A DNA stretch of 64,000 bases from Alligator mississippiensis (Eukaryota; Chordata; Crocodylia; Alligatoridae), in NCBI RefSeq assembly GCF_030867095.1, contig NC_081828.1:216473978-216537977 (forward strand), given 5' to 3'. Position 1 is the stretch's first letter; every line of letters starts with the position of its first letter. Positions 1 to 64,000 of the stretch are shown one piece after another. The notes under the pieces were generated by a model. That model saw only the letters and a program-made list of their open reading frames with translations. It ran no database searches and was not told the origin of the DNA. The translations under genes and the position numbers were made by a program.

Positions 1-1685
1 CTGGCGGTATCATTCCCTCGCGGGTTGTTGGCTACAAAATTAGAGCGAAAACCACCCTAGCCCAGTGGGTCACTAGACAAGGTTGCACCTTTGCTGTTAG
101 CATCGCTGAGTCGAAAGGGAATTGAGCATCACCTGGCCCAACCCTTTGCATGAACGTCCTCCTTAATCTTCCCCGCCTGATGTTCATCCAGACGCATCCA
201 CAAAAACCTCCAGCAAAGGAGATGCGACTACTTCCCTGGGCAGTCTACGCCATTGCCCCATGGTTCTCCCATTCGCCCTGGAGAAACTCCCCGGCCATCA
301 GTGATTTCAGCACAGCTTTCCTGCAAGCTGCTCTGTGGCCGGATCTTCAGCATCCGCAGAAATCCTTCTGCCGTTCAACATGCCTGGGTTTCTCCACCCA
401 CGTCTTTCTAGTGCAACACGGTTCTCTTGGGGATGGCCTTGCAGGGTACATCACAGCAAACAGATGGCTTCCCATCCCAGAGGACGTGTAACTGCATCCA
501 CGCAGTGTCCCAGGCAGACCAATTTGCTTGGGCTTGGACTGTCAGTCCCGGGTACCGCTGCTGCTACCTGAATCCAAATGAGAGCTGAGCAATTGTTTTT
601 GCTCTGAACAATGCAGTGTGCAGACAAGCTAGTCATGCATTCAGGTCGAATTCAGTTAAATTATTTTGGGGGGGGTTGCTGGGGAAGGAAGAGAAAAAAT
701 TGAAAAGAGTCAAAATGTTTTATGCGGACATTTCCAAAAGCAAACGTTTCAATTTTACATTTCAGAACATTGTCATTTGGAAACCTGTACCCCATCTTAA
801 AAAGTGTTTTAAAATCCCCAAAATAGGACATTTTGGGTGAAACAAAACTTTTTTTTAAATGAAAAATAACAGAAAACTGATCATTTTGAATTAACCTGAC
901 TCATTAATATTTCAGTTTTGCTCGTGAACCAAAAAAACCCAAAAAGAGCAACTTTTCAAATCGTCCTAATTAGAGCAGACCCTGACTACATTTCTCAGAC
1001 TTCTTTACGGGGACCAAGAGGACAACTTGGTTTGAAATCCTGCTTTTTGTCACTAATGTAAGCGGCTCTGACTATAGAAACTCAGGGGGAGCAGATCTGG
1101 TGAAGGAAGGGCCACATCCACAGGGAGAAAATGCATTTTCTACCAGGTTTCGGTCACTGAGACCAATTCTCCTCTCACCGAGGCTGTAGCATGCCTCTTG
1201 CTCTCAGTGCAAGTGCACCGGTGAACGGGGTACGGGGAAGTCTTGGAGTACGTAGCCACGTCTATGTAGGAGATGACTGTGGCTGGCATGTCAAGCCAGC
1301 GGTACTTGTTTGCTTGTGTGTAAAACACCCTTCAGTGCGTGATAAAATCCTGAGGTTATCAGCTAACGAAAGCACTGGGAATAAGTTACGAGTTTTGCTA
1401 AAGCATCTCACTGCACATAATGAATCGACTGCTGGGGAGGAGGAGTCCAAGCTCAGGCAACTGGTGACATCTCCTGGTCGTTAGCTTAAACAAGGGGTTC
1501 ATCTTAGCACGACTACCCGGTGCCATCCCTCGCCCTTCTTCGCAGCATAGGAGAACAGGAGTTACTAATTGTGCTTCCCTCTTCTAAGTGCAATGCAATC
1601 AGTTGCCTAATAGCATCACGGGGGCTAAGTGAGGGAGCTGGGGTTTCATCCCTGCTTTACAGCTGCGGAAACGAGGGCTGTGTGA
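1..1685. other. Intergenic sequence without recognised genes
   Basis: Short reading frames only, with no protein family I recognise. The stretch 660-960 is AT-rich with A and T runs, and there is no clear LINE or MITE end. I see nothing else to annotate. Confidence 0.5.
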
Positions 1686-1689
1686 GGCT

Positions 1690-2190
1690 TCGAACAGAGC
1701 TTCAGATCCGGAGAAGCTTTGGACACTTCGGCGTCCGAAGCAGCATGTCTGGATTGAAGCGCTGGCTTCGTTCAGCTTTCCAAAGCGGTTCGGAGCCGCC
1801 TCGGAGATCCGGCCATAGGGTATAACAGGAAAAAAAATGAAATATCTATATCTTTGATATTTTTGTCTGATTTGGATGACATTTGCAGGGATGGTAGTCT
1901 CTGCTGAGATCACGAAGCCTGCCAAGTTTCAAGAAGATCGGTGCAGGGGTTTGGGGGAAACTGCACCCCAAATTCCTGAAAGCAAAACTCACGTCTTATC
2001 TATGTGTTACAACACAGGGGGGTGAAAACTGCAGGGGTGGTGGCTCTTACTGAGGCCACACATCCTGCTGAGTTTCAAGATCAGTGCGGGGTGACAGCTG
2101 CAGGGATGGTGGCCCCTGCTGTGACGCCTGCCAGCTGTGGAGGAGATGGGTGCAGGGGGGTCCTGGGGCGCTGCACCCCTAGCTGCTGAC
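1690..2190. repeat. GC-rich modular repeat with a foldback segment
   Basis: At 1700-1810 a CpG-rich segment has partly inverted halves: ccggagaagctttgg near 1708 against ccaaagcggttcgg near 1780. From 1887 three diverged modules follow, each opening with gcagggatggtgg or gcaggggtggtgg (about 1887, 2032, 2100) and containing a Pu-rich tail with gtgcaggg. The family is not identified. No protein is credible here. Confidence 0.5.
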
Positions 2191-2754
2191 GGACAAAACT
2201 GGTGCCATGGGTGCTCGTGGGACTGACTGTGTCTATCCAAAGTGGCCAGATCTGAAGCCAACTCGCATGGGCCTAGTGGAAACCCAGCTTGAGAAGTGAA
2301 ATAACTGGCTCGAAGTCCCACCACCCTGAAAGAAGAGGAAGCATTTGGAGGTCCAGCCCCTAATTCTGCCGCCGTTAGCCATGGAGGTGCGATGCATGAT
2401 ACTCTTTTCTCTGCTCATTGCAGGGCTAGTGACTTCATGGGAGACACCCCGTCCAGGCCGGCTTCCTGCTGAAACAAGGAGTTTAAACAGATAAAATCCC
2501 CGGGCACATCTACAATACGGCTGAGCTCAGCAGAAGCACTCTGGCCAGCTACACCTCCTCTCATGACCTGAGCTCCTGCTGCCTCTAAAGGCTTCAGTGA
2601 AACAAGACTTCCTCACCTGTGAGACATCCACCATTGCCTATTATTTATGCAATCCAATTAGACCATACAATTTGTACATCACCGTGGTGGGAACTCGATG
2701 GACCAGTACAGAGACCTGCAGACTGATTCTCCCTGGCTTTGCACCTTGGAAAGA

Positions 2755-3060
2755 GTCCACAAGGGCGACAAAAATGTTTGGGGACTGGGGAGGGCAATGA
2801 AAATGGTCAGGAGACTGGGAGACATGACTGGTGAGGAGAGGCCGAGGGAACTGGGCTGATTCAGTCTGCAGAGGAGAAGACAGAGGGGATTGAATTGCAG
2901 CCTTCACCTCCCTGCAGGGGGTTGCAAAGAGGATGGAGCTGGGCTGGTCTCAGTGGGGGCAGATGGCAGGACAAGGAGCAATGGGCCTAAGCTGCAGCAA
3001 GGGAAGCTGAGGCTGAATATTAGGAAAAACTTTCTCCCAAGGAGGATAGTAAAGCAGTCT
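2755..3060 (+). mobile_element. CR1 LINE fragment, ORF2 C-terminal region
   Basis: Shares the string gcaaagaggatggagctggg with other CR1 pieces in the window and the aggaaaaactttct segment that encodes the IRKNFL motif of the CR1 ORF2 tail. It is oriented plus, decayed, and stops before the usual 3' tail. Confidence 0.85.
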
Positions 3061-4580
3061 GCGAGTGACATCTAGTGGGTAATTCTGCTCCTTAAAGACA
3101 AATCGGGCTTGTCTACACTCCCAGGGTTGTGCTTTGACAACACCAATGCAGTTGCAGTGCTCACGCAGGGGTATTGCCAAGGACTCCAGCCTTGCAGACG
3201 GCCACCGCCTCTCCCCCAAAGCAGATGCACTATTTTCTCTGGGGTGCATCCTCTCCATTGCTGGTTCCTAAACTGCGGTCTGTGGTCTGTTGGCCCGTGG
3301 TAGGTGGTCTGAAGGACACGCTGGGTCCTGCGTATCTTTAGAGTGCTTACAATAAATGTTTGTTGGCCTGGAGTCTGTGATAAATGTTGAGGGTCACTTG
3401 GCCCAGAAAGCTTGGGAACCACAGCTCCAAGTTAGGATATAGAAACAAGTATTTTTTTTAAAAAGGTTTACTCCAGCAATTTAATGCTATTATTGAAGAG
3501 GTGCGGAGGTACATGGCGGGAGTGGGTTGTGCTGTAGGGGTGCAGTGGTGGCAAGGAGGGACGGGTGGGGGGGTGTTTAGTGAGGGCAAGAAGGTGCGGT
3601 AGGGAAGTAGGGGATAGAAAAAGATAAAAAGAGTTAATTAAAGATGGCAGGAGAGCACGCACCCTGCCGTGTTGGCTGTCTGATCCAACTGAGGCCTGCA
3701 AGTGCTCAGCATTAATAGTCAGTCATAAAGTATTGCTTTGAACCCCAAGAACATCTTGATGCAAGGGAATAAATGTACACGTCGCAGGGACTGAAGGGGC
3801 TCAGGGGGACTTTATTCTGTTAAGGGCAAGAAAGATGCAAAATATTTTCGAGATCCACACAGTGCTCAGGTTATCCCTGGCCTCTGCCCAGCCACATCCA
3901 GGATGAGCAGGAGACCGGTGCCCAGACGTACAAAGGAGCGGACACATAATGAACAGCCCTACATCGATGTAATGTACCTGAATCTGGTGGAGAATCACCC
4001 CAGGAAAAATCAGGGGTAAAACTACCCCAGTGCAAGCAGTATGGGTCCGTAGCTATCCACAGCAGTAGGCAAACGGGCTATTTGTTACCTGTTCTTCAGT
4101 CCCAAGGGGCAAGGTTTTGTAACAGCGCCTACCTGCGAGCAGCAATGCCCTGGATAGTTACTCATCTGTCCTCAGGATCCTGCAAACCAATGTAAATTAT
4201 ACCAGTGCACGTGATACCTCTCTCCCCTGCTCCAGGCTCTCATCCCCTGCGTGCTGTGGGATGCTGAAGGAGCTGGATAAGGATCCGGTCTCTGGTGGAG
4301 AGACAAACAACCAGAGAAAGAGCATTGCTGCATCCTGCAGGGCAGCGGTGTGCAGACAGCCCCAAGCTGGGGTGGAAGCCGTATCATGGACTCCAACCAT
4401 TTCGGCAGGGCGTTTTGGCCCAGATGGGTCACGATGCTGACGTGGGTAGACTACACAGGGTTACTTGGGTATCTCTGTGCCACAGCAAGGTGCTGTGTGG
4501 ATATTTAGGGTACTTAAATATCTAGCTTAGCAAGAGAGAGATTATGAACCAAGGCTGACTGTGTCGACAGACTCCAAAAA
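3061..4580. other. Intergenic, no recognised gene
   Basis: Contains a possible MITE end at about 3106 (gggcttgtctacactccc). A G-rich, pyrimidine-poor stretch runs 3500-3650. No coding signal is convincing. Confidence 0.45.
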
Positions 4581-4587
4581 AACATGC

Positions 4588-4660
4588 AGCGGTGGAAGGG
4601 ACCTCGGGAGGCCACCTTATCCATCGGCCTGCTCGTCTTCAATCCCTCGGCTCCCTTTAC
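4588..4660 (-). mobile_element. Short CR1 3' end remnant
   Basis: ggtggaagggacctcgggag followed by a pyrimidine-rich stretch matches the complement of the CR1 3' terminal segment seen at 14880-14905. Only about 70 nt remain. Confidence 0.55.
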
Positions 4661-5519
4661 AGAAGGAAAAAGGCAGAACGGGTTAAATTAAAAGTGACCT
4701 GAGAAAATGAATCAAACGATTGCAAATCTGAACCAAAGTTTCAGCAATTCTATTGCTGAATCAAAAAACTTCTCTGCTGGAGGGACTCCCAAGATTTTGT
4801 TCGACCTCTTCCCCTTCCCTTGTCTCTCAAATGGGGAAGGGTGGGAAAGCCGTCGGGTGGTGCAAACTGTTCTGTTGAACCTTAACTTGCAGAAATAAAA
4901 TATCACTGATGCTTCTTCCAAGCACTTTATAAACACCTGGAGGCCCAAAGAGTTCATATGACTTAGGGTCACCTGTCTCGGCCCAGACTAATCCTGGCCG
5001 TCACATCCCCAGGGGAAGTATCATGGGTGCCTTCCTAAAGGCAGAGGCTACGGCCCAGACCTTCAGAAATAGCTTATCATTTTGGGTGCCCAACTTGAGA
5101 CCCTCCAGGTTTGACTGGCAGGCGATCCACCCCCACTCTCACTGTCGTCACCCGGTGTTGGGATTGTCCTGAAGATCCAGTGCAAGTGGCACGGCATTTG
5201 AGATGAGCATCTTGAGACACAGAGCTGCGCCTCGGAGGATTTCCAAAAGCTTGGGTGCTCCTTAAGTGCCTGGCTGCATATTTGGGCATCCAACAAACCC
5301 TAAACACCTTCCTGAAAGCGTCTGAAGGGAACAGAAATGGAGGCAGCAGAACTACAAGGTCACAGGCCACTGAGAAAGCCCATGCAAGAGCTGACACTAC
5401 AGCCCTGGAGGTCCTGGCTACTAGTCTATCGCTCAGCGTAGCCGTCCGTGTCTCTCACACTACATCCTGCTTTCATTAGATCTCCAGCTTGCCAGACAAT
5501 ATGCACACACCAACCGAGT

Positions 5520-5600
5520 TCAAGAAGTTTTATGGCCTAACCTATTAAAAGATATCGGATTTACCCCAAGAACCTCGTCTGCTCTGGTCTAAACTAGCTC
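5520..5600. repeat. Dispersed repeat, copy 1
   Basis: taaaagatatcggatttacc and the following aagaacctcgtctgc resemble 59311-59345 (taaaagatatcagatttact, then agccctgtctgcc). Two copies in one window imply an interspersed family, perhaps a LINE or SINE tail. The class is unknown. Confidence 0.5.
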
Positions 5601-5985
5601 ACAGGCTCGCCATGCATGACCTTGGACAAGTATCTCCGTGCCTCCAGATGCCTATAAAATAAAGACAATAGTAACCTGTATCCAAGGTTTAGCTCACACT
5701 TGGAAACCTCTGTTGATGATCTACCAACCCTCCAATTAGAGATACAGCAGTTATTTGGGTTTTAATTGCACATTTCAGCAAGCTGCCAGTAGACAAGTTA
5801 AATATTTGTAAGATGGCAAGCCATTGATTCCTGTTTGAATAGAGGGCTGGTCCCTTGTTTGCCTCTGGCTTTATCTCCCTTCCGGTTTCCTTTATGGGCC
5901 CAGGCTGCAATGCAAATTTCATTTGAAAAAGGGGACTCTAAGCAAGGCCAAGAAGTGCAGTATCCTGCAGCGTGGTCAGTCTTTT

Positions 5986-6410
5986 CATAGAAACATAGAA
6001 ATTCAGGGCTGGAAGGGACCTTGAAAGATCAAGTCCAGCCCCTGGCTCTGGGCAGGAACACTGCTGAGATCAAACGATCCCAGCAAGGTGTCCGTCCAGT
6101 CTCCTCTTGAAGACTTCCCAGGTTGGGAACTGCACCTTGTCCTTGGGAAGTCTAGTCCACATTGCGGTCACCCTCGCCGTAACGTTCGCCCTTGCATCCA
6201 ACCTGAAACCGTCCTTGGACAGTTTATAGCCATTGCTCCTAGTCCTCCCTTGGGGTGTCCTAGTGAACAGCTTTTCTCCCAGCTCACAATAATCCCCTTT
6301 ACACACTTACAGACGGCCACCACGTCCCCCCTCGGTCTTCTCTTCCCCACACTGAACAGTCCCACATCCCCTAGTCTTTCCTCATAAGGTTTGTCCTCCT
6401 CCCAACCAGC
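5986..6410 (-). mobile_element. CR1 LINE 3' fragment
   Basis: Begins with the CR1 3' octamer-like catagaaacatagaaat and gggctggaagggacc (minus orientation). The minus-strand translation shows decayed ORF2 C-terminus: PYEERLGDVGLFSVGKRRPR, then a TRSNGYKLSKDGFRLD-like segment. It lies inside otherwise featureless sequence. Confidence 0.9.
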
Positions 6411-6624
6411 CTCCTGCCTGCTGCCACTCCTGGCGTGCAAGCTCGTTCCTTGCCAACTTCATCTCCCCCCTGCCATTTAGGGCTCACCGCCTGCTGATCT
6501 CAGCGTTTTCTCTTGCTGCGTCTTCTATTGGCCATGCAGGGGTCAGTGAAGCCAGCTGCTCCCAAGGTCCTTGGCAGTGGCCTTAGCATAACTATAGCTT
6601 AGCTTAACATAACCAGAACTGCGG

Positions 6625-6985
6625 ATTAAATAGCAGCCTTCAATTACCTGAAGGAGGGTTGCAAAGAGGATGGAGCTGGGCTGTTCTCAGTGGGGGCAGG
6701 TGACAGGACAAGGAGCAATGGGCTCAAGCTGCAGCAAGGGAAGTTGAGGTTGGAGATTAGGAAAAACTTTCTCACTAGATGGGTAGTAAAGCACAGGAGC
6801 AAGTTACCCAGAGAGGTGGTGGAGTCTTCATCCTTGGAGGTTTTGAAGACCCAGGTTGACAAAGCCTTGGCTGGGATGATGCAGTTGGGGCTGGCCCTGC
6901 TTGGAGTAGGGGGTTGGACTAGATGCGACTCCCGAGGTCCCTTCAACCCTCATGGTCTGCGATTCTGCGAGTCTGTGATAACTCC
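6625..6985 (+). mobile_element. CR1 LINE 3' fragment with intact tail
   Basis: The plus frame encodes [20 protein letters not shown] then KNFLTRWVVKH. The 3' end carries gggggttggactagatg and the short repeats ctgcgattctgcgagtctgt that end CR1 elements. Confidence 0.92.
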
Positions 6986-7115
6986 TATGCTGGGCACTGT
7001 AGTTTGGCAGGACAAGATGCTTGGTTCAGCTCATCGAGCAAAGGCAGATGCAGGGAATAACCCATTCCAGGTTCTTCCCTGGACTCATCTCTGTGCCTGA
7101 AAGGATCATCTAGCA

Positions 7116-7500
7116 CAGGGCTGCTCACCTCCAGCCCATGGGCCAGATCTGGCCTGCAAAGCCATGTCATCTGGCCCATGGGCTTCTCAATCCTCCGCTG
7201 CCAAGTTTCTGGACCTGTGGGGAGCCCCATGGGCCAGACGATGTGGCCCTGTGTGCTATATCAGGTAGGCAGGGGCTGGTAGAGGCGGCAGAGGGATCCC
7301 AGCACACTAGGCTGGGCAGAGGTGGTATGGGGCACACGGAGCCGGCAGAAATGGCCCGGGGGCCAACCCAGGTGCACAGGGGAAGCAGCACGGGGCCAGG
7401 CAGAGGCAGCACATGGCTCGATCCTGGGGCCCAATCCAGCCCATGGACTGGCCTCGCACCATTCATTTGGCCACATGGGCCCAAAGGGTGAGCACCGCTG
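7116..7500. mobile_element. Nonautonomous hAT-like element
   Basis: Left end cagggctgctcacctccagc is a partial inverted repeat of the right end (ggcccaaagggtgagcaccgctg region, ending CTG at 7500). The cag...ctg termini with 'gctcacc' and 'gggcc' motifs are typical of reptilian hAT elements. No matching 8-bp target duplication is visible. Internal frames are not transposase. Confidence 0.65.
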
Positions 7501-8596
7501 GACACATCTACACGGGACAATTACTGCACATTGGCCTAATAACACGGTGCAGTAGCATGTTGCGGCAAAACCGTGCTAACAGGTGAGGTTGCGGACATGA
7601 TCCGACTGGAAAGGTTTCTTTCAGTGAGACCTGTTTTCCTCCCAAGTCTTCTCTGAGGGCTACGTCCTCCCAGCCAGCACCGCATGCTGCACAAGACCAA
7701 GTACAAACATCCAGCATCTAGCAGATCATCTACACTGGGCACCGCAACATTGAGCCTGCACGTGGGAGACTGCTCCACGGGGAGGGGAAACAAGTCTTTG
7801 CATTGACTTTGCATTGACTACACCCTGCTCAGGCTTCGGGGTTCGGTTGATCTTTATCCATACACCGTAAAATCCTAACCTGGCATCAGATGGCCCTGTC
7901 ACTTCTTTCCGAGCCCTGGTCATGCTAATGTGCAGGGGACGGTGTAAGGATGCTCCATTCCCCTTTGCTGGCTGAAGTCGGACCGCTCATGTGTTTAATG
8001 GTCTAATTCCCAGCCTCTGGAAGTCCTTGGACACACCAAATCAAGCAAAGGCAGTGCTTCTTCCAGACTGGGAAAGAGGGATTTGCAATTAGGTTCAGTG
8101 ATGCCTAATGCACTCTGTACAGGGGGACTCCTGGATGCCTAAAATACACTAACATATTAATTTAATTCAGTTCAATCCCTCCCTAATTTCTGCCCATCCC
8201 TCCTTGGGGTGAAATCCAGCATTTTGAGGGTCACCTAGCAGGGATTGAGCTGAAACACTGTGTTTTCAAACCCATCCCAAAGGAAATGACACCCGCCAGG
8301 CACAGCAGGAGAGATATATTGCATTCCCAACAGCAGTCAGCTGCATCGCGCCACAGGAGCCCCTCAGCAACGCTCCCCAGACGCAGAGCACTGTATTGCC
8401 TCAAACTGGACGCCGCCCCATGGAAACGCCAGCCAGGATCGATGCATTTTTCCAAATGCAAAACCAGCTGGGTTGGTAGACCTCGGACAACAGGAAGGAA
8501 AACCGAGTTCCAGGACAGTCGTGGCGAGTCTTGCTTCTTAGAAATATGGGAGAGAAAGGGGGGGATCCCAGCCTACAGTGTTTTCAGGCAAGCATT

Positions 8597-8720
8597 TCAT
8601 AGACTCGTAGCAACATAAGGCTGGAAGGGACCTCAGAAAATTAAAGCCCATCTACTCCAACCTCCTGCTCAAGGCAGGATCAGCCCTGACTAAACCACCC
8701 TAGACAAGCATTTGTCTATC
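8597..8720 (-). mobile_element. CR1 3' end remnant
   Basis: catttcatagactcgtagc then aaggctggaagggacctc and ccaacctcctgctcaaggca are the complement of a CR1 3' end. It stops directly beside the hAT-like element at 8722. Confidence 0.85.
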
Positions 8721-8721
8721 G

Positions 8722-8957
8722 CAGGGGGGCCAAACTTGCAGTCTGCGGAGCTGCATCGTCTGGCCCGCGAGGGTCGCAGAGGAGCTGGGGGGGTCAGGGG
8801 CCAGGTGTACCGCTGGACTGATGGGTCTGGGACCTGGTGGGGATGTGTTAGCAGTAGGAGGGAGTGACAGCTGCATTAAATGCCCCACAACCACCCACCA
8901 CGTCCAGGCCTGGGGTCTGGATACAGCTGGTGAGGAGGGAGGGAGTTTGACACCTCG
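8722..8957. mobile_element. hAT-like nonautonomous element
   Basis: Left end caggggggccaaacttgca and right end gagtttgacacctcg are imperfect inverted repeats (shared (g)(g/t)caaact). The left part shows the ctggcccgcgagg motif common to this group. Target duplication is not clear. Confidence 0.45.
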
Positions 8958-9737
8958 TCTTAAAAGCTTCGTGGACAACCGAAGGATTTCCAAAAATCCC
9001 CCTCCCCTGAAAACCCTCGCACACCGCTACAAGGCGCAGGACTAGAAACCCCACGAACACGCCTAAGTTGCTGCAGGTCAAAGTGGATCCCGTGAAAACA
9101 CCGAGAGTGGACAGCCGCGACATGGGGCTAAGTGTCATTCAGATCTCCTGAGCTCTGTGACATAAATGCCTCCCCTCCAAAAAATGGGGGGCCACCCCTT
9201 GCCTGTCACTGCCCTGCCCAGGGGGCAAGGGAGCATAACTCAGCTCACAGCCCTGATGATCGGCTGCAGGACAGTCCAGATCCCGCACCCTGGATCAATG
9301 GGAACGGGAAAGACTCGGGCCTGGGGGAGGCAGTGCAAAAAGCCAGGCTTAGTAGTCAGGAATCTGCCCCTTGGTCTTGAAACAGAGGCACAGCATCGCC
9401 CTGCCCCTGCATGGAGATCCTGCATCTGTTTTAGACGATAAAAACCTGGATTAAATTATGGGGGCACCACCCATCACTAGGGTTGAGTGGAGATCTGCAT
9501 TATACAAACTTTTTGTTATGACTGAAGAGCGCAGCAAATCCTTTTCGCCTCTCCAGGGAGCACAGAACGGTGTTTCCGAGGATGCACCAGCTAATTGCTT
9601 TGCATCCAGGCTTGCCTGGCTGAGCTCTCTCCATCTGCGTGGGTGTATTTCTGGAAGGATGGTCTGATTGCAGGGAATAACAACAACTTTCAGCATTTTA
9701 ACACTTGGAAAAGGAGGCATAACATGCAAATTCAAGC

Positions 9738-9870
9738 ATGACCTCCTTTTTCACACCACATGCAATTAACTCGTGGAACTCCTTGCCGCAGGACACTGCG
9801 GAGGTTGAGATTTTAACCAGATTCAGAAAGGATCCGACAAATTCACTGAAGGAGATGAGCAGCACTACTG
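9738..9870 (+). mobile_element. Non-LTR retrotransposon ORF2 C-terminal remnant
   Basis: The frame HAINSWNSLPQDTAEVEIL and TRFRKDPTNSL matches the terminal W-NSLP...F+ motif of CR1/L2-type ORF2 proteins. It has no flanking 3' tail of the main CR1 family, so it probably belongs to another, older family. Confidence 0.6.
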
Positions 9871-9970
9871 AAGTGGTCAGCTTTGGCATATGCATCACTT
9901 CCCGCACCACCCAGGGAACAAGAACCACTTTCTGCAGCCCTACATACCCCATCCGCACACCAATTTGACC

Positions 9971-10557
9971 CAAACCTCCTTAGCTTAGGTTTAGCTTGAT
10001 TCTGCCACTGCAGGATTAACACAGAAATTAAGGCTCATGTCACAACAAATGCCATGCTTCTAGCCGAGGAAGGGGCTGTTGCTAGGCAAGCGCCACCGTC
10101 TTACGCATGGGTCACTGGCTCTGCCCCTGGATCTGTGGAGAGAGGACTCGTTTGGAGAGAGGTTTTCAATGCAGCAGCTTTCACTAGATTAAAAAGGAAT
10201 TGCTGACTAGCAGGACATAGGTGCTAGCATAGACAAATGCTATTATCATGTGCAGACTCTGCTCTAAGTATCGCTGTCAGAAACTCCAACACGCCAGATA
10301 TTGCATCTCAGGAACAAAAATGCTTTTCATTTAATCCCAGGCAGGCCACGGGAACGCTGCTACCAGCACTTGTGATGAAGCAAAGGGGACACTGGGCCTG
10401 ATCTGACACCAATGCAAAAGGTCCCAATTCATAAAACATTGGAAGGCATCAGCGGTCTGCTTTATTTGCTTGGTGGTGAGCGGGGACCAAAGTGAGCTGT
10501 TCAAAGCCAACCCCTGAATTGGTGTTGACTGAAGGCACAGCTACACGGATGCACCTT
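9971..10557. other. Intergenic, nothing recognised
   Basis: No reading frame or repeat end that I recognise up to the TTA at 10558. Confidence 0.4.
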
Positions 10558-10874
10558 TTAGGCCCCTGCTACATAGTTAGCTTAAAAGCTAGATAGAAAC
10601 CAGCTATACAGTTGTTACACGTTTTCAAACATTAACATGTAACAGTTGTTACACGTTTTTAACATTAACATTAACAGGCGAGCTTCTCTGCCAGCGCGTG
10701 AGTTAGCGCGGAGTTCGCGCGGGAGGGCGCCGGACCCTGCCTGCGCACCCCCCGGGGTAGACAGCCCCAGCCGTAGCCAGCCTCCCAGAGGCATGACATG
10801 GATGGGCACGCGCCGCACCCCGAGGGTCCCCTCGGGCTCCGCGGCCCCCCCCCCCTGGCACTTCAGAGACGGCC

Positions 10875-10964
10875 ACCCAGACGGAGCCCCTGGTCCCGGG
10901 CTTCACCCAGACGGAGCCCCTGGTCCCGGGCTCCACGCGGACGGAGCCCCTGGCTCTTGGCTGC
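10875..10964 (+). repeat. Three 30-bp tandem repeats in the CR1 5' region
   Basis: The unit acccagacggagcccctggt plus cccgggcttc occurs at 10875 and 10905. A third, diverged copy starts at 10935 (acgcggacggagcccctggc). It lies upstream of ORF1, where CR1 promoter or leader sequence is expected. Confidence 0.85.
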
Positions 10965-11039
10965 GGGGGCTGCCTGTCCCTTTTTCAGGCTCTGGGGCCT
11001 GGGAGCAGGGCGACCTCCCCTTGTGGGGTCTGCTCCCTT

Positions 11040-11921
11040 TTGGGGTCTCTGGCGCGCCAGCTGGAGGAGCTCCAGGCCACAGTCCACAGACTGCGTGCCA
11101 TCAGGGACTGCGAGCAGGAGATAGACTCCTACTGCCAGGCCCTTCTCCCCCAGGAGGCGGAGGGTAGATCACAGTCTCCCTCCAGGCCAGAGGAGGACTC
11201 CGGGACCTCCCGCTCTGTCCAGCCAGGGGCATGGACCAAGGTGGTCAAGGGCCCTAAGGCCCGCCACACCAAGGCCCCTGCCCTACCACAACTGAGCAAC
11301 AGGGACGCACCTCTTGCCGCTCCAGCAGAGCCTGCTGAGTTGCCGGCCCCCACAGGCAACATGGGTCCCACTGCAGCTCCCGCCCCTGCTCTCCCCAAGA
11401 CAAAACGTAAGGTGTTTGTTGTGGGAGACTCCCTCCTGAGGGGGACGGAGGGGCCAATCTGCCACCCCGACCCCTTAGCCCAGCAAGTCTGCTGCTTCCC
11501 GGGGGCCCGCATCCGGGACATTGCAGAGAGGATCCCCAAGCTCCTCAAACCCACAGACCACTATCCCATGCTCCTTATTCACGTGGGCACCAATGACACT
11601 GCTCGGAGCACTCCCAGCCGGGTCATGAGGCGCTACAGGGATTTGGGAGCGGGGCTTAAGGGTCTGGGGGCACAGGTGGTGTTCTCGTCGATCCTCCCAG
11701 TCTCAGGCTATGGGCTGAGAAGGGACAGGAGGATCTATGTGGTCAACCAAAGACTGCGGCGCTGGTGTCGTCAGGAAGGCTTTGGCTTTCATGACCACAG
11801 CCCGCTCTTTGGCGAGAGAGGCAGCGAGCTGCTGGGAAGAGATGGTCTCCACCTCTCTCCCCTAGGGAGGAGGCTCTTCTCAGCCAGACTGGCTGACCTG
11901 CTCCACCGGGCTTTAAACTAA
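11040..11921 (+). CDS. CR1 ORF1 protein with SGNH/GDSL esterase domain
   Basis: 293 codons, open throughout. The N-terminal part (1-45) is a short amphipathic, probably coiled-coil segment (LARQLEELQATVHRLRA). Residues 46-122 are Pro/Ala-rich linker with WTKVVKGP at 65-72. Residues 123-290 form an SGNH hydrolase fold: VVGDS with Ser131, HVGTND with Asn185, and DGLHLS with Asp268 and His271. Esterase-type ORF1 is known for CR1 families; the protein is thought to bind RNA or membranes during retrotransposition. The first ATG is used here, and an in-frame non-ATG start slightly upstream is possible. All catalytic residues are present, so the enzyme may be active if expressed. Confidence 0.9.
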   Translation: MGSLARQLEELQATVHRLRAIRDCEQEIDSYCQALLPQEAEGRSQSPSRPEEDSGTSRSVQPGAWTKVVKGPKARHTKAPALPQLSNRDAPLAAPAEPAELPAPTGNMGPTAAPAPALPKTKRKVFVVGDSLLRGTEGPICHPDPLAQQVCCFPGARIRDIAERIPKLLKPTDHYPMLLIHVGTNDTARSTPSRVMRRYRDLGAGLKGLGAQVVFSSILPVSGYGLRRDRRIYVVNQRLRRWCRQEGFGFHDHSPLFGERGSELLGRDGLHLSPLGRRLFSARLADLLHRALN

Positions 11922-12036
11922 GCCCGCTGGGGGACGGGGGGACGACCGCCACTGCTGGCCCGCTGAGCAACCTTGCAAAGCCAGCGGATCACGGCACTCA
12001 AGGGAGCCCGCCCCAGCCCCAGCCCTGGTAAAATCT

Positions 12037-14829
12037 GTGGGCAAGGAAGGAGCCCCCCAGGGGGCACTTGCCTGCCTGTACACTAATGCCAGGAGCCTGG
12101 GGAATAAGCAGGAGGAGCTCATCCTCCTGCTCAGTGCAAACAATTACGATGTCATAGGGATCACGGAGACCTGGTGGGACCCCACCCATGACTGGACCAC
12201 GGGGATAGATGGCTATACCCTGTACAGGAGGGATCATGTAGAGAAAAGGGGCGGGGGTGTAGCTCTCTATGTTAAGGAAAGCTACGCGTCCCTGCAAGCC
12301 GATATTGGCGACCAGGGTGGACGGCTGGAGACCCTCTGGGTTAAAATCCGTGGGGAACACGGCACAGGGGACACAATGGTGGGAGGCTACTACAGACCTC
12401 CCACCCAAAGTCCTGAGCTAGACCAGGAGTTTGCCCAGGAACTGGCTGAGGCAGCTTGCTCCAGGACCATGGTTGTCATGGGTGACTTCAATTACCCAGA
12501 CATCTCGTGGGAGGATCGCTCAGCAAAATCTGAGCGGTCGCAGAGCTTCCTCTCGTGCGTGGATGACCTCTACCTCACTCAAGAAGTCTATGGGCCAACG
12601 AGAGGCAAAGCACTGCTCGACCTGGTGCTGGCTACTGGGGAGGACCTAGTCGGCGACCTAGTGATCGATGGGAAGCTGGGTGACAGCGACCACGAGCTGA
12701 TCACCTTCACCATCCGCCGAAAAGCTGGCAAGTCGGTCAGCAACACGCAAGTCCTTGACTTCAGGAAAGCCGACTTTGACAAGCTCAGGAGGCTTGTCAG
12801 TGAGGCCCTAAGGGACTGTGACCGCAGGGAGAGGGGAGTTCAAGAAGAGTGGTTGCTCCTCAAGGGAGCGATCCTCCATGCACAAACTAAATCTATTCCA
12901 TCTCGGAGGAAAGGCAGCAAGAGGGCACAACAGCCCCCCTGGCTCTCCAGGGACCTAGCAGACCTCCTGCGGCTAAAAAGAAAGGCCTACAAAGGATGGG
13001 AGTCACCTCCAAGGAGGATTATTCTGCACTGGTCCGGTCCTGTAGGGAGCTGACCAGGAAAGCCAAGGCTGCAACTGAACTCCAGCTAGCTTTGAGCATC
13101 AAGGACAATAAAAAGTCCTTTTTCAGATATGTGGGGAGCCGGAGGAAAAGCAGGGGCAACGTTGGACCCCTGCTGAACCAGATGGGGCAACTGACAACTG
13201 ACGCCCAGGAAAAAGCCAACCTATTAAATAGGTACTTTGCGTCGGTCTTTCATCAGCTCCATGGGACGTCTATGTGAACTACGGGACAGGGAGGTCTAGG
13301 TGAGGGTGATCCCCTGCCCTCCATTAATGCTGACTTTGTGAAGGAACATCTTGAGAAGCTGGATACCTTCAAGTCAGCCGGCCCTGACAATCTTCACCCC
13401 AGGGTACTCAAGGAGCTGGCGAGCATCATAGCCCAGCCTCTAGCGCGGATCTTGGAAAACTCTTGGCGCTCTGGTGTAGTGCCCGAAGACGGGAAGAAGG
13501 TCAATGTGGTGCCTATCTTCAAGAAAGGGAGGAAAGTGGATCCGGCTAACTATAGGCCCATTAGCCTGACTTCTATCCCGGGGAAGATCTTAGAAAAGTT
13601 TATTAAGGAGGCCATCCTTAATGGACTGGCCGACGCCAACATCTTAAGGGATAGCCAGCACGGGTTTGTTGCGGGTAGGTCTTGCTTGACCAATCTCATT
13701 TCCTTCTATGACCAGGTGACCTATCACCTGGACAAGGGAGATGAGATTGATTGATGTCATATATCTTGACTTCAAAAAAGCCTTCGATCTGGTGTCCCAT
13801 GATCGTCTCTTGGAGAAACTGGCCAATTGTCGCCTTGGGACCCCCACGATCCACTGGCTGGAAAATTGGCTCCGGGGTCGGACCCAGAGGGTAGTAATTG
13901 ATGGAAGTCACTCATCGTGGTGTCCTGTGACCAGTGGGGTCCCCCAGGGCTCTGTCCTTGGACCCATACTGTTCAACATCTTCATTAATGATGTGGACAC
14001 TGGAGTCAGAAGCGGACTGGCCAAGTTCGCCGATGACACCAAACTTTGGGGCAAAGCATCCACACCAGAAGACAGGCGGGTGATCCAGGCTGACCTGGAC
14101 AGGCTCAGCAAGTGGGCGGATGAGAATCTGATGGTGGTCAATGCCGATAAATGCAAGGTTCTCCACCTTGGGAAAAAAAACTCGCAGCATCCTTATAGGC
14201 TCGGCAGTGCTATGTTGGCTAGCACTATGGAAGAAAGAGACTTGGGGGTCATCATTGACCACAAGATGAACATGAGCCTGCAGTGCGATGCTGCGGCTAG
14301 TAAAGTGACCAAAACGCTGGCTTGCATCCATAGATGCTTCTCAAGCAAATCCCGGGACGTCATTCTCCCCCTGTACTCGGCCTTAGTGAGGCCGCAGCTG
14401 GAGTACTGCGTCCAGTTTTGGGCTCCACAATTCAAAAAGGATGTGGAGAAGCTTGAGAGAGTCCAGAGAAGAGCCACGCGCATGATCAGAGCTCAGGGAA
14501 GCAGACCCTACGATGACAGGCTGAGAGCCCTGGGGCTCTTTACCCTGGAAAAGCGCAGGCTCAGGGGTGATCTGATGGCCACCTACAAGTTTATCAGGGG
14601 TGACCACCAGTATCTAGGGGAACGTTTGTTCACCAGAGCGCCCCAAGGGATGACGAGGACGAATGGTCACAAACTGCTACAAGATCGTTTCAGGCTGGAC
14701 ATAAGGAAGAATTTCTTTACTGTCCGAGCCCCCAAGGTCTGGAACAGCCTGCCACCGGAGGTTGTTCAAGCGCCTTCATTGAACACCTTCAAGATGAAAC
14801 TGGATGCTTATCTTGCTGGGATCCTATGA
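12037..14829 (+). pseudogene. CR1 ORF2 (APE endonuclease + reverse transcriptase), lightly disrupted
   Basis: Segment 12037-13053 is the APE-type endonuclease: Asn18 (YTNARS), Glu44 (TETWW), Tyr118 (GGYYRPP), Asp150/Asn152 (MGDFN) and SDH 217-219. A shift near 12996 moves to frame 3 (12996-13754), which holds the linker and early RT blocks (AGPDNLHPRVLKE, NYRPISLTSI, GFVAGRSCLTNL). That frame is broken by a TGA at 13275-13277. A second shift near 13750, at a gattgatt duplication, moves to 13741-14829, with YLDFKKAFD, SGVPQGSVLGP, FADD (Asp98/Asp99) and the C-terminal WNSLPPEVV segment. All catalytic residues survive. The stop at 14827-14829 precedes a short 3' UTR of about 90 nt. Confidence 0.93.
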
Positions 14830-15204
14830 CCCCAGCTGACGTCCTGCCCTTTGGGCGGGGGGCTGGACTCGATGATCTTCCGAGGTCCCTTCCAGCCCTA
14901 ATGCCTATGAAACCTATGAAACTTTGTACCTGGCTGGCTCTTCTGACAGTTGGATGGACATTTTTTTTGAGTGATAATTACTTTACACATGCGGCTGGCC
15001 GATTTACCGTGCAATTAACTTGCTAATTGCATCATGTATGTACCGTATGGCAGGGGCCTTAAAAAGCTGACACTGAACACGGCACGTTCCCGACTTCCTC
15101 CGGCTAGCAGGAGGGCTCTGGAGCTGAAGCTGCCAGGAGCACCATTCACTCCCACCCTTCCTCCCATGGTGCTGCCAAATAAGGCAGGCAGCTAAGACCT
15201 AGAC

Positions 15205-15590
15205 TCCTTCATAGGGTAGGAGTGGACTTCACCGGTCATCTAATCCAACCCCCTGCGCAGATGCGCCATTTGCTGTTTCTGGGTAATCCCAGACAAATGC
15301 CCATCCAGCCTCTTGAACTCCACACACAAGGAGACTCCACCATCTCCCTGGGCAGTGTGTTCCCTGCCCTGCTGCACTTGCAGCGAGGATGTCTTACCTA
15401 AGGTTTCATCTCAATCTGCTTTGCTTTGCAACGGTTGAACCCGCTGCTCCATGTCCTGCCCTCTCCAGCACAGTCGCTCTCCCTCTTCTTTGCGCTGGCC
15501 CTTCCAATACTTGAAAATTGTGATGTCTCCCCTTAACCTCCTTTTCTCCGGACTCTCTCATTTGCTCAGCCTTTCCTTGGAGAGCTGCAT
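15205..15590 (-). mobile_element. Older CR1 3' fragment
   Basis: tctaatccaaccccctgcgc, ccatccagcctcttgaac and ccccttaacctccttttctc are the complement of a diverged CR1 tail of the type that has lost coding capacity. The order matches a minus-oriented element. Confidence 0.75.
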
Positions 15591-16570
15591 TTCAACGTCT
15601 TGACTGTCATCTTCCTCACTCACCTCCAGATGCTGGGGGCATAGCTCATCCACTGTCCCACATACCAAACCTGATGGAAATGAATGATTTCTGAAGCCCT
15701 TGGACCATCTTGTCCATGTACCACTCACAAAGGAGGTGGCCTTTCATATCTCTGTTGGATCATTTTATTAGGAAAACTATTAGAGCCAAGCTTGGCCAGT
15801 AAAAAAAAAAAAAGCACTGATATGATGCACGCTGTGCCACCCCCCAGGGAAGGACCAGAGAACAGAAAAACAAAATGCAAATGGTCTGCTGGCCTCTCTG
15901 CTAGAAAGTAGAGGCTTCTTTCCCTGACCCACAGCCTAGAATATAATCCTCGAGCAACAAAGCCATTTCACAATGGGCCGAGGAATTCTTTTGTCCGTGC
16001 CAGATAGGATCTCATCTCCAGCGGGGTCTCTATGCAACAAGTTACAGTCCTCGTTGCTTTTGATATCGAAGTGCCGGAAAGCTGGGCAGCAATTCAAACC
16101 CCCATCAAAGGCAATAACTGATGTGTTACAGTTCTGCTGGGTGCTCAGATTGCAAGAGAGAGAAAACAGGGCAGCAAGGAAATAAAGGGACCTGTGTGCA
16201 CCAGCCCCCACTGCATGGAAATATACTGGTCTGTACTGGTCAGGGAAAGTGGTAACCCCTTCTCCAGCCCATTGGTCGAGCTGGGCAGATGCTGCATGGT
16301 TCCCTGGGCAGTGCAGGCAGGGCCTGTATTGCTATGGTGACCTTCCCACTGAGCACAGGGCTTTGCTTCTGGGAGTGTGGGACTGTGGCTGCTGTGAATC
16401 TGGCATTTTCTGTCTCAGTCTGATCCTGATCCCTACTGCTGACCCTCTTTTATATGACAAGCTCAGGACAGCCCCATTGAACCCTATTTCCCCTGTACCC
16501 CTGAGCCCATGTCCTGCACCAGGTACAGTCTCTTGGAGCAGAGTGTGCAGCACAGGGCAAGAGCACTGCA
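15591..16570. other. Intergenic, nothing recognised
   Basis: Apart from an A run at 15801-15813, no gene, LINE or MITE end is visible. It lies 3' of CCDC12. Confidence 0.4.
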
Positions 16571-16811
16571 GGGTACATCTACGCCGCAGTCCGGAGACCC
16601 TTTTGCAGCAAACAGACACTTGCGCTAGCTGGGGAACTGAGAACAGTGAAGATTTTATTTTACCAAGAACGGACACCTAATGATGGGCTCTGCACACCTG
16701 GCTGCTGCCTCACTGTCACTGCTACCAGTGTGTGAGCTGATGGGATTAAAGCTAACGTAAGTGTTTGTCCAGGTTGCAGCTGCACCTCCCAGTTGCAATG
16801 TAGACATACCC
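16571..16811. mobile_element. MITE with gggtayrtctac ends
   Basis: Left end gggtacatctacgccgcagt and right end, complement gggtatgtctacattgcaac, form about 20-bp imperfect inverted repeats around 241 nt. The ends resemble the abundant archosaur/turtle MITEs (such as Chompy-type). No clear target duplication is seen. It lies about 200 nt past the CCDC12 stop and may be part of the 3' UTR. Confidence 0.7.
16654..16659 (-). promoter_or_regulatory. Candidate poly(A) signal AATAAA downstream of CCDC12
   Basis: On the minus strand an AATAAA hexamer lies about 360 nt past the CCDC12 stop codon, inside the MITE at 16571-16811. It is the first canonical hexamer I noticed in that direction. Whether it is used is inference; transcript ends would be needed to decide. 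Confidence 0.35.
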
Positions 16812-17019
16812 CAAGACACTCCCATGTGAAATGCACTTGCAAAGTTAGACAGCCTGGTTTTCTAGAACGGGGCTGCCTTGATCTGTCCCTTTCCAGCAGG
16901 GTGTACAGCTAAAGCACCAGTGTATCCCACTGGGAGAAGCCCCTGTGCCTGAGTCCGTGGGGGCTGAGGTGAGCAGCAAGGTGGATCCGACAGGCCCAGG
17001 GGCAGCCAGCTGGCCCTCT

Positions 17020-17099
17020 TCAATCAGAATCACTTTCTTCTTGTTTTGCTGATCCCACGGCCGATGCCAGATCATCCTCTTGGCCTCTTAGCCTCTCTC
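17020..17099 (-). CDS. CCDC12: CCDC12 exon 7, terminal coding exon
   Basis: 80 nt after the acceptor ttttccttgcag, encoding (R)[19 protein letters not shown] and EESDSD, then TGA at 17020-17022. The I/R codon joins correctly across the exon 6 donor. A LINE fragment begins within about 15 nt of the acceptor on the intron side. The 3' UTR extends below 17020, and its end is not fixed by sequence alone. Confidence 0.95.
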
Positions 17100-20000
17100 C
17101 TGCAAGGAAAAGTCAGTCAGCAACCGTGAGGAAAGAGATCTGGGAGTCACTGTGGAGCACTGAGCTAGAAACATCCGCTCAGTGCTCCAAAGGAGCCAAA
17201 ATGCAAACAAAACGGCAGGGATGATGAAGAAGGGATTTGCAAACAAAATGGAAAGCATCATGATGCCCCTTTATAAACCCACAGCATGTCCATGCCTTGA
17301 ATGCTGTGCCCATTTCTGGTGCCCAGGCCTCAAAAAGGATAGAGAAGAACCAGAGACGGTCCAGAGAAGAGCAACAAGGATGATGGAGGGGCTTCCATAG
17401 GAGGAGAGGCTAAAGAGGCCAGGACTATTTCATTTAGGAAAGAGGGGCTTGAGGGAAGACATTAGAAGCGTTTACAAAACACCAAATGGGGAAGAGAAAG
17501 TTGATAGGGATTTATCATTGGCTGTCTCTAACAATACGAGAAAGAGGGGTCACAACAAGAAACTAGCAGGTACTATGTTTAAAACGAACACAAGGAAATT
17601 CTTTTTCACCCAGACTGTCATTAAAGGGTGGAAGTCATTGCCACCAGATGTGGTGGAAGCTGAGTTCAACCAGGGATTGGACACATTCTTGGAGGAAAGG
17701 GACATCAGTAGCTATTGAGCACAGGAGTGAGCGGCACAGCCGCCGAATCAGAACTTCCCAGACCTTACATGCTGGAGGCTGCAAGTGGGAGAGGAAGTGG
17801 ACAAACATCTGGGCAGACCTAGTTCACCCTCCCTTCCAACATCTACTCTCTGCCGCTGTGTGACACAGGAGACTGGGCAAGATGGGCCTATGGTCTGACC
17901 CAGTCAATGGCAATTCTCATGTCCTCATCAGGCAGCCACACCGGGATCTGAACGAGAAGACAGAGGACCCCAACTGTGCTATCCAGGCCTCTGTGCCTAG
18001 CAGCTGCCAGCCAACGCATCCTGCTCCCCTGCTTCAGCTCAGGATCCAGTCATGACTGGAAGAGATGCGGTATCGCTCCAATGCCGGGTCCAAGGCTGGT
18101 GAAGTCGTGTCACTAATCTGGGGATAGCCCACAGTGAGAGCAGAATCAGGCCTTCCCGAAGCAGCCCATCACTCCTCCCTGCACTCTGGGGGAGAAAGTC
18201 AGCGCTAAGAGCATCCCGTAAGGTCTTGGCCAAAAAGGCCGACACTGAGCTGCCCACTGAACTACCCTTCTGGATATCCTGGAAACCCATCTTCCACCCC
18301 ACCAGCCCATTTAAGAAGAGGTGAGGAATAAATGCAGCCTACACGTGTTACGATCATTTGAACTACACTTAAACCACCCTCGTTAAAGCTAAACTGCTGT
18401 AGCACTACAGCAGCTGCAAGTAACACAGCCCAGTTTCCGGGTCTTGCTGTACTGACAACGGAGACCTGCCAGGCAGCCTCTGGCCAGCACAGCTCAGCTT
18501 GGGATGCAGAAGTTACCCGGTGGGGTCTCTTGCATTGCTCTGCTGGGACCCGTGCGCTAGCACCAGGGCTTCCCCCCCTGCAGGCCTGTTCTGCAGAAGA
18601 ACAAGGCCTAGCTTGGGGAGGGGCTGAACGGACACTGTTCTGGGGCCTGAAAGATCTGACTTGTTTTCCTATTAATTTCAACAGATAATGATCATTTTGG
18701 GGCCCTTTTCCAGGACATATTCACTTCAGCTTGCACTGGCAGGAAGTACAATGCAGCCCCCAGTCCTTGTAGCAGGCAGGACAGGATGCACTAGTAGGTA
18801 TATTCCTGCTACATGAGAGGGATAAGACTACAGTGTGTATTAGCAGTGAACTTGAGAACTGCTGAGTCTGCATGAAGTAGCCAGTGGGCTTAACACTTCA
18901 CAAGCCTTTAGTCACCGAGACGTACAGACCAGCACTGCTGCCCGATAGAAATGACTGCCTGTGTTAGCCAGGGGTGGTGTAAGCGGTGGGGGCCATCTAC
19001 TGGGAATTCTCTCTCCACCCCGATGCTAAATGGCCTCTGAAGTCAAGATCTGTAACTGAACTGGAAGTAATAGAGGCCATAAAGCTACAGGCTTCTACAA
19101 AGCCAACCCCCTTAACATTCCCTGCCTGCTCCTTTCTCCTCATGATGGTCATGCTTCCTCTTCTGCCAGGAAGCCCCAGAGAAACCTGAAAATCAGCAGA
19201 ACTTACTGGCTGGAAACAAAGCCAAGACCTCCTGAGATAAATGCCCAGGGATCTAAGTAAGTGGCCTGCTTCCAGAAGTGCCGAGCCCTTCTTGGCTCCA
19301 GATGATCTCAGGTGCAGGCACTTCCACAGCCACAGTCACTTACTTATCAGTTCGGCGATCGCCCTTTGCGTTCTCTTCTCTAATTTCTCCAGCTTCTTGG
19401 CAACATCTCGCTTTAGATCCCTGGGGAGGAGAACGAGCACTTAACACACGAGTGATGAATAGAGGGGGCGGGCTAGTACAGAGAAGCAGCACCATTGTGT
19501 TTATTCAATGAAGCACTGAGCAAATAGCCACAGAAACCCCTTACTGGCACTGCAAGCTCCTTGGGGCAGAGACTCTGCTGCATCTTACAGGGCACGTGGC
19601 TGGCATCAGCAAAACAACTGTAAAGGATGTGCAAACCAGGCTGATGGGGCATCCCTGCCACAAAGAGTCCCCTGAGCTACCAGCAGCAGCTTGATGCTGA
19701 AGTGCCCATGCTCTGCGCAGGGTGTCTGGGACAGATTTCAGCAGATCAACCCCTGATCCACAGCACTGACCATGTCCTGCATCTACATTATGTGGGACTT
19801 GGGAACTGGACACAAAACCCAGCTGAGGAGCCATCATCTCCCCCAGAAACCCACCAAGCTGTCTCTGAACACATGCTCTAGGCTGCAAAAACTTGTTGGT
19901 AACATCCATTTACTTGCTGGTGACATCTCTTTGCTCGCTCTCCAACATGCGATGCTCCAGTAGTGCGTGACCCCACTCCCACCCCGATGTCTGCATACAC

Positions 20001-23000
20001 ATGCATGGGGTACAAACTTCTCGCACTACATACTTGTACAGCGCACCGAGAGATGGACCTCAGCTCAGCCTCAGGACGTGAACCCAATGCAAGCAATAAA
20101 AGCTTTACACCCTTATCAGACATGAGCAAGACAGATTGTTTCTGTTGTAGAAAGCCAGAGGAGCCAGAGATAAGTGCCATCTAGCTTGTCCTGGAGAGCC
20201 AACCCCTGTTCATTCCTTGCAAGATTTTTACCAGTGTTGTTTCCTACATTCCAGCCTTTTCATCCAGACATGGGAATATGCCCATCATGTCTTGGGAGAC
20301 TGCTCTGTACTTGGATCTCTCTGCCAGGAAGTTTCCCTCCATATTACTCCTCCAATTCCACAGAATTCATAGAAAATGAGGGTGGGAAGGGACCTCAGGA
20401 GGTCACATCTAGTCCAACCCCCTGCTCCAAGCAGGACCAGCCCCAACTACATCATCCCAGCTAAAGTTTTGTCTAGCCAGGTCTTAAAAACCTCCAAGGA
20501 TGGAGAGTCCACCACCTCTCTGGGGAACCTACTACAGTGCTTTACTACCCTCCTAGTAAGAAAGTTTTTCCTAATATCCAACCTCAACTTCCCTTGCTGC
20601 AACTTGAGCCCATTCCTCCTTGTTCTGTCATCTACCACCACTGAAAACAGTTCACCTCCATCCTCTTTGCAACACCCCTGCAAGGAGGTGAAGGCTGCTA
20701 TCAAATCCCTCCTCAGTCTTCTCTTCTGCAAACTAAATAAGCCCAGTTCCTTCAGCCTCTCCTCACAAGTTATGTGCTCTACCTCTGAACCATTTCTGTT
20801 GCCCTCCATTGGACTCTCTCCAATCTATCCACATCTTTTCTGCAGTAGGGAGCCCACAGCTGGACACAGGACTCCAGATGTGGCCTCCCCAGTGCTGAAT
20901 AGAGGGGAAGAATCACTGCCCTCCATCTGCTGGCAACGCTCCTACCAATGCAGCCCAGGATGCCATTAGCCTTCCTGGCAACAAGGGCACACTGCTGACT
21001 CATATTCAGCTAACTGTCCACTGTAACCCCCAGGCCTTTTCCTCAGAGCTCTGACCCAACCACAACCACCCCAAAGGGCTAAAACTAAGGCAACACTTGC
21101 AGGACATCCCTCCTACCACAGGGAGACCCCAATTGCCTGGGACTGACAAGCTCCAATTCCAGGAAGCACTTACCAGTCCGGCTTCCGGGGAGCCAGGTTG
21201 GCCAAATCCTAGGAGAGAAAGAACAGGGGAATTCTCAGTTAAGAACAGCCAAGCTGATGGGATGCAGAAAAGGGCATTTAATTGGGGGCAGTAAGATCCA
21301 AGCACATACCACTTCTTCGATGATGGGTTCCGGCTTGGCTGCTTCGAGCTGGTCTTTCACCTTCTCTTCCACTAGAGGGAACAACAGGACACTGAATGTT
21401 AATGTTCATCATACAAAACAGCCAGCACGAGGGCAGCATGGATCCCTGCTTCATGTTTTTGAAGGGACAGAATCATGCAGCCTTTTGCTTTGATCCAAAG
21501 CCAGTCCCCGCTGCAGTATTTGCAACCCAAATACTGCAGCTGCAAGACCCTGAAAGCAACATGGACCCCAAACGGGACGGGGACAAGCACTGTCTGATGA
21601 GGGAAGTGCAAGGAACAGCAGCGGTAGAGACAGCAGAACATAAACTCCTTTTATACAAGTTGTGCCACTATCAGTAATGCGGCAGAGATGTCTCTTTAGG
21701 ATACGACTTCAGTCTGAGCCTCCCTGAAGAAGCAGCATTTCCAGAGCAGATAACACTGAAGCAGACAGTGACTACGTATCTGGTATGAAGGCAGCCACAG
21801 GAGACTGAGGTGAGACCACACCCTGAGATACATTGTACTTAAACCCTCCATTGCAATCATTTGCATCAGGCAGAGAAATCAGAAATGTCCACGATTCAAT
21901 TCTTTCCTGTCTCCTGCAGGGAGAACAAACCTCCCCACTGGCAGAGCTGTTAAGGGTACCTGAATTGCATAGAAGTGTCTGCTTGAAAGCTAATGCAAAG
22001 CCTCACGTGGAGCAAGAGACAAGGGAGAAACAAAGAGCCGTGTGGATGCTGGAGCTGGGCTCCGCTGCCTTTCAGCTGGTGGGTGCAGCCCAGGCCCTCC
22101 TAAAACATGGAACCGAGTTCAGCAACACTTGTCCAGGACACAAGAGGGACTGTTGCAACGTGCCCCTACCATTAGAAATGCAGTGCTGAGAAACTCCACG
22201 GTGCAGAATGATTCCCCCTTCCTTGGGGCTGCCGGCAAGGACTCTGCCCTGAAAGATGCATCAAAAGCAGGGCAGGGAAGGGCCTCAGCCCCTTGCCTCT
22301 CAGTCCAGGTGAGCAGGGTAACACAGCTGGACCCGGGCGGTGCTCAGACCTCGGTCTGGGCCAGGATTTTGGGAGCAGCTGTTGGCAGATAGCAAACTGG
22401 GTTTGGAGATGGAGCAACCTGCTGCAGAGATCACCTGAACATTGTTCCCAGAACTTCTCTAGGGCTTTGCCCATGCTGCAGCGTTTCGCCGGCATCCTGC
22501 ATCAGCTCTGGGAGTGAAAAAATCCAAGTCACCCAGCAAAGTGCCCCATCTGGACACAGCTATGCCGCCTCTGTCTTGGACTCTAGCACACGCATTTCTT
22601 CAGCTGCCCTGTGCCCTTTTCCCACTAGAGGACTCTCCTGCCACAGCTATTCCTATCGCACCAATGTAAACGCATCCTGAACCCAACTCAATGCACTTCT
22701 CCTAAGGATTCAAACCCTTATTCCCTATTTTTGATACACCTGCTGCGTTTCTGACTTCTCACTTACGCTGTACATTTCCCTGCTTCCAAGACCATAAAGC
22801 TCTAGTACCTGATCCCGTGCCCATAGGACGATTTCCTGAAGTCAGGCATCTCTAGGCTCTAGGTCTTTACAGAGAGGATCCTAGCTCTGATGATGAGCTG
22901 GGCTGGGAGGGACAATGGGAAATAGTCAAGAAAGTGATTCCTACTTCACACTACTTTGATGGGGGGGAGGAGAGGAGCTTTTACCATTTTATAAACGAAT

Positions 23001-26000
23001 AAGCCACAAGATCCTGCCCCTAGCCAAACTGAACAGGGGCCCCGTTATTTCCAAGTGTAGCCATCCCTTCTCCACATGGCACCACTCTATTATCTTTCAC
23101 CCTTTCAAAATCAAAATCATCCTTTTTTAGGACATCTTTTTAAGAGTCCTTTTTCTAGAGGGCTCACTGACAACATGCAGCAGCAGGGGGATTTCTTAAA
23201 AACATTAATTAAAAGGTAAGTGTTTTTTTAGAGCTGGAGAGCGATGCTGGACTGACAGCCCTGCAATTACTGCTAAGCAAAGATGACTGCTTAAATGTGG
23301 GCTATTAAATGAAAGCGGCCTGGTGCTGAGTACAGGCACCTCCTATGGATGGACTTCAAGGAGACGTCAGATCCTCTGAGAAGCAAGTCATTTGTTCACA
23401 GGCTTGAATACTGCTTTACATGTCCAACAGTTTAGCACCTCTGCTTGGAGACCAACGTCCTGAGCTCACAGAAAGGGATCAAAAGAACAGCGAAGAAAGC
23501 ACCCTCCACGCTGCCACTAATTAGACTTGGAGAGAATCACCACTGGGGCAGTGATTCTCAACCAGGGTGCTGAGCACCCTGTGGTGCCTTGTCAAGGATG
23601 CTGTGGGATGCCATGCATCATTAGCCCTGCTAGGTGCGCAAACATGATTCACGAGATAAATACAGAGATTTCAAATAGGCAGGTGTCTCCATCTGATTTC
23701 AAATAGGAATCCACAGCATTAAAAACCATTCTGAACCGTTGTGGTCCAAATTGTTTGTGATAGACGAATTGCTCTGGTATTTTTCTTTAATCGAAAAACA
23801 AGTGAAAACTAAGAGCTGGCATTTTCTGAGGAGGTCCTGAGTCTAAAGAAAGGGGATTTAAGTCTAACAAGGAGCAACTTGCATCTAACAAAGCAGAGAC
23901 CCATTGCACTAGAGGATGAGACAGTTCAGTTTCCATACTCCAGCACTCTCCACCAACTCTGAAAGGAGCCAATTAATCAGACAGAGACACCTGCCTATTA
24001 AAACCCGAGTCGAACACCACTGAACTGAGATCAAGCTGTCAGCAAGATGGACCCTTCTGCCATTTGTACCCAAAGCTGGAGTCAAACCTGTGAGCTAGCA
24101 GCAAGGTGCTCCACTCATTCCCTGACAAGCCTCTGACCCACCAAATGCTTGGAGACATCCAGTCAAAGGGCTCATTTATTCTATCTGCTGAGAGGTGAAG
24201 CCCACATCCTGTGCTTGCCCACGCAGTCCAAAGGGCTGCTCAGAGCTGAAGCTTGTCAGCTGGTGAGGGAACATCCACCCCCTGACAGATGTCAGTCATT
24301 GCTTGCTGAACCCCAGGAAGGCGCTCCGATAAGACAGCGCTCTGCCCAGGGTAAAACCCCAGACTGGTAAATACAAGCACATAACAACCAGGGGCAGGCA
24401 TCAACCTTAGCTTTGTATGAACCGTTCTACTCAATGCAGGTGCAACCTGCTAATTACACGTTCTAGCATATTTGATATGGCTACTATAAAGCTGTGCAAG
24501 TGTTTATACACACGTGTATATAAATATTTACAATAATGATATGTAATTATTTACATGTATAATTATTGTGTATATTATTATTTATATACAATTCTCTGCT
24601 CACTTCCAATCTTACTGGTAACATCTCCACAAGGCCGCTATGTACCAGAGCTCGCATACGTGTACTACAAAGGTTGAGGGTGGAAGAAGATCCAAGAAGA
24701 GTGTACAAGCTGAAATCCAGCTGACCCCTGGAGATGTGCTGCTTCCCCAAAGGTCAAAGAGTGTGAGGTATGTCTGATGGCACCTGCTTATTTATTATAA
24801 TTAAACGGGAGAGGAAAAGTTACTGCAATTGCTAATTTAGTTTTAAATTTAGAAAAAAAGCCAAAGATTGGTGACCATCTACAGACTCTTTCCTCTGAAG
24901 GTCTCCGGGTCAAGGCAACAGCGGTCAGTTTGTCCAGCCAATGGATGGCAGATGGGATCTGCAACACAGGAGCTCAGAGGATCTCAGCCCCACTGCTAGG
25001 AGACGTACCCAGATCAGGTGATAGAGACCCTTGCTGGAGTTTGGAGCAGAAACCAAGGATGGAAAAGCTCCTTTTACTGTGCTTCCCTCCCACCCCCATG
25101 GAGGGACATGCAGAAGAGGCTTGCACTGCTGCTGGTCCCATTCCTGTAGCTCTGCCCTCCAGACAGGTGGTCCATATGCACAAACAGAGGAGCTATCATT
25201 CGGACCCTCCCAGTCCTCTCTGGGCGCCTACCTGAGGCTGGCTTGGCCTGAGGCACTTTCCTTTTCTTGAGCTCTTCATCTTCAGGGTTGTAATTGCGCA
25301 GCCGGAGCTCCCTGGGAAAGAAAGAAGAGAGCTTAGGACCTGAGTTTACAACCCCTCCAAGGCCCACGTGCACACCGGCCTGTGTGGTCACTGGGCAGAA
25401 AGGCAAGGCCTAATATCCTCTTTTTCCCACCCTATTGAAGAAACTCTGAACTATATATTGATAGGCACAAGAGCTGCTTGGCCATATTTTTTATTGGACC
25501 CATGGTATGGCTGGGAGAGATGCTAGAGAAGCTTCTGAGCACAACATGCTTTCTCTCAGGGCTAAAAAAAAAAAAGGCAGATGAAACTTCAGCACAACAC
25601 CAGGTAGAAACACACTTCTATTTAACCACGTTACGCAGATGACAATTGTATTCCCAAGCAAGCTTTGCTTTGTACATCGTCCCTGGACCAGCACAGTTAT
25701 TACTGCCCTAGACTGACCAAGACTGTCCGCACTCCTCCTCCCCCTTCAAGAGGTGCACAGAAGGAGAATGATTGCTTGCTCGGACATTTTTCTCCAGTGA
25801 CCCAATGAGAAATGCCAAAGAAGGACCAAAGCAGAGCGGGGCAGCAATATTCTGCTCCTCCGAGGCAAATCGGATTGCACTGGAAAGCACAGGGTGCATT
25901 CTCCCCATAAGAAAGCACAACAGAGCTTGTCTGCACGTGCTATAACTCCAGTGGCGGCAGTGGCTGAAGCCAGGGGAGCTGTACTAGGACCACAGCGTAC

Positions 26001-29000
26001 AGCCACTGGCAGCAGGGACAGCTGTAAGCAGATCCCATTGCACTTCAGAGCAAAGGGCGATTAGGTTAACAAGAACTGCCCTCATCTGCACCTCGTTGGG
26101 GGTATTTAGACCCATCATTTAGATAAAAGGCCACTGCAAAGCATCTAAAGAGAAATAAGAAGAGGATTTCACTGCAGACTCCTCTCACCCAGCAAACCCA
26201 GCTGGAGACAGAGGTAAAAGACACCCAGCAGGGACAGGACCGGCTCCAGGAACGCTCATCAGCCCCTCTCTTTCAGCTACTCTTGGCTGCCTTTTTGCAA
26301 TGCTAAATGATGATCTTCTGTCTGCTACTTCCAGGTGCCCCCCTGCTCCGCCCTTTAGGCCTTGTGCCTGCAAATGCAATCCCGTATGGTAACTTTAACC
26401 CTGGGCATTACCTCCTACACTTCAATGGGATTACTCAGGTAAGGAAAAATAAATTGCGTGCAGGATCCACGCCCTGGAACAGCAGCTGTTGGGGCAGGGA
26501 CCCAGAACAATAGAATATGGGGGTGGAAAGGATTGCATATAGTCCACAGACACCTTGTTCCTAACCCAGCCCAGCCAGGTGCCTGCCCAGCCTCTCCTCT
26601 GCTGGAAAGGCCCCAGAGGAGGCTCCCCAACCTGCCTCACAGGTCGTTAACACCGTCAGTGGCCGGTGCTCCGCAACAGCATCCGCCAAGCAGATGAAAC
26701 CATCCTAGAGCGCTCCCTGGGTTTAACGGTTCATTCTGAGCACTAGTGTGCTTCACATCAGCGTACAGAGCCAAAGTCATTACACGGATGTCAGTGTGTT
26801 GTTTATCCCCATCCTAACAGCGCGTGCAAGGGACTGCAGAGCTCACAAGAGGCAGCCACGCAAGTTAAACAATAACCGAAAATAGCAGACTGAACACCTG
26901 GAGTGCCCTGCCACCAGCTTTCCCCAACCCACAGTCAGGGCACTTTAGTCCCATCGCCCAGGGGGAGGAAGTCAAGTCAAAGAGGGGTAGCTAACTGCCC
27001 AAGGTCTGGGATCAGAAAAGGACCCGAGAACCACGAGCATCTACTTCTGTTCTCAGGCCGCTACCGCCAGCTAAAAGGGTAGACAGAGAACAGCCCAGTG
27101 CCACAAGGATAAAGACTGCCCCGTATCTGCAGAGGTATGCGAAGGGCCTGAGGTCAGAGATAAAGGAGACCGTGCTAGGACTGGCAGTGCAAAGCCCCAT
27201 CCCACCTTGCGCTCAGTTGCTCGCTCGATTTACACACACAACGCTCAACAAGAGAGGCTCCCTTTAATTAACTGTTCGGCACAGATGCCCCTGCACCTGC
27301 CTCCTGTAATTATCGGTGCCCGGCGTTCCTGGAAGCTGACTCCCCGAGGTGCGCGTGGGATGTGGCGTGTGACTGCAATCCCCACCGGCACTGCGCACAT
27401 CAAGGAGTGCTGGCTCACACTAGCCTGTGTCACTCACCCCCTTGTTGCTCGCCAACTGCTGCGAAGGCCTGTAGGTTTTATGGCTAAGAGGCAGCACGGT
27501 GCCAAACCCAGTTACTTACTGGCCCAACTGCACTAGGTGGAGGGGGTCGATTACCAAGAAACGCACAGGCTTACAGCCAAGATCCCTGTGATTTCTCCGG
27601 TACCTTGCCTTCCACGAGCAGCTCTCACGGCCCTTTACAAACGACAGGCTTAGCCCGAACTGCACCGAAGCCAACACAAAAGAAGTGTGGATTGACTCGG
27701 CTCGTTCAAAACCTGCTGTGCCTGAACTGCAGCCATTTCGGGAGGGAAGAGCAGCATCTGCTTAACGGCATGGAGCGGGCTGGCATCGCAGCAGAGATGA
27801 GATGCTACAGAAAGCAGCGGTTCTTGTGCGACGGCCGCACCGTGAGAGCAATCCAAGCCGTGCTGTGGAAGCATTCGGGATGAATGCACCGCTGGTGAGA
27901 TAGCATCTGCTTGACCAGAGTTTGGGTAAGAGAGGAGAAGACAGAGGGCATGAAAGGTGAGAAAACAACATAGGCAAGAAGTGTTCAAAAGGTAAGAGAA
28001 GTCGACTCAAGGTCACCTAAAGCCACGTAGTAGTTTGATGCCAGAAAAAACAGGTTTAGGAGAGATGCAGCTTATCGAGGCGCTTAAAAACAGGCATTTC
28101 TGCTTGACAACAAGCAAGCTACACTCAATAACCCTATCAGATTGAGTTCACATTAATAGCAACGATGAAATAACCTCTTGGGCAGGTTTCAGTGTTTCCT
28201 AGCACTACTGGGGAGGGTTTGAAGTTGAACCAAGTAATTGAATATAAAAATCCTGGTTCACTTCAGACTCTCTGCCCTTCAGCCTTGAAGTAAGGGCAGA
28301 AAGGCCCATCTGCGGGCGAAGCAAGATACCTACTTCTTCAAAACTTAAATTTTTAAACCTAGCTGGGAACTCCCTTTCCCCTAGCAGACTGGCCACATGC
28401 TAGAGGCTTTTAAGGTTGTAGGACTTAAATAGTATATTGAGAGATGAATCTTTTTAAAATTGTCATTACTGAACATGCAGTTAGTTGGTTTGAAATGCTT
28501 TCCCTACATTGCCTCATCAGTCACATACCAGTTGTGTTTCAGTATTAAAACTGCTGTTATATTTGATTTAAACACATTCTCTCAAGCGCTTGATTTGGGA
28601 GAGGCTTTCCGAATCTCGGTCCCCAGGCACCTCTGGGGGTCAATTGTGTGAAAGAAACCTCAAGCCCCTCTTCCACTGCATGCATGCACGCTGCTGGCTT
28701 TGTACCACTTTCAATGCTGGCGTCTGTCACAGTCGGGAACGTGCAGGCGACAGGGGCTGTATTAGCCCAGTGGCAAACTTGCTTTGTGCTCCGGGCTGGA
28801 TCTGGACTGTGGGACTGCTCGAGGGCTGGATCCAGACTCCGCACGGGGTGGGTCCACCGCAGGGCATGGGGTGGCAGCTGCAACTCCAGCTCCAACCCAG
28901 GATAGTGTGGTGGTAGCTCCAGCTCGCACTGCATGCCCCATATGCTGGACCTGGTGGGCCACCCCATGCCCTGTCACGGCTGCAGCTCTGGCATGGGGCA

Positions 29001-32000
29001 GCTGCAGCATGGGCTGAGAAGGGTGGAGCTGCGGCAGTGGCAGAAGGACGGGCATCGATCCCCACTAGCCCTCCAATGCTGATCATGTCCATCAGGGCCC
29101 ACAGGCCCCAAATTCTGGGCTCTCTCCTTACAGCCAACCCCTCCGACTTCTGGTGTCCGGCCAGGAGCCCAACTAACCAGACAGAGCAGCCCCACGAGCT
29201 GGGTCTGGCCCACAGGCCATAGGCTCCACACCCGTTATAGACTCAATCAGCGGCGCATGAGCTTTCCTTCCTTCATCAGATGCTGCAAAGTCTTGAAGGG
29301 GCTCTGCTGGGAGCCTCTCTGCCCTTGCTGGCAGGTTTGCAGGCAGAGCGGTTCCCTGGCAGGTTCCTGGCACGTGGACGAAGAGCCCCATGTTTTTTAA
29401 AGATGATTCTTTTGGAGCCTGAAAATCTGGCCTTCTTTCTTCCAGCCTGAACATCTGGTTCCAGCTCTGGCTCGCCCGCTGATCCTGCTGGGCAACCTTG
29501 GGCAGGTCGGACCGTGCTTCTCACGACCCGTTCAGCAAGCGGGGTACGACAAGGCTTGTTTGTGGAAACGCTTGTGGCTCCTGGCGTGGCAGCCGGCACA
29601 TTTCTCTCCTTGCCCTTCAATTTGTCCCCTGATGTCACAACCCCCGAGCAGTTCTTAAATCTGCTCTCCCATGCCTCCGACAACCCATTTCCAGCAGGAT
29701 TTTTCAGGCCATTTATCCTCAAAATCCCCCCATGCAGTGGACTGGCTCAACCTCCTTCCATTTGTCAAGCTATCTTCTTTTGCTAGGCCTCCTTCACATC
29801 CTCCTGCAGTCAATGCTACAGGCCCTCATGGGCTCTGAGGCACTGTGCTGGCTATGACATGGCAGTTTCTTTGGCCTTAAAAAGTATATTACAAGTACAA
29901 AAATAAAATTAAAATAAAAAGGAGAATTTTTGAGCTACCAACACCCCTGCAAAGCTACAAAACGGAGGAAGTGCTGCAGAAATGTTATTGGATGAAATGA
30001 GAACTTCTCTGTAACGCTATGTTTTACAGCGCCCCATGTAATGTCTGTACGGTGCCCTGTGACCCTATGGGGGGGGGGGGGGAGGGTCTCACAGTCCCCC
30101 AGCATCCTCCAGTGCTCTGCTACCTGCACTTTCACGGGGGCACTTGCAGTACTACAAATGCACGACTGTCCACAGCCTGTGTCCTGGGGGAAGAGACGCA
30201 GGAGTCTCTATGGGACTTCAAGACAGAAGCCCTAGAACTATAGTCTGCTTAAAACAGTCATTCCTGACTCGGGTGGAAGTGCGGCAAGCAGAGACAGATG
30301 GAGAGCTACTCGCCTCTCCGCTCCCCAAGGCAGTTGAGCTCCCCGGGGCAGCGAGCTTGCACTCTGGCAGCTCTCACGAACATAGCCGAGCGTGTCGCAG
30401 CACATTTAGCTCCCCCCAGCTGCTGCCTGGAGCTGCCAGAGGCACTTCTGGAATGCCAAAAAATAAACACACCCGAGAGCCTGCGAGTCCCCGAAGCAGC
30501 ACATTCAGGAGATGTGCTTGCCATCTTGAGATGGATCCCAGGGGCGAGGGGGAAGAGCCCTCACCGAGTGCTGCTGAATAGGGCGGAGGTAGGAAAGCAT
30601 CCAGCATACACAGGTACCCGCTAAGTCAGATGCCTGGGCATGGTCCCACCAGATCCAGAGTCAGCCCAGCACCAGAGTTGCAGCCTATGTTCACAACCCC
30701 ACTTCAAAGGGGTTCTCCATCCCTTGCTTGTCTGATGTGGTTACTGTCATGCAGTGAGCAAGGGAACGCTAGCACAAGGGTGACCAGGCAGGCTCAGGAT
30801 GAGTTGTGGCACTAGACAAATGTTTGCTACACGGGACACCAAGCCCAACCCCGGAGAGACTCGCTTCAGGCTCCCCAAAAAGCAAAGTCCTTGTGGACAG
30901 CAGCCGACATGATGGAGGGTGGACAGAGGGGGCTAAGAGATGCATTTGGGAGTGCGCAGAGAGCTAATGCTGAGTGTGAAACACTGCTTGCAGCCTTCAC
31001 CACAGCACCCTGGTATAGCAGATAACAAAAGGCACCTATTCTGGAGGGGACGATCACAGGCATCACACCAACTAGGTCCTCAGCTGAAGACAAGAAGGCA
31101 CCAGGTCCCACCTAGCTGCAATTGCTGCCATGCATCAAAACAGAGCAATGCATCCTGTCAGACACCAAGGTTAAGTGACACCTCATTCACAGGCAGTCCC
31201 GGAAGTGCTGCCCCATCAGCCTGACTCCTGCCTCACACAGGTTGAGCCGTCCGCTCTGACCCAACTGGCTCAGGATAACTAAGCAGCAGTGGCATTTAGA
31301 CATGGTGCTGTTCCTCGCTTTGTCTGGATGTCGTGGAGGCGCCAGCTCATCTAAACGACCCCACGTGAGGCTGAGTCAAGGATATCGACAGGCTCATCCC
31401 CCAGTGCAGGTGGATATGGGACAACAGCCGCCACTGTAGCTCAGAGATATGCCCTACATACCATACTGGCCTCTACGAAGTAAAAATCATGCCCAATGCC
31501 CCCTTCCAAAACACAGAGCAAATGCATTTGCAGAAAGGAAGCGCTTCATATTATCCTTGCTGGTCCACCCTCTGCGAGCCGCGGGCAAGCAGGTTGGCCA
31601 TCCTGTTTTGTTTCCAAACAGAATTTGAAAGCTGGTCATCTCAACCTGATGCGTGACCTCCTGCCTTGCTCCAGGGGAAAGACAAGTCTCCACTACCCGA
31701 GTCTCCGCTCCTCGGTCCCCTCCCAGGACTTGTCTGCTGCGAGCCACGGAGCTGCCCTGTTAAAAGAATGACTAAGTGCTGAAATGCCAGCAGCTGATTA
31801 ATTACAGTTCCGAGACGCCCGATTTCTAGCACTGCAGGGAAGTCACAGGTCACTTCTTCCTCCTTCCCCAGCCTTATCGTGCATGTTTTTTCTACATTCC
31901 TGATAAGTCAGAAGCGCAAGTTTGCAGAGCTGCCCTGGCATTTCAAAACTAAAAGCCTATCTGTCCTTCACAAGGGGGAAGTATAACTCCCCGGAGTGAG

Positions 32001-35000
32001 AGCTTATGAGGATCTACAGCATGAGATCACTAGTGTGGTTTCCCCCCAATCACAAACACAGATAGGAAGGACCGAAGTCCACCCACACCCGTCCTTTGCA
32101 GTTGCAGCCTTTTGATCGTGTGCACAACAGAACAGCCGCTTGCCCCTCTGACACAGTTCCCCGTCATTAGCCCTGTAAATAAAAACACAGGCTCCTCATG
32201 AATATGTCTGAGATGGAAACTCTCCTCCAAGCCAAAGTTCAGTGATTAGAAAGGCTTATAAGCAAGACCCGCCAGAGGCGCGTCGTATTTTTTGCGTAGG
32301 GGCCTAGTCAGTGCTCACTTCTGCGTTGGTATCTCGCTGCACCAAAGGTTCAGATAAGAGGAGGAATAGAAAGCTCCTTGGGTTAGAACTGGATGATTAA
32401 GACAGGAAACACCCAAACGATGCGGCTACAGGCAACTAGCAAGTATCTGAAAACTGAACGGGGGGGGCTGGACCCGATGATCTCACAAGGTCCCTTCCAG
32501 CCCTAAACTTCTGTGAATCTGTGAAGTGGTTTCCATTTTTGCTGCTTCTGAGGCTTTACTAAAAGATCCTGAAAAAAGACAGAGGCCCCTGCATAGCAGT
32601 AGCTGATAGCTGTCCTCGTTATCGGGTCGGCTCAGAAGGTGCAGTCCAGGGCAGAAAACAGGAACACCGAGGCCTGGAAAGCAGCCATGCTACCAGGGGA
32701 AGACAACCGCAGCAGAAGGCAGCAGGGATTGAAACGCTGGATGTGTGGCTTTAAAACAAGCCCTCCATCCTCTTTACAGCTCCAGTGGCTTACCTCCAAG
32801 ATGGTCCCAGCCAGGAGGGGCAGAGGGTATGAATGCACACACATCTGGAACAGTTTCAAAAGGGCAGCAGCTGTCGTGCTCTACTTGTTATTTGGGGGCA
32901 AAATGGGAACTACGTGAAAGCAGCAAAACCACTCCAACTTTAATACAGCTTCATCAAAGATGGAGTGGTTTTGCCACATAGTGGTATGTCCATCTCATGC
33001 CCCTAGTAACTTGAGGTGCACAGACTTCATGTGAGAGCTAAGAAAATACTTACTTTGCCAATTCATGCACTGATCACCTGGTTTTTAAGTCAGGTTATTT
33101 CATGGGAAACGGACTGCCTATTCCTTAGGGTAACCCACTCTTTGTGGCAGGCTCTCTCTACCTTTACTGCAGTAAATCGTGGCTCTGGCTAACATGAACC
33201 AAAAGGAGGTGAGCAAATCTGGTGAAAGATAAGAAGACCAATTTTTTTCTGACTTTTTTTTTGTTTTAGAAATCAAGGTGAGTCACCATTTTTCAGGCAA
33301 ATCATGCTATGAAATGATGCACCCGGCGCTTTAAACACAGGTCACAGGATTACACAGACAACTATGCTTGACCTGCCTGGAAAAAGATGTGGGTTGTTCT
33401 CGACTCCTATGCTGTCGCAGTTTTTCTCTGAAAGCTACACATTCTCCGTTATGCTACGAGACTCCCGGGATGACCCTGACCACAGCAAAGCCAGAGTTAT
33501 CCCAAAACCGAGGTGTGGAACTTCTGCCTCTCAAGCTCAGACCTGCCAGGAACTTATCTTCCATCATAACCAGGCCTGCAGTTTGTCAGACACCAGCATA
33601 CACTCGCCTCTTTTGCACAGGGCTGGCAGGTTCCAGCTACAATGCTGGAAAATTAAAATCCAAAAGGGAAAGCAGGGCATTAGCTCCCTGGAGCGCTAAA
33701 CTCCATATTTTCAGTCAGACCAACCATGTTTTTAAAAGTGTGTGCGCACGCGTGTGTGTTTGTGTATTTCTGGTGAAGAAAACAGCAAAATTCCTAGGCA
33801 GATCAAAGAAGTGTAATTGCAAAGCTAAGATCTTTATCAGCGGCACAATTAAAACGGAACGGATGATTCAAAACCGTCGCTGCAGGGAAGACTCTGCTCC
33901 AATTTGCCCTGCAGAGCTCTGCATTTGGACTCTGACAGCAAACGTGGTGTTTGGACAGACACACTGAGCTTTGCAAAATATTGCAAAGCTGTCTTCTTTG
34001 ACCTGAATTGACTCCAAAGCCACTTACCTCCTCCACCCCTTTACCAGAAGCCTTGCACACGCATCTGTGGGCAGAGACTGGAGTGCTGACACAAAAATCT
34101 GACTTCTGGAAGGGAACAGCTGGCATGAGGCTCAACTCCACCCTTCCCTTACATCAGTTCTGAACCTTTAAGGAAACTTAAAAAAAAAAAAGTGTAGTGG
34201 GGGGTAAAGAGAGAACCGTCTGATATGACCCCATGTGACCTCAGACAAGGTTCAAACTCTTCAGTCTACAAGACCCTGACATTTAATAGGAGTAACCACA
34301 GGGCTGGAAGTCAACCAGGGTGGTTCCCCCATGACTGCTTAGTCCTTCCAAAGAGAGCCAAAAAGGCGCAGCCATCTCACTGAATGGCCAAGAGGATGCA
34401 GGCCTGGAACTTGTCGGCAGCGGTCACAATGTGCTGTATCACTTGGTTGCTCACTCTGGGTATCTAGTGGCAAGAGCCTGCAATGCAATAACGGCTCATT
34501 CATTATTCACCCGGGCCCCAGAACTTTACACTCTGCACAAGAACAGGCGGAGCTGTTTATGAACAAGGTTTGCCTCTTCGGGGCTATTCCCAACAGCTGC
34601 CCGCTGTCCCGGCAGAGAATTCGAACCAGTTCTTGCCCATAACCCTTTCCCCGGGAGCAGGGGCAGTCAGCATCACTGAGCAAATGCAGGAAGAGCTGTT
34701 CAAATGCAGCTCTGCAGGGAGGGGATTTCTACCAAGTAAGTAAAACCACCAGGTTCCTGCGATCTCATTGAATTTAACCCTGTCAGGTAGCAAAATCAAC
34801 ACCACTCTGCTAGAACAAAACCCTGCCGTTGATGAGCTCCAGACTCGCACCTTACAGGTGTGAAGAACAGTGATGCAGGCCACAATGCAGTAGCCTGGGG
34901 TCCTGTTTGGCCTTGGGGTCCTCTTTCCTGGGTACCAAAGGTAACGCCACATTGAAAGACACCTCAGGAGGAAATAAAGATACAGTGCCAGCCACTGAAT

Positions 35001-35359
35001 TTAAAGCTGGGACCTTTCACATCCTGAGAGCCCTCCATTAGGGAGGAGAGCCTTGAGAGTCCATCCCAAACTGAAGAGCCACTCACGGTTCCTACCATAT
35101 CCGAAACAAGACCACCTGCCCTTTCCCTCTTTAGTCCTCTAATCCCAGATAATCTTCACTGAGCGACTGAGCTCCCACTGAGAAAAAAATCATGGAAGCC
35201 AAGGAAGTATGCTCATTAGCAAGCCCCGGGGAACAGCCCTCAGACAAGACACAGCCAAAGAGACCAGTGTGAACGGATAAATAGTTACATGTGTTTGACG
35301 GCGCTCTCTTCATCATCTTCTCGGAGCTGCTTGCTTGCAGGTTCGCCGCTGTCCTTAGT
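17020..35359 (-). CDS. CCDC12: CCDC12, coiled-coil domain-containing protein 12 (exons 2-7; exon 1 not in window)
   Basis: Six exons join in phase on the minus strand: 35289-35359, 25232-25311, 21310-21371, 21174-21208, 19344-19420 and 17020-17099 (405 nt, 134 residues plus TGA). All internal borders are AG/GT. Recognised by close agreement with vertebrate CCDC12: [75 protein letters not shown], and the acidic tail ending SDSD. Known for the family: this is the Cwf18 domain of a nuclear protein in the activated spliceosome, and human CCDC12 has 166 residues. The missing residues match one N-terminal exon (about 32 aa, phase 0) that I could not find up to 64000, so it is probably off the right edge. 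The charged Lys/Glu-rich stretch in exon 6 is a predicted coiled coil. No frameshift or stop is present, so the gene looks functional. Confidence 0.96.
17106..17915 (+). mobile_element. CR1/L3-like LINE fragment (ORF2 C-terminus and 3' end)
   Basis: The plus-strand frames read [12 protein letters not shown], then [13 protein letters not shown] RT tail, [60 protein letters not shown] and [14 protein letters not shown]. The 3' end has gatgggcctatggtctgacc and cagtcaatggcaattctcat, typical of L3-like elements rather than the main CR1 of this window. It has several stops. It abuts the CCDC12 exon 7 acceptor on the intron side. Confidence 0.85.
19344..19420 (-). CDS. CCDC12: CCDC12 exon 6 (coiled coil)
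   Basis: 77 nt, acceptor ctcctccccag, donor GTAAGT. It encodes [20 protein letters not shown] followed by IAELI, the coiled-coil helix of the family. Human has EKLKKR where this copy has EKLEKR. Confidence 0.96.
20360..21050 (-). mobile_element. CR1 LINE 3' fragment in CCDC12 intron 5
   Basis: Starts with gggtgggaagggacctcagg in minus orientation. The minus translation holds [50 protein letters not shown] and [20 protein letters not shown]: the end of ORF2 downstream of the RT. It ends about 125 nt from exon 5. Confidence 0.93.
21174..21208 (-). CDS. CCDC12: CCDC12 exon 5 (microexon-sized)
   Basis: 35 nt, acceptor ctctcctag, donor GTAAGT. It encodes [11 protein letters not shown] plus two bases of the W codon, which is completed by the first G of exon 6. 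The intron separating it from exon 4 is only 101 nt (21209-21309). Confidence 0.95.
21310..21371 (-). CDS. CCDC12: CCDC12 exon 4
   Basis: 62 nt, acceptor ctctag, donor GTATGT. It encodes (V)[20 protein letters not shown]. Human has VKEQ and PVIEEV at these places, so the changes are conservative. Confidence 0.95.
23549..23730. mobile_element. hAT-Charlie-like fragment
   Basis: cagtgattctcaaccagggt is almost the same as the inverted right end of the element at 40768-40962. The following gctgtgggatgcc is like its body. The second terminus is not seen, so it is probably truncated. Confidence 0.55.
24515..24592. repeat. AT-rich imperfect inverted repeat
   Basis: About 78 nt, almost only A and T. 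The left arm tgtatataaatatttacaat pairs imperfectly with the right arm tattatttatatacaat, centred on aattatttacat. It could extrude as a cruciform or derive from microsatellite growth. Confidence 0.65.
25232..25311 (-). CDS. CCDC12: CCDC12 exon 3
   Basis: 80 nt between a ctttcccag acceptor and a GTAGGC donor. It carries the most conserved Cwf18 segment, [20 protein letters not shown], and continues to QAKPAS with a phase-1 end. The junction codon with exon 2 is ATG (M). Confidence 0.96.
26510..26640 (-). mobile_element. Possible ancient CR1 3' end
   Basis: aatagaatatgggggtggaa followed by a pyrimidine-rich cctaacccagcccagccagg region has the layout of a minus-oriented CR1 tail, but the match is weak. 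Confidence 0.35.
26641..28768. other. CCDC12 intron 2, no element recognised
   Basis: No gene or repeat boundary that I can support. The GC content is moderate. Confidence 0.4.
28769..29230. mobile_element. Possible hAT-like GC-rich element
   Basis: Left cagtggcaaacttgctttgt with cgggctggatctgg, and right ctgggtctggcccacaggcc, have the 'ctgg-tctggcc' layout of the other hAT-like elements here. The middle is rich in cagctgcag repeats. Ends are uncertain. Confidence 0.35.
29231..32459. other. CCDC12 intron 2, unassigned
   Basis: Only low-complexity marks, such as a run of 14 G at 30069-30082. No protein or RNA gene is seen. Confidence 0.4.
32460..32525 (+). mobile_element. CR1 3' tail remnant
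   Basis: gggggggctggacccgatga and ggtcccttccagccctaaac, then cttctgtgaatctgtga, match the last 65 nt of CR1 in plus orientation. Confidence 0.9.
32923..32974. repeat. Perfect 14-bp inverted repeat (hairpin)
   Basis: gcaaaaccactcca at 32923-32936 and its complement tggagtggttttgc at 32961-32974 flank 24 nt. A related string, aaagttggagtgatttcact, occurs near 60355, so this may be a MITE arm. Confidence 0.75.
32975..35288. other. CCDC12 intron 2, unassigned
   Basis: Contains T, A and TG runs (33241-33270, 33736-33770, 34180-34192). No element boundary or coding segment is recognised before exon 2. Confidence 0.4.
35289..35359 (-). CDS. CCDC12: CCDC12 exon 2
   Basis: 71 nt starting in phase 0 after a cttttgcag acceptor and ending before GTAACT. 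It encodes [23 protein letters not shown] plus two bases of the next codon. This matches the acidic linker before the ELRLRNY core in known CCDC12. The intron towards exon 3 (25312-35288) is about 10 kb. Confidence 0.92.
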
Positions 35360-38300
35360 CTGCAAAAGCAAAAAGGTTCATCTGTTAAGTCTCAATTCTC
35401 TAGAAGGACATGCAGCAGAAGAGCGAGGCCCCCGAACAAGAGGAGACAGGCCTCTGCCAATCTGCACCCCTTAAAATTAAAAGATTTAACTTTGCGGCAC
35501 CTTGAGCTGCAGTTCTAGTTTACACCGATTGGAGGAAAAATGGCAAGGGAAAAAATGATCTTCTTAGAAGCAGCCGTAACAAACAGCTGATTCTCTGCTT
35601 ATTGGATGTCCAAGGCTATCCAACAAACCAACAGCAAGTGAACAACAGACCTTGCAATGACAGAGTCGTATTGAAATCGGGGCCCCGTAGGACAAAGGAC
35701 AATGCAGCCGACTGGCAGCCGCTTCTCTGAGTTACCAGGTTGGGATGGGGACCTGCACCACCTCCTCCCCAAAGCACTGCCCAATACCATGAGCCTCATA
35801 GATGATAAAGTCCGACCGACCGAGCTGCACCGTCCATCTCCAGGGAGCTGAGGACTGTTCACTAGCTCACAATCGGCTTGTGTCTACACTAGCCTGCTTT
35901 CTGAATCGCACCGCATCTAATGGGTCAGCTACGTTGCAAGAGCAGCGGTCTATAAACAGGCCTGCAGGCAGATGCCAACATTTCTTATGTAAGAAGTTTT
36001 AACGGGTGTTGCCCTGCCAGCTGTCAAACAAGGCTCCCAATCGCGACAACACCGAACTTAACTTTTTGCTCAGAGAAACCTTTCCCGGTAACAGAATCGC
36101 CGACTCTCTATTCAGCAAGAACATGGCAAAACAAGCCTTTTAACATCAGCCAGGCAGGGACGTTTCTGATGACTTTAATAAAGGAAATTCATGACTGCAA
36201 TGCTCAAAAGGGGTGCATCTCCATGTTAATCAACAGACAATTGCACAGCTGTGCTAGAAGTTTTTGCGGGTAACTGAACTTCACCCACGTACTAAAAAGT
36301 GATATCCAAAAATCTGTTTTTCCTCTTATTTGGTCAAATATAATTGATGCATTTTGGAGGGGGGGGGAGGTTGATAAACCATCTCCTTTTTTGGAGGGCG
36401 AGAATTTTTCCTCTGCTTTCACCCATCCTTACAGTCCTCGTTTCCTCTTAAGTGCTCAGATGAGCGTGAAACCTATGAGTAATCTGTAGGAAGATCACCC
36501 AAAGTTCACTTGCTAATAAACACCACCTAAAAATAAGAAAGAATAATTGATTGCAAATCACAGCCCGGTACCCTCATATGTGGACATAACACTACACATG
36601 GAGAAAGCCTCTTTCACCACCATTTCTCCATTTGCCCCCATTCACTCCCCTGGTTTTGAAAGCTGACTGGTACGAGATACCACTAGAAACGTCCTTTTCT
36701 CGGGCTCCCAGCCTGTTCTCTGGGGACAACTCCATCCATTCAAACCCTTTCCTCACCACATCACATGGGTATTTTTGAGCAAACAGCTTTCCAACTCGAA
36801 TTTAGTTAAATCGTATTATGGCACACAATACGCCCCAGGATAAAATGAGCACCTTGCTTTTGAAAGGCAAAATGAAGGGGGGGAAAAAAAGATCTTTCCC
36901 TTGTAGTAAGTAACTGAGCAGTAGCAGCTCAGGAGCCCAGCCCGTTAACCAGCCAGTCCCCTGCGGATTAAGTACAGATGTTACTTTTGGTTTCACCTGG
37001 TAAGGCAGAACCTGATCTTACCACGCCTCACATATAATGTGCATTTCAATTTCCAGCAGCTGGTTTTTGGGGAAGCGTGCACTGTGCGCAAAATGTGTTC
37101 CCGTATCAGTCAAAACCTGATATGATTAAAGTGACCCTCACTAAGAAACTTCACACCTAAGTAGAAGGAACTGAAACAAACCTAACACCTAGCTGAAAGG
37201 AGCTGGCACTGGGAGGGACTGAGTCAGATAAAGTTGGCTTTTATTTCTCAAGGCTTTATAAAAGTTGCTGTGGCAAGCTACCAAGTAGTCCAAGGCTGGT
37301 TCAACCTTTAAAGTTCTCTGGTTTGTGAACGGAGTTGAAAACTGGGGTGTTAACAATAAATCTCTCTGGTGAAGGGAAAAGAACTGATCTTCAGCTCTGT
37401 CTTAAGTCCTCGCAACAGGCTTGGACACGGGTGATGTTCACGATGCTGGAGGGTGCTCTGTGCTCGCAGAGAAATGTTACGCTGGCAGGAGCATAAATCT
37501 TCCTGCATTAGAGCATCTGCAATGCATTAGTGCGTTGAGGTGGCTGGCTTAACACGCAGGTTTGGGGAAATCATCGCTCAGCCTTGTTGAATGCTCGGTG
37601 CAAAGTATCTGGGCACCCCCAGGTCTTTTCTTAAACCATAAAATAATCTAGCGGTCTCCATATTCCCACTAGGATTATTTCCTGGGATGACTTGAAAACT
37701 CTGAAACCTAAAAGCCACCCTTGATAAAATATCCATTGTATCTGGCTGGTCTCCCTAAATGTGTCATTGCATACCACCCCTCCACCCCCTCCCGCCAAAC
37801 TTGGTCTATAGCCTGAAGCAGTGGTTTGATGCTAAAATCACAAGTTGGATAAATGTGCCCAAGACTGGAATTCCAGGACCTTAAGGAAGTTGTTGCCCAC
37901 TTGTACTCGTTTTCTTGGGGTCGCAACAATTCCTACAGACGCAGGAAGTCATGCAATGCCAGGTCAGACCCCGTTTAGAGCAGCCATCCATGAGAACAAC
38001 CGTGGCTGCCGGCCTCCTTTCTCCACTAGTGCCTGCACCATGGGCAAGATTTAGACCTCTCCCCTACCCAAAGTGATGAATGCTGGCCCCCATTTGCAAA
38101 ATGGTTCTTAAAATAAGAATGGAGGCTTTGTTGGCAAGATGACTGAAGCTGAGCAACAGCGCTCCCCGAATCAGCCAGCAAAGCCCACGTGGGCTGAGCA
38201 ACACGCCTCCTCGGACACTGGCCATGCAGGAGACAGACATCGTCTTCCAGTCGGAGGCTCTAGTGCCACCGAGTCAATGGAGCAGCCTTGCCGATCGTTT

Positions 38301-40767
38301 TTACAAGCAACAAGGTGGCTTACTCAAGACACCCATGTGATGGTCACAGCTGCTTGTAGGCCTGCAGCCAGAAACCCCCGGACTTCCTACAGCTTCGTTC
38401 CCTATCACCACACAAATTATAACGAGGGCTTCCTGTGCTGGCTGGGAAGCATTTATCAATGCAAAACCAACACAGAAAAGGGCAAAGTAATGAGACAACA
38501 GTGGATTATGTTGAGCTATGCATGGATGGAATTGGGGGTAAGGAAGGGATGTCATTTGCCTCTAAAAATACAAACACCTTCCGTCTCCAAAGCTATAGCT
38601 GATTCATGGTGCGCCGAGCCATTTTTACATTGCAGCGTGTCACAAGGCTGGCAACAAGTCAACTGTATAATGAGTAATGCAACAGGAAGGCAGGCTCTTG
38701 AAACGCTTCGTGTTTATCCTCTACCCCTTAAAAAGAAACCCACGGGGCTGAAGCTTCCCAATTCTGCTGCATAAGAAAGCAGAACTTCGGATAAGTTCAA
38801 AAGAAAAAGGGTCAACAAAGGGGGAAAAAACAAAACGCCTGAAACCATCCAGAGCAGCAGGGACCACTCTTTTTGGCAGGCAAAACCCTGCACCCACCCC
38901 ACATGCTTCCCCTACCAAGCCTGCTGCTCTGCTTTCTGCTCCATCCCCAATCTGCCGCTGGTTTCCCCTGTGTCCTCCATGATCCACCATGAGCCACACT
39001 CAGCGGCTCTCGTGCCACTTGTGGTATACGCTGCAGGTTGGCCATCCCTGCTCCAGAGTAACTGTGCACAAAGACGGCAGGGCAGAAAGGAGAATAGGTA
39101 ACAAGACCCACAGCAGAAGTCAAGCAGTAATTCAGCTCAGACTGATAGCATTGAACAGTTAACATCTTCTTCACCTGGCACTGCAACCTCTGGCCACAGA
39201 GCTCGCCCGAAAAGTATGCCCCCACAGCCCACGCTGGAGTTGCTCCCCCAGAGCATCCTTGACTTTCGGAAAGCAAGCAAGCCTCCCCAGATCCTGGCAG
39301 AGCGTCTGGCCTCCCCGTCACCTCCACGAAGACAGTTGTGACTGCTCTTTGAGGTGGAGGCCCCCCTTGTTTTGAAATTCTGCTTGGATCTGCTGGTTAA
39401 ACACATGCAACGTGTTGACCTGCTGCATACGTGACTAATACTGAATCAGCCCTTCCGAGCAGCGCTGCCGTCTCCACCACATGATGCGTGGGACGTTTTC
39501 CTCCGAGCTGCTCCAAAGGTAGGAGGCACCAGAGCTAGAGCCAAGGTGCAGCGGGGATAGCGTGCCGCGATGACACTGGGCAGCTCAAGTGCTTTACAAT
39601 GACACACAGGGAGGGGGGCAGGTGGCAACAGCCTGGCTTTACAGGGGACAAAGCAAAGGCGCAGAGGGTCCAAGGTCACGCTGAGCTGCACGCACAACTG
39701 GGCCATATGGCTCTTGCCTCCCACAAGTCCTGAGCTCTAGCCACTAGGCTGCACTTCACCTTGATATCGGGGAGGTTGCTCCTAACCTGGCAGATTTTAA
39801 CGTAACTGGTGGTTGCATGTTGTTTCCTGCTTCGGCATCTGCCTCTGTCCTTCCCACCAGTGCTATTGGTATTGCCAAACATCTGGGCCCTACACCTGCA
39901 CATCCAGCTGTTGGGACTGTAATAACCTCTGAGACACCACTATTGCCTGCCATTTCCCCACGCTCCTTTCTCTTCAGCTTTCTCCTTGGCAAGCTGCCTT
40001 ACACCATCCTCTTCCTCATTTCTGTTCAATGCAAGACATCGCACCTTCCCCATCCTCTGTGAGAGGAAAGGAAACTTGCCCCTTTATAGCACTGCGCTGC
40101 CCAGTGACTTGTTTCAGTCTTTTTCTCTCTTTGGCAATGACAAGTCTCCACAAGTCGGCGGAAGAGCGAGCCGAGGCTCTACCCAGCATGACTCCAACTT
40201 GGTTTTCTTCCACCTTAAGCAGCAAGGGCTGAAAATAATCATCTTGCTGTTTGGCACTCATTGCCAGCAATTCCTCTTTGTGATGTACCCCGAGGTGAGA
40301 GATTTATTATTAGCAGTAAGTCATACCACCAGAAGTTTGGCTCAGACCTACCAAACTATGTGCTGGCTGCCTGCAAACTAAAATCTTTCCCATCTCGGTC
40401 TCTTGGGAACAGACGACCCCTCAATGAACCGTCACAGTAAAAAAAATAAAAATGCTGCTTTATTTAGACTTACCCCTAAAGCATCCTAACCTCTAACCAC
40501 CGCTCTTGGTGTTCAGCCATCAATACAAAGACCAGTTTTCCATGGCTGGGGTGGGGAGTTTGCAAAGCAAAGAGATCTGAGATTAAAAGGACTTTTAAAG
40601 AGAAAAGCTGTACTTATTTATTAGATTTATATGCCACCGTCCCCAAAAGAGGCTCAGTGTGGCTTGCAATAAAGAAAACAAGTTCTAAAGAGATAAAAAC
40701 ATTAAGATAAAATATGTAATGGAACAGGACTTGGACTAGTCTCTGTTCAAGTTATAAATCCCTACAT
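35360..40767. other. Probable CCDC12 intron 1, unassigned
   Basis: I searched both strands for an N-terminal CCDC12 exon (an RLEEEALRRKERL-like stretch) and found none. A MITE-like end (gcttgtgtctacactagcct) lies near 35876. The rest has no recognised feature. Confidence 0.45.
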
Positions 40768-40962
40768 CAGCGGTTCTCAACCTTTTCAGACTCGCAGCAT
40801 CCCTGGATAGACTTGAGGCACCCCTTGGCGTGGATTTCTGTTCAAAATGTCTAGGTTCATCTTGTGAATCATGATTGTAAGCCTAACAGCTAACACTGTG
40901 CGACACCCATGAAAACCTCACGGTACCCTGAAGTGTCGTGGCACCCTGGTTGGGAATCACTG
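40768..40962. mobile_element. hAT-Charlie-like MITE with target duplication
   Basis: Left cagcggttctcaacctttt and right end, complement cagtgattcccaaccaggg, are inverted repeats. Flanking octamers ccctacat and ccctagag agree at 6 of 8 positions, as expected for an old 8-bp hAT duplication. Length 195 nt, with no coding capacity. Confidence 0.8.
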
Positions 40963-40977
40963 CCCTAGAGAAGTGGT

Positions 40978-41125
40978 GCTCAACGTTTTGGCCCCACGAA
41001 CCGGGTAAGTGGCACGGGGCCCATCTGCCAGCTGGATCAGCCTCCACCAACAAGTTTCCAGATCCACAGGAAGCCCCATAAGCCACATGACATAGCATCA
41101 CAGGCTGGATCTGGCCTGTGTGATG
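40978..41125. mobile_element. Second hAT-like fragment
   Basis: gtggtgctcaacgttttggc and the later ggctggatctggcctgtg resemble the termini and body of the 7116-7500 element. It is immediately beside the previous MITE. Borders are not fixed. Confidence 0.45.
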
Positions 41126-42049
41126 GAGATTGAAGCCTTGGAAGATTTACACTGAACCATGCAAAAAGGACTGCTACTGCTACTCTGCGCAGTGCCTGGA
41201 AAAGGCCTAAGGCAAAGCTTTCCAGGGGAAAAATCTGATACCAAGCCCAAGCGCTTAATGGACTATATGTGGAGACACCAGGGTTACAGAGCGTCTGCAA
41301 GGTTTCAGAAGCTTCCTCCTCCACCAAAGATCTTGTGATGCAAGTCAGGTTATTCCACCATCGCCTACACAGTGTCTTGTTATTCTCCTAGCAAGAAGCA
41401 GATGGCCATCGAGATACATTTGCTGAAGAAACGCCAGACGGTGACACCGCTGCAAATGTGCGTTGTGGGTGTCGCCAAATGTCAACGTGAAGCCTTCCCC
41501 CTGCTTCCCTGCCAGACTCCAGGCCACCGCTATGGAGAAGGCAGTCCATATGCCTGCCATATTCAGCCTTGCCTTTCCTTGTTCAGGCTTATCGGTGGCA
41601 TCCGCAAAGCAACGCTCAATTCCCAAGCCAGTTCCTAAAGTCCTCCAGCATTTGTGGGGGACCGGCTGGGTACATACTACAGCAGCACGTGCATTTCAAG
41701 CAGGAACCATGTAGTATGGGAAAGTAAGTCTTATCTACTGCCGGGAATGAATGCCAGTGTAGAAGGCACTTCCCATTCTGCAGGAGAATATGCCACCAGA
41801 TGCACCACAAAGCACAGGTATTTTCCACCTTGGCTGTTCAGAAGCTGGACCCCGTTGTGTCAGGGATCTCAGTGCTTATTACTTGTAAACTAGGAACAGA
41901 CATTGCATTTTTCCCTGGATAAGTTTTGCCTGTTTTCATCCTTGAAAAAAAAAAAAAAAAATCCCAAGATTAAAGTGTACGCATATCGCCTTTCTAATCA
42001 GGGTTTAGTGAGCAGCTGAATGCAGTGCCGCTTTACTGCCATTGATTCA

Positions 42050-42240
42050 ATGATACAATCTGGGATAAATGTACGCACCCATTTTGCAATACGCCAGGAT
42101 ATACAGTTACAACCTCTTATCTGGGAAACTTTTTTAGGATTTATCCTGAGACAATGGACATGGATGTCTATACGTTTGCACTTTGTCCTGGGATAAAATG
42201 GCTTATCCCAGGATAAATGTGACATCCGTCTGCAGCCCCA
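42050..42240. repeat. MITE-like segment with nested palindromes
   Basis: tcctgggataa (42186-42196) and ttatcccagga (42203-42213) are a perfect 11-bp inverted pair. The related words gggataaatgt and ggataaatgtg occur at the left and right of the segment. No target duplication was found. Confidence 0.45.
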
Positions 42241-44612
42241 AACTGGAGGAAAGTAAAAAGTCTACACCTTGGGGTGGGAGAGGGGGAAGAAGGAGCAAAT
42301 GACACGAGAAGCTCCAGCTGGTTCGGCACAGAGCTGTGCACCTTACACATGGGAAAGACTAATAGGAAGGACTTCAAAAGTTTTTCCCAATTACCCTGTC
42401 CTAAAGCTGGTACTAAACTAAGCATCTTCTCCAGACAAACACCCGGGCAGGTTGTGATGTAGTCCGATGGCAAAGCACTCGTATCTCCCCACTGCATGCT
42501 CTGTTCTCAATCTGAAAGGCTTGGTTTAAGTTTCTGCCTCTTGATTTTTGTTATCCTTCCTCTGTTTGACTCAAAAGCCCTTCAGTATTTGACACCTTCG
42601 CAGGGTGAACATACTTACATTGCTATCAAGACACCTCTCAAATCTCTTGGAGACACTAACTGGCTGAGCTCAAGTCTTTCACCAAGGCTTCATTTTTAGG
42701 CCCAAAATCATTTTTGTAGCTCTCTTCTCCAGATTTCAGCATCCTTTTCAAGACGCTGACCATAGGGCAGTGTTCAAGGACTGGTTTCATCATTGCTTAT
42801 ATACAGTCGTAAAAGGACCTCTCTTTTGCTGCTCGCTAGTCCTTTGTTTATAGATCCAAGACGCAATGCTGGCTTGTTCGGGATTGTCAAGCTGGGAGCT
42901 CCTGTTGAGCGGCTTGTCTCTGATCCATAAATCCTGCTCAGAGTCACTGCTTTGCAGAAAACAATGCCTCTTTCTGCAGAAGTGATTGCCATGCTTTGTT
43001 CACAGATGTATGCCTTTGCACTCGACTGTATTACAACACGCTCTGTTTGAAAGAGCTCAGCTTATTACCACAAAATCCAGGTCGCTCTGACCACCCCAAA
43101 TTATTTACTTCAACAATCTTTGGGTCATCTAACCTCTACATACAGTGATATTATAGTTAATTCAGATCACCGATGAAAATGTAGAGGAGCTTGGATCTAG
43201 TAACAAACAGTGCCGAAACCTCTATGAAAACACCTGCAATCAATAACGAGTCTCCTCTAACACTTACTTTGAGATCCATCAATTAGCCAGTTCTTAACCC
43301 GTTTACCACATTCACGATTAACAGTACTTGTGCCAATATTTTGTTAATCAAAATGTGGTGTGATAACAAGCCCAACTCCTTACAACAGTCCATAATTATT
43401 AAACCTATGCACTTACCCTTGAACCAAATTCTTAACCTCAAAGAATGAGATCAGGTTTACCCAACAGCATAGATTGACAGAAAATTGGGTTTAAATGGGA
43501 CCAATTAGATTCTGATCCTTTAAGTCCTGATTGATTCCTGCATGAGCTTTTCCATTATTCTGCCCAAACTGACATCAGGCTAACCAGCCTATAATTACCT
43601 GGATAGCCCCATTTCCACACATACCAGGCACATGTACATGTGCTATTAATTTGAGTGAATAAAACTCCCGTGCAGTTTGCACTGGAGTTTATTGCTCCCG
43701 AGCGCCACATTTACCTGTGCACCCAGGACCACAGCACATTGAGCTGGACTGGAGCAGCCCCAGCTGGCAAGGAGCCCAGGGCTGCTCTAACCCATCTCAA
43801 CGTGCTGCGAAAGGGCTGTCTGGGGCACGAGGGTGCTTCACTGTGGGGCCAGCCAGCAGTCCCGGCCCTTGGAAACTCCACGGAGAAAGCAAATTCCCCA
43901 CTCGGCTTCCAGTGTTGCAAGGCTGTATCAATAGGCCTTGATGAGTATAGACTGGGACTGGGTCTGACTGGCTTGAAGTGGCCCCCAACATCATGCCAAG
44001 GCTCCCCAGCCATAAAAAAGGAGCAAGCTCTCAGGCATGTTCCCCAAGCCGTCTAACACTGGCATGCAAGAGAATGGGTTTCCTCTCACCATTATTCCTG
44101 TGCTCACTCCAGAGGCTGCATATACACAGCCTTCATGAGCAGGCACCAATGTGACAGCTGCACCAATGTGGCTGTGAACCAGGAAAACACTCACCTCTCC
44201 ATTTATCCAGCAGCAGGCAGGAAGCTTTTCCTGTCTGGATGGATCTCTTGGTCAAGACCAACAGCAATTTATTTTGATGTATGAACATGGTCAAGAGGCT
44301 GGTCCAATGAAAGGCAGGAATACAGAATGAAACACTGGGTCTCAAGCATTAATATGTATAAAAGATCTTAAATGAAAGTGCAAGCAAGGTCCCAGAAATG
44401 TGCAAGGTTAATGGAAGAAGTTGTCAGTTGAAGTCTGCTGCCTCCATCCTTCCAAACAAGAATATTTCTCTGTGCATGCATTGCTCTCAAATGACTGGCA
44501 AGGTCAGGATTCCTTTATCTCCAGCCAGTGGGGCTCTGCAAGGGCCCGGAAATTTGGCAGCAGGAGGAGTAGCAACAACATTAATTACTGCTGCCCTCCT
44601 TCGAGATTTTTA

Positions 44613-44790
44613 AACCAGTGGGGAGCCCCACAAGCTAGATAACATGCACCTGCATGGCAGCACACAGCCAGATCCAGGTGCACAGAGTCAGGTGTTTGCA
44701 CAGCACCCACGGACTGACTTAACATGCCAACCCCACGCACAGACCAGCCCACAACTCGACTCCGTGCCACTCATCGGGTTGCAGGGCCAG
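44613..44790. mobile_element. Possible hAT-like remnant
   Basis: ccagtggggagccccacaag and the following ccagatccaggtgcacag are in the style of the GC-rich hAT elements of this window, but no inverted terminus pair is visible. Confidence 0.3.
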
Positions 44791-45103
44791 AAGATTGGGT
44801 GCCTCTAGATGAGATCAAATTCAAAGATTTTCTTGTTCAAAACTGTTCACATGAGAAAATGGGAGATGCAAACTACTGAATGAACAGGGGTGATAAACCC
44901 TACACGTGCCCAGAATGGTTTCTAACATACGAACACTGTGCAATGGGCTGTATGTATTCAGGGGACATTTCCACAGGTGTAAAAGGCATGTGCCCCAAAG
45001 CACAGAGGAAGAAAAACCCACTGCAATGACAGCTAGATGTGGAGAGTCTAAAGATCCCAGCTTCCTCTTAGTTTTACAGGTTCTGTTTTAAATCTAAATA
45101 TTC

Positions 45104-45230
45104 ATACTGGTATAAAGGCACTTTATAGCAGTCTAACTCACTCTCCTTTGCAGGTGGGAATAGCTGGACCAGTGAGAGACACCTTTATATTGGTATAACT
45201 ACGCCCACACTAGGGAAGTTGTTTCCCTAT
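45104..45230. mobile_element. Foldback MITE with TATACTGGTATAA core
   Basis: atactggtataaaggca at 45104-45120 and acctttatattggtat at 45181-45196 are inverted repeats. The flank taactacgcccacactaggg is the usual outer sequence of such reptile MITEs. Confidence 0.6.
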
Positions 45231-46229
45231 AACTGTGTACAGTTCAACAGGATCATCTGGGTGTTGAGAAAGTCTCTGAAAGAAAAAAAAATCTCTAGCA
45301 ATAAAAAGGTTTGTTCCAACAACCACCTTAACTCAGATCATATTTATGAACTACCTCAAATTACGAACTCCTAAAGTACCGTGGTTTTAAATACAAGCCA
45401 GAGGTTTCTAGAAAGTATTAGACGGATATCCTTTGGGGTAAATAAAATGATTATTCCTGTGCAGCTGACATGCATGTTAAGAGAGCTGATATTTTTCATG
45501 AGTCAGAATTAAGGGCTTTGGGCAATCCCTTCCATATGCTGAAGCAGGGAAATGTACTGCTATACTCTGGTCAGCTCCACAATTTTAAAAGGCAACCTGA
45601 AATTCATCAAATTGAGGAGCTTGCTTCTGAGATCGATTCTCCTGCCAAGATTTGTAGGTTTACTATAGCTTTTGGACTCTGTGTTTGAAGCTATTTCTCT
45701 TTTCTTCTGTGGCTGTTTGAAAGATGTCCAAGAAACAGGGGAAACTGCCTGCCTGTGAAAAATAACCAGCAAACTGCCTCCAGACAAAGGGCTATGCAAA
45801 AAAACCCACAAAGTATATAGAAACAAAATTAAAGAATGGTTCCAGTTACAACAACACTGGGTGTTACCTAGAAAAACAGGCACTGTTTGTTTAGGCAGTT
45901 GGATTTTAATTTGAAGGTATCCCTTACGGACTCAATATATTCTTTAGGTCATTGCTACACGTGTACTTAAGGGTTAAATCTGTTATTGTTACGGAGAATG
46001 CAATTTAGTTCTTAATGCATTTGTCTCAAATTTTTACTCTGAGTTTTTGTGAACTGAGAAAAGAAGTTTCTAAAAAAAGATAGGATGCTTTTATGCCAAA
46101 TTATGTACCGAGTCAATATCCATTTTGCTGTAGTTTTAGACAATCTAAAATGCAACCCAAAAGCATCTTGGTGCTGATGAATTCTTTTGTTGGCTTCACC
46201 TGTAATTTCTCTGTAGTGGAGCAAAGCAA

Positions 46230-46562
46230 ACAGAATCACAGAAAGCGAGGGTTGGAGGTCACATCTAGTGCAACGCCCTGCTCAAAGCAGGACCAGCCCT
46301 GACTACATCATCCCAGCCAGGGCTTTGTCTAGCCGGGTCTTCAAAACCTCCAAGGATGGAGAGTCCATCGACTGTCTGGGAAACCTGTTCCAGTGCTTTA
46401 CTACCCTCCTCGTGGGAAAGATTTTCCTAATATCCAACCTCCATTTCCCTTGCTGCAGCTTGAGCCCATTGCTCCTGTCATCTGCCCCCACTGAGGACAG
46501 TCCAGCTCCATCCTCTCTGCAACCCCCCTGCAGGAAGGTGAAGGCTGCTATCAACTACCTAA
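46230..46562 (-). mobile_element. CR1 3' fragment
   Basis: Opens with cagaatcacagaaagcgagg, then gggttggaggtcacatctag. The minus strand encodes [20 protein letters not shown] and RFPRQSMDSPSLEVLKTRLD, the ORF2 C-terminus. Confidence 0.92.
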
Positions 46563-47577
46563 CTTGAAGGATTTCCTTATGAAAAACCAAGAAAAGCATT
46601 TTATTACAGCAGCGCAGAAGCTCCCTTGCAGTTGTGATTTGCTTACTATTTATAAGCCTGCTATTTTAAATGATGTAAAGAATAACCCTGGGGACTCAGA
46701 CTGTCTCAGAGTATGTTGGGCTTCGTGGGGTTGCGGCGGAGGGACAGCGGTCCAAATATGTGATCATTCAATTCAAGAGAATGGGATACGGTACCTGTCA
46801 CCACAAAAAAGCATTTTAGGAAATCACCTGGTGCTTCTAACTTTTGCATGCAGCTGGGGCTCTCAACATGTCATTAGGGAATTTATGAAAAAGTGATTAA
46901 CGGTAAAAACTTGTGGTTTTGGGTTAGTGTAAACCTAACACCACCCTAAAGAGTGAAATGAGAACATGCTGCAAAATGAGGTCTGAGGCAGTAAGGGGGC
47001 TTTAGAGCAGTCCTTTGTCCCAGTAACGGGGTGAATCAAGTTCTGGTCATTAAACATTACTGCACCCAACTACTGAGTTAGAGCCCACTTCTGAGCGATG
47101 GTCCAGGATATCTCCTAGCACCTACAGATGCTACGAAACCCATTAGAACTGGCGAACGCAGCCTAAAACCCAGACCATGGCAAAGGGGAGTTGTCTCTAC
47201 CTGGCCTATATGAACCACAGGACAGTTAGCACATAGCAAGCCAGGCCGTGAATTCACAGCATACATACTAACCCCCTGCATGGGTATCCAGCGTGCACTG
47301 AGAGTGCCTGTGTGAAGTTCTGGAACAGAAGTATTTTGCATTTACTGGGAATGGTGTATCTACATAGGGTTAGCTCAGAATAACCAGTGTGCCATTAAGT
47401 TCATCTGTTAGCTAGGCCCCCCTGCAGAAAACCCATAGGAAAGACAGCCACAGTACATGCAGATTGATGCAGAAATTCAAATCCCTCGAACACATGCATG
47501 TTCCCTTAGCCTTCTCCCCCTTCTATGACTATATAAGCCAAAGTTAAGGTCAGAAGGAAATACCAGTTCACCTAGTC
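46563..47577. other. Unassigned intronic sequence
   Basis: No repeat end or coding segment recognised between two CR1 copies. Confidence 0.4.
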
Positions 47578-48813
47578 CATAGATTCATAGATGTTAGGGT
47601 TGGAAAGGACCTCAACAGATCATCAAGTCCAACCCCCTGCCTGGACAGGAAAGAGCACTGGGATCAGATGCCCCCAGCCAGATGCTTACCCAGTCTTCTC
47701 TTAAAGACCCCCAAGGTAGGGGACAGCACCACCTCCCTTGGGAGCCCAGTCCAAATTTTGGCCACCCTTACCATGAAGAAATTTTTCCTGATATCCAACC
47801 TAAATCTGCTCTCTGTCAGTCTGTGACCACTGTTCCCTGTTATCCCAAGAGGCACCATGGTGAACAGCGCGTCTCCGATCCCTTGCTGCGTCCCCATAAT
47901 GAATTTGTAGGCGGCCACAAGATCACCTCTCAGCCGTCTCTTGCGGAGGCTGAAGAGGCCCAGGTCCCTCAGTCTTTCCTCATAGGGCTTGTCCTGTAAA
48001 CCCTTAACCATATGAGTGGTCTCCTCTGGACCCTCTCGAGTCTATCAACATCCTTCTTGAAGTGCGGTGTCCAAAACTGGACGCAGTCCTCCAACTGTGG
48101 TCTGACCAATGCCGCATAGAGGGGAAGTATCACCTCCTTGGATCTATTTGTCAAGCATCTGCTGATGCACGATAAAGTGCGGTTAGCTTTGCTGGTGATT
48201 TCGCCACGCTGATGACTCATGTTCATCTTGGCGTCCACCATGACTCCGAGATCCTTTTCTGCTTCTGTGCTGCGGAGAGGGTCACTTCCCAGCCAGTGGA
48301 TGTGCTGGATATTTTTGTGCCCTTGGTACAGCACTCTGCACTTGTCCTTGTTGTACTGCATCCTATTGTGTACTGCCCACTTTTCCAACCTGTCCAGGTC
48401 TGCCTGCAATCATTCCCTACCCTCCGGGGTGTGCGCTTCACCCCACAATTTAGTATCGTGCACGAACTTGGACAGAGTACACGTCACACCCACACCCAAG
48501 TCACTGATGAAGACATTGAAGAGTCCAGGTCCAAGGACCGAGCACTGCGGGATCCCACTACCCACATCCTTCCAGGTTGATACCGACCCATTTACTACCA
48601 CTCTCTGGATGCGACCGCTAAACCAATTTGCCACCCACTGGACTGTATAATCATCTAAGTCAAAGCCTCCTAATTTATTTATGAGAATGGGATGAGATAC
48701 CATATCGAAGGCCTTGCTAAAACCCAAGAAAATGACATCCGCCTCTACTCCTGCATCTAAGCATTTTGTGACTGTCATAAAACGAAACCAGACTGGTCAG
48801 GCAAGATCCATCT
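47578..48813 (-). mobile_element. CR1 LINE, 3' half of a copy split by a hAT insertion
   Basis: 3' end catagattcatagatgttag at 47578. The minus strand carries ORF2 from the RT palm to the C-terminus: SFYDSHKM, VIFLGFSKAFDMVSHP, SGIPQCSVLGPGLFNVFISD, FVHD in place of the catalytic FADD, then KDLGVMVDAKMNMSHQ and PYEERLRDLGLFSLRKRRLR. It begins exactly where the piece at 51257-52490 stops, so both are one insertion. Loss of the catalytic Asp and several shifts make it inactive. Confidence 0.93.
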
Positions 48814-49862
48814 CAGGGGCATCCAACCTTTATGAATGTGGGGTCAGATCACAAACTTTTTAATCACCCAGTGGGCCGGTAAGCCATATTCAAAGACCTC
48901 ACAGGAAGTGGTACCACATCAGGAAGTAATGTCACATGACCTTTGACACTAATGAAGTTGCAGGAAGTGACAATGAAATGGGTCTGGAAATGTGGTTTAA
49001 AATCCAAAATAAAAACAATATAAAAGCAAAAATGAAATAATACCAAACACTTGACTAAAATACACACTTGCGCTTCTACTCACTTCTCAACGAATGAAAG
49101 AAGCATAATGCTAGTCGACAGATCAAATGTGGAAAAGATACCAGCCAGAGTGGAAACTAATCAAAGCAACAAAATATGGGCATTTTTGAGAATAATCTTC
49201 GAGAAGATTTACTTTTATTGAATGAATAACTTGTTAGTAACACATCTTTAACAAGTAGTAACAAGTTGAACCCCCAATCCCGCACAAAGAGAAGCAGAAG
49301 CAAAACACAATCCAAACACTGGACAGTATTTTTACACAGATTTTTTGAGCGTAGCGTAGGCCCTGTAGCTAACAGAGCCAAAATTAATTTCAGTCATAGA
49401 AAAACTCATTTGGCAGAGACAGGTGAAGTTAAAAACAACTCGCCAGTTCAAAATCACCATTTTATTACTATATAATAATACTGTGGTATCAATATGGGCC
49501 CCCACCCATCAGGTACAGTCATAATATGTAAGGTACAGCCTGACACGTGCAGGTGCTGCCATCATATGCCAAGTGCAACCTCAAATGCTGATGGGGAGTC
49601 AGGGTAGGATTTAACCCATTCCTTAACCTGCATCCTGAATGTTGATTTCAACCAAAGGTATCAAAATTATTAAAATACTCCTTGCCACCATGAGTTTTTA
49701 AATTACAGCAAAGCAGATTTAGATCAAATCTCAGGAAAAGTGTACTCACTGTAAGAACAGGACAATGGAAAATGCCTAGGGAAGTTGTGGTTTTCAGCAA
49801 GTGTGTGCTGGTATGGCTTAGGAACAGGACATCATCTTTCTGTGCAGGGGGTTGGACTAGAT

Positions 49863-50195
49863 TAGGGCTGCCCAGCTGACTACCTGCAGGCCACATGTGG
49901 CCCACAAAGGGCCAGGATGTCGCCCACAGTCTACATGGGGTCTGCAAGCAGTTAATATATAAAGCATGGGCCTGGGCAGCCACCTCTCCCACTGCTGCGC
50001 AAGGGGGAAAGGCCCGGGGGGGGGGAAAGGAGTGGTCCATGTCCTGCTAATGTAGTCTGCATGGCTGAACATGGGGGTCTGCATGCTGCTGGAGCAGCCC
50101 GTGCAACGAGGGGGTCCTAGGGGCCCACAAGCAGCTTGTGCAAACATGCTGGTGTCATCTGGGGCCCCCAGCCTCACCAGATCTGAACAGCCCTG
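49863..50195. mobile_element. hAT-like MITE with 8-bp target duplication
   Basis: Left tagggctgcccagctgacta and right end, complement cagggctgttcagatctggt. Flanking octamers gactagat (49855-49862) and gactagct (50196-50203) agree at 7 of 8. It sits in a CR1-tail-like flank (gggggttggactag before, cttgagctctcttccacatc after). Confidence 0.82.
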
Positions 50196-50728
50196 GACTA
50201 GCTTATCCTTGAGCTCTCTTCCACATCTCTGCGGTATATGCCTACAATTTCTATTTAATTAACCACAATGACCATGTTATTTCCTGTTACTGGTTAACTG
50301 TTTTCTTCTAAAATTAAGACCACAGTAAAGTTAAATACCTGCATATAACACCACGGGACGTCCTTGATTTAGCACAACATGCTTGTTTTCAAGGATGAAT
50401 GCAGCTGGAGCCATAAGGGGAAGTTTGTGCTGTCCATTTCTGCCAACATAAAGTGTGTGCAAGTGTCCTTTGCTAACTTGATCATGGTCATTGTGGTTAA
50501 TTAAATAGAAATTCTAGGCATATACTGAAGAGAGGTGGAAGACATCTCAAGGATAAGCTAGTCCAGGGCTGTTCAGATCTGGTGAGGCTGGGGGTCCCAG
50601 ATGACACCTGCATGTGTTGCACAGGCTGCACGCTGTGGGGGTGGGCCTCTAGGACCCCCTCACTGCACGGGCTCTTCCAGCAGCATACAGACCCCCATCC
50701 TCAGCCACGCAGGCTACATTAGCAGGAC
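50041..50728. repeat. Large imperfect inverted repeat (arms about 240 nt, loop about 206 nt)
   Basis: Left arm 50041-50276, from gtcctgctaatgtagtctgc to aaccacaatgaccatg. Right arm 50483-50728 reads back as the complement, from catggtcattgtggtt to gctacattagcaggac. Each arm includes the end of the same hAT MITE plus its flank and target octamer, so the right arm is an inverted copy made after that MITE inserted. Confidence 0.9.
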
Positions 50729-50729
50729 C

Positions 50730-51170
50730 TGAACCGCCAAGGAGGCAGCTGGACGTAGACCGCCTCTGGGCCAGGCTCCTCCTGCCCAGCCCGGCCCTGG
50801 CAACCGCGTGCCCTGCAGCCCTGGCCCAGCCCCAAGGTGCTCCCAGCTCTGCATGGGAACTTACCCAGTGCCTCCGTCCACCGTGCATGCAGGCAGGGCG
50901 CAGGCCATGCTGCAGCTCCCCCGGCCACGCTCCGGGGGCAAGGGGCAGAGCCAGAGGAGAAGTCGCAGGCGCTGTCCCCAGCTCGTCCAGTCAGGTGCGG
51001 CTGGGGCAGCGGTGGTGGGACCCGACTCACAGGATGAGCCCGGCCCCATGGGGGTAAGCAGCTCCCCTCTTCTCGCTGCCGGCTGGGGCCTGCAGGCTGG
51101 CCCTGCCCTCCTCGCCTCGCCGCTGCCCCGTCACCGCCGTGGAGCATGGAGCAGGTGCCAGGACTCCTTG
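50730..51170. other. CpG-rich block
   Basis: About 440 nt, GC-rich with roughly 25-30 CpG by eye, much more than the flanks. Both strands have open frames, but none resembles a protein I know and composition alone explains them. It lies inside the hAT insertion, so it is either element sequence or captured DNA. It could act as a CpG island. Confidence 0.55.
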
Positions 51171-51256
51171 CCTGTCCTGAGCAAGGGATGTCAGGCCAGA
51201 GAAAATGGCTTGGTGGGCCGCATGGCGGCCCGTGGGTTGCATGTTGGACAAGCCTG

Positions 51257-52490
51257 ATCTACCTGCTACGAATCCATGCTGGTTTCCCTGCTGCATTATT
51301 TTTCCCACTGAACTCACACAAATATGATCCTTCATAATCTTTTCAAAGACCTTTCCAAGGATGGAGGTGAGACTGACTGGCCTAAAATGACTTGGATCCT
51401 CCTTCCCTCCCTTTTTGAAAGTAGGGACCGCATTGGCTCTTTTACAGTGCTCCAGGACCTGCACCGAGCACCACGCCACTCAAACAGCTGTGCCAGTGGT
51501 TGTGCTATGACACCGGCCAGTTCCTTCAGTACTCTTGGATGCAGCTCATCCGGCCCTGCCGACTTGAACACATCCAGTCCATCCAAGTGACCCTGCACCA
51601 AGTCAGCGTCAATGGTTGGTGGGCTGGTGTCCCTCTGATGCCCATCTAAGAGCCCATTAGGAGACTTATCTTGACCCCCATTCAGGAACACTGAAGCAAA
51701 CACTCATTGACTAGCTCAGCCTTGCCCCCACATCTGTCACTAATTGCTCCTTCTTGTTCAGCAGGGGTCCTATGCTGCCCTGCGTCTTCCTTTTACTCCC
51801 ATCATACCTAAAAAAACCTTTTCATTGTCTCTAATTTGTGTTGCCAGCTTCAGCTCTGTAGTTGCTTTGGCCTTTCTAACTGCCTCCCTGCAAGTGCAGG
51901 CCAAGTAGGTATACTCCTCCTTGGTAGCTTCCCCCTGCTTCCACCACCTATATGCCTTCTTTTTTGCCCTTAGACTCCCCTGGAATTCCCTGTTTAACCA
52001 AGGAAGTTTTTTCCCCCTTTTCCAACGTACTGGGATCGTCTCCCTCTGCACCCGAAGCATCGCTTCCTTCAGGAACAACTACCCTGCCTGGGCTCCCATC
52101 TCGCCAGTACTCCTATCCTGCAGTGCATCACTGACCACTCCTGAGCACACTGAAGTTAGCTTTCCTAAAGGCAAGCACTTCCACCCTACTAGTTATCTTA
52201 CCCACCCTACACCGTATGGTGAATTTGATTGATTGGTGGTCACTGTCCCCAAGGTGACCACGAATCTGCAGCTCCCCTACCAGGTCCTCCCCCATAGCCA
52301 ACACCAAGTCCAGTAAGGCATTCCCCCTGATGGGACCGTATCCCTCCAGCGGTAGGTGAAGGTCCTGCATGCAGGTTACGAACCTATGTGAACAGTTGGA
52401 TTTGGCCGACTGCTCCTCCCAGCAGACGTCCGGGTAGTTGAGGTCCCCCATGACAACCACGTCCCTAGACTGTATGGCCTCTTGGTCCAG
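51257..52490 (-). mobile_element. CR1 LINE, 5' half of the split copy
   Basis: The minus strand runs from the endonuclease (VVMGDLNYPDVCWEEQS, NALLDLVLAMGEDLVGEL, GDSDHQSIKFTI) through the linker (REAVRKAKATTELKLATQIR) to early RT (SAGPDELHPRVLKELAGVIA, QPVSLTSILGKVFEK-type, NQHGFVAGRS). It is 5' truncated at 52490, where hAT sequence follows. Several frame shifts are present. Confidence 0.93.
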
Positions 52491-52635
52491 TGGTTCTCAA
52501 CCTTTCTAGACTCAAAACACACCCCTCAGAATATACTGCCTCTTGGCTTTCTCTCATTTTTTTATGACTACAGAAAAAAAAAAAAGAGAGCAATTTTTCC
52601 GTTGCAAAGAACTCAGAAAGGCCACAACAGGTCAG
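52488..52635. mobile_element. hAT-Charlie-like fragment
   Basis: Starts cagtggttctcaacctttct then agactcaaaacac, and includes ttatgactacagaaaa. The same order of words occurs at 63684-63780, so it is one family. Confidence 0.65.
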
Positions 52636-52637
52636 AA

Positions 52638-53000
52638 CAAGGGTGCTCAACCTCCGGCCCGCAGGCCAAATGCAACCCTGCAATCTGCTCCCCAGGGCTA
52701 CCCCTTGGGTTGGGAAATTTGGCCATGGGGGAAGCAGTGGCCATGAATACTACCACCCTTCCCCCTCCCAAATTCCTAAACCCCAAACTTTGCACAACTG
52801 GTCAGAGCGAGACGGCAGCCATCCCACTGTGGGACCAAGTTACATCCCACAGAGCTGGGTTGGGCAGGATGCCCCCTGGCCCCCTTCGCATGGCTGGATG
52901 GTGCCTATTTGCATCCACCTTGGGCACCAGATCGGGACCAATAGCCAGATCGGGCCTGAAGATGGACAAGGCATTGCCCATCCAGCCTGCACTGCTGACT
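52638..53000. mobile_element. GC-rich hAT-like fragment
   Basis: Left end caagggtgctcaacctccgg plus cccgcaggcc is a typical hAT terminus. The expected complementary right end is missing, so it may be truncated by the retroelement at about 53110. Confidence 0.5.
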
Positions 53001-53109
53001 GAATGCTGACTCCAGTATGGATTCCTACTTGAAATCCCTGGGTTTGTTTTTGAGCCAGGTGTAGGAGTGCCATAGGAGGCCCTATGGAGATGTGGAAACC
53101 CGTTAAACT

Positions 53110-54400
53110 TTGGTACCATCATCAGACTCATGCTCGATGACATGACAGCAACCACTCTAAGCAGTAGCTTGGAAATGGACCCTTTGTTATTACAACTGGA
53201 GTCAAGCAAGGATGTGCAACTGCACCAATACTTTTACATCTACACTGCAGCTATTCCACGCCTCATTGCTGACTGGATGCTGACTCTGAATGAAGCTTAT
53301 GTCACACGGACAGGAATCTCTTTAACATCAAATGGTTATGCTCCAAATCACAGACAACCAGCACCTCCATTACTGATCTTCAATACACTGATGACTGCGT
53401 TGTGTGTGCCTACGCAACAGAAAAGTTCAGGTCACTCCTGATTGCTTCTGTGAAGCTTATGGAAACTTCGGACTCGTGGTCAATTTCACAAAAACCAAGA
53501 TACAGTGCTTTACCAAGCCACTGCACCCCAACCAGCTTCTCTTCCACATGCTACATTTGAAGACAACCCTTGGAGAAAGTCGAGCATTCCCCCTTATTTG
53601 GGTAGCCATCTTTCCCAGAAAGCAAACGTAGACAACTATATTCAACATCAGATAATATCTGCTAGTGCAGATGGCTCCAAAGTTGTGTCTTTGATGAGCA
53701 TGACATCAAGACTCAAACCAAACGTCTTGTCTACCAGGCTGTTGTGTCATTCTTACCCTACTGCATGGGTGTGAAGTCTGGATGACGCATCAAAAACATC
53801 GAACGCCTTGTAACATCTTCCTACTCCTGTACACGTTGAAGGTCCTTGGTGACCTTTCATGCATATGCTTATGTCTTCAGAAAATTCTCTGCATCAACGG
53901 GAAGAACAGACATCAGCGGTCTGGGCTCAAGCCAACTCTACCAGCACTGAAGCCATGTTTTTATGGCATCAGGTCCATTGGACAAGGCTTGTCACAAGGA
54001 CGCCTGATAACTGGCTCCAGGTCCTATACTCCCAACTCACCAAAGGCCACCACTCTAGAGGTGAGCAATGGGAGAAATTCAAGGACACTTTGCAAGCCAA
54101 TCTGAAGAAATATGGTATTCATGTCACACTTGGGCAACTTGAGTATTGAATTATCCCCAGTGGCTCTGTGATATACAAGAAGGCATGCATCATTTACAAC
54201 AAGCTGGAGGTGGACAGACAACAGACAAAGGTCCTGACATTATCAGGTCCCACTCCGTCCTCCCAGAACTATTTGCCATGTCCGCAGTCGAACGTGCAGA
54301 TCTCAGACTGATCTCCTCAGCCACCTCCAAATTCATTGATGACTTCCCTATCGATTGGAAGACTGTCCTCCCCATATTGAGGGCTTGCCAACAATGATGT
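53110..54400 (+). pseudogene. Decayed reverse transcriptase of a second non-LTR family
   Basis: Across three frames: GVKQGCATAP at about 53198 (RT motif B), a GLVVNFTKTKIQCF stretch, a PYCMGVKSG-like segment where YGCE-W is usual, HQVHWTRLVTRTPDNWLQVL, then GEQWEKFKDTLQANLKKYGI at 54060-54120. This C-terminal 'GHxxR..KR.KDTLKANLK' layout belongs to non-LTR elements outside CR1 (an RTE-like group is my best guess). There are many stops and shifts and no functional protein. Confidence 0.7.
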
Positions 54401-57224
54401 TTGCACACCTAACAGCATTAGTATCACACAGCATTGCACAGCCGCAGCCAGGCTAAGAATCATTACTATAATCTGACTTTATAACACAGACCAAAGAATA
54501 TCATCTCTTTGCACCTATTTTGAGCCTAAAAAAATTATAACCAACTAAATCATCTTACAGGAAAGCATCTAGACTTCATTTAAAGACAAAGAGGTATACA
54601 CAATGTGATGCTTCTCTTGATTTTTATTTATTAACTTTTGCAATACCGTTACTGAACAAACCTCAGGGGTGACAAAAAAGGGCAGGTATGTGCTGAGGTG
54701 GTGACACTTAACTTTTTTTAGTACGCATTTCCCAGATATTTAAGTTTAGTCACTCATTTCATTTGGGAAGGGCATGAGTCATCAGTGGACAGCCCTAACC
54801 CTGCACAAATGAAGCTGCCATCAAGCATGAAATTCTATCAGTCCCAAGAAGGCAAAAGCTCTACGAATCATTATGTGCCATCACTTTATATCACTGGGTA
54901 GCTGAGTTTCCATTAGCAACCAAGTGAATTTTTAAGCAAATGCCAAAGCATCAAGCAGTTCTAATTCCTTAACTAGGTAATTAATAGAAATAAAAGGAAG
55001 TAGTCAAAAAAGCCTCATTTGAATATTTACAGTGTGCAGAACACAAAAAAAAAAAATCATAAAAATGTATTCAGGACGTGAAGACCCATTTATACTTTGT
55101 GAAAACAGCTATTTAGAAGCAATTGTCTTGTACCTACCCTTGCGATAATTGTATGGAAACATGGTTTTTAAGATCCCAAGTCCCTGTGTTCCTGCTGCTT
55201 TTTCTTTATTGAAGTCATAATCCCTGTTCAGTCACAGCTGGTTACTATGGAAATTATTAAATCACAGACAGAACATTGACTTCACACGAGGTACAAGGGG
55301 AACAAGGCAGGCTCTGAAAATTAAATACCCTGTTTTAATGTCAGCATCTCCAAAAATCCTAAATAATTACATATATCATCTCTCTTACACTTCTTGATTA
55401 ATCAAACACATTTATGATCAAAAAATAAATTAATTTATGCGGCCAATCAAATAACCTCAAGTGAACTATGAAGGGCTGGACTGTCCTCTTTTAAATATTC
55501 TTTATTATTCTTGATTTTTTTTGCAATTCATGGAATAGCGACGGTCTTCAGTGGCATGGAAATCCATGCACTAGCTACAACAAAAGCAATCATTCCGCAG
55601 TATATGAAGAAACAAGGAGGATGCAATCACAAATGTCTTCAAAGAGATTTAGCTAGCTGAAGAGTCTGACAGGGCAGAAACAAGGCATATTTGACCTAGG
55701 AAGACCCAAAAATAGAAATAAATAGCTCTCTCAAATGAGGTCAATTTTAAAAACTCATAAATGTTGGCAAACATTCCATCATTGCTGAGCTTTTGCCCTC
55801 CGAACAAATGCTACAACATAGGAACTAAAACAAAGTTGTAAAGATCAGGGATTACAAAGAGAACTTGGATGAAGCCTAGGCTGTGAATATTTTCATTTTT
55901 AGCAGTGAAGTAGTCCCCAGTCCCCAAACGGAGCATTGCCCCACTTCATCACTCCCCTCAAGGACCAGACCGGAAGAGAAGCATGCAAGCATGCGTCCAT
56001 CCTTGCAAAAGAAACTCTCATAAGAGAGATCTTCCAGGTTTAGACCTGGAAAATCTTCTCCCAGAAGAGGCATGTTTCCCCCAGGAGATATTAAGCGAAC
56101 GCTTGTACTGGGAGAACCACAATTCTCTCAGGAGAAATGCAATGCCTATATGTGGCCCTGAACTACGCAGAGGCCCCCACATCTCAGTATCGTCTTGAAA
56201 CTTTGGTACAATGAGTTAAGTAAAGAGCAACCAACAGCGCAACAATTTTAATTCCATTAATTATTAGTTTATTGGCAAGGTTTTTGTCCCTATTTAAACT
56301 AAATTTTTTTCTTTTAAAGAAGTATCTCCCTTGACAGAGGCCGACTTGAGGGCATTGGGAAGCTACTCCAACATTCCTGCTTCTAGCAAGTGACTGATAC
56401 GCATCAGCTGTGCTGCTGTCATGTTACAGTGGGGCACCATGATCTTGTTGACACCACGTCTCTGGTGTGCCCACAAAGGGATGCTGCGTCTGAGAAACCT
56501 GCAAATGGTGCCCTGGGGATGTCTCAAGCAGCTGCATCAGGGGAGCTGCTCCATCGTGCAGTTCCAGCGTGGTGCATGAAAGCAGGAGTGGATGGATGTG
56601 CTCAGATGCATCCCTCCCCAGACACAGTGCAGATGCATCCCTAATAAAATTGGTGATATTTCCTTCAAATCTGCTGAGAGGGGATGTGCACTGATGGAAC
56701 CACTTGGTGAAGCATTTAATAGTCTACCCCACTGCTACAAGCAGGTTTGCAATGAGGCTTTTCACTATCTTCACCTAGGCTCGTGCACTGTAGTGAAATC
56801 ATAGCCCGACTGAGAATCCTGCTAGAAAATACAGGATCTTCCCTTCAGGGAGAACCAGCAAGCCACCCTGTCATGCTGTTAAGGAAACACTCTCATGTGT
56901 GCATGAGTGCAAGGAGCTGCCAGATTGCAAGCATCTAAAATTATTAACATCTGAAGGGTAAATCGGCGTTCGTCTTGCATAAGAGTCTGAAAACTCTCTC
57001 CAAGGAAAACCACATCTATTGTGCCATGGTAGTAAACAACCAGCAATTCTTCCAAATCACAGTGTATGCATGAGAGGTCACCAGGACCCTCAATGTGTAC
57101 ACCTAGGCAGGAGTATGGAGGCGTGGAGGCTGCCCAGACCTTCCACCCGCCTTTAGACCATTGAGACAGAATCCAAAGAGCAGACCGAGTCCAGATGTTT
57201 GGTAGCTCGATGGCTGTAGTTATA
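54401..57224. other. AT-rich intronic sequence
   Basis: 54600-55800 is clearly AT-rich with A runs. No gene, LINE or MITE boundary is recognised. Confidence 0.45.
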
Positions 57225-57294
57225 CCTTTTATCGGAAATTGAACCCAGGCCTCCAGCATGACCGACAAAGATTCTACCATTGAACCGTAGTGTC
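57225..57294 (-). pseudogene. tRNA-Gly-like pseudogene or SINE head
   Basis: The minus strand aligns without gaps over 70 nt to vertebrate tRNA-Gly (GCC). The D arm ggttcaatggtagaat (A box) and T arm ggcctgggttcaatttcc (B box) are kept. The acceptor stem no longer pairs and the anticodon position reads GTC. No CCA or A tail is obvious. Either a tRNA pseudogene or the head of a tRNA-derived SINE. Confidence 0.7.
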
Positions 57295-57478
57295 TTAAAC
57301 TAAACTAAAAGCCATAAAAGGCCCCTTTAACACTCCTGACTTCAAAAGATGCAGGAAAACTCTCCTGATCCAACAAGAGAACAAACCCAAGGTCTGCATC
57401 CAGATGAACGCAGACATGTGATCTGCAGCACCACACACCACAAATGCAGGTGTCCCCCGCGCTGCTACCTTGCAGTAT

Positions 57479-57535
57479 TGGGGGTTTTTTGACCCTGGAG
57501 ATCCAGGGGTCAAAAAAAACCAATGCCCCCCAAAA
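57479..57535. repeat. Hairpin followed by G-tract
   Basis: ggttttttgaccctgg and ccaggggtcaaaaaaaacc pair almost fully around a short agat loop. A tract with two long G runs follows at 57538-57558. Confidence 0.7.
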
Positions 57536-57559
57536 AGTTGGGGGGGAGGGGGGGGGGGC

Positions 57560-60500
57560 ACACGCATGGTGGCAGCACACGGTGCCCAAAACCAGAGCCT
57601 GGCTGGCCAGAGCCACACTCCAGCTGCCGGCCAGGCTTCCTGCCGCAGCTGCAACCCCGGAAAGCCCCCAGGTAAGGCTGCTAGGACCAGCATAGCTGCT
57701 GGCCCCAGCGTCCCCTACCCCATTCAGGGTAACCTGTCACACACCGGTGGCACAGGCATCCCCCGCGGAAACAAGTGTCCAAGCTCGTCTGGACATGCCC
57801 AATGTGTGCAAACATGAGTGATGCAACCAAGGATGTACACCAGCTCCCTCTTACAGCACTGGTTTCTAAAATAATCCTGGGATAGCACAGGAGCAGAAAT
57901 GCTTATATCCTTTACAAAGGGCAACTACCAAACAGCAACATGAACCCACGTGTCAACAGGTACGACCCTGCACCCAAGAGAACCACCGGTGCAGACACCG
58001 TAACTGCCACGTCTGCAACGAAGACTTATCACCGACAAGCTAATATGCTTGCAAGATGTATTCCTTCCAGCACAAGATAACCAATTTACAGTACATCACA
58101 CGCAATGACAATCTGAATCTTTCAACAGAAATTTATAAAACCACATGATAATCCTGTCATATTCTAAAAAACTCTGAAACAATTTGCTTGCTCTAACCCA
58201 GTACCATTTTCTATGCTGCGCCGCATACTTACTTTCAGCCATCCAGAACAGAAACTCCCAAAACCTCCCACTGAGCAAACAGGCGGCTAGAAACTGCTAG
58301 TTATACCCAGGTCAGGAACCCACGGGCAAAACTTTAGACAAGCTGGGTCAGCATTTAAATGATCCTGGTTAATGAAAAATATCCTCTTTTGTGGGGTGAG
58401 GGCAGGCTAGATTGGCTGGATCAGTTTTTAGAAACACTTCTGTTCACTGTCCTGTCACATTTGCTACCACGAGGAAAAAGGAGAAACAAAATTAAAACGC
58501 CACGCACGGCCAGTTTCAATTCTCAAGAGAAAATAACCTGCAGGAAGGCTCGATCCTCCCCCTCCCCCATTAAAAAGTAAATATTTTAGCTGGAACCAAA
58601 GTTCTCCAGGTATAAATTGTCCCACCCCCTTATTAACAAAACAGGTTAGACAAACTATATGGGGAAAGTTTCACAAATGTAAATCACAGCTTTGCACACT
58701 CTAATTAAGCACTGCCACATGGGCGCAAGACAAATCTAACTCTGCATTTTTGGAGCTAATGATTAACCTATTTTCTGGAATCTGTTCCTCCCCATCCCCG
58801 TCCCCCCCCTTTCACAAATTAAACAAAACAGAAAAAAAAGTAGCCTGTTGAAAAGGCATGGGTGGGCAGCCACGCAGCAACAGAAGCATAGCTCCCCAGC
58901 TCCCCTGCCATGCGTTTTTCTTCCCTTTAAAAAAAAAAAAAAAAATGGCATGCTTTCAACTCTCTTCTTCCAGGCAGAAAGTTTCTGGGGGAGCTTGCTT
59001 GTTCATGCAGAGAGTTCAAATCTTTCAACTTGTTGTTATCAACTGATCAGCTTTGAAGCAATGAAGGGACTGAGCTCGCATCTGAAACCCTACAGCGAGC
59101 GATGGCGAGCATGCACTTATAACCCTAAGTAGATCGCAGTACCCTCGGCAAGCCTTTTCTCAAAATCACCATGCATCTTTGCACACAGGCATCTGCCCAG
59201 GTCCTCAGATGATCCCTTGCATTGTAGCAGCGCAATAATTTAGCTCCCGGCTATGAGAGGGAGGGGAGTACGTGACTACCTGGCATGGATTTTGCAAAGC
59301 TGAATGAGAATAAAAGATATCAGATTTACTCAAAGAGCCCTGTCTGCCTCTACTATACTTGTAAAGCACTTCAAGAGCTTGGATGGGAGGTACAACCTTC
59401 ATCTAATGTGTTTACACAGGTAACGACCAGTCTGGGCATTAGGGAAGTACAAAGTTTTAAATGCCTCTCTCTGTACATATCTGGAGGCCTCCGCAACTGG
59501 GCCAAGGTCACTGTGCAGTTTTGCTACAGGAGCTTGTTGAAAATAGACTTTTCCACAAAGATCAAGGGAAACCCAAAATGGTTGGGGCTGGAAGTGCTGC
59601 TGCAGTGTCGCACAATGCCATGCTCCTCAGTAGGGCACGATCCCTGGCCTGGCTACGGCTCCCACAATGCCAGCATGCAAGCTCAGCTGTGGGACACCTC
59701 TCTCACGAAGCACCACAGCAGCATCTCTCAGTTACTTTGGATTTTGGGTGGAAACTTCCGTTTTGGGATGTACATTTTCAGCGAAAAGCAGGTATTCTAC
59801 ATACTCACGAATTCATATTCCCTGCCAAAAAAAATAGTTCCCTTGCCCCAGTAGGGAATAAACCACTAGTCCACCCTAGTGTTACGTACACCTGGATTTT
59901 ATTTCCGGCTCTAGCATTACATCTGCTGTATTCCCTCAACAAGTCCCTTCTGTGTCTCAGCTTCCATATCTGACTGATACGGGAGTAATATCTGCTACTG
60001 CAGAACGTATCAAGTCCCTATGAGAAAAGCAGTTGCCGAAGTGGTCAAAGTATTAGATGAAAGCAGCTACATAAACACAAAATCATTTATCGTGAGGTCT
60101 TGGTTAAAGGTTAGTTCTAATCACAAAGCAATTTATCGGTTGTAAATGCCAAAAGGAGACTGCTAAATGTGAACCTTGATTCTCCAAAAGGAGCTTGGTG
60201 CTCTTCACGAATTGCCAGCGTTGGAACGTGACATGCCCAGCACTGAACGGTTGCCATTTTGGGATGGCAACACACAGCAACAACACACTCCTCGGAGCAG
60301 AAAACGAGTATGTTGAACAAACAGCAGGGCAAATTGAAGGATGCATGAAGTGTTAAAGTTGGAGTGATTTCACTACATCTGAATCGCTCTCAGCTTGCTC
60401 ACACATAGCAATTAGGACTACCGGCTGCCGTCCTTTGCAAAGGACTCGAAGTGTGCATGTGTCCACACACCCTAAACTACCACCCTGCCTGATCTTCTGC

Positions 60501-60747
60501 CTGACTTCAGACTAGAACAGGGCTAAAAACCTCTCGAAACAAGACTATAGATTTTTATCTCCATTACCTGGACTAGCTGTTGGCTCCTGTGTCCCTTTAG
60601 GTGTTAAGTACCAGTCTCCACTGAACTAATCAACCCGCTTTATCACCTCTCTTAGCAGAGGCTTCTCCCCCTCCTGCCTTTCCTTCCAATATAATAAAAA
60701 CTTTTCTTCCACAGCAGCTGAAGAGCCGGCTGTTGCATGCAAAGGAT
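57560..60747. other. Probable intron 1, mostly unassigned
   Basis: Includes the second copy of the dispersed repeat near 59300 and an A run at about 58929. No exon of a known gene is seen. Confidence 0.4.
59296..59350. repeat. Dispersed repeat, copy 2
   Basis: aataaaagatatcagattta then ctcaaagagccctgtctgcc resembles 5540-5582. Class unknown. Confidence 0.5.
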
Positions 60748-61035
60748 CATAAAAAATAAGGGCTGGAAGGGACCTCCGGAGGTCACATCTAGTCAAACCC
60801 CCTGCTCCAAGCAGGACCAGCCCCAGCTACATCATCCCAGCCAAGGCTTTGTCTACCAGGTCTTAAAAACCTCCAAGGATGGAGATTGCACCACCTCTCC
60901 AGTAACCTGTTCTGTCACTACCCTCTTAGTAAGAAAGTTTTTCCTAATATCCAACCTCAGCTTCCCATGCTGCAACTTGAGCCCATTGCTCCCTGCCCTG
61001 TCATCTGCCACCACTGGGAACATGCCTCTCCAAAC
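60748..61035 (-). mobile_element. CR1 3' fragment
   Basis: agggctggaagggacctccg, ggtcacatctagtcaaaccc and ttgagcccattgctccctgc match the other minus-oriented CR1 tails closely. It is truncated within the ORF2 C-terminus. Confidence 0.93.
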
Positions 61036-61401
61036 CAGTTACCTCTAAGGGACCCATCTACCATGCCTTCTGTGCAAAAGAAGAGAGAATCTGCACATTC
61101 GTAATAATTCTCAGGAGGGAAACTGCAGAATTCAATTTATTTTTGCATGACACAGAATTAACACATCTTCCCTGCCAAAAGGAAGGAACAATCAGAAATC
61201 AAAACAGGACAAACACGAGAAAAAAAACAACAAAAGCTACCTAATCCCCAAACTTCTGGAGTAGCCACAGACATAGCAGGAGTTACTGCTTGGAAGAGGG
61301 GGAAAGGGATTTAAAATGGTATTTTGACAAATGCTGACCTAGATCAAACACAGATGGGGAAAGAATCTGAAGGGGGGAACAGAAGCGGTACAAAGTGGCT
61401 A

Positions 61402-61577
61402 GGGACAGAAGTTACACACAAACCAGTTTAAGTGATCCGAAACTGGTTTAACAGAACAGAAGCGCCGTGCGCATAAACCAGTTTCAAAATGGCTGAAACT
61501 GGTTTCAGATAAACCTGGTTGAATGTAGTATCAGACTTAACTGATTTGGGTCAAACTGGTTTATGAAACTTCTGCCC
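61402..61577. mobile_element. MITE with 25-bp terminal inverted repeats
   Basis: Left gggacagaagttacacacaa plus accagttt and right end, complement ggggcagaagtttcataaac plus cagttt. Internal aaactggttt / aaaccagttt words recur in both orientations (at least six). Length about 176 nt, no coding capacity. The target duplication is not certain. Confidence 0.75.
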
Positions 61578-63683
61578 CAGACCCCTTCCTGGTTCAAGTT
61601 AAATCAGTCCCCCAGTATGCTTTGCAGCCCCAGCCTGGGCTGTGCTGTCTGCTCCAGACAGCAAGGCTGGCCCCAGCCCTGTGCTCCCCATCTGGAGCAG
61701 TGAGGACTGGCTGAACAAGGGGGAGCAAGCCCAGCTGGGGATGCAGCCCAGTCTGCAGGAGGGTGACCACCCCTCCAGGCAAACCCCGGCTGGATTCTGG
61801 GGCCGAGGGCTGGTATTAAATACCCCTTCCCTGCTCAAACTTACTGCTGGCTGTGACTGCAGACTACAAATCCCAGAGACACCTGGAAGCAGAAAGAGGA
61901 AGTAATGAGCAACCCTGCAGAGTCCTGCTGCTATGATTCTGGACTGCAAATCCCAGAGACCTCAGGGGCAGCAGGAAGATGAAGTGAGCACACTGCCAGA
62001 GAGCTGTACTATAGCTTTCCCTGGCTCCTGGCCTGAGCCACTGCAGGCATGTGGCTACATACTCTGAATCAAAGGTAACTGTCTGTTCACTTCTGTTTCA
62101 ATTTAATTTCTGCATCTTAGATTAACCTGCAGACTGAATCAATTCAGCCTCAGGCTTTTTGACCGTCTGCACCTAGCCAGTGTGTGCAGCCTCTCAAAAA
62201 GCAAGGTGTGATTGATAAGCTTCTTTATGAGACACTCCTTACAACTGCTGCACAGAATAAAATGAACCTTCGAAAAAGTCAACTTTGCACGAAGTCCCAT
62301 CTAGTCTGAGATGAACTAGTGTATTTTCAAGTCTGGGCTATGACTTGCCCGACAGGACCCTTATCTCATCCTTTGGTATGCAGGGAGACAAGACCACCTA
62401 GTTTTTTGCACCACCAGCTAATTGCTAGCTAGACCCAGAACTGCTTGTGTCTAGACATGAACGTGCCTTGTACTGGGGTTGGAGGCATCATCTTGTGCAA
62501 GCGGCCAACCTGCAACATGCATGCGGTGCAGCTTCTGTGTGTAGCACATGGAAAGGTCAAGGAGGAGATAGGCAGCACAGTGGCAGATACAGCAGGGAGC
62601 AGAAAGCAGAGCAGATGGGGCAGGGAGCACAGGGAAGGGAGCAGTAAACCGAACAGACAGAGGACTTGGAGTGGCACTGAGCCCACAGGCCAGATGTCTG
62701 ACACCCATCTTAAATAGACCAATGCTTTGGAGAACATGCCCAGTCTCAAAGGAGTTAACTGGACTTGAAAACAGCACCCTACAAGCTGATCACCAAGACT
62801 GCAAGGCCAAGCAAGCCACATTTCCACCAGAGTTAGGTGACTAACATTTTCTGATAGCAAGCAGCCCCATTGTGTAGCACTGGTTGAAAGCACACTCATT
62901 TGGTCAGCAGGTTTCTCCATCTAACCACTTGAGCTTCTCAGCCATAGCTTATTACTTTCTTAATAAACCTTAAATAGAAACCAAGCCTTTGTTGGCCTCC
63001 AGCGTAGACTCGTCTCTATGTAATATAACTTTACTATGCCGGGTTACCACAGCAACTGTTTTCTCAGCCACTTTGTTCTTGGCTTTCAAGAACACAAGCT
63101 GCTGCTACCCTTCTTCTAAAATAAAACTAAGGGGGGGGGGGGGAAGGAGGAGGGAGACAGCGGAGCAAGGCAAGCTGCCAAGTCCCCATGCCATGCATCT
63201 GTTTTCAGCTCTAAGATCCCGTGTTAAGACTTGAGGTTGGTTTGCCTGCGTTGCAGCTCTTCCCAAATACGCTGAGAGCTTGCTGTCTCCAGAACTGCAC
63301 AGTGAATTAAAGAGAGGTGGGGAGGGAAAGCCCATCAGCTAGTGCTGGTACCCATCGGCCGTATTTAAGCAGCACTTAAACAGCATATCAGATCTTATTA
63401 CTCTTCCCCTCCTTTAACATCACGACCCGTCAGTAGTGTGACAACCAGCCCTGCAAACCAGCTCCTTCTACCCCAAAGAAGTGAGTAGAGCACATAGTCC
63501 AATCACTGTATGTAGAGCAAAGGGCCGTGCTCCATGCCACTTAGCTCCAAGACCACGCTGGGAACAGCTTTTCACCGCATTAGACAGTGATGCCCGCTAC
63601 AAAAGGAAAAGCTGTGTTTGGAACATCACCAGACACAAAACGTCTAGTTACATTCACCACTTTACTGTGTCAGTAATACTGAA
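61578..63683. other. Probable intron 1; possible hAT remnant 62490-62710
   Basis: The part 62490-62710 has ggccaacctgcaacatgcat and cccacaggccagatgtctga, in hAT style, but termini are not proven. A G run lies at 63131-63143. No gene is recognised. Confidence 0.35.
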
Positions 63684-63952
63684 CATAGTGTTTCTCGAGT
63701 TTTTTAGACTCAAGACCCACCTTGGAAAATGTCAGCTCTTAGCTTTCACTTGTTTCTTGACTACAGAAAAACACTAGTGCCTTCTTCTGCTGCGGGGAAC
63801 TCGGAGCAGAAATGAATCCAGAGCGTCAAAATCCATTAGATACCTGTGGGTTCGTTTTGTGAATCCTGCGTAGGTGTTTGCACTCCTAAAAGTGTAAGTA
63901 TTGCATGGCACCCTTAAAAGGACCTCACCGCACACTGCTTGAGTATCATTGA
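63684..63952. mobile_element. hAT-Charlie-like element
   Basis: Left catagtgtttctcgagtttt and right actgcttgagtatcattgat form weak inverted ends. tagactcaagacccacctt and ttcttgactacagaaaaaca repeat words of the fragment at 52488. About 270 nt. Confidence 0.55.
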
Positions 63953-64000
63953 TCAGGCATTTATAAAGCGCTTTCCATACAGCTATTCCCACAATAGCTG

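What the first reader, a model, noticed from the sequence alone, without database searches (positions are those of the whole stretch)
48806..51264. 2.44-kb hAT-type insertion splits one CR1, and removing it restores the reverse transcriptase frame
The CR1 pieces 47578-48813 and 51257-52490 are minus-oriented and end at the same place in ORF2. If the segment 48814-51256 and one octamer are taken out, the frame reads GRSCLTSLVSFYD, as in other CR1 proteins. The octamers atccatct and atctacct differ at two positions. Together this is strong evidence for a single insertion with 8-bp duplication, larger than the usual MITE and without visible transposase, so possibly a new non-autonomous hAT family.
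Basis: partly seen in the sequence, partly recalled or inferred. Interest (0 to 1): 0.75.

Follow-up and report, generated by a model that had tools for sequence, protein, structure and literature searches.

The report
Transposase-less hAT inside an alligator CR1
A 2.4-kb stretch that interrupts an old retrotransposon in what appears to be the alligator genome is an ancient cut-and-paste jumping gene that has lost its own enzyme but kept the ends of a larger, enzyme-coding relative found elsewhere in the same genome; the kind is well known, though its inner structure is unusually composite.

Summary
Window 48814-51256 is one hAT insertion in a minus-strand CR1, between octamers ATCCATCT and ATCTACCT; joining the flanks restores HGFVAGRSCLTSLVSFYD, and another CR1 in the window is uninterrupted there. 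A second full copy has exactly the same ends (89%). At 28 of 39 places examined an 8-bp duplication could be read (18 at 8/8, 8 at 7/8, 2 at 6/8), each with TA at positions 4-5 in at least one flank: the nnnTAnnn of the Buster group. It is not a free-standing family: larger copies carry the same ends around a ~2-kb GTF2IRD2-like hAT transposase gene, open over 627 codons in L034. The window copy lost that gene at a junction shared with two other copies. Its middle holds a CR1 tail split by a second hAT, at the same place in 8 of 8 copies, and an inverted repeat. Age very roughly 70-120 My. New member of a known kind; novelty against Repbase not testable. Lead: the transposase groups with axolotl and a glass sponge, suggesting horizontal transfer.

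The parts
51257..52490 (-). 5'-side piece of the interrupted CR1 (reverse-transcriptase region)
   Evidence: 63.6% identical to the in-window CR1 at 13609-12470; frame continues across the joined site
47578..48813 (-). 3'-side piece of the same CR1, down to its 3' tail
   Evidence: 66.8% identical to the in-window CR1 at 14911-13850
48806..48813 (.). left target-site octamer ATCCATCT (probably the mutated copy)
51257..51264 (.). right target-site octamer ATCTACCT (fits nnnTAnnn)
   Evidence: TA consensus
48814..51256 (+). whole inserted hAT element (q1-2443; q = window position minus 48813)
   Evidence: exact same ends in L009, 89% identity
48814..49345 (+). left end, q1-532; 93-95% identical at 31 listed places
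49340..49345 (.). deletion junction (6-base overlap) where ~2 kb of transposase gene is missing; same junction in L009 and, with one extra T, in L011
49346..49679 (+). stretch that lies directly beyond the 5' end of the transposase gene in larger copies (shared to q796, q842 or q866, depending on the copy)
49705..49862 (+). CR1 3'-tail fragment inside the element, first half (left border approximate)
   Evidence: local alignment score 87 against a maximum of 40 in 500 mononucleotide shuffles
49855..49862 (.). left octamer of the nested hAT, GACTAGAT
49863..50195 (+). nested second hAT, 333 bp, ends TAGGGCTGCCCAG...CTGAACAGCCCTG
   Evidence: same place in 8 of 8 copies that hold both its ends
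50196..50203 (.). right octamer of the nested hAT, GACTAGCT
50196..50231 (+). CR1 3'-tail fragment, second half (right border approximate)
50034..50276 (+). first arm of the inverted repeat
   Evidence: 87% to the second arm
50277..50482 (.). 206-bp spacer between the arms; opposite direction in L017
   Evidence: 94-98% in other copies; 98% on the opposite strand in L017
50483..50735 (-). second arm: inverted copy of part of the nested hAT plus the CR1 tail end and what follows it
50728..51193 (+). GC-rich right part shared with the family (q1915-2380); holds a ~57-bp stretch that is repeated in larger copies
   Evidence: 39 other genome places among 40 scored candidates, 72-82%
51194..51256 (+). 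right end, q2381-2443, ...GTTGGACAAGCCTG

Best explanation
The segment is one cut-and-paste insertion of a non-autonomous element of a Buster-type hAT family. A transposase-bearing element (left end, ~600-aa GTF2IRD2-like transposase gene read right to left, 5' region, GC-rich repeats, right end; about 3.8-5.4 kb in the copies measured) acquired a CR1 tail and then a second hAT in its 5' region, together with an inverted duplication; a derivative lost the transposase gene by an internal deletion with a 6-base overlap; transposase supplied in trans then moved this derivative into the CR1 reverse-transcriptase gene, cutting a staggered nnnTAnnn site and leaving the octamer on both sides. Shown: ends, duplications, shared junctions, larger copies with transposase. 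Inferred: mobilisation in trans, the order of the internal events, and interrupted gap repair as the cause of the deletion.
For: Octamers and restored CR1 frame; second full copy with identical ends, L009; 28 of 39 places with readable 8-bp duplications; TA at positions 4-5 (20 loci: T 38/40, A 40/40; 8 more loci: 15 of 16 octamers); transposase gene between q532 and q527 in L029, L030 and L035, and a similar arrangement joined at q434 in L031-L034; same deletion junction in window, L009, L011; 627-codon stop-to-stop frame in L034, with Pfam zf-C2H2_12; of 20 aligned proteins 7 match Dimer_Tnp_hAT and 15 DUF4371; the model of the axolotl relative matches Hermes transposase, the nine PDB chains with E <= 0.001 all being Hermes.
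Against: The window octamers match at only 6 of 8, and so do L009's. Only one other full-length 2.4-kb copy was found; the rest are further deleted or truncated. 11 of 39 places gave no scored duplication, and L033, which has both ends, shows none. In 6 of the 28 a border was placed by eye or with the octamer's help. The places are top-scoring hits, not a random sample. L034's match to DUF4371 is below threshold (E 0.013) and Dimer_Tnp_hAT was not detected in it. The match to Hermes is of moderate quality (TM-score 0.42-0.47 by query, 12-14% identity). Nothing shows that L034's protein acts on these ends.
Confidence: 0.93

Rival explanations
1. A separate non-autonomous hAT family with no autonomous partner left in the genome.
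For: The 2.44-kb form as a whole has only one other continuous full copy among the candidates scored, and its middle (q867-1914) was not found in the ten other transposase-bearing places examined, L030-L039.
Against: q1-532, q527-796/842 and right-end sequence lie in transposase-bearing copies in the same order; L029 carries transposase together with the CR1 tail and nested hAT.
Confidence: 0.05
2. Left and right ends come from two unrelated insertions that happen to flank the CR1 gap.
For: Left and right halves differ in composition, and 11/16 end repeats are weak on their own.
Against: Both ends recur together between matching octamers at 28 of 39 places, the window included, and L009 has the whole segment.
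Confidence: 0.02
3. The middle was built during interrupted gap repair that copied filler from other sites, rather than by successive nested insertions.
For: Middle modules differ between subfamilies at recurring borders (q796, q842, q866, q1915); an inverted duplication; a short overlap at the transposase deletion.
Against: The nested hAT has its own octamers at the same place in 8 of 8 copies, so that step at least looks like a true transposition; the CR1 piece aligns with a CR1 3' tail.
Confidence: 0.4
4. Assembly artefact or segmental duplication.
For: Segmental copies of a related element do exist on C1 (L036 and L037 99.6% over 6.5 kb).
Against: Window and L009 lie at separate places with different flanking octamers and differ by K2P 0.093.
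Confidence: 0.01

Closest known systems
Buster group of the hAT superfamily (Mar of Drosophila; TcBuster seen only as a search listing)
   Same: 8-bp duplications with nnnTAnnn consensus; the Mar paper states this consensus, that Mar MITEs arose by internal deletion, and that the Mar transposase is close to a GTF2IRD2-like protein of Xenopus (PMC3517528, passages seen)
   Different: Here the deleted form is large (2.4 kb) and carries a CR1 tail, a second hAT and an inverted repeat
[quoted passage not shown]
   Same: L034 frame 77% identical to an axolotl protein over 93% of the query, and 100% to a 381-aa Alligator entry over 61%
   Different: Here the frame lies between transposon ends with a 7/8 target duplication (L034), so it is a transposon gene rather than an established host gene
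MITEs
   Same: No transposase gene, ends shared with a transposase-bearing element, several copies
   Different: Far larger and with few full-length copies; better called a non-autonomous deletion derivative

Membership tests
hAT superfamily | 8-bp target-site duplication (PMC3942097 and PMC3517528, passages) | tested here: met
   28 of 39 places scored: 18 at 8/8, 8 at 7/8, 2 (window, L009) at 6/8
hAT superfamily | Short terminal inverted repeats (10-25 bp in PMC3942097) | tested here: met
   Left CAGGGGTGTCCAACCT and right CAGGCTTGTCCAACAT in typical copies, about 13/16; 11/16 in the window; by eye. The window's two ends alone align weakly
hAT superfamily | Partner with a hAT transposase (Hermes-like fold, C-terminal dimerisation domain) | tested here: met
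   the dimerisation domain is seen in 7 of 20 aligned proteins but not in L034 itself
Buster group | nnnTAnnn target consensus (PMC3517528) | tested here: met
   T 38/40 at position 4, A 40/40 at position 5
Buster group | Transposase groups with Buster rather than Ac or Tip in a tree | not tested
   The tree held no labelled Ac, Buster or Tip references; only the stated closeness of a GTF2IRD2-like protein to a Buster element
MITE | Short (under about 0.6 kb, recalled) and of high copy number | tested here: not met
   2443 bp; one other continuous full copy, with 40 of 2829 candidates scored, so the copy number is a lower bound
New family absent from Repbase/Dfam | No entry at 80% identity over 80% length (rule recalled) | not testable with these tools
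   Neither library is held; the titles and abstract starts listed name no such element, and one search listed no paper

The most novel reading that the evidence does not exclude
The autonomous element entered the crocodilian lineage by horizontal transfer, from a source shared with salamanders and even a glass sponge, then spawned non-autonomous forms with exchangeable middles that amplified some 70-120 My ago, one of them carrying a nested transposon and a CR1 fragment as passengers.
Probability: 0.4. Interest if true: 0.45.

Novelty: new member of a known kind. Interest (0 to 1): 0.3.

Why it matters
It gives a clean worked case of how a DNA transposon loses its enzyme, picks up other transposons and is still multiplied, with larger parent-type copies, a shared deletion junction and a paralogous empty site all visible in one genome. 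It also points to a transposase shared by alligator, axolotl and a glass sponge that would be worth testing for horizontal transfer.

Tried and rejected
Rfam search of the window at gathering thresholds: 0 matches. PDB by sequence with L034 and with profile A1: one weak unrelated match each; only the fold comparison reached Hermes. A two-insertion chimera and an independent family were considered and rejected. A plain BLAST of the window's CR1 pieces against the element at E 1e-3 found no CR1 in it; the tail was seen only by short matches and by the alignment, whose control used mononucleotide shuffles. I first read the alignment of L042 as sharing the window's transposase deletion; one search showed a different junction, so it is not counted. 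A genome-wide count of copies with the composite middle (probes 50277-50482 and 49863-50195) and of the left end alone (48814-48990) did not complete, so no such copy numbers are given. Empty site in another crocodilian: not tested; no such genome was searched.
Full report
OBSERVATION. The window stretch 48814-51256 lies between two minus-strand CR1 pieces. The eight bases before it are ATCCATCT and those after it ATCTACCT. When the flanks are joined with the right octamer kept, the CR1 frame reads HGFVAGRSCLTSLVSFYD. A different CR1 on the + strand of the same window (matched at 12470-14911) reads HGFVAGRSCLTNLISFYD at this point and has no insert there. A local alignment of the window's two ends alone was weak (score 7 over 40 nt), so the case rests on the octamers and on other copies.

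COPIES ELSEWHERE. The window lies in an assembly of 2.35 Gb (G000). A search with 48806-51264 scored 40 of 2829 candidates. One other place (C5:37489014-37491494, minus; L009) matches q1-2443 (q = window position minus 48813) end to end at 89%. Other copies with parts of the composite middle are deleted or truncated: L012, L013 and L014 share one deletion (q164 joined to q1007-1009), L010 has another (q215 to q722), L011 stops at q1449, L016 starts at q1426, L015/L029 ends at q1560, and L017 has its spacer in the opposite direction. One search lists 31 further places whose main match is about q1-532, at 93-95%. Of 11 of these that I fetched as L018-L028, 10 also show the right end; for L027 none was found in the stretch fetched.

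TARGET DUPLICATIONS. I examined 39 places: window; L009-L028; L030-L039; L040-L047 (L029 is the same place as L015). They are top-scoring hits, not a random sample. In 28 I could read octamers on both sides: 18 match at 8/8, 8 at 7/8 (L010, L013, L014, L024, L034, L041, L042, L047) and 2 at 6/8 (window, L009). Eleven were not scored: an end missing or outside the stretch fetched in L011, L015/L029, L016, L027, L036-L039 and L043; L031, which gives 7/8 only if the left border is moved by a base; and L033, whose ends are both present (last bases altered) but show no duplication. In six of the 28 (L010, L014, L017, L018, L030, L035) I placed at least one border by eye or with the octamer's help. 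In the 20 loci tabulated, position 4 is T in 38 of 40 octamers and position 5 is A in 40 of 40. In the other eight (L010; L040-L042 and L044-L047) TA stands there in 15 of 16 octamers. This is the nnnTAnnn given for the Buster group in PMC3517528 (passages seen).

PARENT ELEMENT. In L029 the left end is followed by about 2 kb that reads, on the opposite strand, as a broken transposase gene, and then by q527-1560. L030-L035 have the same order: left end, transposase, q527-796 or -842, a variable middle, GC-rich sequence, right-end sequence. Lengths run from about 3.8 kb (L030, 1041-4793) through 4377 (L034), 4861 (L031) and 5307 bp (L032) to about 5.4 kb (L033). L034 holds a stop-to-stop frame of 627 codons. 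Its Pfam match is zf-C2H2_12 (E 2.6e-8), with DUF4371 below threshold. Of 20 aligned proteins (L034 and 19 relatives), 20 match zf-C2H2_12, 15 DUF4371 and 7 Dimer_Tnp_hAT. The predicted structure of the axolotl relative P0001 (mean pLDDT 82) matches Hermes transposase: the nine PDB chains with E <= 0.001 are all Hermes (best 6.8e-10, worst 2.2e-8; TM-score by query 0.42-0.47). Sequence alone did not reach Hermes.

WHAT WAS LOST. Larger copies read ...AAGATTTTTACCTG... at the left border (L029, L030, L035) and ...CCATTTTTTGAGCG... at the right one (L029, L030); window, L009 and L011 read ...AGATTTTTTGAG..., with one extra T in L011, so one deletion with a short overlap removed the transposase gene and was inherited by all three. 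Internal deletion is also the origin given for the Mar MITEs. Movement in trans by a parent's transposase is inferred.

THE MIDDLE. A CR1 3' tail in plus orientation occupies about 49705-49862 and 50196-50231 (alignment score 87; maximum of 500 mononucleotide shuffles 40). A plain BLAST of the window's CR1 pieces at E 1e-3 did not find it. A 333-bp second hAT (49863-50195) splits it, with octamers GACTAGAT and GACTAGCT. It sits at the same place in 8 of 8 copies that hold both its ends (window, L009-L015); the right octamer is GACTAGCT in all 8, the left one GACTAGAT in 6 and one base different in L011 and L015. It was therefore there before these copies spread. Part of the second hAT and the CR1 end recur as an inverted copy beyond a 206-bp spacer (87%); in L017 the spacer runs the other way. 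Beyond q796, q842 or q866 other copies have different middles; in L040, L042 and L044 the shared sequence resumes at q1915. Whether successive insertions or filler from gap repair made this is open.

RIGHT PART. 50736-51256 matches 39 other places at 72-82% (40 of 1072 candidates scored). Eight of these were fetched as L040-L047: seven have a left end and a duplication of 7/8 or 8/8, and L043 has no left end.

AGE. The left end of the window copy is K2P 0.041 from a majority consensus of 18 copies (range 0.017-0.047, window included). Window and L009 differ by 0.055 in the left end and 0.093 over the whole element. With 3.9e-10 substitutions per site per year, the crocodilian rate used in PMC4299795 (passage seen), these give roughly 105, 70 and 119 My. 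The source itself calls the rate rough.

HOST. The 381-aa protein P0002, named by its source as from Alligator (name cut after 'miss'), is 100% identical to part of the L034 frame. I therefore take the genome to be the American alligator's or a very close relative's.

HORIZONTAL TRANSFER LEAD. Of 287 matches the best 120 are listed. The best full-length relative is from axolotl (77% over 93% of the query). Others near the top are unnamed proteins, the frogs Bombina (60%) and Discoglossus (57%), and a glass sponge (Oopsacas, 69% over 65%). Among the names shown, no amniote other than Alligator appears, but most entries have no name. In a FastTree tree of L034 and the 114 listed proteins of at least 440 aa, alligator and axolotl pair with support 0.999, and the sponge lies in a clade of six with alligator, axolotl, the two frogs and one unnamed protein (0.981; midpoint root). 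This suggests transfer, or contamination of the sponge record. No synonymous-site test was possible.

VERDICT. A real, old, single insertion; ordinary in mechanism, with well documented parent-type copies and a composite middle.

Noticed in passing
G000 C1:471.3-477.4 Mb; L036, L037: 22 of the 40 places listed lie in this 6-Mb stretch. The two fetched (L036, L037) are 99.6% identical over 6.5 kb and lack the left end, which suggests segmental amplification rather than transposition.
   Followed up: partly
L034:3302-5182: A 627-codon open transposase frame between transposon ends; 381 residues of it equal a public Alligator protein named as a GTF2IRD2A isoform, so that entry looks like a transposon gene.
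   Followed up: partly
window 52488-52560: The CR1 5' side stops where a different hAT-like end begins (CAGTGGTTCTCAACC..., resemblance recalled), after CTTGGTC; a simple pattern search of 52400-56000 did not show its other end.
   Followed up: partly
window 12470-14911: A long CR1 on the + strand without the insert, used here as the empty-site control.
   Followed up: yes
L018-L028 except L024 and L027, element positions about 708-1640: Copies without transposase and with the same ends have a middle of mutually inverted and direct repeats that varies in length, as if arrays expanded between the ends.
   Followed up: no
L035:5323-6552 in element orientation: A transposase-bearing copy carries a CR1 piece about 78% identical to the window's CR1 over 1.2 kb.
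   Followed up: no
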